Source: Jannaschia sp. M317
GTDB lineage: Bacteria; Pseudomonadota; Alphaproteobacteria; Rhodobacterales; Rhodobacteraceae
DNA: 64,000 nucleotides
Direction of reading: 5' to 3'
Assembly (NCBI RefSeq): GCF_025141175.1
Contig: NZ_CP081155.1
Coordinates: 1,331,001-1,395,000 of the forward strand
In this document: in pieces, positions 1-64,000 of the stretch
Position numbering within the stretch: the first letter of the stretch is position 1
Layout: each line of letters starts with the position of its first letter
Program-made: the position numbers and the translations under genes
The notes under the pieces: model-generated
The model's database searches: none
Told to the model about the DNA's origin: nothing
Seen by the model: only the letters and a program-made list of their open reading frames with translations

Positions 1-179
1 CCGACTACGGCATCCGACAGCCGTCCCACGATCTGTCCCATGAGATTTGTCACATGTTGGAACAGCTCTCCATCGAGGACATCTTCGATCAGGGTCTGCA
101 CCAGTTCCTTCAGGTCTTCCTGAAGCGTAATCACGCGCTGGGCCAACAGATCGAACAAGATTACAGGTTCATCAAATGA
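1..179 (+). CDS. alpha-E domain protein, C-terminal fragment
   Basis: The window opens inside a reading frame that ends at the TGA at 177-179; its last codons read HALGQQIEQDYRFIK. The 5' part lies outside the window. The helical, charged tail and the immediately following transglutaminase and Anbu genes match the alpha-E family, which is normally encoded beside a circularly permuted ATP-grasp protein, a transglutaminase-like protein and Anbu. The stop overlaps the next gene's ATG (ATGA), so the two are translationally coupled. The family assignment rests mainly on neighbourhood because only about 58 residues are visible. Confidence 0.72.
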   Translation, partial: DYGIRQPSHDLSHEICHMLEQLSIEDIFDQGLHQFLQVFLKRNHALGQQIEQDYRFIK

Positions 180-1033
180 CCGCCCGACTGCACATCCGCC
201 ACGTCACGACCTATCGCTACGACGCGCCCGTGGACTACGGGTTGCAGCAGTTGCGACTGACGCCCAAGCCTCGCAATGGCCAGCACATCGTCGACTGGAA
301 CACCCGTGTACGCGGGGGGCGGGAAGAATTGAGTTTCGACGACAGCCACGCCAACCACGTTCAGCTCGTGTCGATCGACGCGGGGGCCACCGAGGTGGAA
401 ATCACCGCCGAGGGCGTGATCGAGATGTCCGACGAAACCGGCGTGATCGGCAGTCACGCGGGCTACATGCCGCTGTGGATGTTCCTGCGTCCCACGGACC
501 TGACCCGGCGCGGGCAGGGCACCATCGGCCTGGCACGGGACGTTCGGCCGATGGAAAACCAGTTGGAGCAGCTGCACGCGCTGTCGGCCGCGATCCGCGA
601 GACGGTGACCTACGACACCAATGGCATGGACGTCGCCCGCAGCGCCGAAGAGGCGATCGCCGATGGCCATGGGGTCTGCCAGGATCATGCCCATATCTTT
701 GTCACGGCGGCCCGCCTTCTGGATTGCCCCGCGCGCTATGTCTCCGGCTACCTGAAGATGAACGACCGTGACGACCAGGAGGCGACCCATGCCTGGGCAG
801 AGGCCCACGTCGAGGGTCTGGGATGGGTTGGCTTCGACGTGTCGAACGGCATCTCGCCGGACAAACGGTATGTCCGTGTCGCCACCGGTCTCGACTATGC
901 CGACGCGGCACCCATCTCGGGCATCCGCCAAGGTGCCGGGTTGGAACAGATGTCGGTCAGCGTCCATGTCGCCGAAGCCAAGGCACAGGCCCAGCAGCAG
1001 CAATCCGGGGGGCAGGACCAGGCGCAGAGTTGA
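176..1033 (+). CDS. transglutaminase-like cysteine protease family protein
   Basis: 285 residues. The N-terminal half (about 1-110) is the beta-rich region found before bacterial transglutaminase cores (HIRHVTTYRYDAPVDYG), and the second half is the papain-like core with the expected triad: Cys168 in HGVCQDHAHIF, His205 in ATHAWAE and Asp221 in GFDVSNG. The ATG at 176 overlaps the upstream alpha-E stop. The likely job is cleavage or transfer of an isopeptide or peptide tag within the alpha-E/ATP-grasp/Anbu module; the substrate is unknown. No signal peptide is visible, so it is probably cytoplasmic. The C-terminus is a Gln-rich tail (AQAQQQQSGGQDQAQ). Confidence 0.9.
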   Translation: MTARLHIRHVTTYRYDAPVDYGLQQLRLTPKPRNGQHIVDWNTRVRGGREELSFDDSHANHVQLVSIDAGATEVEITAEGVIEMSDETGVIGSHAGYMPLWMFLRPTDLTRRGQGTIGLARDVRPMENQLEQLHALSAAIRETVTYDTNGMDVARSAEEAIADGHGVCQDHAHIFVTAARLLDCPARYVSGYLKMNDRDDQEATHAWAEAHVEGLGWVGFDVSNGISPDKRYVRVATGLDYADAAPISGIRQGAGLEQMSVSVHVAEAKAQAQQQQSGGQDQAQS

Positions 1034-1177
1034 CCGGCCGAGTTTACCCCAAAACGTGAAACAGCTTATCCAGACGTGCTGCAAAATGTGAAAAATCCGC
1101 AGCAACGGATGCGCCGCCCGTTGACATGGGCGGTCCCCGCGACAACCTCTGACGGACCTGAAACCGGAACTGCATCC

Positions 1178-1912
1178 ATGACCTACTGCGTTGGCCTTCA
1201 CCTCGACCGTGGCCTCGTCTTCATGTCCGACACCCGCACCAACGCGGGCGTCGACAACATCTCTACCTTCCGCAAACAGTTCACCTGGGAGGTGGAGGGC
1301 GACCGGGCCATGGTGTTGATGACGGCGGGAAATCTGGCCACCACCCAGGCGGTCGTCTCGCTTCTGGATGAACGCAACCTGGCTGCGCCCGACCGTGCGC
1401 CCAGCCTTCTGACGGTGCCGTCGATGTTCCAGGCCGCCCGCCTGATCGGCCAGACCCTCAAGGAAGTCATCGCCGACAGTCGCGACGACGGCGGTCCCAC
1501 CGCGTCCAAGGCCTTTGGCGCGACGATGATCCTCGGCGGTCAGATCCAGGGCGGCCCGCCCCGGCTCTATATGATCTACCCGGAAGGGAATTTCGTGGAA
1601 GCTCAGGAGGATACACCGTTTTTCCAGATCGGAGAGACCAAGTACGGCCGCCCCATTCTGGTCCGCGCCTACGACCCGGAGATGCCCTTCGACCAAGCCG
1701 TCAAGCTGCTGATGGTCAGCTTCGATTCGACGATTCGGGCCAACCTGTCGGTCAGCACCCCGCTTGACCTGCAGGTGATCGAGACCGATGCATTCTGTCT
1801 GGGCAAGAGTCGCCGCATCGAAGATGCTGACCCGGATTGGCGCGCGGTGTCGGATGGGTGGTCCGATGCGTTGCGACAGGCCTTCCACAGCCTGCCCGAC
1901 GTCGACTTCTGA
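1178..1912 (+). CDS. anbu: proteasome-type protease Anbu
   Basis: 244 residues of the Anbu (ancestral beta subunit) branch of Ntn-hydrolases related to HslV and the proteasome. The ATG at 1178 is preferred over an upstream in-frame start at 1076 because Met removal then exposes Thr1, the nucleophile (MTYCVGLHLDRGLVFMSD). Counting from Thr1, Asp17 (SDTRTNAGVDN) and Lys32 (FRK) are the partner catalytic residues. Anbu assembles into rings, but its substrates are not established. It follows the transglutaminase-like gene by 144 nt, so it may have its own promoter. The cluster predicts a role in handling peptide tags made by the ATP-grasp/alpha-E proteins. Confidence 0.93.
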   Translation: MTYCVGLHLDRGLVFMSDTRTNAGVDNISTFRKQFTWEVEGDRAMVLMTAGNLATTQAVVSLLDERNLAAPDRAPSLLTVPSMFQAARLIGQTLKEVIADSRDDGGPTASKAFGATMILGGQIQGGPPRLYMIYPEGNFVEAQEDTPFFQIGETKYGRPILVRAYDPEMPFDQAVKLLMVSFDSTIRANLSVSTPLDLQVIETDAFCLGKSRRIEDADPDWRAVSDGWSDALRQAFHSLPDVDF

Positions 1913-1982
1913 TCGCGCCCCTGCGACGAAACGAACGCGTCCAGGCCATTGAACCTGCGGGCCTGCCCGCTACCCTTTGTCC

Positions 1983-2639
1983 ATGCTCCTCCGCGCGCGT
2001 GACCTGACCCAAAGCTTCGCCACCGCGGACGGACCCGTCCGCGTGCTGGACGGCGTGTCCCTTGATCTGGATGCAGGACAGACGCTTGCCTTGACGGGGG
2101 AAAGCGGGTCGGGGAAATCGACGCTTCTGCATCTGATCGCTGGGCTGGACACCCCCGACAGCGGCACGATCCACGTGGCCGGGCGGGACATCGCGGGGCT
2201 TGACGATGCCGGGCGCGCGGCGCTGCGTCGGTCCGAAGTTGGACTGGTCTTTCAGCAATTCAACCTGATCCCCTCGCTGTCTGTTGCCGATAACCTGTCC
2301 TTTCATGCCCGCCTCGCGGGGCGGGCCGACCCTGATCGTCTCGCCCGTCTTGCGGATCGTCTGGGCCTGCAGGATCATCTGTCGAAATATCCCGAACAGC
2401 TGTCCGGCGGACAACAACAGCGGGTCGCTGTGGGCCGAACCCTTGCCGCGTCGCCGCGCCTTGTGCTGGCGGATGAGCCGACGGGCAACCTGGACGAGGC
2501 CACGGGCACCGCGGTGCTGTCGCTCATGTTGGAGCTTGTGTCCGAGGCCGGTGCGGGGTTCCTGATGGTGACCCATTCTGATCGTCTGGCCGACCGGCTG
2601 GATGCGCGACTGCACCTGCGTGCGGGCCGCGTCGCGTGA
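1983..2639 (+). CDS. ABC transporter ATP-binding protein, LolD/AttE-like
   Basis: 218 residues with Walker A GESGSGKST, Q-loop FQQFNLIPSL, signature LSGGQQQR and Walker B LVLADEPTGNLDE, the form typical of the LolD/MacB/FtsE class that works with FtsX-type permeases. I chose the ATG at 1983; an in-frame TTG at 1977 is less likely. The stop overlaps the GTG of the permease gene, so the two subunits are translated together. With the following permease and lipocalin-like gene it resembles the AttEFGH arrangement, an outward or lipid-extracting system rather than an importer. The substrate is not known. Confidence 0.93.
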   Translation: MLLRARDLTQSFATADGPVRVLDGVSLDLDAGQTLALTGESGSGKSTLLHLIAGLDTPDSGTIHVAGRDIAGLDDAGRAALRRSEVGLVFQQFNLIPSLSVADNLSFHARLAGRADPDRLARLADRLGLQDHLSKYPEQLSGGQQQRVAVGRTLAASPRLVLADEPTGNLDEATGTAVLSLMLELVSEAGAGFLMVTHSDRLADRLDARLHLRAGRVA

Positions 2640-5020
2640 TCCGCGCGGGGGCGCAGGCGCTCTGGTCGCATTGGCGGCGTCATCCGATCCAGCTGCTGAC
2701 GCTGATCATCGGGCTGGCGCTGGCGACCGGGCTCTGGACCGGGGTGCAGGCGATCAACGCACAGGCGCGGCTCAGCTATGACCGGGCGGCGGCCACCCTG
2801 GGGCAGGACCGGCTGCCCGCGTTGGAAGGGGCGCTGACGCTGGCCGATTTCGCCCGGGCCAGGCGCGCGGGCTGGCCCGTGTCTCCGGTGGTCGAGGGCC
2901 GTTTGCCCGGCGGGCTCCGCCTGCTGGGGATCGACCCTTTCACCCTACCGCAGACGCCCGGCACCGCGATGCCCGATCTGTCCGAGCCGGACCTGCTGCG
3001 CGCCTTCCTCGCGGCAGAGGTGGCCTTTGCCGCCCCCGACACCTTGGCGCGCCTGCCCGAAACCCTGCCGCCGGCGCGCGCGTTGGAGGGGCTGGCACCG
3101 GGGGTGGTCCTGCTGGACCTGCAAGCAGCGCAGAGCGTGCTGGGATCAGAGGGCATCACGCGCCTTCTTGTCGGGGGACCGACGCCGGATCCTCTGGACC
3201 AGTTGCCCGACCTTTTGCCCGGCACCCGGGTCGCGCAACCCGCGGGCGGTGGTGACATCGCCCGACTGACCGACAGCTTTCATCTGAACCTGACCGCCTT
3301 TGGGCTGCTGGCCTTCGCGGTCGGGTTGTTCATTGTCCATGCAACCATCGGCCTGGCGTTCGAACAGCGCCGCACCCTGTTCCGTACCCTGCGCGCGCTG
3401 GGCCTGCCTGCGCGGGTGCTGGGCGGTTTGCTGGCGGCCGAGCTGCTGGCCTTTACCCTTGTTGCCGGTGCGCTTGGCATTCTGCTGGGCTATCTCGTGG
3501 CGGCGGCTCTGTTGCCCGGCGTCGCGGCGACGCTGTCGGGGCTTTACGGCGCAGGGGTCGAGGGGGCGCTGACGCTTTCGCCCGTCTGGTGGATGTCGGG
3601 CTTTGCCATGGCGGGGGCAGGCATGGCGATTGCAGGCGCGGCAAGCCTGCACCGGATCGTGACCTTGCCGGTTCTGGCCCCTGCCATGCCCCGCGCCTGG
3701 GCGCGGTCACAGCGGCGCAGCGTCTGGATGCAGGGGGCGGCGGGGCTTGTGTTGTTGGGCGGGGCCGCCGGGTTGGCGGTCTTTGGGACCGGTCTGGTGG
3801 TGGGGTTCGTGACGCTGGGCGCGTTGCTGGTGGGCGCGGCGCTGCTGCTGCCGCCGGTCCTGACCCTCGTGCTGGACGCGGGCGCGGCGCGCGCGCGGGG
3901 GGCCGTGGCGCAATGGCTCTGGGCGGATACGCGCCAACAGGTGCCGGGGTTGAGCCTTGCGCTGATGGCGCTGCTGCTGGCGCTGGCGGCCAATATCGGC
4001 GTGGGCACTATGGTCGGCAGCTTCCGCGCGACCTTCGTCGGGTGGCTGGATCAGCGTTTGGCATCCGAGTTGTACATCACCGCCGAGGATATGGCCCAGG
4101 CCGATGCCATCGAGGCCTGGGTTGCGCCGCAGGTTGATGCCGTCTTGCCCATTGTCTCGGTCGAGACCGATTTGGCGGGGGCACCGGGCGCGTTGTTCGC
4201 GGTGGCGGATCATCCGACCTATCGCGACAACTGGCCCCTGCTGGATGCGGTGCCCGCAGTCTGGGACCAGGTGGCGGCGGGTGCGGGCGTGTTGGTGAAT
4301 GAACAATTGGCCCGGCGCGAGGAGCTTTGGGCGGGGACATCAATCGTGGTGCCGGTTCTTGGGCAGACACCGATCCTGGGCGTTTATTCCGACTACGGCA
4401 ACCCAAGAGGCGAGGCGATGCTGGGCCTGGCCGCGTTCGAGGCGGTCTTCCCGCAGGCGGAGCGACGGCGTATGGCGCTGCGCGTGGCCCCTGATGCGGC
4501 AGATGCCCTGGCAGAGACGCTGCGCGATCGGTTCGACCTGACAGGCGACGGCGTGGTGGCACAGGCGCAGGTCAAGGCCTTCTCGTTGAGGGTTTTCGAA
4601 CAGACCTTTGCAGTGACCGCCGCACTCAATGTTCTGACGCTGGGGGTCGCGGCCTTTGCGCTTTGGGCGTCCCTGACGACGCTGGGAACGATGCGCCTGC
4701 CGCAGGTGGCACCTGTCTGGGCGCTGGGCCTGACGCGGGCGCAGTTGGCAGTGGCGGACCTGGGGCGCGCGCTGTTGCTGGCGGCGCTGACCGGGGCGGT
4801 GGCGGTACCGGTGGGGATCGCACTGGCCTGGGTGCTGTTGGCTGTGGTCAACGTGCAGGCCTTCGGTTGGCGCCTGCCGCTCCTGCCGGATCCGGGGGGG
4901 TGGCTGCGGCTGGGCGGCTGGACCCTTACGGCGGCGGTTCTGGCGGCGGCGGTCCCGGCCTGGCGGCTCTGGCGGATGCCGCCCTCGGACCTGGTCAAGG
5001 TCTTTGCGCATGAACGGTAA
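2636..5020 (+). CDS. ABC transporter permease, FtsX-like, AttFG-type
   Basis: 794 residues, starting at a GTG that overlaps the ATPase stop (GTGA). An N-terminal membrane anchor (about 15-35) and a long periplasmic region precede a three-helix FtsX block (about 215-345). Further helices near 365-425 and 435-460, a second periplasmic region, and a final FtsX block (about 660-785) follow. This double-FtsX layout is that of a fused AttF/AttG or LolC-E-like permease, so one polypeptide may replace two subunits. The next gene encodes a CrtC/AttH lipocalin-like protein. The role is inferred as extraction or export of a hydrophobic substrate. Confidence 0.9.
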   Translation: MIRAGAQALWSHWRRHPIQLLTLIIGLALATGLWTGVQAINAQARLSYDRAAATLGQDRLPALEGALTLADFARARRAGWPVSPVVEGRLPGGLRLLGIDPFTLPQTPGTAMPDLSEPDLLRAFLAAEVAFAAPDTLARLPETLPPARALEGLAPGVVLLDLQAAQSVLGSEGITRLLVGGPTPDPLDQLPDLLPGTRVAQPAGGGDIARLTDSFHLNLTAFGLLAFAVGLFIVHATIGLAFEQRRTLFRTLRALGLPARVLGGLLAAELLAFTLVAGALGILLGYLVAAALLPGVAATLSGLYGAGVEGALTLSPVWWMSGFAMAGAGMAIAGAASLHRIVTLPVLAPAMPRAWARSQRRSVWMQGAAGLVLLGGAAGLAVFGTGLVVGFVTLGALLVGAALLLPPVLTLVLDAGAARARGAVAQWLWADTRQQVPGLSLALMALLLALAANIGVGTMVGSFRATFVGWLDQRLASELYITAEDMAQADAIEAWVAPQVDAVLPIVSVETDLAGAPGALFAVADHPTYRDNWPLLDAVPAVWDQVAAGAGVLVNEQLARREELWAGTSIVVPVLGQTPILGVYSDYGNPRGEAMLGLAAFEAVFPQAERRRMALRVAPDAADALAETLRDRFDLTGDGVVAQAQVKAFSLRVFEQTFAVTAALNVLTLGVAAFALWASLTTLGTMRLPQVAPVWALGLTRAQLAVADLGRALLLAALTGAVAVPVGIALAWVLLAVVNVQAFGWRLPLLPDPGGWLRLGGWTLTAAVLAAAVPAWRLWRMPPSDLVKVFAHER

Positions 5021-5027
5021 CGGGGGA

Positions 5028-5071
5028 TCAATGTTATGGAAAACATTGAGCAAAGCCTTCGAAGGCTTTGC
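5028..5071 (+). repeat. bipartite palindrome, copy A
   Basis: Two adjacent inverted repeats start 7 nt after the permease stop codon: TCAATGTT/AACATTGA (5028-5035 and 5042-5049), then a perfect 22-bp palindrome centred on TTCGAA (5050-5071). The same design, a first hairpin followed by one with a TTCGAA or similar core, is seen at 19332-19377, 25457-25502 and 52023-52067. Here the element overlaps the start and signal-peptide codons of the next gene, so the repeat has become coding. Confidence 0.75.
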
Positions 5072-6080
5072 CGCCGCGCTGGCGGTTTGCGTCGCGATCG
5101 GCACAGGCGCGGCGGCGCAGGGGTTTGCCGGTTTGGGGCAGGGGGGCGACGGCTTTGCCTTACCGCAGCCAGATCCGGTGTTCGATTTTCCCGCCGACCA
5201 CGGACCCCATGAAGGTTTCCGCATCGAATGGTGGTATCTGACCGCGACCCTGCGCGATGCCCAAGGCACCCGGTACGGCATCCAATGGACGTTGTTCCGG
5301 TCCGCCCTGTCGCCCGAGGGCCCGCAGGTCTGGATGGGACACTTCGGTCTGACCACCCCCGATGCCCACTATTCCGCAGAGCGGCTGGCGCGTGGCGGCG
5401 TCGGCCAGGCGGGCGTCCAGGTCGCGCCTTTCGATGCGTGGATCGATGACTGGCAATTGGCAGGACCGGATCTTGACAGGCTGACGCTGCGTGCGCGGAC
5501 CGCCGAGACGGGATACGACCTTGCCCTGTCCGCTCAGGGGCCGCTGGTGTTTCATGGTGACGGCGGTTTTTCGGTCAAATCCGCCAGCGGGCAGGCCAGC
5601 TACTACTACTCCCAACCCTTCTACAGCGTCAGCGGTCTGCTCGATCTGCCATCCGGTCCGGTCGAGGTGACGGGGGAGGCCTGGCTTGACCGGGAATGGT
5701 CTTCGCAACCGTTGGAGGGCGATCAGGAGGGCTGGGATTGGTTCTCGCTCCATCTTGACGACGGCAACCGGCTGATGGCGTTCCGGCTGCGTGGCGATGG
5801 CGACTATACCTATGCGTCCTGGATCGCGCCCGATGGTCGCCTGACGCCCTATGGCGATGGCGCGCTGACGTTGGAGCCGCTGACCACGGCCCAGGTCGCC
5901 GGTCGCACGGTGCCGGTGCGCTGGCGGCTGCGCCTGCCGGCCGAGGGCGTGGACCTGGACGTCGGGGCCGTGAACCCGCAAAGCTGGCAAGACACGCTGT
6001 TTTCCTATTGGGAGGGCCCGGTTACCGCGACCGGCAGCCACCGGGCCGAAGGATATCTGGAGATGACCGGTTATGAGTGA
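5031..6080 (+). CDS. CrtC/AttH lipocalin-like protein
   Basis: 349 residues. A signal peptide (hydrophobic stretch FAAALAVCVAIGTGAAAQ) is followed by the CrtC/AttH fold: EWWYLTATLRD and YGIQWTLFRSAL near the start, EAWLDREWSS and WDWFSLHLDDG in the middle. Proteins of this family include hydroxyneurosporene hydratase CrtC and AttH. The ABC ATPase and permease upstream point to the AttH role, a periplasmic partner of a transporter, rather than carotenoid synthesis, and no carotenoid gene is nearby. I used the ATG at 5031 with GGGGGA just upstream; ATG 5010, also in frame, is possible. The first codons lie inside a palindromic repeat. Confidence 0.85.
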   Translation: MLWKTLSKAFEGFAAALAVCVAIGTGAAAQGFAGLGQGGDGFALPQPDPVFDFPADHGPHEGFRIEWWYLTATLRDAQGTRYGIQWTLFRSALSPEGPQVWMGHFGLTTPDAHYSAERLARGGVGQAGVQVAPFDAWIDDWQLAGPDLDRLTLRARTAETGYDLALSAQGPLVFHGDGGFSVKSASGQASYYYSQPFYSVSGLLDLPSGPVEVTGEAWLDREWSSQPLEGDQEGWDWFSLHLDDGNRLMAFRLRGDGDYTYASWIAPDGRLTPYGDGALTLEPLTTAQVAGRTVPVRWRLRLPAEGVDLDVGAVNPQSWQDTLFSYWEGPVTATGSHRAEGYLEMTGYE

Positions 6081-6615
6081 TCCCTGGCAAAGCCTCGGTA
6101 CCCTGCGCGCGCACCTTTGGGCGCGGCTTGCCCGCGGGGCGGCGAAGGCGGACGATCCCTTTCGCTTCACCACACTCGCCACGCTGGGTGCCGAGGGGCC
6201 AGAGGCGCGGATCGTTGGTCTGCGTCGGGCCGGGGCCGGGCAGGTCGAGGTGCACTCCGATCTGCGCACAGCCAAGGTCACGGCCCTGCGCCGGGATCCC
6301 CGTGCGGCGCTTTTGTTTTGGGACCCTGACACGCAGGAACAGCTGCGCCTGTCCGTGCGCCTGACTGTGTTCCCGGCGGACCCGTCGCGTTGGGCTGCGA
6401 TCCCCCCCGAGGCGCGGTTGAACTATGGCACCGACCCGGCCCCCGGCACGCCCATCGACGACCCCGACCGTCTGACGCGCACCCCCGAGGCCGCGCGCCA
6501 CGGCACGCTGACAGGGCCCGTGTTGCGCATGGATGCGGTCAGCCTGGCCCATGATCCGCATCGACGCGCGGTCTTTGAGGGGCCGGACCTGCGCGGGGCC
6601 TGGGTCGCGCCCTAA
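6073..6615 (+). CDS. pyridoxamine 5'-phosphate oxidase-like FMN-binding protein
   Basis: 180 residues. It has the split-barrel flavin-binding fold of the PNPOx superfamily, with FRFTTLATLGAEGPEARIVGLRR and SDLRTAKVTALRRDPRAALLFWDP corresponding to the FMN phosphate-binding strands. It lacks the longer C-terminal part of true PdxH, so it is better called a PNPOx-like family protein; substrate and physiological role are unknown. The ATG at 6073 lies 8 nt inside the preceding gene, which suggests co-translation with the AttH-like protein. Confidence 0.87.
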   Translation: MSDPWQSLGTLRAHLWARLARGAAKADDPFRFTTLATLGAEGPEARIVGLRRAGAGQVEVHSDLRTAKVTALRRDPRAALLFWDPDTQEQLRLSVRLTVFPADPSRWAAIPPEARLNYGTDPAPGTPIDDPDRLTRTPEAARHGTLTGPVLRMDAVSLAHDPHRRAVFEGPDLRGAWVAP

Positions 6616-6641
6616 CGGTTCGTTCACGACTTGGCGCTAAA

Positions 6642-6663
6642 CCTCCGGCCAAACTGTCGGAGG
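6642..6663 (+). promoter_or_regulatory. hairpin covering the motB ribosome-binding site
   Basis: CCTCCG (6642-6647) can pair with CGGAGG (6658-6663) across a 10-nt loop. GGAGG is the Shine-Dalgarno sequence of motB (ATG at 6672), so the hairpin would occlude it. Whether this is regulatory or a chance pairing cannot be decided from sequence alone. Confidence 0.35.
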
Positions 6664-6671
6664 ATCTGGGC

Positions 6672-7472
6672 ATGAGTGGCGAGAACAAGCGCCCGATCAT
6701 CATCAAGCGCAAGAAGGTGGTCGGCGGTGGCGGCCACCATGGTGGCGCGTGGAAGGTGGCCTATGCGGATTTCGTGACCGCGATGATGGCCTTCTTCATG
6801 CTGATGTGGCTGCTGAACGCCACCACAGAGAATCAGCGCAAGGGCCTGGCCGACTACTTCAGCCCCACCGTTGCGCTGTCGCGCACCTCTGGCGGCGGCG
6901 ATGGGGCGCTGGGTGGGCGTACGATCAGCAGTGACTCCACCGCCGTCGACGTCGGGCGCGGCGGCGTCACGTCGACCACGTTTCATGGCTCCACCGAAGC
7001 GGAGAACGCGGAGCTGGAGGCCGTCGAAGCCGCGCTTTTGGGGCGAGGTGGCGAAAGCCTGCTGGATCAGGAACAGTTACGCCATGTCGCCGTGCGCCTG
7101 ACCGATGAGGGGCTGGTCATCGAACTCTTTGACCTGCCGGACCGTCCTCTGTTCGAGCAGGGGGACGCGACACCCACCCTGCGGGAGCTTCTCGGCTCGG
7201 TCGCCCCCCTCCTGCGGGAGCAGCGCAATCCCTTGGCGCTAAGCGCGTTTACAGCGGCTGAACCGGTCGTGACACGGGTGCCGCGCGGCTGGGACCTGTC
7301 GACAGAACGGGCGCAGGCCCTGCGCCGCACTCTGTTGCCGCTTGAAATCCCCGATGGTCGGATTGCCCGTTTGACTGGCCACGCCGACCGCCGTCCCGCG
7401 GATCGCAACCCCCTGTCGGCGCGGAACAACAGGGTGGAAATCACGCTTTTGCGCGCGGGGTCCAACCCCTGA
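6672..7472 (+). CDS. motB: flagellar motor protein MotB
   Basis: 266 residues. A charged cytoplasmic N-terminus (KRPIIIKRKKV) leads into one membrane helix (about 29-50) carrying the proton-accepting Asp33 in YADFVTAMMAFFMLMWLLNA. A plug and linker follow, and the C-terminal OmpA/MotB peptidoglycan-binding domain ends in GHADRRPADRNPLSARNNRVEITL. MotB pairs with MotA as the stator; motA is not in this window. It precedes the hook and junction genes on the same strand. The linker around 75-110 is Gly/Ser/Thr-rich. Confidence 0.95.
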   Translation: MSGENKRPIIIKRKKVVGGGGHHGGAWKVAYADFVTAMMAFFMLMWLLNATTENQRKGLADYFSPTVALSRTSGGGDGALGGRTISSDSTAVDVGRGGVTSTTFHGSTEAENAELEAVEAALLGRGGESLLDQEQLRHVAVRLTDEGLVIELFDLPDRPLFEQGDATPTLRELLGSVAPLLREQRNPLALSAFTAAEPVVTRVPRGWDLSTERAQALRRTLLPLEIPDGRIARLTGHADRRPADRNPLSARNNRVEITLLRAGSNP

Positions 7473-7514
7473 CATGGAGCGCGCGTTAACCCTGCCCGCG
7501 TTTCGTCACAGCCG

Positions 7515-7529
7515 TTAGCCGGGGCTTAA
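7515..7529 (+). promoter_or_regulatory. CtrA-like binding site upstream of flgE
   Basis: TTAG-N7-TTAA (7515-7518 and 7526-7529) differs by one base from the alphaproteobacterial CtrA consensus TTAA-N7-TTAA, and a further TTAAC half site lies at 7486-7490. It sits about 70 bp before the flgE start. CtrA is known to control flagellar genes in Rhodobacterales; binding here is an inference. Confidence 0.5.
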
Positions 7530-7599
7530 CCTTCCGTGGGCTAGGGTGCCTCGACTCGGGGAGAACCCCCGAGGAGAGAGACAGCCGAAAGGGACTTTG

Positions 7600-8907
7600 A
7601 TGACGATCTCCTCCTCTCTGAATGCAGGTGTGACCGGGCTCAGCGTGAATGCCAGCCGGTTGGCCACGATTTCGGACAATATCGCGAATTCCGCGACCCA
7701 TGGCTACAAACGGTCGACAGCTGATTTCCACTCCCTTGTCATGGACCAGAGCCGTGGGACCTATTCGGCGGGTGGCGTGCGCGCGACGACGGGGCGTTCG
7801 GTAGATCAACGTGGCACCCTGGTCACCACCAACAACCCGACTGACCTGTCGGTCGGCGGACGCGGCATGCTGCCGGTGACCCCGGTTTCCGAGATCGGAA
7901 ACACCGCCGGGGCAATGCCGTTGCACATGACCACGACCGGATCTTTCCGTCCCGATGCCGATGGCATCCTGCGAACTGCGGGCGGTCAGGCGCTGCTGGG
8001 CTGGCCCGCGGATCGGGATGGCGCAATCCCCAGTTTCCCCCGGGACACCATCAGCGGACTGCAGCCGGTGCGCGTCGACAGCAATGAATTCGAGGGGGAT
8101 GCCACGACGCGCATCGCGCTTGGTGTGAATCTGCCGGCGACGGACACGATCGCCGGGGCAACGGGTGCGCCGCGGGACCTCTCATTGGAGTACTACGGCA
8201 ACCTGGGCCAATCGCAGAACATGCAGATCGCCTTCACGCCGACTGTGCCCCCCGCCGGTGACCCCGCGTCGAACACCTGGACGATGACGATCCGGGACGA
8301 CGCACAGGGTGGCATTCTGGTGGGTGATTTTACCATCACCTTTGACGATAGTCGGGAAAATGGCGGGACGATTGCCACGGTGACTGAAAACGGCACCGGG
8401 ACTTACGATGCCGTCACAGGCGACGTGACCATCGCCGCGCAGAGTGGGGACATCGCGCTGGAGATCGGTATCCCGCTGGAGACCGGCGGCATGTCGCAGC
8501 TGTCTGATGCCTTTGCGCCGCTTTCGATCAATAAGGACGGCTCTCCGGTGGGGATCCTGTCGGCTGTCGAGGTGGACGCCAAGGGTATTCTCAAGGCGAT
8601 CTACGACACTGGCTTCACCAAGCAGCTTTATCAAATCCCCATCGTCGACGTGCCCAACATGAACGGGTTGGAGGCGCTGGCCAACCAGACCTACAAGGCC
8701 TCCACCGAAAGCGGGGCGTACTACCTTTGGGATGCGGGAAACGGTCCGGTCGGTGATCTCGTCGGCTTTTCCCGAGAGGAAAGCGCCGTCGACGTAGCCT
8801 CGGAGTTGACCCAGCTGATCCAGACGCAGCGGGCCTACAATTCCAATGCCAAGGTGATCCAGACCGTCGACGAGATGCTCCAGGAAACCACCAACATCAA
8901 ACGCTGA
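7600..8907 (+). CDS. flgE: flagellar hook protein FlgE
   Basis: 435 residues. The N-terminal flagellar rod/hook motif is clear (SSLNAGVTGLSVNASRLATISDNIANSATHGYKR), a variable D1/D2 region follows, and the C-terminal conserved helix ends in ELTQLIQTQRAYNSNAKVIQT. It builds the curved hook outside the outer membrane and is exported by the flagellar type III system. I used the ATG at 7600; an earlier in-frame start at 7546 would add 18 residues ahead of the conserved amphipathic helix. It is followed 33 nt later by flgK. Confidence 0.94.
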   Translation: MTISSSLNAGVTGLSVNASRLATISDNIANSATHGYKRSTADFHSLVMDQSRGTYSAGGVRATTGRSVDQRGTLVTTNNPTDLSVGGRGMLPVTPVSEIGNTAGAMPLHMTTTGSFRPDADGILRTAGGQALLGWPADRDGAIPSFPRDTISGLQPVRVDSNEFEGDATTRIALGVNLPATDTIAGATGAPRDLSLEYYGNLGQSQNMQIAFTPTVPPAGDPASNTWTMTIRDDAQGGILVGDFTITFDDSRENGGTIATVTENGTGTYDAVTGDVTIAAQSGDIALEIGIPLETGGMSQLSDAFAPLSINKDGSPVGILSAVEVDAKGILKAIYDTGFTKQLYQIPIVDVPNMNGLEALANQTYKASTESGAYYLWDAGNGPVGDLVGFSREESAVDVASELTQLIQTQRAYNSNAKVIQTVDEMLQETTNIKR

Positions 8908-8940
8908 TCGTTGAACGCAGCATAACGAACGGAGGCCCGG

Positions 8941-10377
8941 ATGAGCCTGACCGCATCCTTGAATTCTGCCTTGTCCGGCCTCTCGCTCGCCAGCAGGCGG
9001 GCAGAGATCATCGCGACCAACGTCGCAAACGCCGACACGCCTGGATACGCCAGTCGGCGCCTGGAAGCGAGCGGGCCAATTGCCGGTTTGCCAGCCAGCA
9101 AGGCCGGCGTCGTGCGCGGGATCGACCCGGTTATCCTGTCGCTGCGGCGTGAATCGCAATCGCGTCTGGCGGATGCCTCGGTTGCGCAGTCATTCCACAC
9201 CCGGATCGAGACCGCCATTGGCGACCCGGATCAATCCGGAAGCCTGCAGGATATGCTCGCACGGTTCGATGCCTCCCTGACGACTGCGGCTGCCGATCCG
9301 ACATCGGATCTGAGGCTCGGCAATGTTGCCCGTGCCGCAGGCAATCTGGTGACCAAGGTCGGCGACCTGGCCCAGGTCATCACCCGCGAACGTCAATCCG
9401 CCGAGGTGCGCATCGGCCAGACGGTCGATCAACTCAACCTCGATCTGGCCACGGTGGAACGGCTCAATGGCGACATCGCGCGGTCGATGGCAACGGGGTC
9501 CGATCTGTCCAACCTGCTCGACCAGCGCCAGCTTGCCGTGGATCGCATTTCCGAGGCGGTCCCCCTGCGGGAGCTGCCGCGCGAACGGGGCGGCGTTGCC
9601 CTGGTTTCCACCGGAGGGGTCATCCTGCTGGACGGCTCCGCCGCCAAGATCGGCCACAACGCGCGGCCGGGGATCGAACCTGCCGACCGCTATCCGACCG
9701 AACTGTCGGGCCTGACGGTTCGCGGGCGTGATATCGGACCGGGCACCGGGTTGCAGGGGGGCTTGCTGGGGGGGCTGTTTGCGTTGCGCGACGATCTCGC
9801 GCTTACGGCAATGGATCGGCTCGACGCCTTCGCTGGTGACCTGGCTGCGCGGTTCGAGGATCCCGCTGTCGATCCCAGCCTGGGGGCTGGTGAGCCCGGT
9901 CTCTTCGCCGATGCCGGTGCGGCGGTCGGGGTGGCACCGGATGCCGGTCTGTCCCTGCGCCTCAGCCTCAATACCGCTGTCGATGCGGACCGCGGTGGGG
10001 ATCCTGTCGTACTTCGGGCGGGTCTCGGCGTGGGGGCCACGGCTCTGGCTTCCGATCCGTCGCAGCTGCTGCGCTACGGTGCCGCGCTCGCGCAGGCACG
10101 TGTGCCCAGCTCCGCCGCGCTGGGATCCGTTCCGACCGGCTTGGCGGATCTGGGGGCTGCCTTGCGATCGGCAATGTCCAGCGATCGGCTCCGCGCCGAC
10201 GACGTATTCGGGGCTTTCAGCCGGCAGGAGGCCGATCTCGTGGATCAGCGTGACGGCGCGCGGGTGGACGTGGATGCAGAGATGCGCCGCCTGTTGGAGG
10301 TCGAGCAGGCCTATGCCGCCAATGCCCGGATGATCCAGGTCGCGGGTAACATGATCGATAGACTGACGGAGATTTGA
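8941..10377 (+). CDS. flgK: flagellar hook-associated protein FlgK
   Basis: 478 residues, the first hook-filament junction protein. The N-terminus SLTASLNSALSGLSLASRRAE with IIATNVANADTPGY is the shared rod/hook motif, and the C-terminus VEQAYAANARMIQVAGNMIDRL is the matching coiled-coil terminal helix. The start ATG at 8941 has GGAGG five bases upstream. It is separated from flgL by one nucleotide, so flgE-flgK-flgL-flgI form one transcription unit. Confidence 0.94.
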   Translation: MSLTASLNSALSGLSLASRRAEIIATNVANADTPGYASRRLEASGPIAGLPASKAGVVRGIDPVILSLRRESQSRLADASVAQSFHTRIETAIGDPDQSGSLQDMLARFDASLTTAAADPTSDLRLGNVARAAGNLVTKVGDLAQVITRERQSAEVRIGQTVDQLNLDLATVERLNGDIARSMATGSDLSNLLDQRQLAVDRISEAVPLRELPRERGGVALVSTGGVILLDGSAAKIGHNARPGIEPADRYPTELSGLTVRGRDIGPGTGLQGGLLGGLFALRDDLALTAMDRLDAFAGDLAARFEDPAVDPSLGAGEPGLFADAGAAVGVAPDAGLSLRLSLNTAVDADRGGDPVVLRAGLGVGATALASDPSQLLRYGAALAQARVPSSAALGSVPTGLADLGAALRSAMSSDRLRADDVFGAFSRQEADLVDQRDGARVDVDAEMRRLLEVEQAYAANARMIQVAGNMIDRLTEI

Positions 10378-10378
10378 A

Positions 10379-11368
10379 ATGACCCCTTCCGCTTCGCTCG
10401 CCCAGGCTATCCTGGGCCCTCGTGACCGCACGCAGCCGACCCGCGACCGGATCGAGACCCTCTCGCAAGAGATCGCCAGCGGGCGGGCCGCCGACACCGG
10501 GCGGGCCCTGTCCAGCGATTTCTCTCAGGTTTCCCGCCTTGCCCACGGATTGCGGGAGGGGCGGGCCAGCATCGAAAGCCTGTCCCAGGCGCAAACCTGG
10601 GGTGCCGCAATCCAGGCATCCCTCGCAAGAGTGGCAGATGTCAGTGCGAGACAGATGGCCGACCTTCCCGTCAACCTCGCCAATCCGGATCCCGCAGCAA
10701 TCTCTCGCCTGTCTCGTGGAGGAGAGGAAGGGGTCCGCGACATTGTCGCTGCCTTGGGACATACCGTCGGCGGGCGCGCGCTCTTTGCCAATGGCGGAAC
10801 GGAACCGCCGATCACGACGGTCGACGATATCTTGACCGAGGTGTCCGCGCTCGCCACCGCGGCCACCGATTTCGACGACTACATCCAGCGGGTCGACGCC
10901 TATTTCGCGCCGGGCGGCACCTTCGAGACCGCCCATTTGTCCGTCCCGGCCACTGACCCGACCCGTTTCCCGGCGGGTGGCGGCGAGGTTGTCACATTCG
11001 AAGTGGAGGCCGGATCAGACGAATTGGTGCAGGCGCTTCGCTCGGCGGCGACGCTGTCGGGGCTGGGTGGCGCAAGCTTCGCGCTGACCCCGGACGCGCG
11101 CCTGACGCTTCAGGAACGCGCGGCCAACGCGGCGGCGGACCTGCCAACCCTGCAAGGTCGTATCGGTGCGACCGAGGCTCGCGTGGGCGACAGGCTGGAA
11201 ACACTCAGGGCGGAGGAACAACAGGCCGAGGTCGATCTGTCGACCGCTGTCGGTGTCGATCCGTTCGAGACTGTCAGCGCCCTGCAAAACGAGATGACCC
11301 GGTTGGAGACACTCTATGCGATCACCGCGCGCCGTGCGCAGTTACGACTGACGGATTACTTGCGTTGA
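10379..11368 (+). CDS. flgL: flagellar hook-filament junction protein FlgL
   Basis: 329 residues, flagellin-like with helical ends: TRDRIETLSQEIASGRAADTGRA near the N-terminus and ALQNEMTRLETLYAITARRAQL at the C-terminus. It caps the FlgK ring and seeds filament assembly. The position directly after flgK and before flgI supports the call. The N-terminal flagellin motif is less canonical than in enteric FlgL, as in many alphaproteobacteria. The gene stop overlaps the TTG start of flgI. Confidence 0.9.
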   Translation: MTPSASLAQAILGPRDRTQPTRDRIETLSQEIASGRAADTGRALSSDFSQVSRLAHGLREGRASIESLSQAQTWGAAIQASLARVADVSARQMADLPVNLANPDPAAISRLSRGGEEGVRDIVAALGHTVGGRALFANGGTEPPITTVDDILTEVSALATAATDFDDYIQRVDAYFAPGGTFETAHLSVPATDPTRFPAGGGEVVTFEVEAGSDELVQALRSAATLSGLGGASFALTPDARLTLQERAANAAADLPTLQGRIGATEARVGDRLETLRAEEQQAEVDLSTAVGVDPFETVSALQNEMTRLETLYAITARRAQLRLTDYLR

Positions 11369-12483
11369 GTTGGCGTCATCTGATCGCGCGGCTCGTCTTT
11401 TTCGGGATGTTTGCTGCCTGGGCATTTGGCGTGCAGGCGCAATCGGTGCGGCTCAAGGATCTGGTGGAATTCGACGGTGTGCGCGGTAACGACTTGCTGG
11501 GATATGGTCTCGTTGTGGGGCTGAACGGCACCGGGGATGGGCTTCGCAATGCGCCCTATACCGAAGAGATCATGTCCAACATCCTCGAACGTCTCGGGGT
11601 AAATGTCACGGGTGAGCAATTCCGCCCGCGAAATGTCGCGGCAGTGATCGTGACGGCGACCCTTCCGCCCTTTGCGCGCAGTGGGGGGCGGATTGATGTT
11701 ACGGTGTCGGCGATCGGCGATGCGGACAGCTTGCAGGGTGGTACATTGGTGATGACCCCCCTGACCGCAGCCGACGGTGATATCTACGCTGTGGCGCAGG
11801 GGACCATCGTGGCGGGCGGGGTGGCCGCACGTGGTGAGGCCGCCGAGGTGATCGAGGGTGTCCCGACGGCGGGCGTCATCCCCGCCGGTGGACGCGTCGA
11901 GCGAGAGGTGGAATTCGATTTTACCCAGATGACGCAGATCCGCCTGGCCCTGCGGGAGCCGGATTTCACCACCGCCGCGCGGGTTGAACGTGTCATCAAC
12001 GGCCAGATCGGTCGCGACGTCGCGCGCATGCTGGATGCAGGGACGGTGTTGGTGGACATCACGCGGGCCAACCGCCGATCACCTGCCCATGCGATCAGCG
12101 CGATCGAGAACCTCGCGGTAGAGCCTCAACAAAAGGCGCGTGTTGTGGTCGACCAGGCATCAGGCACCATCGTGATGGGAAGCGACGTGCGCATTTCGGA
12201 GGTGGCTGTGTCGCAGAACAACCTGACCTTGCGGATCGAAGAAGCCCCGGTCGTGGTGCAACCCAATCCCTTTTCGCAGGGTGAGACGGTGGCCGTCCCG
12301 CGCACAGGCGTCGCCTTGCAGGAGGAACCGGGACCGGGCCTTGCCCTGATACAGAGCGGGACGAGCCTGTCGGACGTGATTGCCGGGCTGAATGCTTTGG
12401 GTGTTTCCGCGCGCGACATGATCGACATCCTCAAAAGCATCAAGGCAGCCGGCGCGCTGCATGCGGAGTTTGTGGTGCGCTAA
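11365..12483 (+). CDS. flgI: flagellar P-ring protein FlgI
   Basis: 372 residues. A cleavable signal peptide (LIARLVFFGMFAAWAFGVQA) is followed by the highly conserved start of the mature P-ring protein, RLKDLVEFDGVRGNDLLGYG, and by GLNGTGDGLRN. FlgI is secreted by Sec and forms the periplasmic bushing around the rod. I chose the TTG at 11365, which overlaps the flgL stop by 4 nt (TTGA) and gives a complete signal peptide; an ATG at 11407 would remove most of it. It is the last recognisable flagellar gene here. Confidence 0.94.
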   Translation: MSWRHLIARLVFFGMFAAWAFGVQAQSVRLKDLVEFDGVRGNDLLGYGLVVGLNGTGDGLRNAPYTEEIMSNILERLGVNVTGEQFRPRNVAAVIVTATLPPFARSGGRIDVTVSAIGDADSLQGGTLVMTPLTAADGDIYAVAQGTIVAGGVAARGEAAEVIEGVPTAGVIPAGGRVEREVEFDFTQMTQIRLALREPDFTTAARVERVINGQIGRDVARMLDAGTVLVDITRANRRSPAHAISAIENLAVEPQQKARVVVDQASGTIVMGSDVRISEVAVSQNNLTLRIEEAPVVVQPNPFSQGETVAVPRTGVALQEEPGPGLALIQSGTSLSDVIAGLNALGVSARDMIDILKSIKAAGALHAEFVVR

Positions 12484-12933
12484 GGGGCCTAACGGGAGGG
12501 CACCGTTCGACATGTGGCCTGGACAGGCGAGCGTCGCGGGGTGAGGATGGGGCGATGGCCCCGGGTCTGGGACCGGATTTCCCGACCTGCAGGCGAACCC
12601 TCCGCTCGGCCTGGGTGCAGGCTTGCCACGCATCTCACCGCAATCGGTCGGGAACGGGTCGCAGCATCTGCGAGACCGGACGCACCCCGCCGGTTTGCCC
12701 CGTGACAGTGGGGGCTGAACGACCATGGCCTGTCCGCAGAGCAGAGGCACGTCGGTCGTCTTGGTGTAATTCGGATTCAGGTGTTCGGGGCGTCTTTGCG
12801 CCGATCCGCCAAGATCAGGGCCCGCGCTTTTTGTTGCTTTCGCGCGACGGTCCGGTCGCGGTGCGGCGGTTCCCTATACGACAACCATCCGCTTCGCCTT
12901 GTTCCCCCCCGGGGTCGCCTCTACATCCCCCTC
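12484..12933. other. 450-nt spacer without a supported gene
   Basis: I find no reading frame with family features here. Open frames on both strands are rich in Arg, Pro and Gly without conserved motifs and look like chance frames in GC-rich DNA. A short dyad (CGCGAC/GTCGCG, 12841-12858) is the only structure noted. It separates the flagellar genes from the S49 peptidase and presumably holds the terminator of the former and the promoter of the latter. Confidence 0.5.
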
Positions 12934-13740
12934 ATGCTTTCGCGCCTGCGCCTCCCGTTTCGCCCCCGCCCCGCCGTCATCCCGGTTCTCCGTCTTCAAG
13001 GCGTGATCGCCGCGTCCGGCGGCAGGGGAACGTTGAGCCATTCGAGCCTTGCCCCGTTGATCGAACGGGCGTTTCGCAAGGGCAAACCCAAAGCCGTCGC
13101 CCTGGCGATCAATTCGCCCGGCGGCTCGCCGGTGCAATCGGCGTTGATCGGGGCGCATATCCGGCGTCTGGCCGATGAGTTGGACATCCCCGTCCATGCC
13201 TTCGTCGAGGATGTCGCCGCTTCGGGTGGCTATTGGTTGGCGGCGGCTGCGGATGACATTCACCTCGACCCCAGCTCGATCACGGGCAGCATCGGGGTGA
13301 TCTCTTCTGGCTTTGGCTTTCATGAACTGATTGCGCGTCACGGGATTGAAAGGCGCGTACATACCGCGGGTGAGGACAAGTCCCTGCTTGACCCGTTCCG
13401 ACCCGAGCGGGACGAGGATGTCGCGCGGCTCAAGGACATTCAGGCACGGATCCACGCCAGCTTCATCGATCACGTCAAGGCACGGCGGGGCGCGCGCCTG
13501 GTCCCTGATCGCGACCTGTTTACCGGCGAGGTCTTTGTCGGCGCGGAGGCGGTGGACGTCGGGCTGGCGGATGGGCTGGACCATCTGGAGCCGCGCCTGA
13601 AGACGCTTTATGGCGACAAGATCCGCCTGGTTCTGCTCAGCCAGAGGCGGCCCCTGCTGCAGCGTCTGGTCCCCGGCATCCTGACCGAAGCTGCAACCGC
13701 CATCGAGACCCGGGCCCATTGGGCCCGCTTCGGGCTCTGA
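12934..13740 (+). CDS. S49 family peptidase (short SppA/SohB type)
   Basis: 268 residues, a single-domain member of the signal peptide peptidase A family. The Ser-Lys dyad is visible: Ser97 in EDVAASGGYW and Lys149 in GEDKSLLDPF; INSPGGSPVQSA is the usual substrate-groove segment. It lacks a long N-terminal membrane helix when started at the ATG at 12934; an upstream in-frame ATG at 12781 would add 51 low-complexity residues and is rejected. It probably cleaves residual signal peptides or membrane peptides. Confidence 0.9.
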   Translation: MLSRLRLPFRPRPAVIPVLRLQGVIAASGGRGTLSHSSLAPLIERAFRKGKPKAVALAINSPGGSPVQSALIGAHIRRLADELDIPVHAFVEDVAASGGYWLAAAADDIHLDPSSITGSIGVISSGFGFHELIARHGIERRVHTAGEDKSLLDPFRPERDEDVARLKDIQARIHASFIDHVKARRGARLVPDRDLFTGEVFVGAEAVDVGLADGLDHLEPRLKTLYGDKIRLVLLSQRRPLLQRLVPGILTEAATAIETRAHWARFGL

Positions 13741-13746
13741 CGCGCG

Positions 13747-13917
13747 ATGATCGTCAAAATCGTCTTTCTGTTTCTGGTCGGTATGGCTGTGCTTGCGATG
13801 TTCGGCAAACTGCGAATGCCCAAGATCGGCCTTGACCGTCGAGCCAAGTGCCGCAGGTGTGGGGCACCGCGCGTCGGCCGTGGCCCCTGTCCTTGCGGGA
13901 AGGATCCCAAGGCATGA
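13747..13917 (+). CDS. micro membrane protein with zinc-ribbon-like cysteines
   Basis: 56 residues. The first about 19 residues form a hydrophobic helix (IVKIVFLFLVGMAVLAMFG). After a basic stretch come four cysteines, Cys35, Cys38, Cys48 and Cys50, in CRRCGAP and GPCPCG (CX2C-X9-CXC), which could bind one zinc. The start is 6 nt after the S49 peptidase stop, and the TGA overlaps the ATG of the antiporter gene (ATGA). Coupling on both sides and the organised cysteines indicate a real gene. Function is unknown. Confidence 0.75.
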   Translation: MIVKIVFLFLVGMAVLAMFGKLRMPKIGLDRRAKCRRCGAPRVGRGPCPCGKDPKA

Positions 13918-14840
13918 TGTTTGAGTTTCTGAGCGTTGGCGTCGGCCTCGTGATCCTGATCTTTGCGGGCGATGCCTTGGTCAAAGGGGCGGTCAACCTG
14001 GCCCTGCGCCTTGGCCTGCCTGCCCTGGTGGTCAGCTTGACGGTTGTCGCCTTCGGCACCTCTGCGCCGGAACTGCTGGTCAGTGTGCAGGCCATACTGG
14101 AAGACGCGCCAGGTCTGGCGTTGGGCAACGTGGTGGGATCCAACATTGCAAATGTGTTGATGGTCCTGGGCGTGCCGGCCCTGATTGCAACGTTGCACAC
14201 CGGTGCCTGCGAGACGCGGCGCGACTATCTCTATATGTTGGGCGCGACGGCGCTGTTTGTCGCGTTCTGCTTCACGGGACAGCTGGTTTGGTGGCACGGC
14301 ATCGTGCTGCTGACGGCATTGGTGGCCATTCTTGCCGCGACCTTTCTGGGGTCGCGCGGCGAAGACGTAGAGGTCGAGGGGGCCGATACCGGTTTGCCGG
14401 GCTGGAAATTGGCGGCCTATCTGATCCTGGGCATAATCGGCCTGCCGTTGGGGGCCGACCTGCTGGTCGAGGGCGCGACCGAGATCGCGCGCGATTTCGG
14501 CGTCAGCGAAACGGTGATCGGGCTGACGCTGGTCGCGATCGGCACATCGCTACCCGAACTTGCGACGACGGTCATGGCCGCGATCCGCCGCCATGCGGAT
14601 GTGGCGTTGGGCAATGTGATCGGGTCCAACCTGTTCAACCTGTTGGGGATCATGGGCGTTGCCGTTCTGGTCGGCCCGATCCCCGTCGATCCGGCGTTTC
14701 TGCGCACTGACCTGTGGATCATGGTGGCCGCGACGCTGATGTTGGTGCCGTTTGTGTTCTTGCGCCGCGACATCACCCGGCTCTGGGGCATTGTGCTCAC
14801 GGGCCTTTATATCGCCTATCTGGCGCTGGTGCTGGCATGA
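13914..14840 (+). CDS. calcium/sodium antiporter, CaCA family
   Basis: 308 residues with the two inverted alpha-repeats of the YrbG type: GDALVKGAVN with AFGTSAPELLVS and GNVVGSNIANVL in the first half, and GADLLVEGATEIA with AIGTSLPELATTV and GNVIGSNLFNLLG in the second. About ten membrane helices. It exchanges Ca2+ (or K+) for Na+ across the inner membrane. Two adjacent ATGs (13914, 13917) are possible; the first overlaps the micro-protein stop. The stop overlaps the next gene's ATG. Confidence 0.94.
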   Translation: MMFEFLSVGVGLVILIFAGDALVKGAVNLALRLGLPALVVSLTVVAFGTSAPELLVSVQAILEDAPGLALGNVVGSNIANVLMVLGVPALIATLHTGACETRRDYLYMLGATALFVAFCFTGQLVWWHGIVLLTALVAILAATFLGSRGEDVEVEGADTGLPGWKLAAYLILGIIGLPLGADLLVEGATEIARDFGVSETVIGLTLVAIGTSLPELATTVMAAIRRHADVALGNVIGSNLFNLLGIMGVAVLVGPIPVDPAFLRTDLWIMVAATLMLVPFVFLRRDITRLWGIVLTGLYIAYLALVLA

Positions 14841-15577
14841 GGGCGCTGGTCACAGGGGCCGGTGCCCGCCTGGGGGCGGCCATGGCCCGCGATCTGGGCG
14901 CGCAGGGCTGGGACGTGGCGTTGCACTATTCCTCGTCCGCCGACGGGGCGCAGGCGGTTGCCGACGACATTCGCGGCCAAGGGCGTCAGGCGGTTCTGTT
15001 GCAGGCCGATCTATTGGATCTGGACGCCTGCGAGGCTTTGGTCCCACGCGCCGCCGAGGCGCTGGGCGGGCCGCTGACCCTGTTGGTGAACAACGCCTCG
15101 ATCTTTGAACACGATGACATTCGCACCGCCAGCCGCCGCAGTTGGGACCGGCACGTCGGGTCGAACCTGCGCGCGCCGCTGATCCTGACGCAGGCCTTTG
15201 CGGCCCAGACCACCGCTGGCAATATCGTCAACATGATCGACCAGAGGGTGCGCAAGCTGACGCCCGAATTCATGACCTATACGCTTGCCAAGACCGCGCT
15301 CTGGACGCTGACGCAGACCAGCGCGCAGGCGCTTGGTCCGGGGATCCGCGTGAACGCGATCGGGCCCGGTCCGACCCTGCAGGGCGTGCGACAGTCCGCT
15401 GCTCATTTTGCGGCGCAACAGGCCGCGACGTTGACCGGGCAGGGGGCCGGGCCCGAGGACATAACCGGCGCATTGCGCTATATTTTAGCGGCCCCCGCAC
15501 TGACCGGTCAGCTGTTGTGCATTGACGGTGGCCAGCACCTGATCTGGCAGACGCCGGACGTCCAGGGGGTTGAATGA
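14837..15577 (+). CDS. SDR oxidoreductase, FolM/pteridine reductase-like
   Basis: 246 residues. The cofactor loop reads TGAGARLG (6-13), i.e. TGX3RXG, the arginine-bearing variant that marks pteridine reductases (PTR1, FolM) instead of the usual TGX3GXG. Further features are LVNNASIFEHD and the active-site YTLAKTAL. Most likely it reduces dihydromonapterin or another pterin with NADPH. The start ATG at 14837 overlaps the antiporter stop. Assignment to FolM rather than a generic SDR is an inference from the motif. Confidence 0.83.
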   Translation: MRALVTGAGARLGAAMARDLGAQGWDVALHYSSSADGAQAVADDIRGQGRQAVLLQADLLDLDACEALVPRAAEALGGPLTLLVNNASIFEHDDIRTASRRSWDRHVGSNLRAPLILTQAFAAQTTAGNIVNMIDQRVRKLTPEFMTYTLAKTALWTLTQTSAQALGPGIRVNAIGPGPTLQGVRQSAAHFAAQQAATLTGQGAGPEDITGALRYILAAPALTGQLLCIDGGQHLIWQTPDVQGVE

Positions 15578-15898
15578 CCGCCCGTCGATTCGTCCCAGTT
15601 TTTGAAGTCCTGCGAAAACTGTCCACCCTGACGTAATGTCAGGTTTGCGGATCAGGCGGGCATCGCGGGCACAGCGGTGAAATCCAGCGCAGAAAAAATT
15701 AACAATACTTATCAGATAGATAGATAATGTATCCAATTGTGCACTTTGTAACGGTTTGGTAAAAAAGCCAAGTAGTTCAAAGGGGCTGGGAAATCTGTCC
15801 CCCGAGTTATCCACACGGGTGGCCTGGAAAAAACCGACGCTGCGACCCTTGCTTTGGTCCGGCCTGGTGTGCAGCCCCATCAGGGAATCGGATCGCGC
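15578..15898. other. AT-rich intergenic region before uvrC
   Basis: 321 nt without a gene. The part from about 15690 to 15785 is strikingly AT-rich for this genome and includes three tandem GATA units (about 15715-15727). Two dyads lie at its left: CAGTTTT/AAAACTG and CTGAC/GTCAG, between about 15597 and 15645. It probably holds the terminator of the SDR gene and the uvrC promoter. I saw no clear DnaA or LexA box. Confidence 0.55.
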
Positions 15899-17752
15899 AT
15901 GAATGACGTCGTCAAAACCGGCCCGGAGGTCATCAAACGCTTCTTGCGCACGCTGGACGGATCCCCCGGCGTTTACCGCATGTTGGATGCCGACAGCCGC
16001 GTTCTTTACGTCGGCAAGGCCCGCAATCTGAAGAACCGGGTCGCCAGCTACACCCGCAGCCACGGCCATTCCGGGCGTATCCGCCGGATGATTTCCGAGA
16101 CCGCCTCGATGATGGTGCTGACCACCGAGACAGAGTTGGAGGCCCTGCTGCTGGAGCAGAACCTCATCAAGCAGCTCAAGCCGCGCTACAACGTGCTGCT
16201 GCGCGACGACAAAAGCTTTCCGAACATCGAGGTCACCCACACCCACGCCTTCCCGCAGATCCGCAAGCATCGCGGGCGCAAGGGGCAGGGCACCTATTTT
16301 GGCCCCTTCGCCAGCGCCGGGGCCGTGAACCGCGTTCTCAACCAGTTGCAGCGCGTCTTCCTGCTCCGCAACTGCTCCGACAGCGATTTCGAGACGCGGA
16401 CGCGGCCCTGTCTCAACTATCAGATCAAGCGCTGTTCGGCCCCCTGCGTCGGGTTCATCACCCCCGAAGATTACGCAAGCTCGGTCAAGGACGCGGAGCT
16501 GTTCCTGCGCGGTCAGACCACCGAGATCCAGGAAAAGCTGGCCCAGGACATGTCCGCCGCCGCCGAAGACATGGAGTTCGAGCGCGCCGCCGCCCTGCGT
16601 GACCGGATCAAGGCGCTGACCAACGTGCAATCGGTCCAGGGCGTGAACCCCCAGGGCGTCGCCGAGGCGGACGTGATCGGCCTGCACATGGACGGCGGCC
16701 AGGCTTGTTTCCAGGTCTTCTTCATTCGCGCCAACCAGAACTGGGGTAACGCCGATTTCTATCCTCGCGTGTCCGACGACATGTCCCCGGCAGAGGTGAC
16801 AGAGGCCTTCCTGGGTCAATTCTACGACACCAAGGACCCGCCGCGCATGGTGCTGTTGTCCCACGGAATCGAAGACGCCGACCTGATGGTCGCAGCCTTG
16901 TCGGAAAAGGCAGGCCGCCGGGTCCAGCTGCTGCATCCGCAACGCGGCGAGAAATTCGACCTGGTTCAGGGGGCGGTCCGCAACGCGCGCGAAAGCCTGG
17001 GCCGCAAGATGTCCGAAAGTGCGACGCAGGCGAAACTGTTGCGCGGCGTGGCCGAGGCCTTTGACTTGCCCGCTCCGCCGCTGCGGATCGAGGTCTACGA
17101 CAACTCTCACATCCAGGGCAGCCATGCGGTCGGCGCGATGATCGTTTCCGGCCCGGACGGGTTCGAGAAAAGCCAGTATCGCAAGTTCAACATCAAGGAC
17201 ACGGCGCTGACCCCCGGTGACGATTTCGGCATGATGAAAGAGGTTCTGACCCGCCGTTTCAAACGCCTGCTCAAGGAAGACCCGGAGCGGAAATCCGATC
17301 TCTGGCCCGGCCTGTTGCTGATCGACGGCGGGGCGGGCCAGGTGTCGGCGGTGCGCGACATCATGCGGGAATTGCAGGTCGAGGACATCCCGATGGTTGG
17401 CGTCGCCAAGGGCGTCGACCGCGACCACGGCAAGGAAGAATTCCATCGCACCGGCCATCGCCCCATGGCCCTGCCGCGCACCGACCCCGTGCTCTATTTC
17501 ATTCAACGGCTGCGCGACGAGGCGCACCGTTTCGCCATCGGCACCCACCGCGCCAAGCGGGCCAAGGCCTTCGTCGCCAATCCCCTGGACGAGGTGCCGG
17601 GCGTCGGCGCCACCCGCAAACGCGCGCTGCTTGCACACTTCGGCTCTGCCAAGGCCGTCAGCCGCGCGGCGCTTGCGGATCTGAAGGCGGTCGACGGCAT
17701 CTCGGGTGCCTTGGCCGAGGCGATCCACCGCCATTTCCATGAAAAAGACTGA
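15899..17752 (+). CDS. uvrC: excinuclease ABC subunit UvrC
   Basis: 617 residues. The N-terminal GIY-YIG nuclease ([27 protein letters not shown]) makes the 3' incision, a UVR motif follows (about 200-235, [18 protein letters not shown]), then the RNase H-like 5' nuclease ([34 protein letters not shown]) and a C-terminal double HhH ([17 protein letters not shown]). It acts with UvrA and UvrB in nucleotide excision repair. I used the ATG at 15899; an upstream in-frame start at 15854 lacks conservation. Followed by pgsA and moaDE in the usual Rhodobacterales order. Confidence 0.96.
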
Positions 17753-17756
17753 CCGG

Positions 17757-17780
17757 TCTTCGTTCTCGGCAAAATACTCC
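17757..17780 (-). repeat. GAGTATTT-type extragenic repeat, copy 1
   Basis: On the minus strand this reads GGAGTATTTTGCCGAGAACG followed by AAGA, the same motif as at 23721-23750, 35224-35250, 49716-49742 and 57867-57890. It lies just after the uvrC stop and points away from pgsA. The rest of the 214-nt uvrC-pgsA spacer shows nothing recognisable. Confidence 0.55.
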
Positions 17781-17966
17781 GGGGTCCGGGGCCGCGTCCC
17801 TGCCTCCCCCTAGGTGTGGGCGGCCCACGGTCTGGGATGGGGTTCAACCCTGCGGATCGCCTGCGCGCGCCCGCCCCCGCCATCGTGACGCAAAGGCCGC
17901 GACGCCGAGGCGCGATTGGCAAAGGGGGGATGGATTGCCCCTCCGAAGCCCGCTACACCGACCTTC

Positions 17967-18635
17967 ATGACGTGGACAGTGCCCAACATTCTGACGGTCC
18001 TGCGCCTCTTCGCTGCCCCCGGCGTTGCGGTCATGTTCCTGTTTTTCGCCCGGCCCTGGGCCGATTGGTTCGCTCTGGTGCTTTTTGTGGTGGCCGCCGT
18101 GACCGATTGGTTCGATGGCTACATCGCGCGCGAGTTCAATCAGGAAAGCCGCTTTGGCGCGATGCTGGACCCGATCGCCGACAAGGCGATGGTGGTGATC
18201 GCGTTGCTGGTCATCACCGGGTTTTCGGGCATGAATCCCTGGATCCTGCTGCCCGCCACCGTGATCCTGTTCCGAGAGGTCTTTGTCTCGGGCCTGCGTG
18301 AATTCCTGGGCGCGACGTCGTCCACGCTCAAGGTCACAAAGCTGGCCAAGTGGAAGACGACGGCGCAGATGGTGGCCATCGCGGTGTTGTTTTCGACCGG
18401 CGTGTTCGAACATCACTTCGCCGAACGGGTGCACGGCATGGACGCCGAAATGGTCGGGGCCATCCTGTCGGGCACCATCCCGGATGAACTGGGCCTTGGT
18501 GCCCTGATCTGGGGGGAACAGGCGACGTTCCTGGCGGGCACGGTTCTTTTGTGGATTGCGGCCGCGCTGACCGCGATCACCGGCTGGGACTATTTTTCCA
18601 AGGCACGCCCCTATCTGATGGATGGCAGCGAATGA
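17967..18635 (+). CDS. pgsA: CDP-diacylglycerol-glycerol-3-phosphate 3-phosphatidyltransferase
   Basis: 222 residues. The CDP-alcohol phosphotransferase motif D(G/W)X2AR...GX3DX3D appears as DWFDGYIAREFNQESRFGAMLDPIADK, the catalytic and metal-binding aspartates of the family. About five membrane helices. It makes phosphatidylglycerol phosphate, the first committed step to phosphatidylglycerol. The ATG at 17967 begins MTWTVPNILTVLRL, the typical PgsA start; an earlier in-frame ATG at 17916 adds an unconserved leader. The stop overlaps moaD. Confidence 0.95.
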   Translation: MTWTVPNILTVLRLFAAPGVAVMFLFFARPWADWFALVLFVVAAVTDWFDGYIAREFNQESRFGAMLDPIADKAMVVIALLVITGFSGMNPWILLPATVILFREVFVSGLREFLGATSSTLKVTKLAKWKTTAQMVAIAVLFSTGVFEHHFAERVHGMDAEMVGAILSGTIPDELGLGALIWGEQATFLAGTVLLWIAAALTAITGWDYFSKARPYLMDGSE

Positions 18636-18883
18636 AAATTCAGGTGCTCTACTTTGCCTGGTTGCGCGAACGTATCGGACTGGGACGCGAAGACGTCGAC
18701 ACAGAGGCCGCGACCATTGCCGAATTGGTCGAGGAACTGCGCGCCCGCGAAGACCGCTATGCCGCGGCCTTTTCCGATATGACGACCGTGCGGGCAGCCC
18801 TGGACCAGGAACTCGTGGCGCTCGATACGCCGTTGGGCCAGGCGCGCGAGGTTGCGTTCTTTCCGCCGATGACGGGCGGATGA
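18632..18883 (+). CDS. moaD: molybdopterin synthase sulfur carrier subunit
   Basis: 83 residues with the ubiquitin-like fold and the C-terminal Gly-Gly (PPMTGG) that is adenylated and thiocarboxylated to donate sulfur to precursor Z (cPMP). The ATG at 18632 overlaps the pgsA stop by 4 nt (ATGA), and its own stop overlaps moaE by 4 nt, so both MPT synthase subunits are made together. Confidence 0.94.
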   Translation: MKIQVLYFAWLRERIGLGREDVDTEAATIAELVEELRAREDRYAAAFSDMTTVRAALDQELVALDTPLGQAREVAFFPPMTGG

Positions 18884-19326
18884 TCCGCGTTGTCGTGACA
18901 GACGCCGATTTCGACCTCAAGACAGAGGTCGAGGCGTTGGAGGAGGGGGCCGATACCGGGGCCGTCGTCACCTTTACCGGGCGCGTCCGCGACGTGGCGG
19001 GTGGACTGCGTCACATGGAGATAGAGCATTATCCCGGCATGACCGAACGCGCCCTGACTACCATCGCCGAACAGGCGGCGGATCGGTGGCCGTTGTCGGG
19101 GGTGACCGTGATCCACCGCCACGGCGCGCTGGAACCCGGCGCGCGGATCATGATGGTGGCGACAGCCTCGCGCCACCGCGACGCCGCCTTTGCCGCGGCC
19201 GAGTTCTTGATGGATTACCTCAAGAGCCGTGCGCCCTTCTGGAAGAAGGAAGTCACGTCAGATGGCGCCGATTGGGTTGCGTCCAAAGAGAGTGACGAAG
19301 CGGCCCTGTCGCGCTGGTCGGATTAG
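18880..19326 (+). CDS. moaE: molybdopterin synthase catalytic subunit
   Basis: 148 residues. Family landmarks are DTGAVVTFTGRVRD, the LRHMEIEHYPGMTE segment, HRHGALEPGARIMMVATAS with the catalytic-loop His/Arg, and PFWKKEVTSDGADWV with the Lys pair of the active site. It converts cPMP to molybdopterin using the MoaD thiocarboxylate. It ends convergently to the Hint gene with only 58 nt between. Confidence 0.95.
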   Translation: MIRVVVTDADFDLKTEVEALEEGADTGAVVTFTGRVRDVAGGLRHMEIEHYPGMTERALTTIAEQAADRWPLSGVTVIHRHGALEPGARIMMVATASRHRDAAFAAAEFLMDYLKSRAPFWKKEVTSDGADWVASKESDEAALSRWSD

Positions 19327-19331
19327 GCGGC

Positions 19332-19377
19332 GTCGATTTCTTCGACGGATTTGATCGGGATTTCCAAAGTCCCGATC
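19332..19377 (-). repeat. bipartite palindrome, copy B
   Basis: Read on the minus strand, GATCGGGA...TCCCGATC (arms 19370-19377 and 19353-19360, 9-nt loop) is followed by GTCGA...TCGAC (19342-19346 and 19332-19336). It begins 7 nt after the Hint gene's stop. The arms differ from the other copies but the order, spacing and CGAAGAAAT core match. It also contains a 19-codon open frame starting MGIGTLEIPI; this is probably only the repeat read through. It may act as a two-way terminator between moaE and the Hint gene. Confidence 0.55.
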
Positions 19378-19384
19378 CCCATCG

Positions 19385-20371
19385 CTACCTGCTCGACGCC
19401 CGCCGAAGAAGGTCCGCAGCATCCAACCCGTCCAGGTCCGAGGCGGAAGGTTCGATGCCATGGTGGGGGGCATGGTTCCGGCCCTGCATTCGGCCCTGGA
19501 CGTCGCGGGCCAGATCCTCGTCCAATCCGGCCAGAACATCGGGCGAGACCAGCAGGCTTTCGGCGGGAATGCCCTCGGCGTAGATGATTTCGTGCGCGTC
19601 GAACAGCAGGTGGAAATAGTCCACGTGCCCGCCATTGGCGCGGCGGATCGTTGTCCCGTTCACAAGATGGCGCGCACGGACCAGAACCTCTGCGCGACCT
19701 GCGCCGATGGCATCGCGGCGTTGATAGATGAACAGCCGGTGATCGGGCGACAGGATCAGGTCGTCGGCGTTGTTCAGTGCGCCAGCCTCGATCACGACGG
19801 GGGCGTTCGCCCCCTCGGCGCGCACGGTTTGCTGGCCGGTCCAGCGCACCGCCTGGGGGCCGTGGTCGCGGGTCAGGACGCGGTCGCCCTCGCGCAGGTT
19901 CTCCACCGGGATCTGGTGGCCCCCTGCGCCGGTAATCTTTGTGCCCCGCGCAAAGCTGACCGAGGCGACGGACCCAAGTTCACCGGCGACCGCCTCGGAC
20001 GAGATCAGCGTGTATTCATCCGCAGGCGACAGCGCCCCTAACGGTAGCGCCATGCGTACCCCGCCAAGATCGAGCACCAGAACCTCTGCCGCCGTGCCCC
20101 GGTCGCCCATCAACTGATGCCGCGCCAACGGCACGACCGGCTGGCCGGTCACCCCGACAGAGCTGCCTGCGGCGACGGTCACGGTGCCTGCGGCCCGCGT
20201 CAGAACCAATTCGCGCGCCTGCGCCTTGGGATCCAGGGCATAGACATCGCCTGCCACCACCTGTGTCAGATCGCCGATCGGATCCCCCATCAGCGCGCCG
20301 GTATCCACCGACAGCGCCTCGGCGGGAAAGACGGTGCAGCGGCTGAGCGCGGAGAGAGGGGTCTGTGTCAT
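19385..20371 (-). CDS. Hint-domain protein
   Basis: 328 residues. The N-terminal about 135 residues are of unknown type; the Hint (hedgehog/intein) domain begins at SFARGTKITGAGG and runs through VENLREGDRVLTRDHGPQAVRW and LILSPDHRLFI to GHVDYFHLLFDAHEIIYAEG. Such proteins are abundant in Rhodobacterales and are presumed to self-process. The residue at the usual nucleophile Cys1 is Ser here (AGC at 19955-19957). The ATG at 20371 has a strong AGGAGG just upstream, which decides the start; an earlier in-frame start at 20479 is rejected. The downstream palindrome is copy B. Confidence 0.88.
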   Translation of the reverse strand: MTQTPLSALSRCTVFPAEALSVDTGALMGDPIGDLTQVVAGDVYALDPKAQARELVLTRAAGTVTVAAGSSVGVTGQPVVPLARHQLMGDRGTAAEVLVLDLGGVRMALPLGALSPADEYTLISSEAVAGELGSVASVSFARGTKITGAGGHQIPVENLREGDRVLTRDHGPQAVRWTGQQTVRAEGANAPVVIEAGALNNADDLILSPDHRLFIYQRRDAIGAGRAEVLVRARHLVNGTTIRRANGGHVDYFHLLFDAHEIIYAEGIPAESLLVSPDVLAGLDEDLARDVQGRMQGRNHAPHHGIEPSASDLDGLDAADLLRRASSR

Positions 20372-20493
20372 GCCTCCTCCTGGCAGGGGGGTCGGGCGAA
20401 AGTTTGGCGGTTTGGTGATCCTGCGGCAACATTTCCGCTGATTACCGGGCAAAGGGATGATAGCGCAGGGAAAGCACAAAAGGGAGGTGTCCG

Positions 20494-21273
20494 ATGGATC
20501 TGGGTATCAAGGGCAAACGCGCGCTGGTCTGCGCGTCGTCAAAAGGTCTGGGACTGGGCTGCGCCGAGGCGCTGGCAGAGGCGGGCGTGGATCTGGTCAT
20601 GAACGCACGCGGGGCCGAGGCGTTGGAGGCAGCCGCCGAAGACATCCGCACTCGGTTCGGTGTGTCGGTGACGACGGTGGCCTGCGACGTGACCACCGCC
20701 GAGGGTCAGGCCGAGGTGCTGGCTGCGGCCGACACCCCCGACATTCTGGTCACCAACGCAGGCGGGCCGCCTCCGGGGATCTGGTCCGATTGGGATCGCG
20801 ACGATTTCATCCGCGCGCTCGACAGCAACATGTTGACGCCGATTGCCCTGATGAAGGCCTGTCTGCCCGCGATGATGGACCGTGGTTGGGGCCGCGTGGT
20901 CAACATCACCTCGCAATCGGTCAAGGCACCGATCCCGGCGCTGGGCCTGTCGAACGCGGCGCGCACGGGCCTGACGGGCTATGTGGCGGGCACGGCGCGG
21001 CAGGTGGCGCCCTCGGGCGTGACGATCAACAACCTGTTGCCGGGCATTCACGACACGGATCGGGCGGTGTCGCTGGATTCCGGGGTCAGCCGTCAACAGA
21101 ACATCTCGGTCGAGCAGGCGCGCGAGCAGCGCGAGGGCACGATCCCCGCACGGCGCTATGGCACGCGGGCGGAATTCGGGGCGACCTGCGCCTTTCTGTG
21201 TTCGCAGCATGCGGGCTTTATCGTCGGGCAGAACGTGCTGCTGGACGGCGGCGCAACCAACGCCACGATCTGA
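20494..21273 (+). CDS. SDR family oxidoreductase, atypical active site
   Basis: 259 residues with a Rossmann start ALVCASSKGLGLGCAEALAEAG and VTNAGGPPPG. The classical YxxxK is absent: after the serine segment VNITSQSVKAP the sequence reads ALGLSNAARTGLTGYV, where SNAAR occupies the YxxxK place. A subgroup of FabG-like SDRs shares this feature, so the gene is intact but its reaction is uncertain. The C-terminal FLCSQHAGFIVGQNVLLDGG is the normal SDR end. GGAGG precedes the ATG at 20494. It is divergent from the Hint gene. Confidence 0.88.
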   Translation: MDLGIKGKRALVCASSKGLGLGCAEALAEAGVDLVMNARGAEALEAAAEDIRTRFGVSVTTVACDVTTAEGQAEVLAAADTPDILVTNAGGPPPGIWSDWDRDDFIRALDSNMLTPIALMKACLPAMMDRGWGRVVNITSQSVKAPIPALGLSNAARTGLTGYVAGTARQVAPSGVTINNLLPGIHDTDRAVSLDSGVSRQQNISVEQAREQREGTIPARRYGTRAEFGATCAFLCSQHAGFIVGQNVLLDGGATNATI

Positions 21274-21285
21274 GTTGGGCGCGCG

Positions 21286-22005
21286 TCAGGCCGGGGTCTG
21301 GCGCGCGCGGCTGAGGCGAGTCCGGACAAGCGTGTAGCCCGCCACCAAGAGCGCCGCCGCCCCGGCAAATATGCCGACAAGGCTGGTCCCGTTCTGAACG
21401 ACCACGCCCACCAGTGCCCAGACCACCGCCCCACCATAGGCCGGGCTGGGCACTTTGGTCAGCATCACGAGCGCGATCACAAGGCCTACGGTCAGGGCAA
21501 CGATGGCCCACCCCTCGGGGCCAAAGGGTGGCACGCCCCAGCCCGGTGCAAGCAGGCCAAGCGAAACCGAGGAGGCCGCCGTCAGCCAACCGGCATAAAG
21601 CCCTATCGGCCCCCGCAGCAGAAAACGGTCTTTTGCAGGGCTTGCCAGCAACGCGGCCAGCGCCCCGCCCAGCATCACCCAGATCAATACCGTGGCCCAG
21701 ATCGGCGAAGCCAGCGCCACGGCCAGCCAGAACGCACCGACGACGAGGCTGAGGAGCAGGGGCCGTCGGGTCGCGTCCCATGCCGCATCTTCGGCCCGCT
21801 TCCAAACCCCGTATCCCACAGATGCGATCAGCCAGAGGTAGATCACTCCCCAGATCGAAAACGCGTAGCCTGCGGGCTGGACCGGCGGCTCTTCGATCGG
21901 GACCGGGAATTGCGACGGCTCATAGCCGCCAAATCCGGGTGTCAGGAAAGGCGACACCGCAAAGGCGAGCGCGGCGAACAGCAGGAGGAGGGCACGGATA
22001 CGCAT
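21286..22005 (-). CDS. TspO/MBR-related tryptophan-rich membrane protein
   Basis: 239 residues with about six to seven membrane helices and the tryptophan-rich signature of the TspO/MBR superfamily: PAGYAFSIWGVIYLWLIASVGYGVW and GLYAGWLTAASSVSLG. It is longer than classical TspO (about 160 residues), fitting the extended relatives annotated as tryptophan-rich sensory proteins. TspO binds tetrapyrroles; the ligand here is unknown. It converges on the SDR gene. Confidence 0.72.
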   Translation of the reverse strand: MRIRALLLLFAALAFAVSPFLTPGFGGYEPSQFPVPIEEPPVQPAGYAFSIWGVIYLWLIASVGYGVWKRAEDAAWDATRRPLLLSLVVGAFWLAVALASPIWATVLIWVMLGGALAALLASPAKDRFLLRGPIGLYAGWLTAASSVSLGLLAPGWGVPPFGPEGWAIVALTVGLVIALVMLTKVPSPAYGGAVVWALVGVVVQNGTSLVGIFAGAAALLVAGYTLVRTRLSRARQTPA

Positions 22006-22148
22006 GTCACGCAGGTAGGCCGCGACAAAGCGGCGGCAACAGCATGCGTGTGGGCGGCGCGAACTGGGGCATTCCTGCGTCGGGCATCAACGTCCTTTCC
22101 ATCCGGGCGGTCCGGTGTCGCCTGCCTTGGGGGGGCAAGGCAAAGGGT

Positions 22149-22174
22149 GCGTCCGGCCCCGACGGGCCGGACGC
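22149..22174 (-). terminator. GC-rich hairpin after the peptide-binding protein gene
   Basis: A perfect 11-bp stem (22149-22159 with 22164-22174, loop of 4) begins 7 nt after the stop of the minus-strand gene at 22182. Only a weak T run follows on the minus strand, so termination efficiency is uncertain. A smaller hairpin (GCCTTG/CAAGGC) lies at about 22127-22144. Confidence 0.65.
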
Positions 22175-22181
22175 GCGGGGG

Positions 22182-23639
22182 TCACTCCGACCAGCTTACG
22201 CCGGTCAGGTCGATGGCCTGCGTGGGCGAGTTTTCCCACAGGCCCTGAATGCGCGCGTCGGCCACGCCGGTCTTGGCCAGCTGGAAGAGGTAGCCGTTGA
22301 CGTAGTCGTCCGCGATCATCTTCTGCGCATCGGCCAACAACTGCGACCGCATCGCCGGATCCGATGTCACGGTGATCTTGTCGTTCAAGGCCTGGAGGTC
22401 GGGATTGTCATACTGGAAGTAATAGTCGGGCCGGGCATAAATGTTGATGTCCGCGGGTTCCGTATGGCTGACGATCGTCAGGTCGAAATCCTTGCCCCGG
22501 AACACCTGTTCCAGCCATTGCGCCCATTCCAGGTTGCTGATCTCGGTCTTGATCCCGACCTCGCGGAGCTGGCTGGCGATGATCTCTCCGCCGCGGCGGG
22601 CATAGGCCGGGGGCGGCAGCATCAGGCGCAGGGTCAGATCCTCGACCCCGGCTTCGGCCAGCAGGGCGCGGGCGCGGTCCGGATCGTGCGCCGACTGGCC
22701 GGTCAGGTCCACGTAGTCCGGGTTGTGCGGCGCAAAGTGGGTGCCGATCGGTGTGCCGTAGCCGAACATCGCGCCGTCGATGATGGCCTGCCGGTCGATG
22801 GCATGGCTGATCGCCTCGCGCACGCGTACGTCCGTGATCGCCTTGTTGTTCATCGCCAGGATCGTCTCACCCTCGGTGGAGCCGACGATGACGGAGAACC
22901 GGGGATCTGCCTCGAAGTTCGAAAGGGTCTCGGGCGCCGGGAACACCGGGAAGGCATCCACATCGCCCGCCATCATCGCTGCAAAAGCCGCATTCGGGTC
23001 CGAGATGAACTTGAACGTGGCCGCCGTCAGGGCTGGGGCGGTGCCCCAGTAGTCCGGGTTTGCCACCAACTCGACCCGGTCGCCCTGCGCCCAGTTGGCC
23101 AGCTTGAACGGACCGGTGCCGACGGGTGCGGTGGCGTTTGTTTCGGCGCTTTCGGGGGCGACGATGACGGCATCGCCCCAGGCCAGGTTGAAGCCCAGGT
23201 TGCCGTTCGGCTCGCTCAGCGTGATGCGAACCGTGGTGGCATCCACGGCCTCGACGCTGTCGATCCCGGCGAACAGAGCCTTCTGTGCGTTGGTGCTGTC
23301 TTCTGCGCGGGCGCGGTCCAGGCTGAACACCACGTCGTCGGCATCCATTGTGGTGCCGTCATGAAAGGTCACGCCGGCATTGAGCACAAAGGTCCAGGTC
23401 TTGCCGTCTTCCGACACCTCCCAGGATTTTGCCAGCGCGGGCTGTACCGCGCCGTCCGGGCCAAACCGGGTCAGTCCCTCGAAAAGATTGGCATAGACCA
23501 CTTCGTCGATGGCGGCGGCGGCCCCCCCGGTCGGGTCCAGGTTCGGTGGTTCCAGCTGCATGCCTATCGTGATGTCGGTCTGCTGGGCCAACGCGGTCGT
23601 GGCGGTCAGTGCCAGAATGGCGGCGGAGCGTGTGAGCAT
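22182..23639 (-). CDS. ABC transporter substrate-binding protein, family 5 (peptide/nickel type)
   Basis: 485 residues. A signal peptide (LTRSAAILALTATTALA) precedes the SBP_bac_5 fold: ITIGMQLEPPNLDPTGGAA, LAKSWEVSEDGKTWTFVLNAGVTFHDG, DADDVVFSLDRAR and VREAISHAIDRQAIIDG. It would capture peptides, opines or related solutes in the periplasm for a DppBCDF-type importer. No permease or ATPase gene lies beside it in the window, so it is an orphan here and must use subunits encoded elsewhere. Confidence 0.92.
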   Translation of the reverse strand: MLTRSAAILALTATTALAQQTDITIGMQLEPPNLDPTGGAAAAIDEVVYANLFEGLTRFGPDGAVQPALAKSWEVSEDGKTWTFVLNAGVTFHDGTTMDADDVVFSLDRARAEDSTNAQKALFAGIDSVEAVDATTVRITLSEPNGNLGFNLAWGDAVIVAPESAETNATAPVGTGPFKLANWAQGDRVELVANPDYWGTAPALTAATFKFISDPNAAFAAMMAGDVDAFPVFPAPETLSNFEADPRFSVIVGSTEGETILAMNNKAITDVRVREAISHAIDRQAIIDGAMFGYGTPIGTHFAPHNPDYVDLTGQSAHDPDRARALLAEAGVEDLTLRLMLPPPAYARRGGEIIASQLREVGIKTEISNLEWAQWLEQVFRGKDFDLTIVSHTEPADINIYARPDYYFQYDNPDLQALNDKITVTSDPAMRSQLLADAQKMIADDYVNGYLFQLAKTGVADARIQGLWENSPTQAIDLTGVSWSE

Positions 23640-23720
23640 GGGTGTCCCTCCCGATTGACGTTGCTCAAGCTATGCGGGCGACGGGGCAGGGGGCAAGCGC
23701 GAAGGCAGCGCGCGGCCCCC

Positions 23721-23750
23721 GCTTCCTTGTTTCCAAAATATGCAGACGCT
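23721..23750 (-). repeat. GAGTATTT-type extragenic repeat, copy 2
   Basis: On the minus strand the core is GCATATTTTGGAAACAAGGA, a divergent copy of the motif family. It lies between the SCO gene (upstream on the minus strand) and the peptide-binding protein gene, about 80 nt ahead of the latter's start. Confidence 0.45.
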
Positions 23751-23777
23751 CCCTCGTCGCGGGCGCGTCGATGCGGG

Positions 23778-24347
23778 TCATGCGGGGCCAAGGGCGTAGC
23801 CTGCGACCACCTCCACCATGCGGTCGACGGACAGGATCGGCGGCAGCAAGGTCAGGAATCCGCCGTCTGCGTCCATGACGTAGATGTGGGATCCGTGGCT
23901 ATAGACCGTGCCGCCCAGCGGCTCTTCGAACAGTGCGGTCCGTTCTACATGGAAAAGCGCGCGCGCGGCGGCCAGCTCCGCTTCGGTCCCTGTCAGGCCG
24001 GTCAGGCCGGGGGCATGGCTTGCCAGGGCGGGGCCCATCGATTCAACCGTGTCGCGCGCCGGATCGACGGTAATGACCAGGGGCGTCACGGGGATGTCGC
24101 GCGCAGAAAGCGCGCTGGCGACCTCGGACATGATGGGCAGGGCAACGGTGCAGATCGCCTCGCAGGAGGCATAGCCGAAAAAGATCAACTGGACGCGGCC
24201 CTCCGGGTCGGCCTGGGTCCGCGTCTGGCCGTGGTGGTCGGTCAGGGTATAGGCCCCGCCGAAATTCGACGGAAACAGCCGGTCGATGACCCCCTCGGCC
24301 GCGGCGGGGGCGGCCAGGAGGGTGGCGGCAATCAGGGCGCGCAGCAT
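23778..24347 (-). CDS. SCO family copper chaperone-like protein
   Basis: 189 residues. A signal peptide (MLRALIAATLLAAPAAAEG) precedes a thioredoxin-like SCO domain with the Cu-binding CxxxC (Cys62, Cys66 in YASCEAIC) and the distal His in YSHGSHIYVMD. SCO proteins deliver copper to the CuA site of cytochrome c oxidase or act as periplasmic thiol reductases. It is the third gene of a tight minus-strand set with the two uncharacterised periplasmic proteins upstream (stop and start overlap at 24347), suggesting a shared copper or thiol role. Confidence 0.9.
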   Translation of the reverse strand: MLRALIAATLLAAPAAAEGVIDRLFPSNFGGAYTLTDHHGQTRTQADPEGRVQLIFFGYASCEAICTVALPIMSEVASALSARDIPVTPLVITVDPARDTVESMGPALASHAPGLTGLTGTEAELAAARALFHVERTALFEEPLGGTVYSHGSHIYVMDADGGFLTLLPPILSVDRMVEVVAGYALGPA

Positions 24348-24907
24348 CAGAACCAATCGGCGATAAAGGCGGCGTCGGCTTCCTCGCCCAGGCCCAGGTA
24401 GCCCTCGGCCTCGATTTCCGAAATGATGCGCGGGTCGCGGCGGAACCATGGACCCTTGCCCGTCGCGTCCGGGTTGCGCGCGGCCCAGTCCTTGGTCCAC
24501 TGGTTCGCGCGAAGCCATGCGCCGCCCTCGGGGCGGATGCGCTGAACAAGGTAGACATTGGTGGCCCCAATGTCGGGGTCGTCGATCAGCAGGCCATCCA
24601 CCTCGACTGTCTGGCCACAAAACGGGGCGAGTTCCACGGCGGCTCCGGTAAAGGCGGCCTGGCTGTTCTTCAGCGGAAAGACCATGGCGTCGTCGGCATC
24701 GCGGATCAGAACGACCTGCCGCTGTCCGGTGCCGCAATCGGCGGCGCATTGGCCGGTCAATTCGCAAACGGGGTCGGCCACGCGGGCGGTGAAGCGGGCG
24801 GGCACCTCCGCATAGAGGTTCCAGGTCTTGGCCTCGGACATGGCAGAGAAATCCTGCGCGGCGGCGGGGGCGGCCAGCAGGGCGGCGGCCAGGGCAAGGC
24901 GGATCAT
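24347..24907 (-). CDS. uncharacterised periplasmic protein with clustered cysteines
   Basis: 186 residues. The N-terminal signal peptide ends near AAPAAAQ. The mature part has a cysteine cluster DPVCELTGQCAADCGTG (CX5CX3C) and a fourth Cys in LAPFCGQTVEVDG; further on is DDPDIGATNVYLVQRIRPEGG. I do not recognise a family. Overlaps on both sides place it in an operon with the SCO protein and the next gene. A metal- or disulfide-bearing structural role is plausible but unproven. Confidence 0.7.
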   Translation of the reverse strand: MIRLALAAALLAAPAAAQDFSAMSEAKTWNLYAEVPARFTARVADPVCELTGQCAADCGTGQRQVVLIRDADDAMVFPLKNSQAAFTGAAVELAPFCGQTVEVDGLLIDDPDIGATNVYLVQRIRPEGGAWLRANQWTKDWAARNPDATGKGPWFRRDPRIISEIEAEGYLGLGEEADAAFIADWF

Positions 24908-25356
24908 TGGGCGGCCTCCTCGGGGATGGCGAAGCCGGGGATGACGCCGAAATCGTCATGGGTCTGGTTTATGATGTCCAAATCGGCGGTGATCGTCTCG
25001 ACGATCAGGTAATTCAGACCGTCGCGGGTGTAATGCAACCCGTCCGCCTCGATCGTATGCGAGGCGATGTGCAGGTTGGTGTCGCCGCCCGCGTTGTCGG
25101 CGTCGCCCTCCATCTTCAGGACCATGTAGACCGTCCCGTCAGGTGCCAGCAGGCCGACCGGGATGCCGCCCGCCGAACACCACAGCGCGCAGGTGTGATG
25201 CGCGGACCCCACGACCGCATCGGTCGGTCCCATGACGCCCGAGAAATAGCACCAGGTGTCGATGACCTCTCCGGTGATCTGAATGCGTTCCCCCGAGGCG
25301 GCGAAGGCGGGCGGCGCCATGAGAAGGGCGGTAAGGACGAGGGGCAGCGGGCGCAT
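24904..25356 (-). CDS. uncharacterised periplasmic protein with WCY and HHTCALWC motifs
   Basis: 150 residues. A signal peptide (LPLVLTALLMAPPAFA) leads into a mature domain with the compact motif set EVIDTWCYFSGVMG and GSAHHTCALWCSAGG, i.e. three cysteines and two histidines suited to a metal or haem site. It is first in the three-gene unit; GGAGG precedes the ATG at 25356. I do not recognise a characterised family. The 4-nt overlap with the next gene and the SCO protein downstream hint at copper or cytochrome oxidase biogenesis. Confidence 0.72.
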   Translation of the reverse strand: MRPLPLVLTALLMAPPAFAASGERIQITGEVIDTWCYFSGVMGPTDAVVGSAHHTCALWCSAGGIPVGLLAPDGTVYMVLKMEGDADNAGGDTNLHIASHTIEADGLHYTRDGLNYLIVETITADLDIINQTHDDFGVIPGFAIPEEAAQ

Positions 25357-25456
25357 GGGGCCTCCGATCTGGCTGTGCTGCGACGAAGTTGACGCAGGGG
25401 CGGACCCGGCTGGCAAATCACAATTTCGAATTGAGGGCACCGCCGACCGCGGGCGG

Positions 25457-25502
25457 GATCAATTTCTTCGAAGAAATTGATCAAATCCTTTGAAGGATTT
25501 GA
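25457..25502 (-). repeat. bipartite palindrome, copy C
   Basis: Read on the minus strand it starts 5 nt after the stop of the IMPACT-family gene: first TCAAATCCTT/AAGGATTTGA (25481-25502, 2-nt centre), then a perfect 26-bp palindrome centred on TTCGAA (25457-25482). It shares its first hairpin arms with copy D at 52023-52067. Confidence 0.8.
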
Positions 25503-25507
25503 CGCGG

Positions 25508-25855
25508 TCACATCGCGTCGAGATAGGTCCGCACAGCCGTCTGCACATGGCGGAACCGGTCGCCGCCCAGGTGCTTGCCGCCATACCAGCGCGTGACGAT
25601 GACGACATGATCCTGAAGGCCCTCCCGTTCCAGCATGCGCAGGATGACCATGCCGGCCCCGGCCTCTCCGTCGTCGTTCTTGATGGGCCCTGTGGCCGTC
25701 AGCAAGCCCCAGGTGTTGTGGGTCGCACGCGCGAATTTCTTGTCGCGGCAGAGCGCCTTGACCACGGCCTTTGCCGTCTCGGCGTCCGCAGCGGGGGCCC
25801 CGGTGACTGCATATTTGCTGCCACGGTCATTGATGTCGAGGGCAAGGGTGCGCAT
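25508..25855 (-). CDS. IMPACT (YigZ N-terminal) family protein
   Basis: 115 residues. The conserved core of the IMPACT/UPF0029 domain is present: ARATHNTWGLL, NDDGEAGAGMVILRMLE and VIVTRWYGGKHLGGDRFRHV. Compared with YigZ (about 200 residues) it lacks the second ferredoxin-like domain, so it is a single-domain form. The biochemical role is not firmly known; eukaryotic IMPACT acts in translation control. The repeat element C directly follows its stop codon. Confidence 0.85.
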   Translation of the reverse strand: MRTLALDINDRGSKYAVTGAPAADAETAKAVVKALCRDKKFARATHNTWGLLTATGPIKNDDGEAGAGMVILRMLEREGLQDHVVIVTRWYGGKHLGGDRFRHVQTAVRTYLDAM

Positions 25856-25991
25856 GCGGCCGGGGTATGTCGGCAGGTGGCCTGCCGGGCAAGGTGTATT
25901 GTGCCTGCTCAGGATCGGAGGGGTGCCACGGGGCCTTTGCCTACCGCCAGTCTCCGAACCGGTCGAAGGGGGCCGATGCAGCGGCGATGGC

Positions 25992-26723
25992 CTACTTGTT
26001 GGTCAGGCCATCGGACACCTTGCTGACAAGCAGATGCAAGAGAAGCGTCATGATCACGAGCGTGAAAAGGGCGGCGAACATCAGATCGGTCTTGGCGCGT
26101 CCGTTGGCCAGCAACATCAGGTAGCCCAATCCCTTTGACGCGCCGACCCATTCCCCGATGACCGCCCCGATGGGCGCATAGACCGCGGCCAGTTTCAGAC
26201 CGGTTCCCAGGGACGGCATCGCGTGGGGAATCCTGATACGCCGCATGATCTGGCGATTGGTGCCCCCCATCGTTCTGGCCATGTCCAGGATCGCAACCGG
26301 CACGCGCGTCAGCCCATCATAGAATGCCGAGGTCACCGGAAAGTAGATGATCAAGACGGCCATCATGACCTTGGATGCGATGCCATAGCCCAGCCAAAGC
26401 GTCAGGATCGGAGCGAGCGCGAACACCGGCACGGCCTGGGTGAAGATGAGAAGGGGCATCACAAGACGGTGCAAACGCGCGGACCGGGCCAGCTGGACCG
26501 CCGTCACCGCGCCCAGAACGGCCCCGATGATCAGGCCCAGAAGGACTTCGGTCGCAGTGACGCGTGCATTTTCGGCAATCAAGACGCGGTTTTCGATCGC
26601 GGCCCGTGCCACCCGCATCGGGGACGGCAGGATGAATGACGGGACACCCGTGACCCAGACGACCCCCTGCCAGATCAAAAGCGCAAAGGCGGCGGCCCCC
26701 AAGGCATAGGTCACCCGCATCAT
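25992..26723 (-). CDS. thiX: ABC transporter permease, thiamine-precursor (ThiX)
   Basis: 243 residues, BPD_transp_1 type with about six helices; the EAA loop reads ARTMGGTNRQIMRRIRIPHAMPSL. It is the membrane subunit of the pyrimidine (HMP precursor) importer, assigned by its place in a riboswitch-controlled thi operon next to thiY and thiZ. MM at the start allows 26723 or 26720; the first overlaps the thiZ stop (ATGA). Last gene of the operon. Confidence 0.9.
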   Translation of the reverse strand: MMRVTYALGAAAFALLIWQGVVWVTGVPSFILPSPMRVARAAIENRVLIAENARVTATEVLLGLIIGAVLGAVTAVQLARSARLHRLVMPLLIFTQAVPVFALAPILTLWLGYGIASKVMMAVLIIYFPVTSAFYDGLTRVPVAILDMARTMGGTNRQIMRRIRIPHAMPSLGTGLKLAAVYAPIGAVIGEWVGASKGLGYLMLLANGRAKTDLMFAALFTLVIMTLLLHLLVSKVSDGLTNK

Positions 26724-27445
26724 GGCGATGCCCGCAGATGCGCAAGCAAAGCCGCCTGACAGGCGATTGTTGCGGGGGCAAACTGGTCGCGGACGGGCGG
26801 GTCCTGCGGGGGCTGCCAAACCTGCGCGTCGGTCGGGGTCAGCACGATGATCTGATGGCCAAGGCGCACCGCCTCTGCGGGGTCATGGGTGACCAGAACG
26901 ACGGTCTTGTCGACCAGGACTTCGGCGGCGAGGTCTTGCATGTCGGCCCGTGTGCTCGCGTCGAGCGCCGAGAAGGGCTCGTCCAGCAGGGCGATGCAGC
27001 GATCCTCCATCAGGGTCCGCGCCAGGGCCGTGCGTTGCCGCATGCCCCCCGACAGGGTGTGCGGCCGTTGCTCGGCGCGATCCGACAGGCCGACCCGGTT
27101 CAGAAGATGCCTCGCCCGGTCCATATCCGGCTGTTGTCCGCGCAATCGGGCCCCCAGTACCGTGTTTTCCAGAACGCTGAGCCAGGGCAACAACAGATCG
27201 GATTGCGCCATGACGCTGACGCGTCCTGCAATCCGGGCCCCGTCGGACGCGATGATCTGCCCGTCAAACTGGCCCGGTCCATCCAGATCGGCGATCACGC
27301 GCAGGAGCGTCGATTTACCTACACCGGACCGTCCCAGAATGCAGGTCCACTGCCCCGCGGGCAGGGTCACATCGACGGGCCCGAACAGGGGACGCCCGGC
27401 AATGGACTGCGTGCCGCGCAGGCGAAGGGACGGGGCCATTGTCAC
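26720..27445 (-). CDS. thiZ: ABC transporter ATPase, thiamine-precursor (ThiZ)
   Basis: 241 residues in the NitT/TauT-class of ATPases: Walker A GRSGVGKST, signature LSGGMRQRTALARTL, Walker B CIALLDEPFSALDA and switch His in VLVTHDPAEAV. The GTG at 27445 overlaps the tenA stop (GTGA); ATG 27439 is an alternative. It energises uptake of the HMP precursor by ThiX with ThiY. Confidence 0.91.
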   Translation of the reverse strand: MTMAPSLRLRGTQSIAGRPLFGPVDVTLPAGQWTCILGRSGVGKSTLLRVIADLDGPGQFDGQIIASDGARIAGRVSVMAQSDLLLPWLSVLENTVLGARLRGQQPDMDRARHLLNRVGLSDRAEQRPHTLSGGMRQRTALARTLMEDRCIALLDEPFSALDASTRADMQDLAAEVLVDKTVVLVTHDPAEAVRLGHQIIVLTPTDAQVWQPPQDPPVRDQFAPATIACQAALLAHLRASP

Positions 27446-28128
27446 GCGCCGCGCAATCCCATCTCCCAGAAGGCGACCTCCAGCCGGGTGGCCATGTCGA
27501 AACGCGCCTGCAGCCGGGGCCAGCGTGCGGATGTCGTCGGGGCATCGCCCAGACGGTGGGTCACGGCCCGGTCGAGCATTTGCCCCACGGTGACCATCGC
27601 GCCCTGATAGCCGTCATCGCAATAGGTGTTGATCCAGTCGCGATAGGGCGTGTCCGGGGCGGCGGTCGCGGCCAGTCGTGTGCCGATTTCACCATATCCG
27701 AAACAACATGGTGCCAGGGCCGCCATCAGATCCAGGAAATCTCCGTGCAGGCCGGCATCCATCACATAGCGGGTGTAGGCGATGTTCTCGAACGCCTCGG
27801 TCGCGGCGAAAAGCGTGGCCTCGTCGATGCCGGCCGCGGCGCAGGTCTGAACGTGCAAGGCCATCTCGTGATTGACGAGCGCGTCGACGGTGCCCGCACA
27901 GACCTTCATTTCGTCCAACGTGTCGGCCTTGACCACGGCCAACGACCAGGCCCGCGCAAAATGCACAAGAAACACGTAGTCTTGCACGAGGTAGTGCAGG
28001 AACGATGCGCGCGGCAAAGACCCATCGCGCAGGCCTTCGACAAAGGCGTGATGCGTATAGTCCTGCCACGCACCGCCACAGGCGGCACGCCACCGCGCAA
28101 AGGTGTGCCCATAGACCGACGCGGTCAT
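27442..28128 (-). CDS. tenA: thiaminase II / aminopyrimidine hydrolase TenA
   Basis: 228 residues. The active-site residues of the TenA_C class are visible: Asp in LVQDYVF, Tyr in YTRYV, the nucleophilic Cys in LAPCCFGYGEIG and the Glu in VAFWEMG. TenA hydrolyses aminomethyl-HMP, salvaging pyrimidine from degraded thiamine; that fits the adjacent importer for such precursors. Start ATG 28128 overlaps the thiY stop. Confidence 0.94.
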   Translation of the reverse strand: MTASVYGHTFARWRAACGGAWQDYTHHAFVEGLRDGSLPRASFLHYLVQDYVFLVHFARAWSLAVVKADTLDEMKVCAGTVDALVNHEMALHVQTCAAAGIDEATLFAATEAFENIAYTRYVMDAGLHGDFLDLMAALAPCCFGYGEIGTRLAATAAPDTPYRDWINTYCDDGYQGAMVTVGQMLDRAVTHRLGDAPTTSARWPRLQARFDMATRLEVAFWEMGLRGA

Positions 28129-29063
28129 TGCGCGGTCACGTCAATGGCGATGTCGCGGACGGAATTGATCGACGGGATCAGGCCCGCGTCATGCAAGAAC
28201 GCCTCGAATGCGGCATAGCGGCCCGCATCCATCGCCGTCGGACGCAGGGCAAAGCGGGACAAGGTGTCGACCCACGCGCGCCTGTTCAACTCATCGTTCA
28301 GTTCGGGCGCGGTTCCGGCAAAAATCTCCCAGCTCTCAACCGGGTGATTGACGATGTATTGGGTCGCCTTTTCCGTCGCGGCAAGGAACCGCCGGATCAT
28401 GTCGGGATCCATCGTGGTCTTGTTTGCCACATAGATCAGCTCGTCATAGGGCGGCAGGCCTTCTTCTTCGACGTAGAAACAGCGGCCTGGAGCGCCTTCG
28501 ATATCCATCTGGTTCAATTCAAAATTTCGGAATGCCCCGATCACGGCATCGACCTGACCCGACATCAACGCGGGCGACATCGACCAGTTCACGTTGATCA
28601 GCTCCACATCTTCGAGCGTCAGGCCATGCGTGCTCAGGACGTGACCCAGCACCGCTTCCTCCACGCCACCGACCGAAAAGCCGACCTTGCGCCCCTTGAG
28701 GTCGGCAGGCGTTTCGATCGGACCATCCGCCAGCACCAGCAGGCAGCTGAGCGGCGTGGCAACCAACGTACCGACCCGAACCAGGGACAGGCCTTCGTGG
28801 ATCTGCAGGTGCAACTGGGGCTGGTAGGAAACCGCAAGATCCGCCTGACCTGCCGCGACCATTTTCGCCGGGGCCGATGGATCGGCCGGGGCGATGACCT
28901 CTACGGCAAGGTCCTGGTCCGCGAAGTACCCTTTTTCCTGCGCGATGATGATCGGTCCGTGATCCGGGTTCACGAACCAGTCGAGCAGCAAGGTGACTTG
29001 ATCCTGAGCCGCGACCGGCGCGGCGCACAACGACAGAACCAGTGCATGGATGATGGATTTCAT
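28125..29063 (-). CDS. thiY: ABC transporter substrate-binding protein ThiY (NMT1/THI5-like)
   Basis: 312 residues. A signal peptide (IIHALVLSLCAAPVAA) precedes an NMT1/THI5-like periplasmic binding domain: VTLLLDWFVNPDHGPIIIAQ, DLAVSYQPQLHLQI, GRKVGFSVGG. The equivalent protein of Bacillus binds formylaminopyrimidine. I used the ATG at 29063; the frame runs on to 29321 without a signal sequence at that start. It is five nt after thiD. Confidence 0.92.
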   Translation of the reverse strand: MKSIIHALVLSLCAAPVAAQDQVTLLLDWFVNPDHGPIIIAQEKGYFADQDLAVEVIAPADPSAPAKMVAAGQADLAVSYQPQLHLQIHEGLSLVRVGTLVATPLSCLLVLADGPIETPADLKGRKVGFSVGGVEEAVLGHVLSTHGLTLEDVELINVNWSMSPALMSGQVDAVIGAFRNFELNQMDIEGAPGRCFYVEEEGLPPYDELIYVANKTTMDPDMIRRFLAATEKATQYIVNHPVESWEIFAGTAPELNDELNRRAWVDTLSRFALRPTAMDAGRYAAFEAFLHDAGLIPSINSVRDIAIDVTAQ

Positions 29064-29068
29064 GGGTC

Positions 29069-29878
29069 TCAACCTCGTGTGGAATAGTGCGCGGCGAAAT
29101 GATGGGTCGGGCCGTGGCCCGTGCCCACAGACAGGTCCCCTGCCTGCGCGATGGCCCGCGCGACATAGGATTTGGCCGCCGCCGTGGCCGCCTCGGGTCC
29201 GAGTCCCTTGGCCAATTGCGCCGCCAATGCCGACGACAGGGTGCATCCCGTGCCATGGGTGTTTTGCGTTTGGGTGCGCCCGGCCTCGTACCAGGTCACG
29301 GTGTCGGTCGTGACAAGGCAATCGGGGCTTTCGGGACCGTCAAGATGGCCACCCTTCATCAGCACCGTTTCGACGCCAAGCGCGCAGAGCGCGCGCCCCT
29401 GACCGACCATGTCGTCGCGCGTCTCAGCGATGTCGCAGCCCAGCAGATGCGCCGCCTCGGGCAAATTGGGCGTCATCAGGGTCGCCATGGGCAGCAGGAC
29501 GTCGCGCAGGACCTGCACCGCATCGGGCTGCAGCAAGGCCGCCCCGCCTTTGGCAATCATCACCGGATCAAGGACGATGGGGATGGTCGCGTGCGGTTCA
29601 AGCGCCTGCGCAACGGCGACGGCGATGTCCGCGTTCGCTATCATCCCGATCTTGATCGCATCGACGCGGATATCCGCAAAGATGGCCGCGATCTGATCTT
29701 TCACAAACTCCGGCGGGACAAGGTGAATGCCTGTCACACCTTGGGTGTTCTGCGCTGTCAGGGCCGTGAGCGCGGCCATGGCAAAGGCACCATTCGCGGA
29801 AATCGCCTTGATGTCGGCCTGGATGCCGGCCCCGCCAGACGGGTCAGACCCCGCGATGCTCAGAACGTTCGGGATCAT
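29069..29878 (-). CDS. thiD: hydroxymethylpyrimidine/phosphomethylpyrimidine kinase
   Basis: 269 residues of the ribokinase-like fold: VLSIAGSDPSGGAGIQADIK at the N-terminus, IVLDPVMIAKGG in the middle and the anion hole and catalytic Asp-like segment NTHGTGCTLSSALAA. It phosphorylates HMP twice to HMP-PP, the substrate of ThiE. Overlaps thiE by four nt. Confidence 0.95.
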   Translation of the reverse strand: MIPNVLSIAGSDPSGGAGIQADIKAISANGAFAMAALTALTAQNTQGVTGIHLVPPEFVKDQIAAIFADIRVDAIKIGMIANADIAVAVAQALEPHATIPIVLDPVMIAKGGAALLQPDAVQVLRDVLLPMATLMTPNLPEAAHLLGCDIAETRDDMVGQGRALCALGVETVLMKGGHLDGPESPDCLVTTDTVTWYEAGRTQTQNTHGTGCTLSSALAAQLAKGLGPEAATAAAKSYVARAIAQAGDLSVGTGHGPTHHFAAHYSTRG

Positions 29879-30516
29879 CGGGACTGTCCTGCTGCAAAGC
29901 CATCAAATGCGCGCGCGGCCGCTTCGGGATCAGGCTGACCACAGATCGCGGACACGACGGCCATGCCATCCGCGCCGCTACCAAGCACAGCCTTGATATG
30001 ATTTGCCTTCAGCCCGCCAATCGCGACGGACGGCAAGGAAGACAGGGCCACAAGCTGTGCCAACCCGTCAAACCCCACCGGCTGCGCGTGGTCGGCTTTC
30101 GTCGCAGTCCCGAAAACGGGTCCCAGCCCAAGATAGTCGACAACCGCCGGGTCAGCATCGCGCACGGTCTGAGCCGTCTCACAGGACAGCCCGAGGATCT
30201 TGTCCGCGCCCAGCATGGCCCGGGCCTTGGCGGGTGAAATGTCGCCTTGGCCGATATGGGCCCCGTCGGCCTTTGCCGCCACGGCAGCGGTCACATCGTC
30301 GTTGATGATCAGCGGAACGTCCGTGCCGCGCAGCGCCGTCCTGAGCGCGATGGCGCATTCAATGCGCTGCGCGGTGGTTGCGTGCTTGTCGCGCAGCTGA
30401 ACCATCGTCACGCCGCCGGCCACCGCACGGCGTACGGTGGCCACGACGCCGGCCTGTTGGCAAAGCTCGGGATCGGTCACCAGATACAGCCGCAATCGGG
30501 TTCTGAGCGCTGTCAC
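29875..30516 (-). CDS. thiE: thiamine-phosphate synthase
   Basis: 213 residues, TIM-barrel. Landmarks: MVQLRDKHA (pyrophosphate-binding), GAHIGQGD, YLGLGPVFGTATKAD and SVAIGGLKA. It joins HMP-PP and thiazole phosphate to thiamine phosphate. The start is a GTG (30514-30516) sharing one base with the thiM stop. Confidence 0.95.
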   Translation of the reverse strand: MTALRTRLRLYLVTDPELCQQAGVVATVRRAVAGGVTMVQLRDKHATTAQRIECAIALRTALRGTDVPLIINDDVTAAVAAKADGAHIGQGDISPAKARAMLGADKILGLSCETAQTVRDADPAVVDYLGLGPVFGTATKADHAQPVGFDGLAQLVALSSLPSVAIGGLKANHIKAVLGSGADGMAVVSAICGQPDPEAAARAFDGFAAGQSR

Positions 30517-31289
30517 TATCCGATGGCCCCGGCCAGATCGCCAGGCTGAGCCGCGGAAAGCGCGTCGAGGAAATGCATCTGAAAGCTGCCCGGCCCCTGG
30601 GCCAGTTTCGCGGCGGCGGTCCCTGCGATCTTGAAATGGGCCATCGCGGCGAGGGCTGCGTCAAATGCGGGGCCTGTCGCGGCATAGGCCCCCATCAGGG
30701 CCGTCTGGGAACACCCCAGGGCCGTGACCTGTGGCATCAGGTCAGAGCCGCCGGAGACATGCGCCTCCTGCTTGCCGTCGGTCAGGTAATCAACCGGGCC
30801 ACTGATGGCCACGACCGTGCCGAACTGATCCGCAAGCGCCTTTGCGGCCCCCCAAGCGGCTTCGACGCTGTCGCCGCTATCTGCCCCTTTTCCGGTCCCC
30901 GCTTCGCCTGCCAGGGCCAGGATCTCGGATGCGTTTCCGCGCACGATGGTCGGACGTTGCGCCAGCAAGCTTTGGGCCGCGCACTTGCGGTAATCCGTGA
31001 TGAAATGTGCAACGGGATCGAACACCCAGGGGATGTCGTTGGCCGCCGCGCTGGATGCCGCCGCCGTCATGCTTTGCAGCCAGCTTCCGGAGAGCGTGCC
31101 GATGTTGATCGTCAGGCCACCACAGATGGGCGTGAACTGCGCCACTTCTTCGGGGGCATGCACCATCGCGGGCGACGCACCTGCCGCCAGCACGACGTTG
31201 GCCGCGATATTCATCGCCACGTAGTTGGTGATGCAATGCACCAAGGGTTTCTGGTCGCGCAGGGCGGTCAGCATAACGTCGGGGGTCAT
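30516..31289 (-). CDS. thiM: hydroxyethylthiazole kinase
   Basis: 257 residues. PLVHCITNYVAMNIAANVVLAAGASP is the classical ThiM N-terminus and NASEILALAGEAG binds ATP. It phosphorylates salvaged hydroxyethylthiazole. I used the ATG at 31289 just downstream of a hairpin and the TPP riboswitch; an upstream in-frame ATG at 31340 would start inside the leader. First gene of the operon, so thiamine represses all seven genes. Confidence 0.94.
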   Translation of the reverse strand: MTPDVMLTALRDQKPLVHCITNYVAMNIAANVVLAAGASPAMVHAPEEVAQFTPICGGLTINIGTLSGSWLQSMTAAASSAAANDIPWVFDPVAHFITDYRKCAAQSLLAQRPTIVRGNASEILALAGEAGTGKGADSGDSVEAAWGAAKALADQFGTVVAISGPVDYLTDGKQEAHVSGGSDLMPQVTALGCSQTALMGAYAATGPAFDAALAAMAHFKIAGTAAAKLAQGPGSFQMHFLDALSAAQPGDLAGAIG

Positions 31290-31295
31290 GGGTGG

Positions 31296-31322
31296 GCCTC
31301 TTTTTGCGAACGAAAAAGAGGC
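31296..31322 (-). promoter_or_regulatory. hairpin masking the thiM ribosome-binding site
   Basis: A perfect 10-bp stem (31296-31305 with 31313-31322, 7-nt loop). On the minus strand the 3' arm ends AAAAAGAGGC, which holds the AGAGG Shine-Dalgarno sequence seven bases before the thiM ATG. It is the likely expression platform of the TPP riboswitch, acting on translation. Confidence 0.65.
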
Positions 31323-31349
31323 ATGAATTCTGCAGTGCAAAAGACCATA

Positions 31350-31425
31350 AGACCTCCCTCCGCCAGCATTATCTGGTTCAGGTTCAAAGGGTACGTCTCA
31401 GCTTTTCAGCGCCCCTGGTACGCAG
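31350..31425 (-). promoter_or_regulatory. TPP riboswitch (THI box)
   Basis: On the minus strand the conserved aptamer elements occur in order: CAGGGGCGCTGAAAAGCTGA, GACGTACCCTTTGAACCTGA and CCAGATAATGCTGGCGGAGG. These are the P1/P2 region, the pyrimidine-sensing CTGAGA part and the pyrophosphate-sensing arm. It lies 60-135 nt upstream of thiM and is followed by a hairpin covering the start region, so TPP should shut off the whole thi operon. Confidence 0.95.
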
Positions 31426-31514
31426 ATGGCTAGTCGTTCCTGGACGGGGCGTCAAACGGATTTGAGATCCGCGACGACAGAGGCAAGTGTCTGTCTGGCC
31501 GCAACGCGGTGCCG

Positions 31515-32783
31515 TCAGCCCAGCAATCGCTGCATCGCCAGCCCCATCACCTGGCCGCTGTCGACCATGTCCTGCACGCCGATCCATTCGTCGGGCTGAT
31601 GCGCCAGATCCAGCACGCCGGGGCCGTAGGCGATGCAGTTCTTCAGCCGCCCGATCCGGTCGATGTGTTTCTGGTCGTAGGTGCCCGGCGACACGACGTA
31701 ATCGGCGGATTTGCCCAGAACCTGCTGCACTGCGTCCTGCACCACCTGCACGACGGGGGCGTCTTCGGGGGTCATGGTGGGCATGACCTCGAACAGGTCG
31801 CGGATTTCATAGCGAAAGTCGGGGCGGCGCGCGCGGACGCGTTCCATCATCGCGGTGACTTCGGCTTTTACCTCGGCGATGTCCTCTTCCATCAGAAACC
31901 GCCGGTCGATGGTCAGGGTACAGCGGTCCGGCACGCAGGCGGACGGCAGGCCGGTATAATCGGCGTCCTGCACGGGTTCGCCGCCGTGGATCGCGTTCAG
32001 GTTCAAGGTGGACTGCCGCGCGCCTTCGGGGACGACGGGCATCGCGGTGCGTTTCCCCGCAAGCAGGGGGAACAACGTCGCCTCCATCTCGTCCAGAACG
32101 GCCCCCATGTGGCGCACGGCGCAATCGCCCAGAAACGGCATGGAGCCGTGGGCGATACGGCCCTTTGTTTCGATCTCGGCCCACCAGACGCCGCGGTGGC
32201 CCAGGCAGATACGGTCCTTGTTCAGGGGCTCGGGGATGATGACGTGCTGCACCCGGTCGGGGTCGAAGAACCCGCGTTCCGCCAGATAGGCAACGCCGCC
32301 GTAGCCGCCCGATTCCTCGTCCGCCGTGGCGCTGATTTCGATGGCCCCGCTGAAATCGGGGTGGATGTCGGCAAAGGCCTCGGCCGCGATGACAGAGGTC
32401 GCCAGCCCGCCCTTCATGTCGCAAGCCCCGCGCCCGTAGATGCGCCCGTCCGCCAGTTCTGCGCCGAACGGATCGCGGGTCCAGCCGTCGCCGACCGCCA
32501 CGACATCGTGGTGGCTGTTGAAATGCAGCGTCTCGCCGGGGCGGGGGCCTTCCAGTCGGCAGATGACGTTCCAGCGAGGGTATTTGTCGGAATCGCCCAA
32601 GGCCCCTTCGGCGCGCACCATCTGAACCTGCCAGCCCCGTGCCTGCATCCGCGCGCCCAGCAGGGCGCAGATGTCGTGGTAGTGCAGGCCCGGCGGGTTC
32701 AGCGTGGGAATGCGGATCAGGTCCTGGGTCAGCGCCACCAAGTCGTCGCGGCGCGTCTCGATTTCGGTCAGCAATCTGTCCAT
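31515..32783 (-). CDS. M20 family deacetylase (ArgE/DapE type)
   Basis: 422 residues. Metal ligands appear in LHFNSHHDVVAVGDGW, YGRGACDMKGG and TADEESGGYGG, with the catalytic Glu in the last. The dimerisation (lid) domain runs from about residue 190 to 310. The family includes acetylornithine deacetylase and succinyl-DAP desuccinylase; specificity cannot be told and no arg or dap gene is adjacent. I used the ATG at 32783 with GGGGGAA upstream. Divergent from the coiled-coil gene cluster. Confidence 0.9.
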   Translation of the reverse strand: MDRLLTEIETRRDDLVALTQDLIRIPTLNPPGLHYHDICALLGARMQARGWQVQMVRAEGALGDSDKYPRWNVICRLEGPRPGETLHFNSHHDVVAVGDGWTRDPFGAELADGRIYGRGACDMKGGLATSVIAAEAFADIHPDFSGAIEISATADEESGGYGGVAYLAERGFFDPDRVQHVIIPEPLNKDRICLGHRGVWWAEIETKGRIAHGSMPFLGDCAVRHMGAVLDEMEATLFPLLAGKRTAMPVVPEGARQSTLNLNAIHGGEPVQDADYTGLPSACVPDRCTLTIDRRFLMEEDIAEVKAEVTAMMERVRARRPDFRYEIRDLFEVMPTMTPEDAPVVQVVQDAVQQVLGKSADYVVSPGTYDQKHIDRIGRLKNCIAYGPGVLDLAHQPDEWIGVQDMVDSGQVMGLAMQRLLG

Positions 32784-32913
32784 CGTTCCCCCTGTTTGCA
32801 CGTGTCACCTGTGCCACGGACCGCATTATCCCCTTGGCGGAGCGGCTGCAAAACGCGACAGTGATCCCCATGTGGTAGGAAGACAAAGATATTCTCAAGA
32901 CGGGAGGCACCGC

Positions 32914-33984
32914 GTGGCCGATTTCAATCAGCAGATTCAAGAAAGCCAGAAACAGGTCACGGCGGCACAGTCCAAAATCTCGGAGATTACGAGCCGGATC
33001 GAAGCAGCACGCGCCAAGCTGGATCAGGGCATCACCATCGACGTGGAAAACGCCACGTTGGAGGATGTGCACGCCCATACCGACACGATGAACGCAAACA
33101 TCGCCGAGTTGATCATGGGGCTGGACGATGTGACGGCGGGGTTCTCCAAGGACTTCGACGAGATGCGGTCCAAGACGGGATGGGAAAGCTTCGTCGGCAT
33201 TTTCGCCTCCGGCAAGTCGGAAGCGATGCGTCAGGAGCGGCTGCGGTCGGCGTCGATCGACGACAAGTTGCAGGACCTGATCTCCAAGTCCGACACGATC
33301 ACCCAGTTGCTGCAAAGCCAGTTGGCGATGCTGAACAACCAGCGCACCAAGGTGGAAACCAACCTTTCCGGCACCCTTGATGATCGAGAGGCCGCCGTGG
33401 CGGAGCTGGAACGCATCCGGGCAGAGATCCTGGCCATGGACCCGCGCCTGATCGAGTTGGAAAACAAGATCTCGGTCGAACAGGACGCCACCGCGCGCAC
33501 CCAACTGGAAAGCGATCTGGCCGAGGCCAACACACGTCACAACGAATTGGTGCAGGCCGAACAGGTGGCGCTGGCCCGGTCGCAGACGCTGGAGCGCTAT
33601 ATCGAAAAGGGCAAGACCTGGGTGGACAGCCTGCAGAACCAGGCGGCGACGCAGATGGTGCTGATCAACAAGCTGGAAACGGACACCAAGCAGCGGGTCG
33701 TGTTGTACGACGCCTTGTCCAAATCGCTGAAGACCGCGCAGCAGCAGGACGTGGCGCACCGGATCAACGAAATCGGCGTGAAAACCGATCAGGAGGCGCA
33801 GCAGGCGATGGCCGCGATCGGGGCCGCAACCAACAGCCGGATGGCCGAAATGCTGGAAGCACACGAAGACCACATGGTCTTCGCCCGCGACGTGCTGGAG
33901 GCCAAGGCCAAGGCGGACGAACGCTTTGCCCGCCGCTTTCAGGCAATTGTCGAGAAGCACGACAAGAACCTTTATGGCGGATGA
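32914..33984 (+). CDS. long coiled-coil protein heading the unknown cluster
   Basis: 356 residues, cysteine-free, rich in Gln, Ala, Glu and Asp, and almost wholly helical (FNQQIQESQKQVTAAQSKIS; DREAAVAELERIRAEILAMD). The general pattern, a short N-terminal region, a long central coiled coil and helical C-terminus (LINKLETDTKQRVVLYDALS), resembles TelA/KlaA-type toxic-anion-resistance proteins, but that is a resemblance, not an established match. I chose the GTG at 32914 because GGGAGG stands eight bases upstream; the longer in-frame ATG at 32704 would overlap the divergent peptidase gene. No signal peptide or membrane helix. Confidence 0.85.
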   Translation: MADFNQQIQESQKQVTAAQSKISEITSRIEAARAKLDQGITIDVENATLEDVHAHTDTMNANIAELIMGLDDVTAGFSKDFDEMRSKTGWESFVGIFASGKSEAMRQERLRSASIDDKLQDLISKSDTITQLLQSQLAMLNNQRTKVETNLSGTLDDREAAVAELERIRAEILAMDPRLIELENKISVEQDATARTQLESDLAEANTRHNELVQAEQVALARSQTLERYIEKGKTWVDSLQNQAATQMVLINKLETDTKQRVVLYDALSKSLKTAQQQDVAHRINEIGVKTDQEAQQAMAAIGAATNSRMAEMLEAHEDHMVFARDVLEAKAKADERFARRFQAIVEKHDKNLYGG

Positions 33985-34054
33985 GGCGGTGACAGAGTTT
34001 CCGCCGGAAATCCTGGCCAGGACCCTCGCCGAAGACGTTGCGCGGCACCCATGA
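33974..34054 (+). CDS. 26-codon micro-ORF linking two genes
   Basis: It starts with an ATG inside the last codons of the coiled-coil gene (11-nt overlap) and ends at a TGA that overlaps the ATG of the next gene (ATGA). The peptide begins MADEAVTEFPPEILARTLAE and ends DVARHP; it is acidic and would form a short helix. The next gene has no evident Shine-Dalgarno sequence, so ribosomes finishing this frame would re-initiate there. It may encode a peptide or serve only as a coupling leader. Confidence 0.55.
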   Translation: MADEAVTEFPPEILARTLAEDVARHP

Positions 34055-35166
34055 CGCTGAAGGAAGACCTGATCCGCGACCACGCGGGCCTGCAGGAAAA
34101 CCGGCAGGCACGGCGCTATTTCGCGAAGTTCGAGACGATCCTGTCGCATCTGCCCCGCGTCGCCGCCGAGATGGAGCGGGACGGGCGATTGACCCGCCGC
34201 GAGTTGGAGGTGCTGGGCCTGCACCTGACCGCGTTGGGCCGGACCTTTCGGGCCTTGTCGCACAAGTATCTGATGACCGGGCGCGACACCGGCGTGTTTC
34301 TCGGCTCGCTCACGGTCGACCGCTCCGCCTCCGGGTTTCCGGTGATGCGGGAGTTGATGTCCATGGCCTCTGACGCGGCGCAGGCGGGCGGGGTCGAGGA
34401 CCGCATTCCCGAGCCGGAGGAGCTGAAGGAGGCGATGCTGGCCGCAATCCTGGGCGAGCGACGCATTCCGACGGATCTGCAATATGCCATGTCCCAGCGG
34501 CTGTATCGGGACCTGCTGCTGGATGGCGCGCTGTTCTGGCCACGCAACGATGTCGTGCTCAGGGGGCTGACCTCTGAGCCGCGGGTTTACCTGATGCACT
34601 GGTCGGCCTGGGACGGACAGCGCAACCTGCCGGTGATCTGGATGATGGAGGTGGAGGACGTGGGCCGCACGCCCTTGCGCGACGACTTCGCGCGGCTGGC
34701 GCGGGTGCAGGGGCATCTGATGGCCCAGGCCCTGCCCGAGTTGAAGCTGCTGACCGTGGCCAAGGGGTTCGACGATGATTTCGACCAGCTGCAGCCCAAA
34801 CGCCTGCGACGGCTGACCGTGGGGCCGATGTATTCCTCGGCCTACACGCGCCAGACCGAGGGGCTTGGTGCCGTGATGGAGGCCGCGCGCGCCCCGGCGG
34901 GCGAGGATTGGGCGCTGGCCTGGACGTTGGAGACGCTGGAAGCGGAGCGGACACGCAGCGAAAGAACCGGATGGTTTTCCTCTGCGGAGCGGGCCGTCTG
35001 GGCGTTGGAGCCGTTGGTCGGGGCCGAGACCGGCGCCACACGGATCGAGCGTGCCGCCATCCTGCCCGAGCGGATCTATCAGGCCCTCGTGGAAAGTGGC
35101 GCGCCGGGGTTTGCGGATGTCGTCAAATATGTCGTCGGCGGCGGGCGGCTGTGGCGGGCCGGGTGA
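34051..35166 (+). CDS. uncharacterised protein of the coiled-coil/AAA+ cluster
   Basis: 371 residues with no signal peptide, membrane helix or cysteine. The N-terminal about 110 residues are helical and charged (LIRDHAGLQENRQARRYFAK), the middle has a beta-rich, Trp-containing stretch (VYLMHWSAWDGQRNLPVIWM), and GRTPLRDDFARLARVQGHLMAQ follows. I do not recognise a family. Start overlap with the micro-ORF couples it to the coiled-coil gene; the AAA+ gene follows after 88 nt. Confidence 0.82.
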   Translation: MTLKEDLIRDHAGLQENRQARRYFAKFETILSHLPRVAAEMERDGRLTRRELEVLGLHLTALGRTFRALSHKYLMTGRDTGVFLGSLTVDRSASGFPVMRELMSMASDAAQAGGVEDRIPEPEELKEAMLAAILGERRIPTDLQYAMSQRLYRDLLLDGALFWPRNDVVLRGLTSEPRVYLMHWSAWDGQRNLPVIWMMEVEDVGRTPLRDDFARLARVQGHLMAQALPELKLLTVAKGFDDDFDQLQPKRLRRLTVGPMYSSAYTRQTEGLGAVMEAARAPAGEDWALAWTLETLEAERTRSERTGWFSSAERAVWALEPLVGAETGATRIERAAILPERIYQALVESGAPGFADVVKYVVGGGRLWRAG

Positions 35167-35223
35167 ATGGGGATCACCGGGCAGGGGGGCTCTGCCCGCC
35201 GTCGCCATCGGGCGACTCCCCCC

Positions 35224-35250
35224 AGGATAGTTTGAAAGCAGAGAAGGAAC
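35224..35250 (+). repeat. GAGTATTT-type extragenic repeat, copy 3
   Basis: AGGATAGTTTGAAAGCAGAG followed by AAGGAAC is a divergent copy. Its AGAAGGA end lies directly before the AAA+ gene's ATG (35255) and is the likely ribosome-binding sequence. Confidence 0.4.
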
Positions 35251-35254
35251 GGGG

Positions 35255-37171
35255 ATGAGCCTGTCCGGAGACGCGGTGGAATTGACAGAAGCGGAAATCG
35301 TGGCCCGATACGGCGCCGCGCTGACCCTGCTGGAGGGGTTCGACCATACGCCGCGATTGGCGCGTGCAGAGGCCCCCGCGCGGGCGGAGCGGTCGCCGGG
35401 GATCGGCACAAGGTCGCGGTTTCGGTCCACCACGCCGGGGTTGGTGACACGGTCGGGGCCGCGGGCCTCTGGTGTGCATCTGCGCGAGGCTGTGGAGGGC
35501 GAAGAGTTGATCTCGCCCACGCGCGCGCACCTGTTGCTGGCGCTGCGCCGTGCGCTGGCGATTGCCATGGCCGTGGGCGGTGCAATCGAGGATCGCAGCG
35601 GCCTGGACGGGCTGAAGGCCGCGAACCTTGCCGGGCGATTGCCGTCGCAGGATGCGGGACGGTTTCGGGAATTGCTGGAGGCGGAGGCGCTGGCCGTGGG
35701 CCACGTCTTTGCCAACGCGCTGGCCTTTCTGATCGCCCCCTTGCGCGGCAGTGACACAGCCGAGGTCCCCCCGCCGGAGGAAGTGCTGACCGACAATGCG
35801 CCCGCCATGCTGGAAGGGCTGCTGTGGGAAATCGACCAGCGGATCGACGGGCTGGACGACGGCGCGATGGTCGCCACCCTGGCCGCGCAGGCGGAGTTGT
35901 TGCTGGAGAGGTTGGCCGATCGGGCGCGGGCAGCGGCACGGGCCTCGGTCTATGGCGAGGTCACATATCGGATCGAGGCAGATGACCTGACGCTGAACGG
36001 CTTCGCCCCGGCGCTGCGCGCGGCGGGCAAACCGTTGACCATGCAGTTCAAGGCCCCCCACGAGGTGGTGGGCAACCACATCGCCAAGCATCAGGCGCTG
36101 AAGCTGTCGAAGATGCTGATGGCCTATGATTTCGACCGCCGCCTGAACCCTTTTGCGGATCTGGGGGGGTTCATCTTCACCTTCATGGGCGACGGGGCGC
36201 CGGGCACGGGCAAGACCACCCTGATCCAGATGATGGCCGGGCTGATCCACGGCTATTGCGAGGTGGCGGGCTATCCGTTCCGCTACGAAAACCTGAGCAC
36301 CGACAGCATCGACAGCTACCAGGGGAAATCGGCGCAGAACGCCAAGGCCTTTATCAATGGGGTGCTGGACCCGAACGTGATCGGCTTTGGCACAATCGAC
36401 GACATTGACCAGCTGGCGGGCAAGCGCGGCGACCGGCAGGCCAGCGCGGGCCAGTTGGAAATCACCGCCGTCCTGATGGAGAGTTTCGCAGGCGCAAATA
36501 CCGTCGTGCGGGGCAACTGCACCTTTGGCATGTTCTCGAACTACCCCGAAAACGTAGACGACGCCCTGCGCCAACGGGCGGGCGCGCGGTTCCTGGTGGA
36601 CGGGCCGCAGACGCAGGCCGACTACATCGACATCCTGGCGCTGCTGCTGGGCAAGCGGCACGACATCCCGCTGGGCGACCACGACTTGTTCGCGGCCCAG
36701 GAGCTGACGCGCGCGGTGGCCGAAAGCTACGCCAAACACGCCCGTCCGGCGGAACAGCGTCTGGCCCAGGTTTTCGAAGACGTGCGCGACCGCATCGGGG
36801 ACCTGGATACGATTGCCAAGATCGGCACCTACCTGAAGGGCATCCAGGAGGCGGACGAACGCTTCACCGGGCGGGCGATCAAGAACATCACAGACGCGGT
36901 AAAGGTCCGCGCCATGGACGTGGATCTGCCGGATGACTGGTTCGAGACGGCCGACGCATTCATGCACCGGTCCTACGACGAGAAACTGGCCATGGTGTCA
37001 GAGCTGCGCGTGCCGATCACGACAGAGATGGTCCTGCAGGAGGTCAACCGCTACGCCGACAGCGAATTCCGCTATGCCGACAAATCCGACGAGGTGGCCA
37101 TCGACGCCATGGTCCGCGACATGGGCCGGGCGGAAGAGGCCAAGCGCCGCTATCTGGAGGGCAAGGCATGA
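35255..37171 (+). CDS. AAA+ ATPase with long unknown N-terminal region
   Basis: 638 residues. The AAA+ module has Walker A GAPGTGKTT (314-322, Lys320), Walker B IGFGTIDDID (376-385, Asp382/Asp383), a sensor-1-like Asn in MFSNYPENVDDALRQRAGAR with candidate arginine fingers, and a helical C-terminal part. The first about 300 residues are unrecognised, with a basic low-complexity stretch near 45-75 and three helical segments. No metal-binding or protease domain is seen, so it is probably a remodelling ATPase or chaperone for its cluster partners. The stop overlaps the following membrane-protein gene. Confidence 0.9.
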   Translation: MSLSGDAVELTEAEIVARYGAALTLLEGFDHTPRLARAEAPARAERSPGIGTRSRFRSTTPGLVTRSGPRASGVHLREAVEGEELISPTRAHLLLALRRALAIAMAVGGAIEDRSGLDGLKAANLAGRLPSQDAGRFRELLEAEALAVGHVFANALAFLIAPLRGSDTAEVPPPEEVLTDNAPAMLEGLLWEIDQRIDGLDDGAMVATLAAQAELLLERLADRARAAARASVYGEVTYRIEADDLTLNGFAPALRAAGKPLTMQFKAPHEVVGNHIAKHQALKLSKMLMAYDFDRRLNPFADLGGFIFTFMGDGAPGTGKTTLIQMMAGLIHGYCEVAGYPFRYENLSTDSIDSYQGKSAQNAKAFINGVLDPNVIGFGTIDDIDQLAGKRGDRQASAGQLEITAVLMESFAGANTVVRGNCTFGMFSNYPENVDDALRQRAGARFLVDGPQTQADYIDILALLLGKRHDIPLGDHDLFAAQELTRAVAESYAKHARPAEQRLAQVFEDVRDRIGDLDTIAKIGTYLKGIQEADERFTGRAIKNITDAVKVRAMDVDLPDDWFETADAFMHRSYDEKLAMVSELRVPITTEMVLQEVNRYADSEFRYADKSDEVAIDAMVRDMGRAEEAKRRYLEGKA

Positions 37172-37473
37172 GCCTGATCCTGCCGGTTCTCTTCCTGGCC
37201 GCGCTGGCCTGGATCGTGCCCTGGGGGCTGGGTCGGGTCCTGCCCGAAGGTCTGGGCTGGCTGATCGTCAACGGGATGATCTCGGTCGTGGCGCTGGCGG
37301 TCGGGGCGGGGGCGTTGTTCGTTCTGCTTTACGGCTCGGCAGGGGGCGTGGTCTGGCAGGAGGCGCCCTGGCACTTCGTTTCGCTGTCGGCCCGGTCGGC
37401 CATCGTCTGGGGGCCGGTACTGGTTCTGTCGCTGGCCAACCTGCCGCGCGGGTGGCGGGAGGTGGAGTGGTGA
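37168..37473 (+). CDS. small membrane protein, three helices
   Basis: 101 residues. Three hydrophobic segments are visible: about 3-20 (ILPVLFLAALAWIVPWGL), 30-55 (WLIVNGMISVVALAVGAGALF) and 75-92 (AIVWGPVLVLSLANL). The ATG overlaps the AAA+ gene stop by four nt (ATGA). No known family; its coupling suggests a membrane anchor or target of the ATPase. Confidence 0.8.
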   Translation: MSLILPVLFLAALAWIVPWGLGRVLPEGLGWLIVNGMISVVALAVGAGALFVLLYGSAGGVVWQEAPWHFVSLSARSAIVWGPVLVLSLANLPRGWREVEW

Positions 37474-37544
37474 TGGAACGTTCACGGGCCTTCCCCCCAA
37501 GCCAGCCACGGCCAGGCGATAGGGGGCCGACATGCACCGCCTGA
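37473..37544 (+). CDS. possible 23-codon micro-ORF
   Basis: An ATG overlaps the stop of the small membrane protein (TGATG), and the frame ends 13 nt inside the next gene. The peptide is Pro/Arg-rich (MERSRAFPPSQPRPGDRG...). Only the overlap supports it; the composition is also what chance gives in this DNA. Confidence 0.2.
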   Translation: MERSRAFPPSQPRPGDRGPTCTA

Positions 37545-38836
37545 TCCGCCACGGACTGATGTTCGGGGGCCTCTTCGAGGTGTCCGCCCCGGCGCTGGTC
37601 GACCGCTACAACCGCGCGTTGGCGCACCTGATCGGCAAGCGCACCGCGCTCGACAGTTTTCATATCGACCTCAGCGGGTTCTCACCCGAGGTGGGCGATG
37701 AATTCGGGGACATGGATTACCTGAACCCCGGCGGCTGCAACCGACAGATCATCCTGCTGTCCACCCAGCAGCGCCACGCCCCCCTGTTGGAGATGAAGTT
37801 CTCGACCACGCAGGACATCCTGCGCGCCTTTATCGCCGCCAACGAGGCGCAGTTGTTCACCCTGACCGCGCGGGATGCGGTGGCGGGGGAATTGCAGAAC
37901 TCCGTTTTTGGGGTGCCGGACCCGGCGCGGTTGCTCGACATCCGTTCGGTGACCGTCGAGGCGGATACCACCACCGGCATCGTGCGCGACGCCGAGGAAC
38001 TGGACCGCCTCGTTACCCGCTTCCGCGAGGAGGAGGACGCCTGGTGGGACGACGTGTTGGTGGCGCGGATGATCGGGCTGGCGCAGACGACCGGCGATGT
38101 GTCCCGCGCGCCCGTCCGGTTCGAAAGCCCGGTTTACCAGCAGGACGATTTCTGGACCGCCCATCACGGGGGCGTCTACATCTTCCGCTCGGTCGAGCAG
38201 CCGGCGGTTGTCGCGAACGCGCCCTTCCGCGCGCCGGGGGTCGAGGTTCTGGACCTGGCCGACCGGCATCTGATTGCGACCTTCCTGCGCGCCAACGGTC
38301 TGGTCCAGCCCATCGTCGAGGGCCGGGGCCAGGCGGCGGCGGGGATCCTGCGCGAAAAGCTGGACCATCTGGTGATCGACGCACTGGGAGCGATGGGCGA
38401 ACTGCCAGATCAGGTCGACGACCGCGCCCTGCGCCGTGCGATGCAGCGCCATGGCGCGGCCTTGCCCGCCGAGGTGCATTCCCTGGGCGCGATGCTGGCC
38501 TGGGCCGAGGGCCGCGGCGACTGGCCCCATATCGACAGCGGCAACGCCGCCTATTTCCACACGCTGCGCGCCGCGCCGGGGCCTTTGCGCGACCTGGTCA
38601 ACATGCTGCTGGCCGAACTGGCCCCGCAGGATTTCCGCCAACTGCACATCTGTCACAAGCCGTTGTTCTACGACCGCTACCGCCGCGCGTCCGAGCCGTG
38701 GAAGGAATGGGTCGCGGCCCGGCTCGCCAGGGACTACGCTGCGGATCGCGGCGGGGTGTGGGCGCATCTCTATGCGTCGGACGTGGCGCGGCCAATGCCG
38801 AAGGTTGCGGCCCGTGTGAAAGGACCATGGGGGTAG
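37532..38836 (+). CDS. uncharacterised 434-residue protein of the cluster
   Basis: 434 residues, no signal peptide, no clear membrane helix. Notable segments are LMFGGLFEVSAPALVDRYNR at the N-terminus, FHIDLSGFSPEVGDEFGDMD, a Trp-rich acidic stretch FREEEDAWWDDVLVARMIGL and a C-terminal HICHKPLFYDRYRRASEPWK. I do not recognise a family. AGGGGG precedes the ATG at 37532. It lies between two small membrane-protein genes. Confidence 0.82.
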   Translation: MHRLIRHGLMFGGLFEVSAPALVDRYNRALAHLIGKRTALDSFHIDLSGFSPEVGDEFGDMDYLNPGGCNRQIILLSTQQRHAPLLEMKFSTTQDILRAFIAANEAQLFTLTARDAVAGELQNSVFGVPDPARLLDIRSVTVEADTTTGIVRDAEELDRLVTRFREEEDAWWDDVLVARMIGLAQTTGDVSRAPVRFESPVYQQDDFWTAHHGGVYIFRSVEQPAVVANAPFRAPGVEVLDLADRHLIATFLRANGLVQPIVEGRGQAAAGILREKLDHLVIDALGAMGELPDQVDDRALRRAMQRHGAALPAEVHSLGAMLAWAEGRGDWPHIDSGNAAYFHTLRAAPGPLRDLVNMLLAELAPQDFRQLHICHKPLFYDRYRRASEPWKEWVAARLARDYAADRGGVWAHLYASDVARPMPKVAARVKGPWG

Positions 38837-38837
38837 A

Positions 38838-39104
38838 ATGCTGGGACTGTTGAGACTGGCCGTTGTTCTGTTGATCGGGCTGACGGTGATCTATTGGGCG
38901 CTCGTCTTCTACTTTCGGGCGGGTGAAAAGGACCGGTTGGAGAGGGAATGGGCCGAAACCCAACCGCCTCTGCCGGAGGAAACCTTTGTGCGCAACGGAT
39001 TGCGCGATTATCAGGGGTCCTTGCGTCGCAAACTGCTTTGGGCTGTCTATATCATTCCCATCAGCGCGATCTGCACGCTGATCTATTACGTGAACTACGC
39101 CTGA
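38838..39104 (+). CDS. small membrane protein, two helices
   Basis: 88 residues with an N-terminal helix (LRLAVVLLIGLTVIYWALVF) and a C-terminal helix (LLWAVYIIPISAICTLIYYV) separated by about 40 charged residues (KDRLEREWAETQPPLPEE). One nucleotide after the previous stop, so in the same operon. Unknown family. Confidence 0.82.
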   Translation: MLGLLRLAVVLLIGLTVIYWALVFYFRAGEKDRLEREWAETQPPLPEETFVRNGLRDYQGSLRRKLLWAVYIIPISAICTLIYYVNYA

Positions 39105-39116
39105 GGGGGCCTTGCC

Positions 39117-39770
39117 ATGCGGTTTGTGAAATGGGGTCTGGGCCTGGTCGTCTTTGCGGTGGCGGGTGCGTTCCTGCACTATACCCTGCCGCAGACCGAT
39201 ATCGTGCGCGTGGTGAACACCGAGGTGCAGCGCTTCGACTTCGGCGAGAATTCGATCTTCTGGGCGGGCGGTGATGTCGGGGCGGATGGCACGGCCGTCA
39301 ATCGCGACGTCCGCATCATCGAGACGGTCAAACCCAACGGCCGCCCGTCTGTCTATCGCAACGAGGACACGGGATGGGGCTGGCCGCCGTATTTCAAACT
39401 CGACAGCTCGAACCTGCAGACCGAGGCGCGCGACCTCGTGTCGACCTCCGCCGATCCGCAATGGGTGGCGCTGACGCATTACGGCTGGCGGTCGGAATTC
39501 CTGACGATCTTTCCGAACGCCGTCGGAATTCGACCTGTCGACAGTCCGGATGCGACGATCATCCCCTGGTTCAACATCATCTTCCTGACGATCCTGGCAG
39601 CCATCCTCTGGGCGATCGGCGTGCGCATCCTGAGGTTCCGACGCAACCGCATCGACCCGTTGATCGAAGATGCGGGCGAAGCCTGGGACGAAGCGGGCGA
39701 CCGGGTCGCCGCCCGCCGAAAAGGTCTGCGTGCCTGGCTGGATACCTGGAAGGGAAAGCCCCGCGTGTGA
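39117..39770 (+). CDS. DUF1523 family membrane protein
   Basis: 217 residues. An N-terminal helix (GLGLVVFAVAGAFLHYTL), a periplasmic domain with VNTEVQRFDFGENSIFWAGGD and WVALTHYGWRSEFLTIFPNA, and a C-terminal helix (IIFLTILAAILWAIGVRIL) followed by a basic tail. This matches DUF1523, a family of unknown function found in Alphaproteobacteria. Last gene of the cluster; the antiporter operon converges on it 37 nt later. Confidence 0.85.
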   Translation: MRFVKWGLGLVVFAVAGAFLHYTLPQTDIVRVVNTEVQRFDFGENSIFWAGGDVGADGTAVNRDVRIIETVKPNGRPSVYRNEDTGWGWPPYFKLDSSNLQTEARDLVSTSADPQWVALTHYGWRSEFLTIFPNAVGIRPVDSPDATIIPWFNIIFLTILAAILWAIGVRILRFRRNRIDPLIEDAGEAWDEAGDRVAARRKGLRAWLDTWKGKPRV

Positions 39771-39807
39771 GACGACCGGAGTTTTCAGATCACACCGTGA
39801 TGCAGGT

Positions 39808-40170
39808 CTAGGGCTTTGGCCCCGCTTCGTGTCTGGGCGCAACGCCAAGCTTTGCCGCCGCCGTCGGGTCGACCTTGGTCGGTGCCCAGAGGGGTACGCC
39901 CGACCGAAACGCCGCGCGCCCGATCATATGAGCCGCGACAGGGGCGGTGATCAGCAGGAACACCACGATCAGAACCGCACGCGCGATGGTCGGCGCATCG
40001 CCGATCCCCGCCGCCACGGCCAGCATGATCAGGCCAGAGGCCAAGGTCCCCGCCTTTGTGGTCGCGTGCATGCGGATCAAAACGTCCGGCAAGCGCAGCA
40101 GGCCCAGCCCCGCGATGAAGGCGAAAAACCCGCCCAGCAGGACGCAGGCCGACAGGAACAGCTCAAGCAT
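39808..40170 (-). CDS. mnhG: Mrp-type Na+/H+ antiporter subunit G
   Basis: 120 residues, three helices, with GLLRLPDVLIRMHATTKAGTL the conserved MrpG/PhaG segment. Final gene of the seven-gene antiporter operon; overlaps mnhF by 8 nt. All seven subunits are needed for activity in the characterised systems. Confidence 0.94.
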   Translation of the reverse strand: MLELFLSACVLLGGFFAFIAGLGLLRLPDVLIRMHATTKAGTLASGLIMLAVAAGIGDAPTIARAVLIVVFLLITAPVAAHMIGRAAFRSGVPLWAPTKVDPTAAAKLGVAPRHEAGPKP

Positions 40171-40504
40171 CCGGGTGCTCCTTCTCGACGGGCGTCGGGG
40201 CGATGGTCTTGCGCTCGATGAACCGGGCGAGCGCGACAGTCGCCAGAAAGCCGATCAGCGCCAGGACCACGGCCACATCGAGGAAGGCGGTAGACCCGCT
40301 CTCGAAGACGAAAAGCCCGCAGAACGCCACGATCAGAACCGTCATCGTATCCAGCGCCACGACCCGGTCGGGCAGGGACGGGCCCTTGACCAGCCGCAGG
40401 AACGACAAGACGACGCCCGCCATGACCATGACAAAGGCGGCCTGTACGGCAAAGGCCAGGATCGGCATGGATTCGATCATCGGTGTTGTGACGGCTTCGT
40501 TCAT
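40163..40504 (-). CDS. mnhF: Mrp-type Na+/H+ antiporter subunit F
   Basis: 113 residues, three helices; RLVKGPSLPDRVVALDTMTVL is the signature of MrpF/PhaF. The ATG at 40504 overlaps the mnhE stop (ATGA). A second in-frame ATG (40480) would give a length closer to short family members. Confidence 0.93.
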   Translation of the reverse strand: MNEAVTTPMIESMPILAFAVQAAFVMVMAGVVLSFLRLVKGPSLPDRVVALDTMTVLIVAFCGLFVFESGSTAFLDVAVVLALIGFLATVALARFIERKTIAPTPVEKEHPDA

Positions 40505-40980
40505 TCCAGCGCCTCCCGCACCCAGCGTTCCATGCCGTTTTCGATGTCGGATGCGATCTTTTCGGGATCGTCGGCGAACATCGCGTGCACGAACAGCGTA
40601 TTGCAATCCTCGGTGACATCCAGGCTTAGCGTGCCGGGCGTCAGCGAGATCAGGTTCGTGACCAACAGGACCTCTGCCTCGCCCTTCGCCTTCAGCGGCA
40701 CGGCCACGATGCCGGGCCGGGCCCTGTGGCGCGGGGTCAGAACGTCCCAGGCGACAGAGAGCGAAGAGATGATCAGCTCCCAGTGGAACAGCACCAGCAG
40801 CTTGGCCCATCGCCAGACCCGAACGAAGTATCCGCCGCCGCGGTTCTCGAACAGCGGCTGCACAATCCACAGCGCGAAGAACCCTACGACAAACCCCACC
40901 GCCAGGCCCGGCAAGGTAAAGGTGCCGGTCAACGCGGCCCAGGCCACGGCGAGGGTCAGGTTCATCAGAAACAGGCTCAT
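40501..40980 (-). CDS. mnhE: Mrp-type Na+/H+ antiporter subunit E
   Basis: 159 residues with N-terminal helices and the conserved cytosolic part containing TNLISLTPGTLSLDVTED, diagnostic for MrpE/PhaE. Overlaps mnhD and mnhF by four nt each. Confidence 0.94.
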   Translation of the reverse strand: MSLFLMNLTLAVAWAALTGTFTLPGLAVGFVVGFFALWIVQPLFENRGGGYFVRVWRWAKLLVLFHWELIISSLSVAWDVLTPRHRARPGIVAVPLKAKGEAEVLLVTNLISLTPGTLSLDVTEDCNTLFVHAMFADDPEKIASDIENGMERWVREALE

Positions 40981-42473
40981 TCGCTCGCCCCCAGCACGGC
41001 GGTGACATAGGCGGTCGGGTCCAGCAGCTCAGCCGCGGCGCGTTCGGCGACCTGCACGAAGGGTTCCGGGAACAGGCCGATCACCACGGTCATCGTCGCC
41101 AGCATCCCGATCGGCAGCAGCAGCGCCATACGGTCCGCCGGCCGCAGGCTGGACAGGGTCGGTGTGCTGCCGTCGGGGTGCGGCTTCCAAAAGGCCTGGC
41201 CCCAGATTTTCGTCATCGAGTAGATCGTCATCAGCCCCACGGCCAAGGCGATCCCCGCGACAACCCACATCTGAATATCCATCGACGCCTTCACCAGCAC
41301 GTATTTTGCCCAGAACCCCGACAGCGGCGGAAAGCCTGCCAGCGAAAAGGCCGGTATCAGGAACAGGAAGGCCAGGAACGGTGCGCCTTTGTACAGCCCG
41401 CCAATGCGGCCCAGTTCCGTGCTGCCTGCGATCCGGTTGGCCACGCCCGCGACCAGGAACAGGTTCGCCTTCACGATGATATGGTGGACCAGGTAGAACA
41501 CCGCCCCCATCAGGGCGAGCGGCGTCATCAGGGCCAGGCCCAGCACCATGTATCCGATCTGACTGACGATATGGAACGACAGGATCCGCCGGAAATCGGT
41601 CTGGGCGGCGGCCCCCAGAACCCCGGTCACCATGGTCGCGCAGGCGACCCACAGCAGGATCGTATGGGTAAAGCCAACGTCCTGCGTGAACACCAAGGTG
41701 AACATCCGCATCATGGCATAGACGCCCACCTTGGTCAGCAGCCCGGCAAAGACCGCCGAGACCGCGAAACTGGGCGTGTGGTAAGACGCAGGCAGCCAGA
41801 AAAACAGCGGGAAGACCGCGGCCTTTACCCCAAAACCCACCATGAACATCATCGCGATCACGGTCATCAACCCGTCGTCGACGGTGGGGACGATCCGGCT
41901 CAGATCCGCCAGGTTCAGCGTGCCGGTCGTTCCATAAAGCAGGCCGATGCCCGACAGGAACAGGATCGTCGAGATCAGGTTCAGCGTCACATACTTGATG
42001 CCCGCATCCAGCTGCACCCGCTTGCCGCCCAGGATCAGCAGTCCGAAGGACGAGATCAACATCACCTCGAACCAGACATACAGGTTGAACAGGTCGCCGG
42101 TCAGAAAGGCCCCCGTCACCCCCGCGATCAGCACCTGGAACAGGGCGTGGTAGCCCAATTGCTCCATCTCGTCGGTGATATCCGACAAGGCGTAGATCGA
42201 CACGGCCAGCGCGGTGATACCGGTGATCACGACCATCACCGCCGACAGCGTGTCGGCCACCAGCACGATGCCGAAGGGTGCGGGCCAACCGCCCATTTCA
42301 GCGGCTTGCGGCCCATAGCGCAGCACATCGGCCAGCAAAAGGACCCCCGCACCCAGCATCACGGCGGACCCGGCGACAGAGATCCAGCGCCCCTCTCCGT
42401 TGCGGCGGAACAGGAAGGCCAGAACCGCCGTGGCGAAGGGCAGGATCAGGGGCAGGGGCAGAAGCCAGGTCAC
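40977..42473 (-). CDS. mnhD: Mrp-type Na+/H+ antiporter subunit D
   Basis: 498 residues, about 14 helices, homologous to the NuoM/NuoN proton-channel subunits of complex I. Charged residues in helices include the Glu of NLYVWFEVMLISSFGLLI and the Lys of FMVGFGVKAAVFPLFFWLP. One of the two ion-translocating modules, with mnhA. Confidence 0.95.
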   Translation of the reverse strand: MTWLLPLPLILPFATAVLAFLFRRNGEGRWISVAGSAVMLGAGVLLLADVLRYGPQAAEMGGWPAPFGIVLVADTLSAVMVVITGITALAVSIYALSDITDEMEQLGYHALFQVLIAGVTGAFLTGDLFNLYVWFEVMLISSFGLLILGGKRVQLDAGIKYVTLNLISTILFLSGIGLLYGTTGTLNLADLSRIVPTVDDGLMTVIAMMFMVGFGVKAAVFPLFFWLPASYHTPSFAVSAVFAGLLTKVGVYAMMRMFTLVFTQDVGFTHTILLWVACATMVTGVLGAAAQTDFRRILSFHIVSQIGYMVLGLALMTPLALMGAVFYLVHHIIVKANLFLVAGVANRIAGSTELGRIGGLYKGAPFLAFLFLIPAFSLAGFPPLSGFWAKYVLVKASMDIQMWVVAGIALAVGLMTIYSMTKIWGQAFWKPHPDGSTPTLSSLRPADRMALLLPIGMLATMTVVIGLFPEPFVQVAERAAAELLDPTAYVTAVLGASE

Positions 42474-42832
42474 TTGGCGGGGTCCTCCGGCTCGGCCAGG
42501 CGCATCTGGTCGCTGTTGAGCGTGCCAAGGTTCTGGTAGCCGCGATAAATCAGGGTCAGGGCAAAGGCGAAAAGGCCGAACCCGATCACGATGGCCGTCA
42601 GCACCAGCGCCTGCGGCAGGGCGTTGGCCACGCCATCGGGCGGTGCGTTTTCGCCATAGGCGATCAGGGGCGGGGCCTCGGGCGTCAGCCCGCCAGAGGC
42701 GAAGATCAGCAGGTTCGCCGCATTCGACAAAAGGACCATGCCAAACAGGAACCGCAAGACGTTGCGCGCCAGCATCAGATAGACCGAGGCCGCGACCAGG
42801 ACGCCGACCATGATGGCGATCAGGACTTCCAT
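42470..42832 (-). CDS. mnhC: Mrp-type Na+/H+ antiporter subunit C
   Basis: 120 residues, three helices, a NuoK homologue: VYLMLARNVLRFLFGMVLLS and DGVANALPQALVLTAIVIGF contain the conserved Glu-free MrpC pattern. The ATG at 42832 shares one nucleotide with the mnhB stop (TGATG). Confidence 0.94.
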   Translation of the reverse strand: MEVLIAIMVGVLVAASVYLMLARNVLRFLFGMVLLSNAANLLIFASGGLTPEAPPLIAYGENAPPDGVANALPQALVLTAIVIGFGLFAFALTLIYRGYQNLGTLNSDQMRLAEPEDPAK

Positions 42833-43254
42833 CAGACCTCCTCCTCCAGCGCCAGCACGAGGGTCAGGACCGACCCCAGCACGACCAGATAGACGCCGAT
42901 GTCGAACACGAGAACGGTGGACAGGGGCACGCCCTTGCTGTCCTCGCTGGGCCACAGGAACAGCCACTGCCCGGTGAACAGCGCGTCGCCTGGTATCCAG
43001 GCGGCAACACCGGCCAGCAGCGCGATGCCCAGGCCCACGACGGCGATGGTCTGCGGATCCAGACGCAACGCCTCGCGGGCGGCGCGGCTGCCATGGGCGA
43101 TGGCGTACAGGATGAAGCCGGTGGACCCGATCAGCCCCCCGATGAACCCGCCGCCCGGTTCATTGTGACCGCGCAGCAGCATCCAGATCGAAAACATCAG
43201 CGACAGGCTGACCAACAGGCGCGTTGCCGCGCGAACGATGAGCGAGGATCTCAT
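42832..43254 (-). CDS. mnhB: Mrp-type Na+/H+ antiporter subunit B
   Basis: 140 residues, four helices; LRGHNEPGGGFIGGLIGSTG is the MrpB signature. Start overlaps the mnhA stop by four nt. Confidence 0.95.
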   Translation of the reverse strand: MRSSLIVRAATRLLVSLSLMFSIWMLLRGHNEPGGGFIGGLIGSTGFILYAIAHGSRAAREALRLDPQTIAVVGLGIALLAGVAAWIPGDALFTGQWLFLWPSEDSKGVPLSTVLVFDIGVYLVVLGSVLTLVLALEEEV

Positions 43255-45491
43255 TCCATCCCCTTTCGTGTGCCGCGCAGCAGGGCATAGGCCCCCAGCG
43301 CGGCAATGACGACCACGGCGATTTCGCCGAATGTGTCCAGCGCGCGGAAGTCGACGAGGATCACGTTGACGATGTTGCGCCCATAGGCCAGCGGGGCCGA
43401 GGTCGCCTCGAAGAACTCGGTCAGTGTCAGATCGAACGGCGTTGCCATGACCGCCAACAGGATCAGTGTCGTCAGCCCGCCGATGATCAACGCCAGGCCC
43501 AGGTCCCAGATCCGCAACGTCTTGACCCGCTCAGGGTTCAAAAGCGGCAGTTTCAGCATGGCGACGGCCACCAGAACGACCTGCAACACCTCGACCAGCA
43601 GCTGCGTGATCGCGACGTCGGGCGCGCCGAACATGATGAAGATCAACGCCACGCCGACCCCCACCACGCCCAGCGCCGCAACGGCGGTCATGCGCGAATT
43701 GGTGAAGGCCACGATGGCGGCACCTGCGGTGATGAAGATGAGAACCGACCAATGTTTGACCCGCAGGTCATCGCCCAGATCGATGGCGGGCCAGATGCCG
43801 CCACGCCACACCGACCAGCCCAGTGCAAAGGCCAGCGTCAGGAAGGTCACGAAGATATAGCGCCGCAACTGCCCGGTCTGGATCACGCGGGTCTGCCATT
43901 TGGCCCCGGCGGCAACCCAATCCATCAGCCTGTCCCAACCGGGATCGAAGCGCGACTTCCACCCACCCAGCCAGCCGCGCAGGCGGCCGTGCAGCAGGTA
44001 GATGACGAAACCCACGGCAAAGGTCGCCAGCGACAGGATCAGCGCCGTATTCACCCCACCCCAGAGGTAGAGATCCACCTTGACCGGCACCCCCGCCACA
44101 GCGGCGGCGGCGGGACGCACCAGCGCCTCGGCGTAGTCGGGGAACAGGCCGAGGCCCAGACCCAGCGCGCCCAAAAGCAGCGGCCCGGTCAGCATCGCGA
44201 CCCCGCCCTCGTGCGCTTTGACCGGTGTGTCGGCCAGCTTGCCCACAAAGGGCCGCCAGGCCACCACGCCCGCGGCCGCGAACATCAGGGCCGAGGCGGC
44301 GAAGGTGCAGGCCGTCACCCAGAGCATTGCGGGATCCGCATCCAACGCGGCCTTGTACATGAATTCCTTGCCAATGAACCCGAACAGCGGCGGTATCCCC
44401 GCCATCGACAACGCGGCCAGCCCGGCGGCCAGCGCGGTCAGCGGCATCGCCCGCGCCAGCCCGCGCAACACGGTCGCATCCCGCGTACCCGTGCCGTGGT
44501 CCACCACGCCGATCATCAGGAACAGCGCCGCCTTGTAAAAGCTGTGAACCAGCAAGAAGGTCATCGCCGCCTTGACCGCCTCTGGCGTGCCGACGCCCAG
44601 GAACATGACCAGCGTGCCCAGCGCCATCAACGTCGTATAAGCCAGCACCTGTTTGATGTCGGTCTGCTTGAGCGCCAGGATCGAGGCAAAGACCGCCGTG
44701 ACACCGCCGAATACCACCAACGTCCAGAACCAGATGTCTGTCCCGCCCAGCGACGGATTCATCCGCGCCAGCAGGTAGACGCCACCTTTGACCATGGTGG
44801 CCGAGTGCAGATAGGCGCTGACCGGGGTGGGTGCGGCCATGGCATTGGGCAGCCAGAAGTGGAACGGCACCTGTGCCGATTTGGTGAAGGCCCCGGCCAC
44901 GACCAACAGAAAGATCGGCAGATAGAGCGGGTGTTCGGCCAGCGATCCCTCGATCGCCGAGATGTCAAAGGTGCCCGCCGCAAAGCCGATCAGGATGATC
45001 CCCGCGAGGAAGGCCAACCCGCCGGTGCCCGTGACCAACAGCGCCTGAAGCGCGTTGCGCCGGGCCTTGGCCTGATCGGCGTCGAAGCCGATCAACAGGT
45101 AGGAAGAGATCGTCGTGATTTCCCAAAAGACAAACAGAGACAACAGGTTGTCCGAAAGAACCAGCCCCAGCATCCCGGTCATGAAGGACAGCAGATACGT
45201 CACGAACCGCGTGTAATGCACGTGCCCGCCCATGTAGGACGATGCATAAAGCGTCACCAATGCCCCGATGCCCGAGATCAAAAGCGCAAAGCTGAGCGAC
45301 AATCCGTCCAGCAGGATGCCCGTCTCTACCCCCAGCGATGGCACCCAGGCGAACCGCCAGGCCAGAACCTCTCCGGCGGCGACCTGCGGGACGAACTGAG
45401 CGAACCAGACGAACAACGCGGTCGGCACCAGGATCGAGATGATCCCAGGTGTTCCCCCAAGAAAGGGTGCCTTGTCCTGCCCTGCCGCCAT
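43251..45491 (-). CDS. mnhA: Mrp-type Na+/H+ antiporter subunit A
   Basis: 746 residues. The NuoL-like part (about 1-500) holds FWEITTISSYLLIGFD, KSAQVPFHFWLPNAMAAPTPVSAYLHSATMV in pieces, and HSFYKAALFLMIGVVDHGTGTRD. The C-terminal part carries MbhD-like (VALIFIMFGAPDVAITQLLVE) and MbhE-like segments. It is the entry gene of the operon and is required for cation/proton exchange at alkaline pH or high Na+. I used the ATG at 45491; the frame extends to 45602 into the AT-rich promoter region. Confidence 0.95.
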   Translation of the reverse strand: MAAGQDKAPFLGGTPGIISILVPTALFVWFAQFVPQVAAGEVLAWRFAWVPSLGVETGILLDGLSLSFALLISGIGALVTLYASSYMGGHVHYTRFVTYLLSFMTGMLGLVLSDNLLSLFVFWEITTISSYLLIGFDADQAKARRNALQALLVTGTGGLAFLAGIILIGFAAGTFDISAIEGSLAEHPLYLPIFLLVVAGAFTKSAQVPFHFWLPNAMAAPTPVSAYLHSATMVKGGVYLLARMNPSLGGTDIWFWTLVVFGGVTAVFASILALKQTDIKQVLAYTTLMALGTLVMFLGVGTPEAVKAAMTFLLVHSFYKAALFLMIGVVDHGTGTRDATVLRGLARAMPLTALAAGLAALSMAGIPPLFGFIGKEFMYKAALDADPAMLWVTACTFAASALMFAAAGVVAWRPFVGKLADTPVKAHEGGVAMLTGPLLLGALGLGLGLFPDYAEALVRPAAAAVAGVPVKVDLYLWGGVNTALILSLATFAVGFVIYLLHGRLRGWLGGWKSRFDPGWDRLMDWVAAGAKWQTRVIQTGQLRRYIFVTFLTLAFALGWSVWRGGIWPAIDLGDDLRVKHWSVLIFITAGAAIVAFTNSRMTAVAALGVVGVGVALIFIMFGAPDVAITQLLVEVLQVVLVAVAMLKLPLLNPERVKTLRIWDLGLALIIGGLTTLILLAVMATPFDLTLTEFFEATSAPLAYGRNIVNVILVDFRALDTFGEIAVVVIAALGAYALLRGTRKGME

Positions 45492-45566
45492 TGTCTGTCC
45501 CGTATGTTTCGGAGGACTACATAGAGAGAATGTTTGATTGTTCAAACCCACCGAATATATATTTTT

Positions 45567-45585
45567 CGATAGCCCGTAACTATCG
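45567..45585 (+). promoter_or_regulatory. OxyR-type dyad between mnhA and the LysR gene
   Basis: CGATAG-N7-CTATCG. The ATAG-N7-CTAT core (45569-45583) has the spacing of one half of the OxyR operator and lies 10 bp before the LysR gene's ATG, in an AT-rich 103-bp divergent promoter region (45492-45594). A second dyad, TTTGA/TCAAA, lies at about 45532-45545. Binding by the adjacent regulator is inferred. Confidence 0.55.
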
Positions 45586-45594
45586 AGGCCCCAG

Positions 45595-46518
45595 ATGCCC
45601 ACTTTGCAACAGTTCCGCTATCTCGTGGCGGTCGCGGATACGCTTCACTTCCGCCGCGCCGCCGAGACGGTGCACGTCACGCAGCCGACGCTCAGCGCGC
45701 AATTGCGCGAGTTGGAGGAAAAGCTGGGCGTGCAACTGGTTGAACGGTCCCGATCGGGCGTGACGCTGACGCCCCTTGGTGCGGAGGTGGCGGGCCGGGC
45801 ACGGCGGGTGCTGCGCGATGTGGCTGATATCTCGGCGCTGGCCCAGGCCGGTTCCGATCCGTTCAGCGGGACGATCCGCGTGGGCGTGGTCGGCAGCCTT
45901 GGCAGCTATTTTCTGCCGCTGGTGATTCCGGCCTTGCACGAAACCTGGCCCAAACTGACCTTTTACGTCCGCGAGGGGCAGGCCCCCGATCTGATGACGC
46001 GGTTGCGCGACGGGGCGTTGGACCTGCTGTTCTTTCCGCTGCCGGTAGAAGAGGCGGGGCTGGTCCATGCGCCGCTGTTCCATGAGCCGCTGCTGCTTGT
46101 CATGCCCGCGGATCATCGCCTGGCTGCCTCTGACCCGGTCGCCCGTGCCGATCTGGCGGGCGAGACGATCATGACGCTGGAGGCGGGGCATCGCCTGCAC
46201 GACACCGTGGCCGAAATCGTCTCCGAGACGGGGGCCACCCTGTCGCTCGACTACGAGGGGACGTCGCTCGATACCCTTCGGCAGATGGTGGCGACGGGCC
46301 TCGGTCTGTCGGTCCTGCCCGCGCTCTATGTCCGCTCGGAGGTCGCGAGAGAGCCGCTGGTCACCGCCCGTGCCCTGTCCCAACCGGAACCGGGCCGGGA
46401 CATCGGCATGGTCTGGCGCGCCAGTGCCGCGCGGATCGAGGCCTATACCGAAATCGCAGCCCTGATCCGCGCCACCCTGTCGGCCACCGCCCCCGAGGTG
46501 CGCGTGATCGGCGACTGA
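45595..46518 (+). CDS. LysR-family regulator, OxyR-like without cysteines
   Basis: 307 residues. The N-terminal winged helix (LQQFRYLVAVADTLHFRRAAE, VTQPTLSAQLRELEEKLG) and the effector domain are closest in style to OxyR. At the place of the peroxidatic cysteine the sequence reads LEAGHRLHDTVAEIVSETGA, and the whole protein has no cysteine. It therefore cannot use the OxyR disulfide switch. It is divergent from the Mrp antiporter operon and is a candidate regulator of it. GAGG precedes the ATG. Confidence 0.88.
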   Translation: MPTLQQFRYLVAVADTLHFRRAAETVHVTQPTLSAQLRELEEKLGVQLVERSRSGVTLTPLGAEVAGRARRVLRDVADISALAQAGSDPFSGTIRVGVVGSLGSYFLPLVIPALHETWPKLTFYVREGQAPDLMTRLRDGALDLLFFPLPVEEAGLVHAPLFHEPLLLVMPADHRLAASDPVARADLAGETIMTLEAGHRLHDTVAEIVSETGATLSLDYEGTSLDTLRQMVATGLGLSVLPALYVRSEVAREPLVTARALSQPEPGRDIGMVWRASAARIEAYTEIAALIRATLSATAPEVRVIGD

Positions 46519-46588
46519 CGCGGCTGGACCCACGGGGGCCGCGATTTGGCCCTAGCGTGGCGCCGCGTGCGGGGTCTAGACGGGCGGG

Positions 46589-47332
46589 ATGGACCTGCTC
46601 GCCCTTGCCCCGTCTGACCTCGCCCTGTTGGGGGCCATCGCCTTTGCGGCGGGCATGGTCCGTGGCTTTGCGGGCTTCGCGTTATCCGCAATGGTCATGG
46701 CAGGCGCGGTCCTGATCCTGCCGCCAAGGGAGCTGATCCCGATCTGCTGGATCCTGGAGATGGTCGCCTCTCTCCTGATGGTTCGGGGTGGCATCGCCCA
46801 GGCAGACAGGCGTATCGCCCTGGGCCTTGCGATCACGGCGGCGATCGGGGCCCCTATCGGCCTGTGGCTGACCACGCGCCTGCCGGTGGAAGACACGCGC
46901 CTGTTGGCCTTGGTCGTTTTGATGGGGCTGGCGCTGCTGCAACTTGCCCGGGTGCGTTTGCCGTTTCTGGCCACCAACGCGGGCCTTTATGGTGCCGGCA
47001 TCCTGGCGGGGGTGGCCACCGGCATCGCGTCGATCGGGGGCATGGTCGTCGCGCTATATGTTCTGGCTCAGAACAGCCCGGCGCGGGTGATGCGGGCATC
47101 CTTGGTGTTGTATCTGTTCGTCTCGTCGATTTTCACCCTGCTCTGGCAGCTGGGCTATGGCTTGTTCGATCTGACGGCCGTGGCGCGGGGCCTGACGTTG
47201 ATCGTGCCGGTCGCGCTTGGGGTCTTGATCGGAAAATGGCTGTTCCGGCCCGCGTTGGAGCCATTTTACAAACCCTTTGCGCTGTGTCTGCTGCTGGCCC
47301 TGGCGGGGCTGTCGTTGATCCGGATGCTGTGA
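46589..47332 (+). CDS. TauE/SafE family membrane transporter
   Basis: 247 residues with about eight helices in two repeats: GMVRGFAGFALSAMVMAGAVLILPP and AGVATGIASIGGMVVALYVLAQN are the repeated GxxxGxxG segments of the family. Family members export or import sulfite, sulfoacetate or other organic anions. Substrate unknown; the neighbouring genes do not decide it. It converges on the ALDH gene. Confidence 0.9.
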   Translation: MDLLALAPSDLALLGAIAFAAGMVRGFAGFALSAMVMAGAVLILPPRELIPICWILEMVASLLMVRGGIAQADRRIALGLAITAAIGAPIGLWLTTRLPVEDTRLLALVVLMGLALLQLARVRLPFLATNAGLYGAGILAGVATGIASIGGMVVALYVLAQNSPARVMRASLVLYLFVSSIFTLLWQLGYGLFDLTAVARGLTLIVPVALGVLIGKWLFRPALEPFYKPFALCLLLALAGLSLIRML

Positions 47333-47340
47333 AAGCGCGC

Positions 47341-47366
47341 GGCGCGCCCGGTGATCCGGACGCGCC
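47341..47366. terminator. hairpin between convergent genes
   Basis: GGCGCGCCCGG (47341-47351) pairs with CCGGACGCGCC (47356-47366) with one mismatch and a 4-nt loop. It stands between the TauE-family gene and the ALDH16 gene, so it could end transcription from both sides. No T run is present. Confidence 0.55.
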
Positions 47367-47395
47367 TGCATATTATCGGGACAAGGAAGCAGCGG

Positions 47396-49714
47396 TCAGA
47401 GGCCGAAGGGCACCCAGATCGTCTGCACTTCGGTCGCGGCGGCAAGAAAGGGGGCGGCGTCATTGGTCAGCCAGTCGCGCCCCCGACCGTGATTGACCCA
47501 AGTACGCTTCAGGTCTTCGGCCGCCTCCCGCTCGATCGTGGCGGAGATGTCGGCGGAAGAGAAGGACCAGACCGCATCCACCCCCTTGTGCCCCGCCATC
47601 TGACCGGCCAGCTCGGCATGGTCGCCGGTCAGGATGTTGACCACGCCGCCAGGCACATCGGAGGTGTCGAGCACCTGATACAGGTCCGTCGCCGTCAGGG
47701 GGGACGCCTCTGGCGCAATCAGAACGAGGCGATTGCCGGTGGCAAGGGCCGCGCCCAACACCTGCGCCAAGGCGGTCAGCGGGGTCTCTTCGGCGGCGAA
47801 GGCGCCGATCACCCCCACGGGTCGGTTCAGCGCCAGCGCGAGCCCCCCCATCGGCACGCCCAGGGTGCGCCCGTCGTGCTTGTCCGCCCAGGCCGCCCAG
47901 CGGAACAAATGGCGCGCGGCGGTCTCGGTGCTGTCCTTGGTGCCCTGCGCGGTCAGCCGGGCATCGAACTCCACGGCCCGCGCTGCCAGGTTCTCGGCCA
48001 GATAGTAAAGGATCTGTGCCCGCAGGTGCCCGGTCGACCGGCCCCAGCCGCTGGCCCCCCGCGCCGCCTCGACCGCGTTGCGCAGGTCCTTGCGGTTGGC
48101 GATGCCGACCTCGCCCACGGGTCCCTTGGGGCCATGGACCATGCGGGTGTAGCCGCCGTCGGGCCGGGCCTGTTTACCGCCGACGTACATCTTGGCTGTG
48201 CGGTCGATTGCGGCGGCGGGCGCCGGATCACCGGTGTAGGATTTCACAGCCGCCAACGCGGGGGCAGGGGCGGGACGCAAATAGGCCGCCAATCCCGCGA
48301 TGCCGCCTTCGCGGCCAAAGCCGCTTTCCTTGATGCCACCAAAGGGGGCGGCGGCGTCCAGCATGTTGGTGCCGTTCACCCAGATCACGCCCGCGTCGAT
48401 CTTTGGGGCGCAGTCCAGCGCCACGTCGATGTCCTGCGACCAGACGGACCCGGCCAGCCCAAAGCGCGTGTCGTTGGCCAGTTGCACGGCCTCGGCAGGC
48501 GTGCGGAAGGTGGTGGCCGCCAGGACCGGGCCAAAGACCTCCTCCTGCATCAGCGGATCGGCCCCATGCAGGTCTGTGACCAAGACAGGCGGCAGATAGC
48601 AGCCGTCGGGTGCCGCGCCCCGGTGGACCGTACCGGAGGTGCGCGCCAGCATCGCCTCGACCCGGGCCTTTTGCTCGGCGTGGACCATGGCCCCCATGTC
48701 GATGGCCTTGTCCAGCGGGTCGCCCACGCGGATGCGGGCCATACGGGTCTTGAGCCGGGCGTAGAAATCCTCGGCGATACCCTCTTGCACCAGCAGGCGC
48801 GCGCCCGCGCAGCAGACTTGCCCGCCATTGAACCAGATCGCATCGACCAGGCCTTCGACGGCGGCGTCGATGTCGGCGTCTTCGAAAACCACATAGGGTG
48901 ATTTGCCGCCCAGTTCCAAGGTCAGGCCCTTGCCGGTGCCCGCCGTGGCGCGCCGCAACAGGCGACCGACCTCGGTCGAGCCGGTAAAGGCCAGCTTGTC
49001 GATCGGGGCGGCGGTCAGCGCCGCCCCGGTTGCCCCGTCACCGGTGACGATGTTGATCACACCCGGGGGCACGCCCGCGGCGTCGCAGATGTCGGCAAAG
49101 GCCAGCGCGGTCAGTGGCGTCCATTCGGCGGGCTTGAGCACGACGGTGTTGCCCATCGCCAGCGCGGGCGCGACCTTCCAGGCCAGCATCAATAGCGGGA
49201 AATTCCACGGCACGATCTGCCCGCAGACGCCCCATGGCTCCGCCCCCGGCATCAATTCGGACCGCAACTCGGCGTGACCCGCATGGTGGTAGAAATGCCG
49301 CGCCGCCAGGGCCACGTCGATGTCGCGGGCCTCGCGGATGGGCTTGCCGGTGTCCAGAACCTCCAACACGGCGAACAGGCGTGCATGTTTCTGCAAGCCG
49401 CGCGCAATCGCATAGAGAACGCGCGCCCGGTCATGGTCGGACGCCTTGGCCCAACCGGTCTGCGCCTTGCGGGCAGCGGCGACGGCGGCGGCCACATCGG
49501 CCTCGGTGCCCTGGGTGATCTGGGCCAGGTCCTCGCCGGTCGCCGGATCGATGGTCGCAAAGGTCTCGCCCGCTGTCAGTCGTTTGCCGCCGATGTAATG
49601 CCCAAAACTGCGCCCATGACCGTCCAGCCAGGCATCCGCCTCGGCGCGGCTCTCGGGGGCGGGACCCCAGTCCATCGTCTCGAAAATCTCAGCCACGCGT
49701 GTTTTCTCTGTCAT
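47396..49714 (-). CDS. ALDH16-type aldehyde dehydrogenase, two domains
   Basis: 772 residues. Residues about 1-490 form a complete aldehyde dehydrogenase: VPWNFPLLMLAWKVAPALA (cofactor site), LELGGKSP with the general-base Glu, and GGQVCCAGARLL with the catalytic Cys. From about 495 a second ALDH-like domain begins (AKMYVGGKQARPDGGYTRMV) but ends early and lacks a catalytic Cys motif. This is the layout of the ALDH16 family. The neighbour deoC produces acetaldehyde, a plausible substrate. I used the ATG at 49714, preceded by repeat copy 4. Confidence 0.92.
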   Translation of the reverse strand: MTEKTRVAEIFETMDWGPAPESRAEADAWLDGHGRSFGHYIGGKRLTAGETFATIDPATGEDLAQITQGTEADVAAAVAAARKAQTGWAKASDHDRARVLYAIARGLQKHARLFAVLEVLDTGKPIREARDIDVALAARHFYHHAGHAELRSELMPGAEPWGVCGQIVPWNFPLLMLAWKVAPALAMGNTVVLKPAEWTPLTALAFADICDAAGVPPGVINIVTGDGATGAALTAAPIDKLAFTGSTEVGRLLRRATAGTGKGLTLELGGKSPYVVFEDADIDAAVEGLVDAIWFNGGQVCCAGARLLVQEGIAEDFYARLKTRMARIRVGDPLDKAIDMGAMVHAEQKARVEAMLARTSGTVHRGAAPDGCYLPPVLVTDLHGADPLMQEEVFGPVLAATTFRTPAEAVQLANDTRFGLAGSVWSQDIDVALDCAPKIDAGVIWVNGTNMLDAAAPFGGIKESGFGREGGIAGLAAYLRPAPAPALAAVKSYTGDPAPAAAIDRTAKMYVGGKQARPDGGYTRMVHGPKGPVGEVGIANRKDLRNAVEAARGASGWGRSTGHLRAQILYYLAENLAARAVEFDARLTAQGTKDSTETAARHLFRWAAWADKHDGRTLGVPMGGLALALNRPVGVIGAFAAEETPLTALAQVLGAALATGNRLVLIAPEASPLTATDLYQVLDTSDVPGGVVNILTGDHAELAGQMAGHKGVDAVWSFSSADISATIEREAAEDLKRTWVNHGRGRDWLTNDAAPFLAAATEVQTIWVPFGL

Positions 49715-49715
49715 G

Positions 49716-49742
49716 TCTTCTTCTCGGCTCAAATACTTCGGA
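49716..49742 (-). repeat. GAGTATTT-type extragenic repeat, copy 4
   Basis: On the minus strand CCGAAGTATTTGAGCCGAGA followed by AGAAG. It ends directly before the ALDH16 start codon, so its GAGAAGAAG part serves as ribosome-binding sequence. Confidence 0.6.
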
Positions 49743-49807
49743 GAGTGTGGGGCCCGCCACCGGCGCGACGCCGACCCGGCGGCGCAACACCTCGTGCGGT
49801 TTCCCGC

Positions 49808-50764
49808 TCACCCCACCGCGTGACGATGCGCGACCGAGTACCGCCCGGTCACGTAATGCTCCACCTGCCGCTCGATATCGCCCAGAAGGGACGAGGCACC
49901 GAACCGGAACAGGTCAGGCCGCAACCAGCGATCGCCCAGTTCCTCCTTCAGCAGCGCCAGGTAGGTGACGGCGTCCTTGGCCTTGGACACGCCGCCCGCT
50001 GGCTTGTAGCCGACCTTGAAACCGGACGCGGCCTCATAGGCGCGGATCGCGCGCATCATGGTCAGGCTGACGGGCAGGGTGGCGTTCACTGCCTCTTTCC
50101 CGGTCGATGTCTTGATGAAATCCGACCCGGCCATCATGCACACCATCGAAGCTTTCATGACGTTCTTAAGCGGGCCTAGTTCGCCAGTCGCCAGGATCGC
50201 CTTCATATGTGCCGACCCACAAGCCGCGCGCATCTGGGCGGTTTCATCATAGAGCGCGGCCCAATCCCCGGTCAGGACGTGGCGGCGCGAGATGACGATG
50301 TCGATTTCGGTGGCCCCTTCCGCGACCGAGCGTTCGATCTCCCGCAGGCGCAGATCGAAGGGCGACAGACCGGCGGGGAACCCTGTGGATACGGCGGCGA
50401 CCGGGATGCGCCCGGCGACCGCCTCGACGGCAACGGGCACCATTTCATGATAGACGCAGACGGCGCCGGTGGTCAGGTCCGGCAACCCGATCGCCTCCAG
50501 CAGGTCGGCCCGCATCGGCGAAAGCGCCTTGGCGCAAAGCCGCCGCACCCGCATCGGGGTGTCGTCGCCCGACAGGGTCGTCAGATCGATCATCGACACC
50601 GCGCGGGCCAGCCAGGCGGCCTGCCACTCCTTCTTCACGGACCGGCGCCCCGGCAGGGTCGCGGCCCGGCGCAGGGTTGCGGGCGTGTTGACCCGCACCG
50701 CCTCCACGACGGACGGATCGAAAGGGAGCCCGGCGTTGCGGGTCAGGTCTTGGGCGGTGCTCAC
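49808..50764 (-). CDS. deoC: deoxyribose-phosphate aldolase
   Basis: 318 residues, the long form of DeoC. The Schiff-base Lys lies in GSDFIKTSTGKEAV and the second Lys in GFKVGYKPAGGVS; VKKEWQAAWLARAVSMIDLT is typical of the N-terminus in Rhodobacterales. It cleaves deoxyribose 5-phosphate to glyceraldehyde 3-phosphate and acetaldehyde. I chose the GTG at 50764 (reads STAQDLTRNAG after the start); the frame extends to an ATG at 50809. ALDH16 follows 93 nt downstream on the same strand and may oxidise the acetaldehyde. Confidence 0.93.
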   Translation of the reverse strand: MSTAQDLTRNAGLPFDPSVVEAVRVNTPATLRRAATLPGRRSVKKEWQAAWLARAVSMIDLTTLSGDDTPMRVRRLCAKALSPMRADLLEAIGLPDLTTGAVCVYHEMVPVAVEAVAGRIPVAAVSTGFPAGLSPFDLRLREIERSVAEGATEIDIVISRRHVLTGDWAALYDETAQMRAACGSAHMKAILATGELGPLKNVMKASMVCMMAGSDFIKTSTGKEAVNATLPVSLTMMRAIRAYEAASGFKVGYKPAGGVSKAKDAVTYLALLKEELGDRWLRPDLFRFGASSLLGDIERQVEHYVTGRYSVAHRHAVG

Positions 50765-50854
50765 GTCGGTCTGCCTGGGCTGGAAAGGATGCAGGCAGAA
50801 CGGTCGCATGGGGCCGGGACAAGCGCAACCGTGACCCGGCGCAAGGGCCCGGTG

Positions 50855-51079
50855 TCAGGACTTCGGGCCCAGCGTGGCGTAGTCGGCAAAGGTGGTCGGG
50901 ACTTCGATCTCGAACAGGGTGGTTTCGATGCCGCGTGCCAGGTCCATGACGTGATCGCCGACCGGCTCGAAGAAGTAGGCGCTCAGCCCGATGGTCGCGG
51001 CGGTCATCAGGCACCAGTCAATGATGACTGACCCGCCTTCATCTTTGCAAAACGCACGTATCGAGACCATGAAATCCAT
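50855..51079 (-). CDS. small Flp-pilin-like membrane peptide
   Basis: 74 residues. After a short charged leader (MVSIRAFCKDEGGS) comes a hydrophobic helix VIIDWCLMTAATIGLSAYFF. The leader-Gly then hydrophobic stretch recalls Flp/TadE pilins, but the canonical cleavage and Glu5 are not exact (Asp instead). Start may be 51079 or 51070. It lies between deoC and suhB, without other tad genes nearby. The pilin label is tentative. Confidence 0.55.
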   Translation of the reverse strand: MDFMVSIRAFCKDEGGSVIIDWCLMTAATIGLSAYFFEPVGDHVMDLARGIETTLFEIEVPTTFADYATLGPKS

Positions 51080-51125
51080 TCCAGCCCCGGTTCTGGCGGG
51101 GAATCGGGGCAGAAATGGGCCGAAT

Positions 51126-51923
51126 TCAGTCCGAACTACGGACGATTTTTGCGAACTTTTCGAAGATTGCGGCAGAGCCGGAGATCAGCTGACCGTTTTC
51201 CATCAGGGTCTGCGTTTCGGGGCGGATGGGTTCGACCAAACCACCGGCTTCGCGCACCAAAAGGATGCCGGCGGCGATGTCCCAAGGCTTCACGCCGCGT
51301 TCCCAATAGCCGTCGTAACGCCCGGCCGCGACATAGGCGAGATCCAGCGAGGCCGCGCCCCAGCGGCGCACGCCCGCGCAGACCGGCAGCAAGCGACCCA
51401 GATCCTTCAACGCGGCGGGCAGATACTTGTTGCCAGCCCAGGGCAGGCCGGTCGCATAGACCGTCTCGATCAGCGAGGTCCGGCCAGACACCCGCAACCG
51501 CACCTTGCCGTCCAGCCAGGCCCCTGCACCTTTCTCGGCGTAGAACAGCTCGTCCTTGACGGGGTCGTAGATCACGGCAGAGGTGACTTCGCCCTTGTGT
51601 TCCAACGCGATGGAAACGGCCCAATGGGGCATTCCGTGCAGGAAGTTCGTGGTCCCGTCCAGCGGATCGACGATCCAGCGCCGGGTCGGGTCCTTGCCTG
51701 CGACTTCATCCGATTCTTCGCCCAACCAACCATAGGTCGGGCGCGCACCCATCAGTTCCTCGCGGATGATTTCTTCGGCGGCATGGTCCGCGCGGCTGAC
51801 GAAGTCGCCCGGCCCCTTGGTGCCGACCTGAAGGTTCTCGACCTCCGCGAAATCCTTGATGAGGGAGCGGCCCGCCTTGCGGGCGGCCTTGATCATGACG
51901 TTGAGATTGGCACTGCCTTGCAT
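51126..51923 (-). CDS. suhB: inositol monophosphatase family protein (SuhB)
   Basis: 265 residues. Metal-binding motifs of the family are GWLGEESDE, WIVDPLDGTTNF and WDIAAGILLVREAGG. SuhB hydrolyses inositol phosphates and, in some bacteria, also takes part in rRNA transcription antitermination. The start ATG 51923 begins MQGSANLNVMIKAARKAGR. Upstream lies the stop of the LysR gene and repeat copy D. Confidence 0.93.
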   Translation of the reverse strand: MQGSANLNVMIKAARKAGRSLIKDFAEVENLQVGTKGPGDFVSRADHAAEEIIREELMGARPTYGWLGEESDEVAGKDPTRRWIVDPLDGTTNFLHGMPHWAVSIALEHKGEVTSAVIYDPVKDELFYAEKGAGAWLDGKVRLRVSGRTSLIETVYATGLPWAGNKYLPAALKDLGRLLPVCAGVRRWGAASLDLAYVAAGRYDGYWERGVKPWDIAAGILLVREAGGLVEPIRPETQTLMENGQLISGSAAIFEKFAKIVRSSD

Positions 51924-52022
51924 CTGTCGCGCTCCGGGTTCGGTCAGGGCGCGCGTGTAACGCGTGTTGCGGCAGGGGTGAAGCGGAAACGGCAGAACGG
52001 GACGTGCGCGGCGGGCAGGGAC

Positions 52023-52067
52023 CAGATTTTTCGAAAAATCTGATCAAATCCTTCCAAGGATTTGATC
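52023..52067 (-). repeat. bipartite palindrome, copy D
   Basis: On the minus strand, starting 5 nt after the metR-like stop: GATCAAATCCTT/AAGGATTTGATC (52042-52067, 2-nt centre, perfect 12-bp arms), then a perfect 20-bp palindrome centred on TTCGAA (52023-52042). Same order as copies A-C. Confidence 0.82.
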
Positions 52068-52072
52068 CCGCC

Positions 52073-52990
52073 TCAGGCCGGCGCGCGTTGCAGCTTCAAC
52101 GGTTCCGTCCGCATCAGGCGCAGCACATGGGCCATAAAGGGCTTTGCCGCATCTGCCTGACGCACGGCAGCATACAACCTGCGCGTGACCCCCTGCGCCG
52201 TCAGCGGTCGTGTGACGTAGTCGGAATTGTAGCGCACCTCGCGCACCACCCAGTCCGGCAGGACCGAAACGCCCCGGTTCGACGCCACCAGCAGCAGGAT
52301 CACCGCCGTCAGCTCTACCTGCCGGACGCTTGCGGGCTCCACCCCTGCGGGCATCAGAAGCTGCGAGAAGACGTCCAGACGGGGGCGATCCACCGGGTAG
52401 GTGATCAGGGTCTCGCCCGCGAAATCCGCTGCTTCGACATAGTCCTTCTGCGCCAGCGGATGCGCCGACGACGCCAGGAAAACCGGCTCATAGTCAAAGA
52501 GCGGCGCGAATTCGACGCCGGGCAGGTCCTCGGGGTCCGACGACACCACGAGGTCCACCTCTTCCTTCTGAAGCGCGGGCAGGGCCTGAAACTGCAATCC
52601 TGGACGGATGTCCACGTCCACGTCGGGCCAGGCGCGGCGGAACTGTTCCAGCACCGGGAACAGCCATTCGAAACAGGCGTGGCATTCGATCGCGATATGC
52701 AGCCGCCCGGTCTTGCCCGACTTCAGCCCTGCGAATTCCTGCTCGACCGCCTCGATCTGGGGCAGGACCTGATCGGCCAGCCGCAGCAGCCGTTGACCGG
52801 CGGGCGACAGGGTCATGGGTTTCGACCGCCGCACGAACAGCTCCACGCCGATCTGTTCCTCCAGGTTCTTGACCTGATGGGACAGCGCGCTCTGCGTGAT
52901 GTTCAGCCGGTCGGCGGCGCGCGCCAGCCCGCCACATTCCTGAATCGCGCGGATCGTGCGCAGGTGTCGAAATTCGATGTTCAGGCGCAT
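52073..52990 (-). CDS. metR: LysR-family regulator, MetR-like
   Basis: 305 residues. The winged helix reads FRHLRTIRAIQECGGLARAA and ITQSALSHQVKNLEEQIG, as in MetR; the effector domain follows (LHIAIECHACFEWLFPVLEQF). Its divergent position to metF with a TGAG-N5-CTCA dyad between them supports MetR, which activates methionine-synthesis genes with homocysteine as co-effector. I used the ATG at 52990 rather than one at 53017 because it begins just before the conserved helix. Confidence 0.88.
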   Translation of the reverse strand: MRLNIEFRHLRTIRAIQECGGLARAADRLNITQSALSHQVKNLEEQIGVELFVRRSKPMTLSPAGQRLLRLADQVLPQIEAVEQEFAGLKSGKTGRLHIAIECHACFEWLFPVLEQFRRAWPDVDVDIRPGLQFQALPALQKEEVDLVVSSDPEDLPGVEFAPLFDYEPVFLASSAHPLAQKDYVEAADFAGETLITYPVDRPRLDVFSQLLMPAGVEPASVRQVELTAVILLLVASNRGVSVLPDWVVREVRYNSDYVTRPLTAQGVTRRLYAAVRQADAAKPFMAHVLRLMRTEPLKLQRAPA

Positions 52991-53034
52991 GGCACACCCT
53001 CTTTGTGCAAGGCTCATGTTGTGTATGAGGATTA

Positions 53035-53047
53035 TGAGGCTGTCTCA
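53035..53047. promoter_or_regulatory. MetR-type binding site
   Basis: TGAG-GCTGT-CTCA, an inverted repeat with the 5-nt spacing of the MetR consensus TGAA-N5-TTCA. It stands 45 bp before metR and 57 bp before metF, in the shared promoter region. Binding is inferred from motif and position. Confidence 0.6.
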
Positions 53048-53103
53048 CACAAGCGCAACAGGGCACAAGGGCGCAACAGATTTGCCCGCCGAGGATCCGA
53101 CCC

Positions 53104-53967
53104 ATGACCGCCCCCAAGATCAGCTTCGAATTCTTCCCTCCGAAATCGCTCCAGGCTTCGTTCCGGCTTTGGGATTGCGTCAGCACGCTGGCGCCCCTGG
53201 CCCCGGAATGGGTGTCCGTCACCTACGGTGCCGGCGGCACCACGCGGGAATTGACGCGCGAGGCGGTGGGGGCGTTGGGCAAGGAATTCAACCTGCGCGT
53301 GGCCGGTCACCTGACCTGCGTCGACGCCTCGCGGGCTGAAACGCTGGAGGTGGCGCGCGGCTTTCGCAAGGCCGGGGTGGAGGACATCGTGGCGCTGCGG
53401 GGCGACCCGCCCAAGGGCGCCGACGGGTTCACCGCGCACCCCGACGGGTTCGCCAATTCGGTCGAGTTGATCGAGGCCTTGGCGGGCGAGGGTTTTAAGG
53501 TCCGCGTCGGCTGCTATCCCGATACCCACCCCGAGGCGGCCTCGGCGGATGCCGACATTGCCTGGCTCAAGCGCAAGATCGACGCCGGGGCCTCCGAGGC
53601 GATCTCTCAGTTCTTCTTTGACGCCGACAGCTTTCTGCGGTTCCGCGACCGCTGTGCCGCCGCTGGTATCGACGCGCCGATCGTGCCGGGTCTCCTGCCG
53701 ATCGAGAACTGGGAAAAGACGTCCAGGTTCGCCAAGGCCTGTGGGGCCCATATCCCCACCGAACTGGCCGAGGCCTTCGACCGTGCCGTCCGCGACGACC
53801 GCGCCGATCTGCTTGCCATCGCGCAGGCGGCGGAGCTGGCCGATACGCTGGTCTGCGAGGGGGTGGAGCATCTGCACTTCTACACGCTGAACCGGCCCGA
53901 ACTGACCCGAGACGTCTGTGCGGCCCTGGGCGTCGTGCCGCAGGTAGGGTTGAGCCAGGTCGCCTGA
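53104..53967 (+). CDS. metF: 5,10-methylenetetrahydrofolate reductase
   Basis: 287 residues, TIM-barrel flavoprotein. ISFEFFPPKS at the start holds the catalytic Glu; VSVTYGAGGTTR, DIVALRGDPPKG and AISQFFFDADSFLRF are family landmarks. It makes methyl-THF for methionine synthase. Divergent from metR, whose site lies between. The start ATG at 53104 is followed by the conserved strand at once. Confidence 0.95.
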   Translation: MTAPKISFEFFPPKSLQASFRLWDCVSTLAPLAPEWVSVTYGAGGTTRELTREAVGALGKEFNLRVAGHLTCVDASRAETLEVARGFRKAGVEDIVALRGDPPKGADGFTAHPDGFANSVELIEALAGEGFKVRVGCYPDTHPEAASADADIAWLKRKIDAGASEAISQFFFDADSFLRFRDRCAAAGIDAPIVPGLLPIENWEKTSRFAKACGAHIPTELAEAFDRAVRDDRADLLAIAQAAELADTLVCEGVEHLHFYTLNRPELTRDVCAALGVVPQVGLSQVA

Positions 53968-54125
53968 TAGGATCAGGGCCCCGATCACCTCCGGGGCGCG
54001 ACGACCGAGCCAACCAACGGCCCGAACCCTGTCAGAGTGTCGGGCCCTTGCCGCCCCAAGGCACACCATTCCTGCCCCCAAGACAGGCCGCGCGACTTGA
54101 CGCCGCGCGCCGTCTGCCGCCACCT

Positions 54126-54545
54126 GTGACCAGATGGGCGGAGGGGCGGGTGCAACGGATCTACGACAGCTTTGCCCGGCAGGGCCTGATGAACACGCTG
54201 GGCGCAACCATCGAAGAGGTCGCCCAGGGCCAGGTCCGGATTGCCGCCGAGGTAACGCCCGCAACCGGACAGCAACAGGGCTTCGGTCATGCCGGGTTGA
54301 CTTTTTCGCTTGCCGATTCGGCCGCCGGTTACGCCGCCCTCACGACCCTGGGGTCAGAGTGGGAGGTGGTGACGTCGGAGTTCCGCATCTCCTTGCTGGC
54401 CCCGGCGCGAGGACGGCTGATCGCCACCGGCCGCGTCGTCCGGCCCGGTCGCCGGTTGATCGCCGTCGCCGCCGACGTCCATGGCGCGGACGGGGCCCAT
54501 GTGGCCACCGCGCTGGGCACCATGGTCCCGGTTCCCGCGACATGA
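54126..54545 (+). CDS. PaaI-like hotdog thioesterase
   Basis: 139 residues from the GTG at 54126; an in-frame ATG at 54048 would add 26 residues rich in Pro and Arg. Hotdog-fold marks: QQQGFGHAGLTFSLADSAAGYAAL (active-site Gly/His/Asp region) and SEFRISLLAPARGRLIATGRVVRPGR. Members hydrolyse acyl- or phenylacetyl-CoA; the substrate is not known. The start codon is uncertain because no Shine-Dalgarno sequence is evident. The stop overlaps the ACT gene. Confidence 0.85.
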   Translation: MTRWAEGRVQRIYDSFARQGLMNTLGATIEEVAQGQVRIAAEVTPATGQQQGFGHAGLTFSLADSAAGYAALTTLGSEWEVVTSEFRISLLAPARGRLIATGRVVRPGRRLIAVAADVHGADGAHVATALGTMVPVPAT

Positions 54546-54943
54546 GCGGCGAGCAGAACCTTGACCGGCTGCTCGCCACGATGCAGCCCGTCCTGACCCC
54601 GGACACCTACGTCTTTGCCACCACCCGCGACCCGGCCAAGGCCCGGCTGCCCGCCCGCATGCGCCTCGACGAGGCGGAGGGCACGACCCTGATCCTGACC
54701 GAAGCGGAGGCCCGCGCGGCGGGGCTGGACGGCGTGTTTCCCGCGCGGATGATCACGCTGAACGTGCATTCCGCGTTGGACGCGGTCGGGTTCCTCGCGC
54801 GGATCACGACGCGGCTGGCTGCCGCCGGGATGGGCGTCAATCCTGTCTCGGGCTTTTACCACGATCATCTGTTCGTGCCCGCGGACCGCGCCGCCGAAGC
54901 AATGGAAATCCTGCGCGACCTGGCCGCCGAAGGCGGGGCCTAG
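54542..54943 (+). CDS. ACT domain-containing protein
   Basis: 133 residues composed of two ACT-like units: TYVFATTRDPAKARLPARMR with EGTTLILTEAEARAAG, then MITLNVHSALDAVGFLARIT with LAAAGMGVNPVSGFYHDHLF. It matches a family of small double-ACT proteins likely to bind amino acids. ATG overlaps the thioesterase stop (ATGA). Its TAG and the convergent DsbA gene's stop overlap in CTAG, so there is no room for a conventional terminator. Confidence 0.87.
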   Translation: MSGEQNLDRLLATMQPVLTPDTYVFATTRDPAKARLPARMRLDEAEGTTLILTEAEARAAGLDGVFPARMITLNVHSALDAVGFLARITTRLAAAGMGVNPVSGFYHDHLFVPADRAAEAMEILRDLAAEGGA

Positions 54944-55671
54944 CCGCCCTCGCGCACCGTCTCGACCATGGCCAGCAGCTGATCGGCGTCCACCAGGCCG
55001 GGGGCAAGTTGTTCGCCCACGACAAAGCTGGGCGTGCCCGAAAACCCGAGCGACCGGGCCAGTTCGAAGGTCGTGTCGATATGCGCCTGCACCTCGGGCG
55101 CGTCCATGTCGGTCTGCAACTGGTCCAGGTCCAGGCCGACGCTGGCGGCGATCTGCAGCACGATCCGTTCGTCGACGCGCCCGCGCGCGCCCATCAGCGC
55201 CTCGTGGAACGCGCCGTATTTTCCCTGCGCCCGCGATGCCAGAGCGGCCCGCGCGGCAAATACGGATCCGTCCCCCAGGATCGGCCATTCGCGGTACACG
55301 ACCCGCACGTTGTCGTCGCGCGCCAGCAGGTCGGACACCTGTTCGCCCGCGCGGCGGCAGTAGGGGCAGTTGTAATCAAAGAACTCGACCACGGTGACAT
55401 CGCCATCGGGGTTGCCCAGGACCGGCGCATTCGGATCCCGCTCCAACAGGTCGCGCCCCTCGGTCAGCGAAGAGCGTGCGGCGGCTGCGGCCTCTTCCTC
55501 TTCGCGGCTTTGCAGGATGGCGACGGCTTCCATCACGATCTGAGGGTTTTCCAGGATCGCCTGCAGGGCCAGCTGCTTGATCTCTTCTTCGCTGAAATCC
55601 TGCGCGGTGGCCGCGAACGGCAGGCAAAGCGCAAGGGCGGTGGCGGCGAGCCGGGTCACGGGGCGGGGCAT
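54940..55671 (-). CDS. DsbA family thiol-disulfide protein, ScsC-like
   Basis: 243 residues. Signal peptide (LAATALALCLPFAATAQ), then a helical stalk of about 45 residues (EEIKQLALQAILENPQIVME) with an Ala/Glu-rich segment, then a thioredoxin fold with CPYC (Cys102, Cys105 in DYNCPYCRR) and cis-Pro in GFSGTPSFVVG. The N-terminal stalk is the feature by which ScsC-type proteins trimerise. The gene is divergent from a DsbD/ScsB-like gene 140 nt away, a natural redox partner. Role: disulfide isomerase or protector of periplasmic thiols. Confidence 0.9.
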   Translation of the reverse strand: MPRPVTRLAATALALCLPFAATAQDFSEEEIKQLALQAILENPQIVMEAVAILQSREEEEAAAAARSSLTEGRDLLERDPNAPVLGNPDGDVTVVEFFDYNCPYCRRAGEQVSDLLARDDNVRVVYREWPILGDGSVFAARAALASRAQGKYGAFHEALMGARGRVDERIVLQIAASVGLDLDQLQTDMDAPEVQAHIDTTFELARSLGFSGTPSFVVGEQLAPGLVDADQLLAMVETVREGG

Positions 55672-55811
55672 GGCGAGGATCCTGCTGGGTCACGGTTGCG
55701 TGATACATGGCCCGCGTCCGGGGGCGGGCGCAAGGCGCCGCGCTGGTCACACTTGCGTCAACAGGCGCGGCAGGCCTTTCGCCCGCTGCTGTCTGCGGCA
55801 TAAGTCGGGGC

Positions 55812-57839
55812 ATGTTCCGCGCCCTGCTTTTCTGCCTCGGCCTGCTGGCCGCTCCGGTTTTCGCCGCCTCGTCCGATCCGGTCGAGACGCGCACCGTCAC
55901 CGCCCGATTGATCACGGTCGAACAGGGGGTGGGCCCCGGCTCCGCCACGCTGGCGGCTGGGTTGCAGTTGCAGATGGCGCCGGGGTGGAAAACCTACTGG
56001 CGCTCCCCCGGAGAGGTGGGCCTGCCGCCCGAAATCACCTGGGACGATAGCGAGAACGTCGCCCATGTGGGCCTGGCCTTTCCGGCCCCCACCCGGTTCA
56101 CCGCCTTCGAGATCGAAAACTTCGGCTACGCCGGAGAGGTCGTCTTTCCCTTGACCGTCACCCTGGCAGAGGCCGGTGAGGCCGCGCGCCTGGCCCTGCG
56201 CGCCGATCTGTTGGTCTGTGCCGAGGTATGCATCCCCGAGACGGTCAACCTGTCCCTTGATCTGGCCCCCGGCGCGGGCGTCGACTTGGACGCCGCCGCG
56301 ATGCTGTCGGATTGGGTGGCCCGCGTTCCCGGTGATGCCGCCGAGGCGGGCCTGACGCTGACCGGCGCGCATCTGGGTGACGAGGCGCTGACCGTGGCCT
56401 TTGCCGCCGACCCGCCCCTGACCACACCCGACATTTTCCCCGAACAGGGTGATTATGCCGCCTTTGGTGCCCCCGACCTGCGCCTGGCGGACGGCGGCCG
56501 CACGCTGTGGGCACGCCTGCCGGTGCTGTCGCCGGGCGAAGGCACGTTGGATCTGACGCTGGTGGACGGTGCACGGGCGGCGACCCTGACCGCGGACCTC
56601 GACGCGACGCCGCCGTCGCCGCCGGGGGCGGCAACCGGTCTTTGGTGGATGCTGGCCCTGGCGTTTCTGGGGGGGCTGATCCTGAACGTGATGCCCTGTG
56701 TCCTGCCGGTTCTGTCGATCAAGCTGGCCTCGGCGCTGCAGGCCCGCGATCGCAGCCCGGCCCGGGTGCGCGCGGGGTTTCTGGCCTCTGCGGCGGGGGT
56801 CCTGGCTTTCTTTGCGGTGCTGGCGGGCGGGGTGATCGCGCTGCGCACGGCCGGCGTGGCCGTCGGCTGGGGCGTTCAGTTTCAAAGTCCGGTATTCCTG
56901 GCCCTGATGATCGGGTTGATGGTGCTGTTCGCGGCCAACATGCTGGGCCTGTTCGAGATCGGTTTGTCGAGCCAGGCCCTGACCGGCATGGCCCGGACCG
57001 AGGGCCGCGCGGGCTGGTCCGGTGATTTTGCCACCGGTGCCTTTGCAGCGGTCATGGCCACGCCCTGTTCCGCGCCGTTTCTCGGCACGGCGGTGACCTA
57101 CGCGCTGACCTCGGGCGCCGGGACGACGCTGGCGGTACTTCTGGCGATGGGCCTGGGCCTGGCCTCGCCGTTTCTCTTGGTGGCGGCGCGGCCCGGGCTG
57201 ATCGCCCGTCTGCCGCGTCCGGGTCGCTGGATGGCGACGATCAAGGCCGTGTTGGGCGGATTGCTTTTGTTGGCGGCGGTCTGGTTGGTGACGGTCCTGG
57301 CGGGGGCAGCGGGCTGGCCGCTGGCGCTGGGCGTGACGGTGGCGGCGGCGGCGATGCTGGGCGGGCTCTGGCTGGGGCGTCGCGCCCTGCCGGTCGCGCT
57401 GGCCGGATTGGTGGCGGTGACGGGGGTCGCGCTGGCGGTGCCGGTTGCGGCTCCGGTGGCGGTGCAGGCCTCGGGCCCCTGGCAACCCTTCGCCCGCGAC
57501 CGGATCGGATCAGAGGTCGCGGCAGGGCAGGTGGTTTTTGTGGATGTCACCGCCGACTGGTGCCTGACCTGCAAGGTCAACAAGCGGCTGATCCTGGACG
57601 ACGACACGGTCGCGGCCGCGCTTGCGGATGCGGGGGTCACGGCCTTGCGCGCCGACTGGACCCGCCCGGACGACGTCATCGCGACCTACCTGCGCGACAA
57701 CGGCCGCTTCGGCATTCCGTTCAACGCGGTCTATGGCCCCGGCGCGCCCGAGGGCATCGCCCTCCCTGAAATCCTGACGGCTTCGGCTGTGTTGGAGGCG
57801 ATGTCCAAGGCTGGCAGCACGCAGAGCGCGTCTCGCTGA
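55812..57839 (+). CDS. DsbD family thiol reductase, ScsB-like
   Basis: 675 residues. A signal peptide, an N-terminal periplasmic domain with a CAEVC pair (about residue 137), an eight-helix DsbD membrane domain with NVMPCVLPVLSIKL and MATPCSAPFLGTAV carrying the two transmembrane cysteines, and a C-terminal thioredoxin domain with WCLTCK (Cys584, Cys587). It relays electrons from cytoplasmic thioredoxin to periplasmic partners, most likely the divergent ScsC-like protein. I used the ATG at 55812; the frame extends to 55707 without features. Confidence 0.92.
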   Translation: MFRALLFCLGLLAAPVFAASSDPVETRTVTARLITVEQGVGPGSATLAAGLQLQMAPGWKTYWRSPGEVGLPPEITWDDSENVAHVGLAFPAPTRFTAFEIENFGYAGEVVFPLTVTLAEAGEAARLALRADLLVCAEVCIPETVNLSLDLAPGAGVDLDAAAMLSDWVARVPGDAAEAGLTLTGAHLGDEALTVAFAADPPLTTPDIFPEQGDYAAFGAPDLRLADGGRTLWARLPVLSPGEGTLDLTLVDGARAATLTADLDATPPSPPGAATGLWWMLALAFLGGLILNVMPCVLPVLSIKLASALQARDRSPARVRAGFLASAAGVLAFFAVLAGGVIALRTAGVAVGWGVQFQSPVFLALMIGLMVLFAANMLGLFEIGLSSQALTGMARTEGRAGWSGDFATGAFAAVMATPCSAPFLGTAVTYALTSGAGTTLAVLLAMGLGLASPFLLVAARPGLIARLPRPGRWMATIKAVLGGLLLLAAVWLVTVLAGAAGWPLALGVTVAAAAMLGGLWLGRRALPVALAGLVAVTGVALAVPVAAPVAVQASGPWQPFARDRIGSEVAAGQVVFVDVTADWCLTCKVNKRLILDDDTVAAALADAGVTALRADWTRPDDVIATYLRDNGRFGIPFNAVYGPGAPEGIALPEILTASAVLEAMSKAGSTQSASR

Positions 57840-57866
57840 GGGCTGCCTGCGGGCAGGTGTCGGGTT

Positions 57867-57890
57867 GAGTATTTTCGCCGAGAAGAAACC
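57867..57890 (+). repeat. GAGTATTT-type extragenic repeat, copy 5
   Basis: GAGTATTTTCGCCGAGAAGA followed by AACC, the best-preserved copy. It lies in the 96-nt spacer between two convergent genes (ScsB-like and the gamma-glutamylcyclotransferase-like gene). Confidence 0.6.
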
Positions 57891-57935
57891 CAATGGCCCG
57901 CAGGGGCCGCGCCGGTGCGCCTGGCGGGGCGGGAA

Positions 57936-58448
57936 TTATCGGTGCGCCGCCAGCGCCGCGTCAACCAGCGCCCGTTCCGCCTGCGACAGCTGCTGCGCGC
58001 GTGGATAGAGGGGCGCGGCGCGGTCGTCCCGGACCGGGGCCTGCCAGCCGTCGGTCGTGGCAAAGAACCGGTGCACGCCGGCCTCTCCGAACTGTTGCAG
58101 ATAGCCCCGGACGACCACATCCAGATAGCTGAGCAGGATCGGCTGCGCGGTGTCCGCCACCGGGTGCAGGTTCTCGGGGATGTGATAGATTGCGGTGCCA
58201 TCGGGCAGGGCGGCGCGCAGATAGGCCCCTTCGCGGGCATCGAGCGCGGCCCAGTCGCGGCCCGGCACCTGCGCGACGATCCCGTCGATCCGGGCCCCGT
58301 CGCGCGGCACCGCCGTCAGAATCGCGTGGTCGGCAAGCGCCGTGTGTCGCCAAATGCGGCCCCAGCCTTCGACCGTCACGCGCCGCGCCGAGGGGTAGTC
58401 ATGGGTGCCCAGGTTCACCAGCGACCCGTATCCAAAGAATTCATCCAT
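57936..58448 (-). CDS. gamma-glutamylcyclotransferase-like protein
   Basis: 170 residues. The N-terminal FFGYGSLVN is the nucleotide-like loop that defines the GGCT fold; further motifs are RVTVEGWGRIWRHT and WAALDAREGAYLRAALPDG with the catalytic Glu in LDAREG. It may cyclise gamma-glutamyl dipeptides to 5-oxoproline or act in another GGCT-like reaction. I used the ATG at 58448. Located head-to-head with the glycine riboswitch and gcvT. Confidence 0.82.
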   Translation of the reverse strand: MDEFFGYGSLVNLGTHDYPSARRVTVEGWGRIWRHTALADHAILTAVPRDGARIDGIVAQVPGRDWAALDAREGAYLRAALPDGTAIYHIPENLHPVADTAQPILLSYLDVVVRGYLQQFGEAGVHRFFATTDGWQAPVRDDRAAPLYPRAQQLSQAERALVDAALAAHR

Positions 58449-58509
58449 GCGCCTGTCTTTCCCTCTTGCGCCTGGGCGGTCAAGTTTCGTATCGGAAACC
58501 TGCACGGCA

Positions 58510-58660
58510 CGGGAGACTCTGACCCCTGCGTCAGGGCCGAAGGAGCAACCGCCCCGGTAAACTCTCAGGCGAACGGACCTGTCGTGCATCGAACTCTGGA
58601 GAGAGGCGCGAACAGGCGTCCGCCGAAGGGATAGCGATCTCAGGCGAAGGGACAGAGGGG
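58510..58660 (+). promoter_or_regulatory. tandem glycine riboswitch
   Basis: Two consecutive gcvT-type aptamers: aptamer 1 (about 58510-58580) with CGGGAGACTCTGACC, GCCGAAGGAGCAACC and CTCTCAGGCGAACGGAC; aptamer 2 (about 58594-58660) with CTCTGGAGAGAGGCG, CGCCGAAGGGATAGC and TCTCAGGCGAAGGGACAGAG. A GCGGGC/GCCCGC hairpin (58670-58684) follows at once and ends beside the gcvT AGGAGG, a candidate expression platform. Glycine binding should turn the gcv genes on. Confidence 0.95.
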
Positions 58661-58697
58661 GCACTTTCGCGGGCGAAGCCCGCCTCAGGAGGTGCCG

Positions 58698-59810
58698 ATG
58701 ACCGATGATCTGATGCAATTGCCGCTGGCCGCTCTGCACGCCGAACTGGGCGGCAAGATGGTGCCCTTTGCGGGCTATGCCATGCCGGTGCAATATCCCG
58801 CAGGCGTCATGGCCGAACATCTGCACACCCGCGACAAGGCCGGTCTGTTCGACGTTTCGCACATGGGACAGGTCGTGATCCGGGGATCGGGGGCGGCCGC
58901 GGCGTTGGAGCAGGTGATTCCGATGAACGTGCAGGGCTTGGCCGAGGGGCGGCAACGCTATGGCTTGCTGACCCTGCCGGGCGGGGGCGTGGCCGATGAC
59001 CTGATGTTTGCCAACCGGGGGGATCACCTGTTCGTCGTCGTCAACGGCGCGATGAAGCGGGCCGACATGGACATTCTGACGGCGGGTCTGCCGGATCATG
59101 AGGTGACCCTGCTGGATGATCGCGCCTTGCTGGCCCTGCAGGGCCCGTCGGCAGAGGCGGTGCTGGAGTCGCTGGTGCCCGGTGTAGCCCAGATGCGGTT
59201 CATGGATGTGCGCACCCTGTCGTGGTCCGGCGCAGAACTGTGGATCAGCCGGTCGGGCTATACCGGCGAAGACGGCTACGAGATCAGCGTCCCGGCCGAT
59301 CATGCCGAGGCCTTTGCCCGCGCCCTGCTGGCCCAGGATGATGTGCTGCCCATCGGCCTTGGGGCGCGCGATTCGCTGCGGCTGGAGGCGGGGATGCCGC
59401 TTTATGGTCAGGACCTGACGGCAGAGATCACCCCGGTAGAGGCGGATCTGGCCTGGGCCATCCAGAAGATTCGCCGCACCGGCGGCGACCGGGCAGGCGG
59501 ATTTCCGGGCGCGGAGGTGATCCTGCCGCAGCTTGACCAGGGTCCGGCGCGCCGTCGCAGCGGCCTGCTGCCGCAGGGGCGCGCGCCGATGCGCCACGGC
59601 GTGACGCTTTTTGCCAGCGAGACGGCGACGGATCCCGTGGGTGAGGTCACCTCGGGCGGGTTCGGCCCCTCGGTCGGGTCGCCCGTCGCCATGGGTTATG
59701 TCCCGGCGGATTGCCAGGCGGGCACGACGCTCTACGGTGATGTCCGGGGCCGCCGCCTGCCGGTGACGGTCACCGATCTGCCCTTCCACACGCCCCGCTA
59801 CAAGCGCTAA
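58698..59810 (+). CDS. gcvT: glycine cleavage system T protein (aminomethyltransferase)
   Basis: 370 residues. Family features include [32 protein letters not shown], the folate-binding Asp-region [15 protein letters not shown] and [17 protein letters not shown]. It moves the aminomethyl group to THF, releasing ammonia. I chose the ATG at 58698 with AGGAGG at 58687-58692; GTG 58692 falls in that sequence. Glycine riboswitch upstream. Confidence 0.95.
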
Positions 59811-59838
59811 GCCAAAGCCGCACAACAGGAGAAACCCG

Positions 59839-60195
59839 ATGAAATACACCGAAGAGCACGAGTGGCTGGACGACAACGAAGGCGTCATCACCGTCGGCAT
59901 CACCGAACATGCCGCCACGCAGCTGGGCGACGTGGTCTTTGTGGAACTGCCCGAGGTCGGGGCCACCGTCACCAAGGGCGAAGAGATTGTCGTGATCGAG
60001 TCCGTCAAGGCCGCATCAGACATAACCGCGCCGCTGGACGGCGAGATCGTGGAAATCAACGAGGCGCTGGCCGACACCCCCGGCCTGGTCAACGAAGACG
60101 CCGAGGCGGCGTGGTTTTTCAAGATGACCACGACCACCCCCGAAGAGATGGACGGCCTGATGGATGAAGACGCCTACAAGGAGTTCATCGACTAG
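59839..60195 (+). CDS. gcvH: glycine cleavage system H protein
   Basis: 118 residues, with the lipoyl Lys in [20 protein letters not shown]. It shuttles the methylamine intermediate between the P and T proteins. GGAG precedes the ATG at 59839; acidic overall. 28 nt after gcvT. Confidence 0.96.
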
Positions 60196-60222
60196 CGACC
60201 CCAGATCGTCGGAGCCCGCATC

Positions 60223-60513
60223 ATGGCCTTCTCTGTCATCCCGAAGCTGTCTTGCGCCGTGCCCGCGCAGGCATTGGCCAGTCCTGTGGCCGGGTGCAGA
60301 CAGAAGGCGGTGATCGGTGCGGGCATCACCGCGATCGTCGCGGGGCAGGGGGCGCTGGCCGCCGTGCCTGCCGCGTCGGTCCCGGCCCCGAACGGTTGCG
60401 TGACGGGGGGCGTGGCCTGCTGCGCCCCCGTGACCGGACCGCGGGATCTCTGCCGGATCGTTTCGCACGGTCCCTTGTCTCTGCCGCCACCTCTGGCGGG
60501 CGGGGTCGCCTGA
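60223..60513 (+). CDS. small open frame between gcvH and gcvP, doubtful
   Basis: 96 codons with an ATG 27 nt after gcvH. It is unusually Ala/Pro-rich with scattered cysteines (GCVTGGVACCAPVTGPRDLC) and a hydrophobic stretch (AVIGAGITAIVAGQGALAA). No recognised family. The 426-nt gcvH-gcvP gap is longer than usual, which leaves room for a real gene, but codon use does not clearly support it. The remaining stretch to 60621 shows nothing distinctive. Confidence 0.3.
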   Translation: MAFSVIPKLSCAVPAQALASPVAGCRQKAVIGAGITAIVAGQGALAAVPAASVPAPNGCVTGGVACCAPVTGPRDLCRIVSHGPLSLPPPLAGGVA

Positions 60514-60621
60514 AACCCGCCCCGCCTCCCGGCGCTTTCTCAGGGCGGGTCCCGCCGTCCCGCCGCCCATTCACCTGCCCCGCCTGACACGCGCGACCGC
60601 GCACATCGCAAGGACCCGAGC

Positions 60622-63450
<2,829 letters not shown>

Positions 63451-63462
63451 TCCGCCGTCTTG

Positions 63463-63492
63463 CCAGGGGGCGGTCTTTGGGCCGCCCCCTGG
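63463..63492 (+). terminator. hairpin after gcvP
   Basis: CCAGGGGGCGG (63463-63473) pairs with CCGCCCCCTGG (63482-63492) across an 8-nt loop, 13 nt after the gcvP stop. No U run follows. It is the expected end of the gcvTHP transcript. A second weaker dyad (CCCCG/CGGGG) lies near 63545-63562. Confidence 0.65.
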
Positions 63493-63592
63493 GTGCGAAT
63501 ATGGTCGCCGGCACTTTGCCGGTTGGGGCAGGGATCGGACTTGCCCTCCCCCCGTAGGGCGGGGTTCACGCCGCCCGGATCGTGCCTTGCGT

Positions 63593-64000
63593 CTAGCGAC
63601 CCGCAGCCGCCGTGCGCACAACCGCCGCATCGGCAGAAAGCGGCAGATCCATCCGTTCCAGCGCGCGGGCCGAAACGATCCGCGCGGCCTGCGCCATCTC
63701 TGCATCCGGGTGGCGGGCCAGATGGGCAAGCGCGCTCTGAACCGCGACCTGCACCTCGACCAGCGCCGCCCCGTCGCGGGCGATGTAGTCAAACGCCCCT
63801 TCCACCAGGGCCTGCGCCCGCAAGGGCGGAACGAACAGCCGGGGGAACTGCGGCTTGCACGTGTCCCGCGCCTGCCAAAGCGTCAGAAGGCCCAGTTGCA
63901 ACCAGACCACATGCGTCGCCGTACGCGGATCGTTCATTCCGGGCGACAGCGCACGCTGGCCGATTTCCGACAGAACCTCGATGCCAAAGCCGGGATCCTG
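63593..64000 (-). CDS. DUF2254 family membrane protein, C-terminal part
   Basis: The frame runs off the right edge of the window; 135 C-terminal residues are visible, beginning QDPGFGIEVLSEIGQRALSP and continuing GMNDPRTATHVVWLQLG, the conserved segment of DUF2254. The N-terminal membrane helices lie outside. The internal ATG at 63937 is not the true start. Function unknown; family members are predicted inner-membrane proteins. Confidence 0.85.
   Translation of the reverse strand, partial: QDPGFGIEVLSEIGQRALSPGMNDPRTATHVVWLQLGLLTLWQARDTCKPQFPRLFVPPLRAQALVEGAFDYIARDGAALVEVQVAVQSALAHLARHPDAEMAQAARIVSARALERMDLPLSADAAVVRTAAAGR

Follow-up and report, generated by a model that had tools for sequence, protein, structure and literature searches.

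Modular-effector immune systems such as CBASS and Lamassu combine a conserved core with exchangeable effectors, and ATPases of the MoxR or Vps4 type pair with a partner protein. A locus of Jannaschia sp. M317 resembles both arrangements in part. In the window analysed (64,000 nucleotides of NZ_CP081155.1, positions 1,331,001–1,395,000, forward strand), seven co-oriented genes and a micro-ORF, flanked by housekeeping genes, are real and lie where an earlier sequence-only reading had placed them. Four of the genes (that is, CC, U371, AAA and DUF6638), all coding for soluble proteins, constitute a conserved core accompanied by exchangeable, AT-rich, effector-like genes, as in CBASS and Lamassu, although the core here often stands without large cargo and its activity in defence is putative. 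As with MoxR or Vps4, the ATPase adjoins a coiled-coil-like partner, but searches of Pfam, NCBIfam and solved structures gave no sequence match of CC, U371 or DUF6638 to partners of this kind. The TRIP13-type and IetA-type ATPases of PADLOC share the AAA core with the window protein (E = 1.2e-5 and 6e-4, respectively), from which they differ in that these scores are weak and that the window protein has an Asp-Asp Walker B motif and a long unassigned N-terminus; no HORMA or IetS match was found by Pfam among the seven window genes. PADLOC-DB 2.0.0 returned no strong match for the window CC, U371, AAA, DUF6638 and DUF1523 proteins, nor for CC, U371 and AAA of a second locus (L011).

The core genes and their conservation

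The first core gene, CC (32914–33984, + strand, GTG start, 356 aa), encodes a protein with no hydrophobic 19-residue segment by hydropathy that appears coiled-coil-like, judging from weak SMC-type matches and our reading of its sequence. A micro-ORF of 26 aa (33974–34054, +) overlaps the ATG of the second core gene, U371 (34051–35166, +, 371 aa); this feature is not general, as in another locus (L160) the match to CC runs directly up to that to U371. Neither CC and U371 nor the small proteins M101 and M88 matched a family above cut-off in Pfam or NCBIfam. U371 has 1310 relatives at E ≤ 1e-3 among 8000 candidates scored, one of them named from Phaeobacter inhibens, and its AlphaFold2 model (pLDDT 90.2) has no Foldseek match in the PDB at E ≤ 1e-3; residues 174–335 were compared with T-fold proteins (urate oxidase and dihydroneopterin aldolase), and fold searches with U371 gave no significant match.

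The third core gene, AAA (35255–37171, +, 638 aa), encodes an AAA+ ATPase whose match to PF00004 (E = 3e-11, 44.3 bits against a cut-off of 21.2) spans only residues 314–447, in agreement with the earlier observation that about 300 N-terminal residues are unrecognised. Among 99 AAA relatives (two genomes counted twice), the Walker A pattern is present in all, an Asp-Asp Walker B pattern in 98 (the exception being L095) and an Asp-Glu pattern in none. The Walker B motif of AAA+ proteins typically carries a catalytic Glu; given that Asp-for-Glu is a conservative change, we base the AAA+ assignment on the remaining features, and the substitution itself suggests a slow, switch-like ATP turnover. 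The fourth core gene (37532–38836, +, 434 aa) encodes a protein that matches DUF6638 (PF20343; E = 3.9e-164, 547.1 bits against a cut-off of 27), for which a literature search found no function. The statement that only the ATPase and the DUF1523 protein belong to known families therefore holds for those two and fails for the 434-residue protein. Homology between U371 and DUF6638 was also considered and is unsupported (hhalign probability 0.3%).

Of 98 loci examined (two genomes contributing twice), 91 have all four genes in this order and on one strand, and DUF6638 accompanies U371 in every one of the 66 U371-bearing genomes among 159 sampled from the family, one per genus. Marine and soil bacteria alike carry the core: outside the Rhodobacteraceae, records of Sinorhizobium, Vibrio and Halomonas contain it, as does a giant-phage-like contig; the shared order and strand in other families and in another class place the arrangement far beyond chance. 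The proposal of an undescribed system had depended on its genes being kept together in relatives, and the genes of the core are. The window AAA protein is 53–68% identical to four relatives (one from another family). A search with the Vibrio U371 protein found only 3 proteins, so that this lineage looks thinly sampled or divergent. SMc02733 of S. meliloti may belong to the core cluster, judging by locus-tag order, but is not used as evidence. One study reports SMc02733 as a ChvI-bound fragment (PMC3687685).

The distribution of the core is patchy at close range. U371 is found in 7 of 20 Jannaschia genomes; in the 13 others, all four core genes are absent from the same site, and U371 is absent genome-wide. 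A tree of mnhD forces at least 5 changes of the core label. The label shows no more clustering on this tree than after shuffling, 454 of 500 shuffles being as low, which fits frequent exchange but also an unreliable single-gene tree.

The slot between AAA and DUF6638

Large insertions are concentrated at one junction. Of 89 junctions between AAA and DUF6638, 35 contain an ORF of at least 130 aa; for the other junctions, the counts are 5 of 86, 3 of 88 and 0 of 88. In the window, this slot holds M101 (37168–37473, +), a small protein hydrophobic by hydropathy whose gene overlaps that of AAA by an ATGA. Across 88 loci, 32 carry a large ORF between AAA and DUF6638, 16 have a gap of less than 60 bp and a further 40 have no large ORF; the close or overlapping arrangement was seen in Halomonas, Stappia, Roseibium and Aestuariispira loci, in one Vibrio record and on the phage-like contig. 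The GC content of the slot is below that of the core in 32 of 32 large-ORF loci (by 10.3 points on average), two of these ORFs (L070 and L122) being of near-core or higher GC themselves and possibly shadow ORFs. By simple count, 15 of the 32 large ORFs overlap the AAA stop by 4 bp at their start (offset −3).

Few cargoes are identifiable; among them are Mrr, putAbiC and AbiJ-NTD4, which belong to types with which bacteria counter phages, and 14 of the 21 larger slot proteins scanned had no Pfam match at 0.01. Nine pairs of cargoes were compared between loci whose AAA proteins are almost the same, and none proved homologous (two of the pairs involve L070). The commonest cargo family, searched with a profile built from slot members, has four strong relatives in 159 genomes, all between U371 and DUF6638, and weaker relatives outside the slot in three genomes (G812, G709 and G675). 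At the corresponding site of one core-less strain, an Mrr-type copy remains, interrupted by an in-frame stop.

Possible roles of the core

We tentatively propose that CC, U371, AAA and DUF6638 make up a cytosolic AAA+ remodelling machine that may well act in phage conflict. The AAA+ protein would form a ring and use its long N-terminal region to recruit CC, U371 and DUF6638; by threading or unfolding at the expense of ATP, it would then shift the CC rod or a bound client into another state. Effector or defence genes would be exchanged in the slot that separates AAA from DUF6638, where many would be translated directly after the ATPase, and the whole unit would act against phages or other mobile elements, or on their side. 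Speaking for this reading are the conserved order of the core, its joint presence and absence, the slot, the low-GC and defence-like cargo, the slot position of the strong relatives of the commonest cargo, the interrupted Mrr-type copy, the overlaps with the AAA stop and the phage-like copy. This copy lies on a contig of 359 kb; Terminase_6N was not found in it, so that its designation as phage is based on PHROGs matches. Viral contigs were scanned by word patterns, which puts those encoding AAA at one at least, and phage genome records gave no DUF6638 match at E 0.01. On a second viral contig (L188), CC occurs alone near the contig end.

Several observations run counter to a role in conflict. 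Cargo does not seem to be needed, given the short gaps and the loci without a large ORF; the identity among AAA proteins would be slow divergence for an arms race; and the housekeeping neighbours, the weak PADLOC matches, the weaker cargo relatives outside the slot, the many slot proteins lacking a Pfam match and a core GC that equals that of the flanks on average all speak against it. In a second reading, in our view just as likely, a dispensable AAA+ machine for housekeeping or stress (remodelling protein or nucleoprotein) is encoded by the core, and its operon is a transcribed landing site for AT-rich defence genes that act alone. The flank-like GC and good conservation of the core are consistent with this, as are the 16 loci with AAA and DUF6638 close or overlapping and the presence of related cargo elsewhere in genomes. 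Mrr-type enzymes act alone, which also counts in its favour. A mere landing site accounts less well for the concentration of large inserts at a single junction, for the overlap of large ORFs with the AAA stop and for the fact that the commonest cargo family has its strong relatives in the slot. More specific, and rather unlikely, is an elaboration of the phage-conflict machine in which the core is the sensor and motor of an undescribed immune platform that detects infection and licenses the slot effector (a nuclease, or a HEPN-like or AbiC-like protein), the giant phage having taken the core for use against rivals or to disarm its host.

The boundary of the system

The seven genes form two modules: the core CC-U371-AAA-DUF6638 and, apart from it, M101, M88 and DUF1523. 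M88 (38838–39104, +) encodes a small membrane protein with two hydrophobic segments; the DUF1523 protein (39117–39770, +), which also has two hydrophobic segments by hydropathy, matches PF07509 (E = 2.2e-68, 229.5 bits against a cut-off of 23), and a literature search that included PMC10783040 and PMC9339283 found no function for it. The sequence-only reading had joined all seven genes into one membrane-associated device, perhaps for envelope maintenance, which we now consider improbable. DUF1523 and M88 are indeed strongly linked to the core in Rhodobacteraceae (an M88 relative lies in 78 of 88 DUF6638–DUF1523 junctions, 8 of the remaining ones having no room for it), and another family, DUF2333, follows DUF6638 in two loci of a further family (f160) and in Sinorhizobium. 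Against such a device, however, all 13 Jannaschia sites without the core retain M88 and 12 of these 13 an M101 relative, DUF1523 is present in 138 of the 159 family genomes as against 66 with U371 (and in 66 of the 86 without both U371 and DUF6638), and the Vibrio and phage-like cores stand without DUF1523. What survives of the undescribed system is thus not a single seven-gene membrane-associated assembly but a set of conserved genes, including a remodelling-type ATPase together with a partner that looks coiled-coil-like; our searches found no description of this set.

The idea that CC is a TelA relative and that the system answers toxic anions can be set aside as very improbable, as its support, a local resemblance of 22 columns picked by hhalign at E = 0.11 with a narrow set of 6 TelA sequences, weakened to E = 0.29 on adding one diverse TelA (7 sequences; probability 0.2–0.5% throughout; reversed TelA profile controls, E = 0.43 and 0.67), none of five CC proteins matched PF05816 at E ≤ 5 and a PF05816 protein is present elsewhere in the same genome. 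Pfam and hhalign with these controls do not support the TelA likeness noted for CC, and we reject it.

In summary, the boundary of the system is corrected, with four genes rather than seven behaving as a unit. Three of the four core proteins are without known function, and U371 combines a confidently predicted structure with no significant match among solved structures, yet the core is found in a major marine bacterial family. As strains carry nearly the same core with different cargo, the core and its slot make a role in phage conflict testable.

Four genes conserved as a unit

All seven co-oriented ORFs and the micro-ORF that the sequence-only reading had described are present in the window, which comes from a genome of Rhodobacteraceae near Jannaschia. 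To their left are thiamine genes, preceded by a TPP riboswitch (window 31338–31426, minus strand), and a gene for an M20-type peptidase; to their right, on the other strand, are genes that we take to be Mrp-antiporter-like, a name that does not come from a family search. Tandem glycine riboswitch aptamers lie at 58500–58657 (plus strand). That reading placed only the AAA+ ATPase (AAA) and DUF1523 in known families; Pfam supports both placements (the AAA domain covers residues 314–447 of the 638-residue protein), but the 434-residue protein is also a family member, DUF6638. For the 356-residue coiled-coil-like protein (CC), the 371-residue protein (U371; nearest named relatives in Jannaschia) and the small proteins M101 and M88, no Pfam family scored above its cut-off. 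In a hydropathy scan of the window proteins, M101, M88 and DUF1523, the proposed three membrane proteins, have clear hydrophobic 19-residue segments, AAA has borderline ones only, and CC, U371 and DUF6638 have none.

We compared 98 loci, comprising 80 named loci (the best 80 of at least 562 stretches confirmed when genomes were scanned with the AAA profile) and 18 further genomes, with two genomes counted twice (L011 = L059 and L046 = L107). In profile searches, the order CC–U371–AAA–DUF6638 on one strand was found at 91 of the 98 loci, so that the neighbourhood is kept for the four soluble genes, and 85 loci have all four plus DUF1523. Five of the seven exceptions (L074, L080, L089, L114 and L118) are at a contig end or within 1.4 kb of one; in L064 only AAA was seen, and in L092 no CC. 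The four-gene core is thus a conserved gene unit. Its hosts among the best 80 include Rhodobacteraceae, Stappia, Roseibium, Aestuariispira and Halomonas, and AAA of the window is 53–68% identical to that of four relatives. Ten plasmid records (from Sinorhizobium, Shinella, Rhizobium and Vibrio) have an AAA match by tblastn; among the three examined, the Sinorhizobium meliloti record and one Vibrio record hold all four core genes (profile search), and the genes of the second Vibrio record have the same lengths. The core is uncommon outside its family: of 289 genomes examined from the class, five (four in the same family) have DUF6638 above the cut-off, and U371 was found in 26 of 398 genomes of the phylum. 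Our searches of the open-licence literature yielded no paper on DUF6638, nor any for the combined terms used.

Membrane genes separable from the core

Among 159 genomes of the family (one per genus), U371 occurs in 66 and DUF6638 in 73, including all 66 with U371 (in a few as fragments). DUF6638 occurs without U371 in seven genomes (G716, G764, G814, G822, G776, G738 and G815); the matches in the first four are close to a contig start or partial, that in G738 is partial and contains a stop, and that in G815 (contig C3, 204181–204360) is a 59-residue remnant immediately upstream of DUF1523, likely a trace of core loss. DUF1523 itself is present in 138 of the 159 genomes (65/66 with U371, 7/7 with DUF6638 only and 66/86 without both).

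U371 was found in 7 of 20 Jannaschia genomes. We inspected the surroundings of the peptidase gene (in G666, of the core) in the 19 besides that of the window. The whole cluster is present in six. In five of these it is flanked by the peptidase gene and mnhG; in L176, the sixth, it is followed by mnhG, and the fetched piece showed no peptidase gene. In the other 13, none of the four core genes was found in the 16–17 kb fetched beside the peptidase gene, and these pieces retain M88 (13/13), M101 (12/13), DUF1523 (6/13) and mnhG (8/13). The position of M101 between AAA and DUF6638 means that the core genes are absent from two separate stretches. The membrane genes are separable from the core. At one core-less site (L163), an Mrr-type gene with an in-frame stop lies between M101 and M88. 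A single-gene mnhD tree (15 rows) requires six changes of core label, at least five on well-supported branches, with the label no more clustered than in shuffles; a weakly supported single-gene peptidase tree (19 rows) requires three, of which support forces one.

A variable slot between AAA and DUF6638

The AAA stop and DUF6638 are separated by −4 to 2,382 bp, and DUF6638 and DUF1523 by about 280 bp at most Rhodobacteraceae loci. Among 88 of the 94 loci with AAA and DUF6638 (five of family f160 and L011 were left out), 32 have a plus-strand ORF of at least 170 residues in this slot (a large ORF; those of L070 and L122 may be shadow ORFs), 16 have a gap below 60 bp, and in 40 the gap is wider but contains no large ORF; in the window, the slot holds M101. 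ORFs of at least 130 residues lie wholly inside this junction at 35 of 89 loci, against 5/86, 3/88 and 0/88 for the other junctions. Small plus-strand ORFs of one family recur at the CC–U371 junction of 20 loci (for example, L010). GC is lower in the slot than in the core at all 32 large-ORF loci (mean 10.3 points) and at 24 of 32 loci with slots of at least 250 bp and no large ORF (3.1 points); core GC equals flank GC on average (−0.3 points, 84 loci).

Of 46 non-independent locus pairs with AAA 90 to <100% identical, nine have large ORFs in both loci (two involving L070) and none of the nine is homologous at E 1e-3, which argues for fast slot turnover; with AAA 85–90% identical, 2 of 12 cargo pairs are homologous. 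By observed counts, at 15 of 32 loci the start of the large ORF itself overlaps the end of AAA by 4 bp (offset −3); when any open frame of at least 60 codons is counted, this holds at 20 of 32 and at 45 of all 94 loci.

A Pfam scan of 21 larger slot proteins (the cargo) gave matches above cut-off to Mrr (L063, 5.4e-32), putAbiC (L086, 5.4e-18), AbiJ_NTD4 (L010, 3.7e-10) and DUF3825 (L058, 1.8e-8), matches below it to HNH (L129), HATPase (L078) and DUF4145 (L055), and none for 14. PADLOC, run on ten, matched type IV restriction models (L063, 9.2e-33; L129, 2.5e-5), DrmA (L078, 7.6e-9), GajB (L055, 0.008) and, weakly, HEPN and AbiC/AbiP (L060 and L086), with nothing for four, including L010. By its pattern, we also read a presumed HEPN-like motif in the cargo of L055, L057 and L060. 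One cargo family, common to twelve loci including L086, begins, by eye, with a hydrophobic N-terminal stretch that leads into a charged, helix-like one. Its seven matches in the 159 family genomes comprise four strong ones (G788, G715, G710 and G795), all positioned between U371 and DUF6638, and three weaker ones (G812, G709 and G675) elsewhere, two of these three genomes being without the core. The f160 slots hold small ORFs of one look (the one scanned, L048, is DUF559), and DUF2333 follows DUF6638 at the two f160 loci tested and in S. meliloti. The Rhizobiales form (L139, L048–L052) has a DUF559-type 'endonuclease domain' gene in the slot, with DUF2333 after DUF6638 where tested.

A phage-like copy and the possible role of the core

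A viral-contig scan with the AAA profile found one relative, on a 359,044-bp contig that carries the whole four-gene core in the same order (L177, 4825–11211; also G826). AAA and DUF6638 are 16 bp apart there, and about 0.9 kb containing small ORFs separates U371 from AAA. The contig appears to be giant-phage-like from its gene content: PHROGs matches, listed for 25 of 45 sampled proteins, include a polymerase clamp loader, topoisomerase II subunits, an RNA ligase and two virion-structural families, and a search with ten proteins confirmed the topoisomerases, with no match for five. No match to a terminase model was found on the contig. By eye, translation-, chaperone- and homing-endonuclease-like genes surround this core; away from it lies a TelA-type 'tellurite resistance' protein (L179, 17896–18822). 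In the viral collection, CC also occurs alone (42% identity), near a contig end (L188, 10001–11068).

What the core does can be envisioned in two ways, to which we give the same weight. It may be a stress or housekeeping machine whose operon contains a landing site for cargo, a tentative view with which its slow evolution, its host-like GC and the existence of cargo-free cores agree. The joint absence of the core genes, the types of cargo, the overlap of cargo with AAA and the phage-like copy favour instead a role for the core in phage conflict, which we likewise regard as a tentative possibility.
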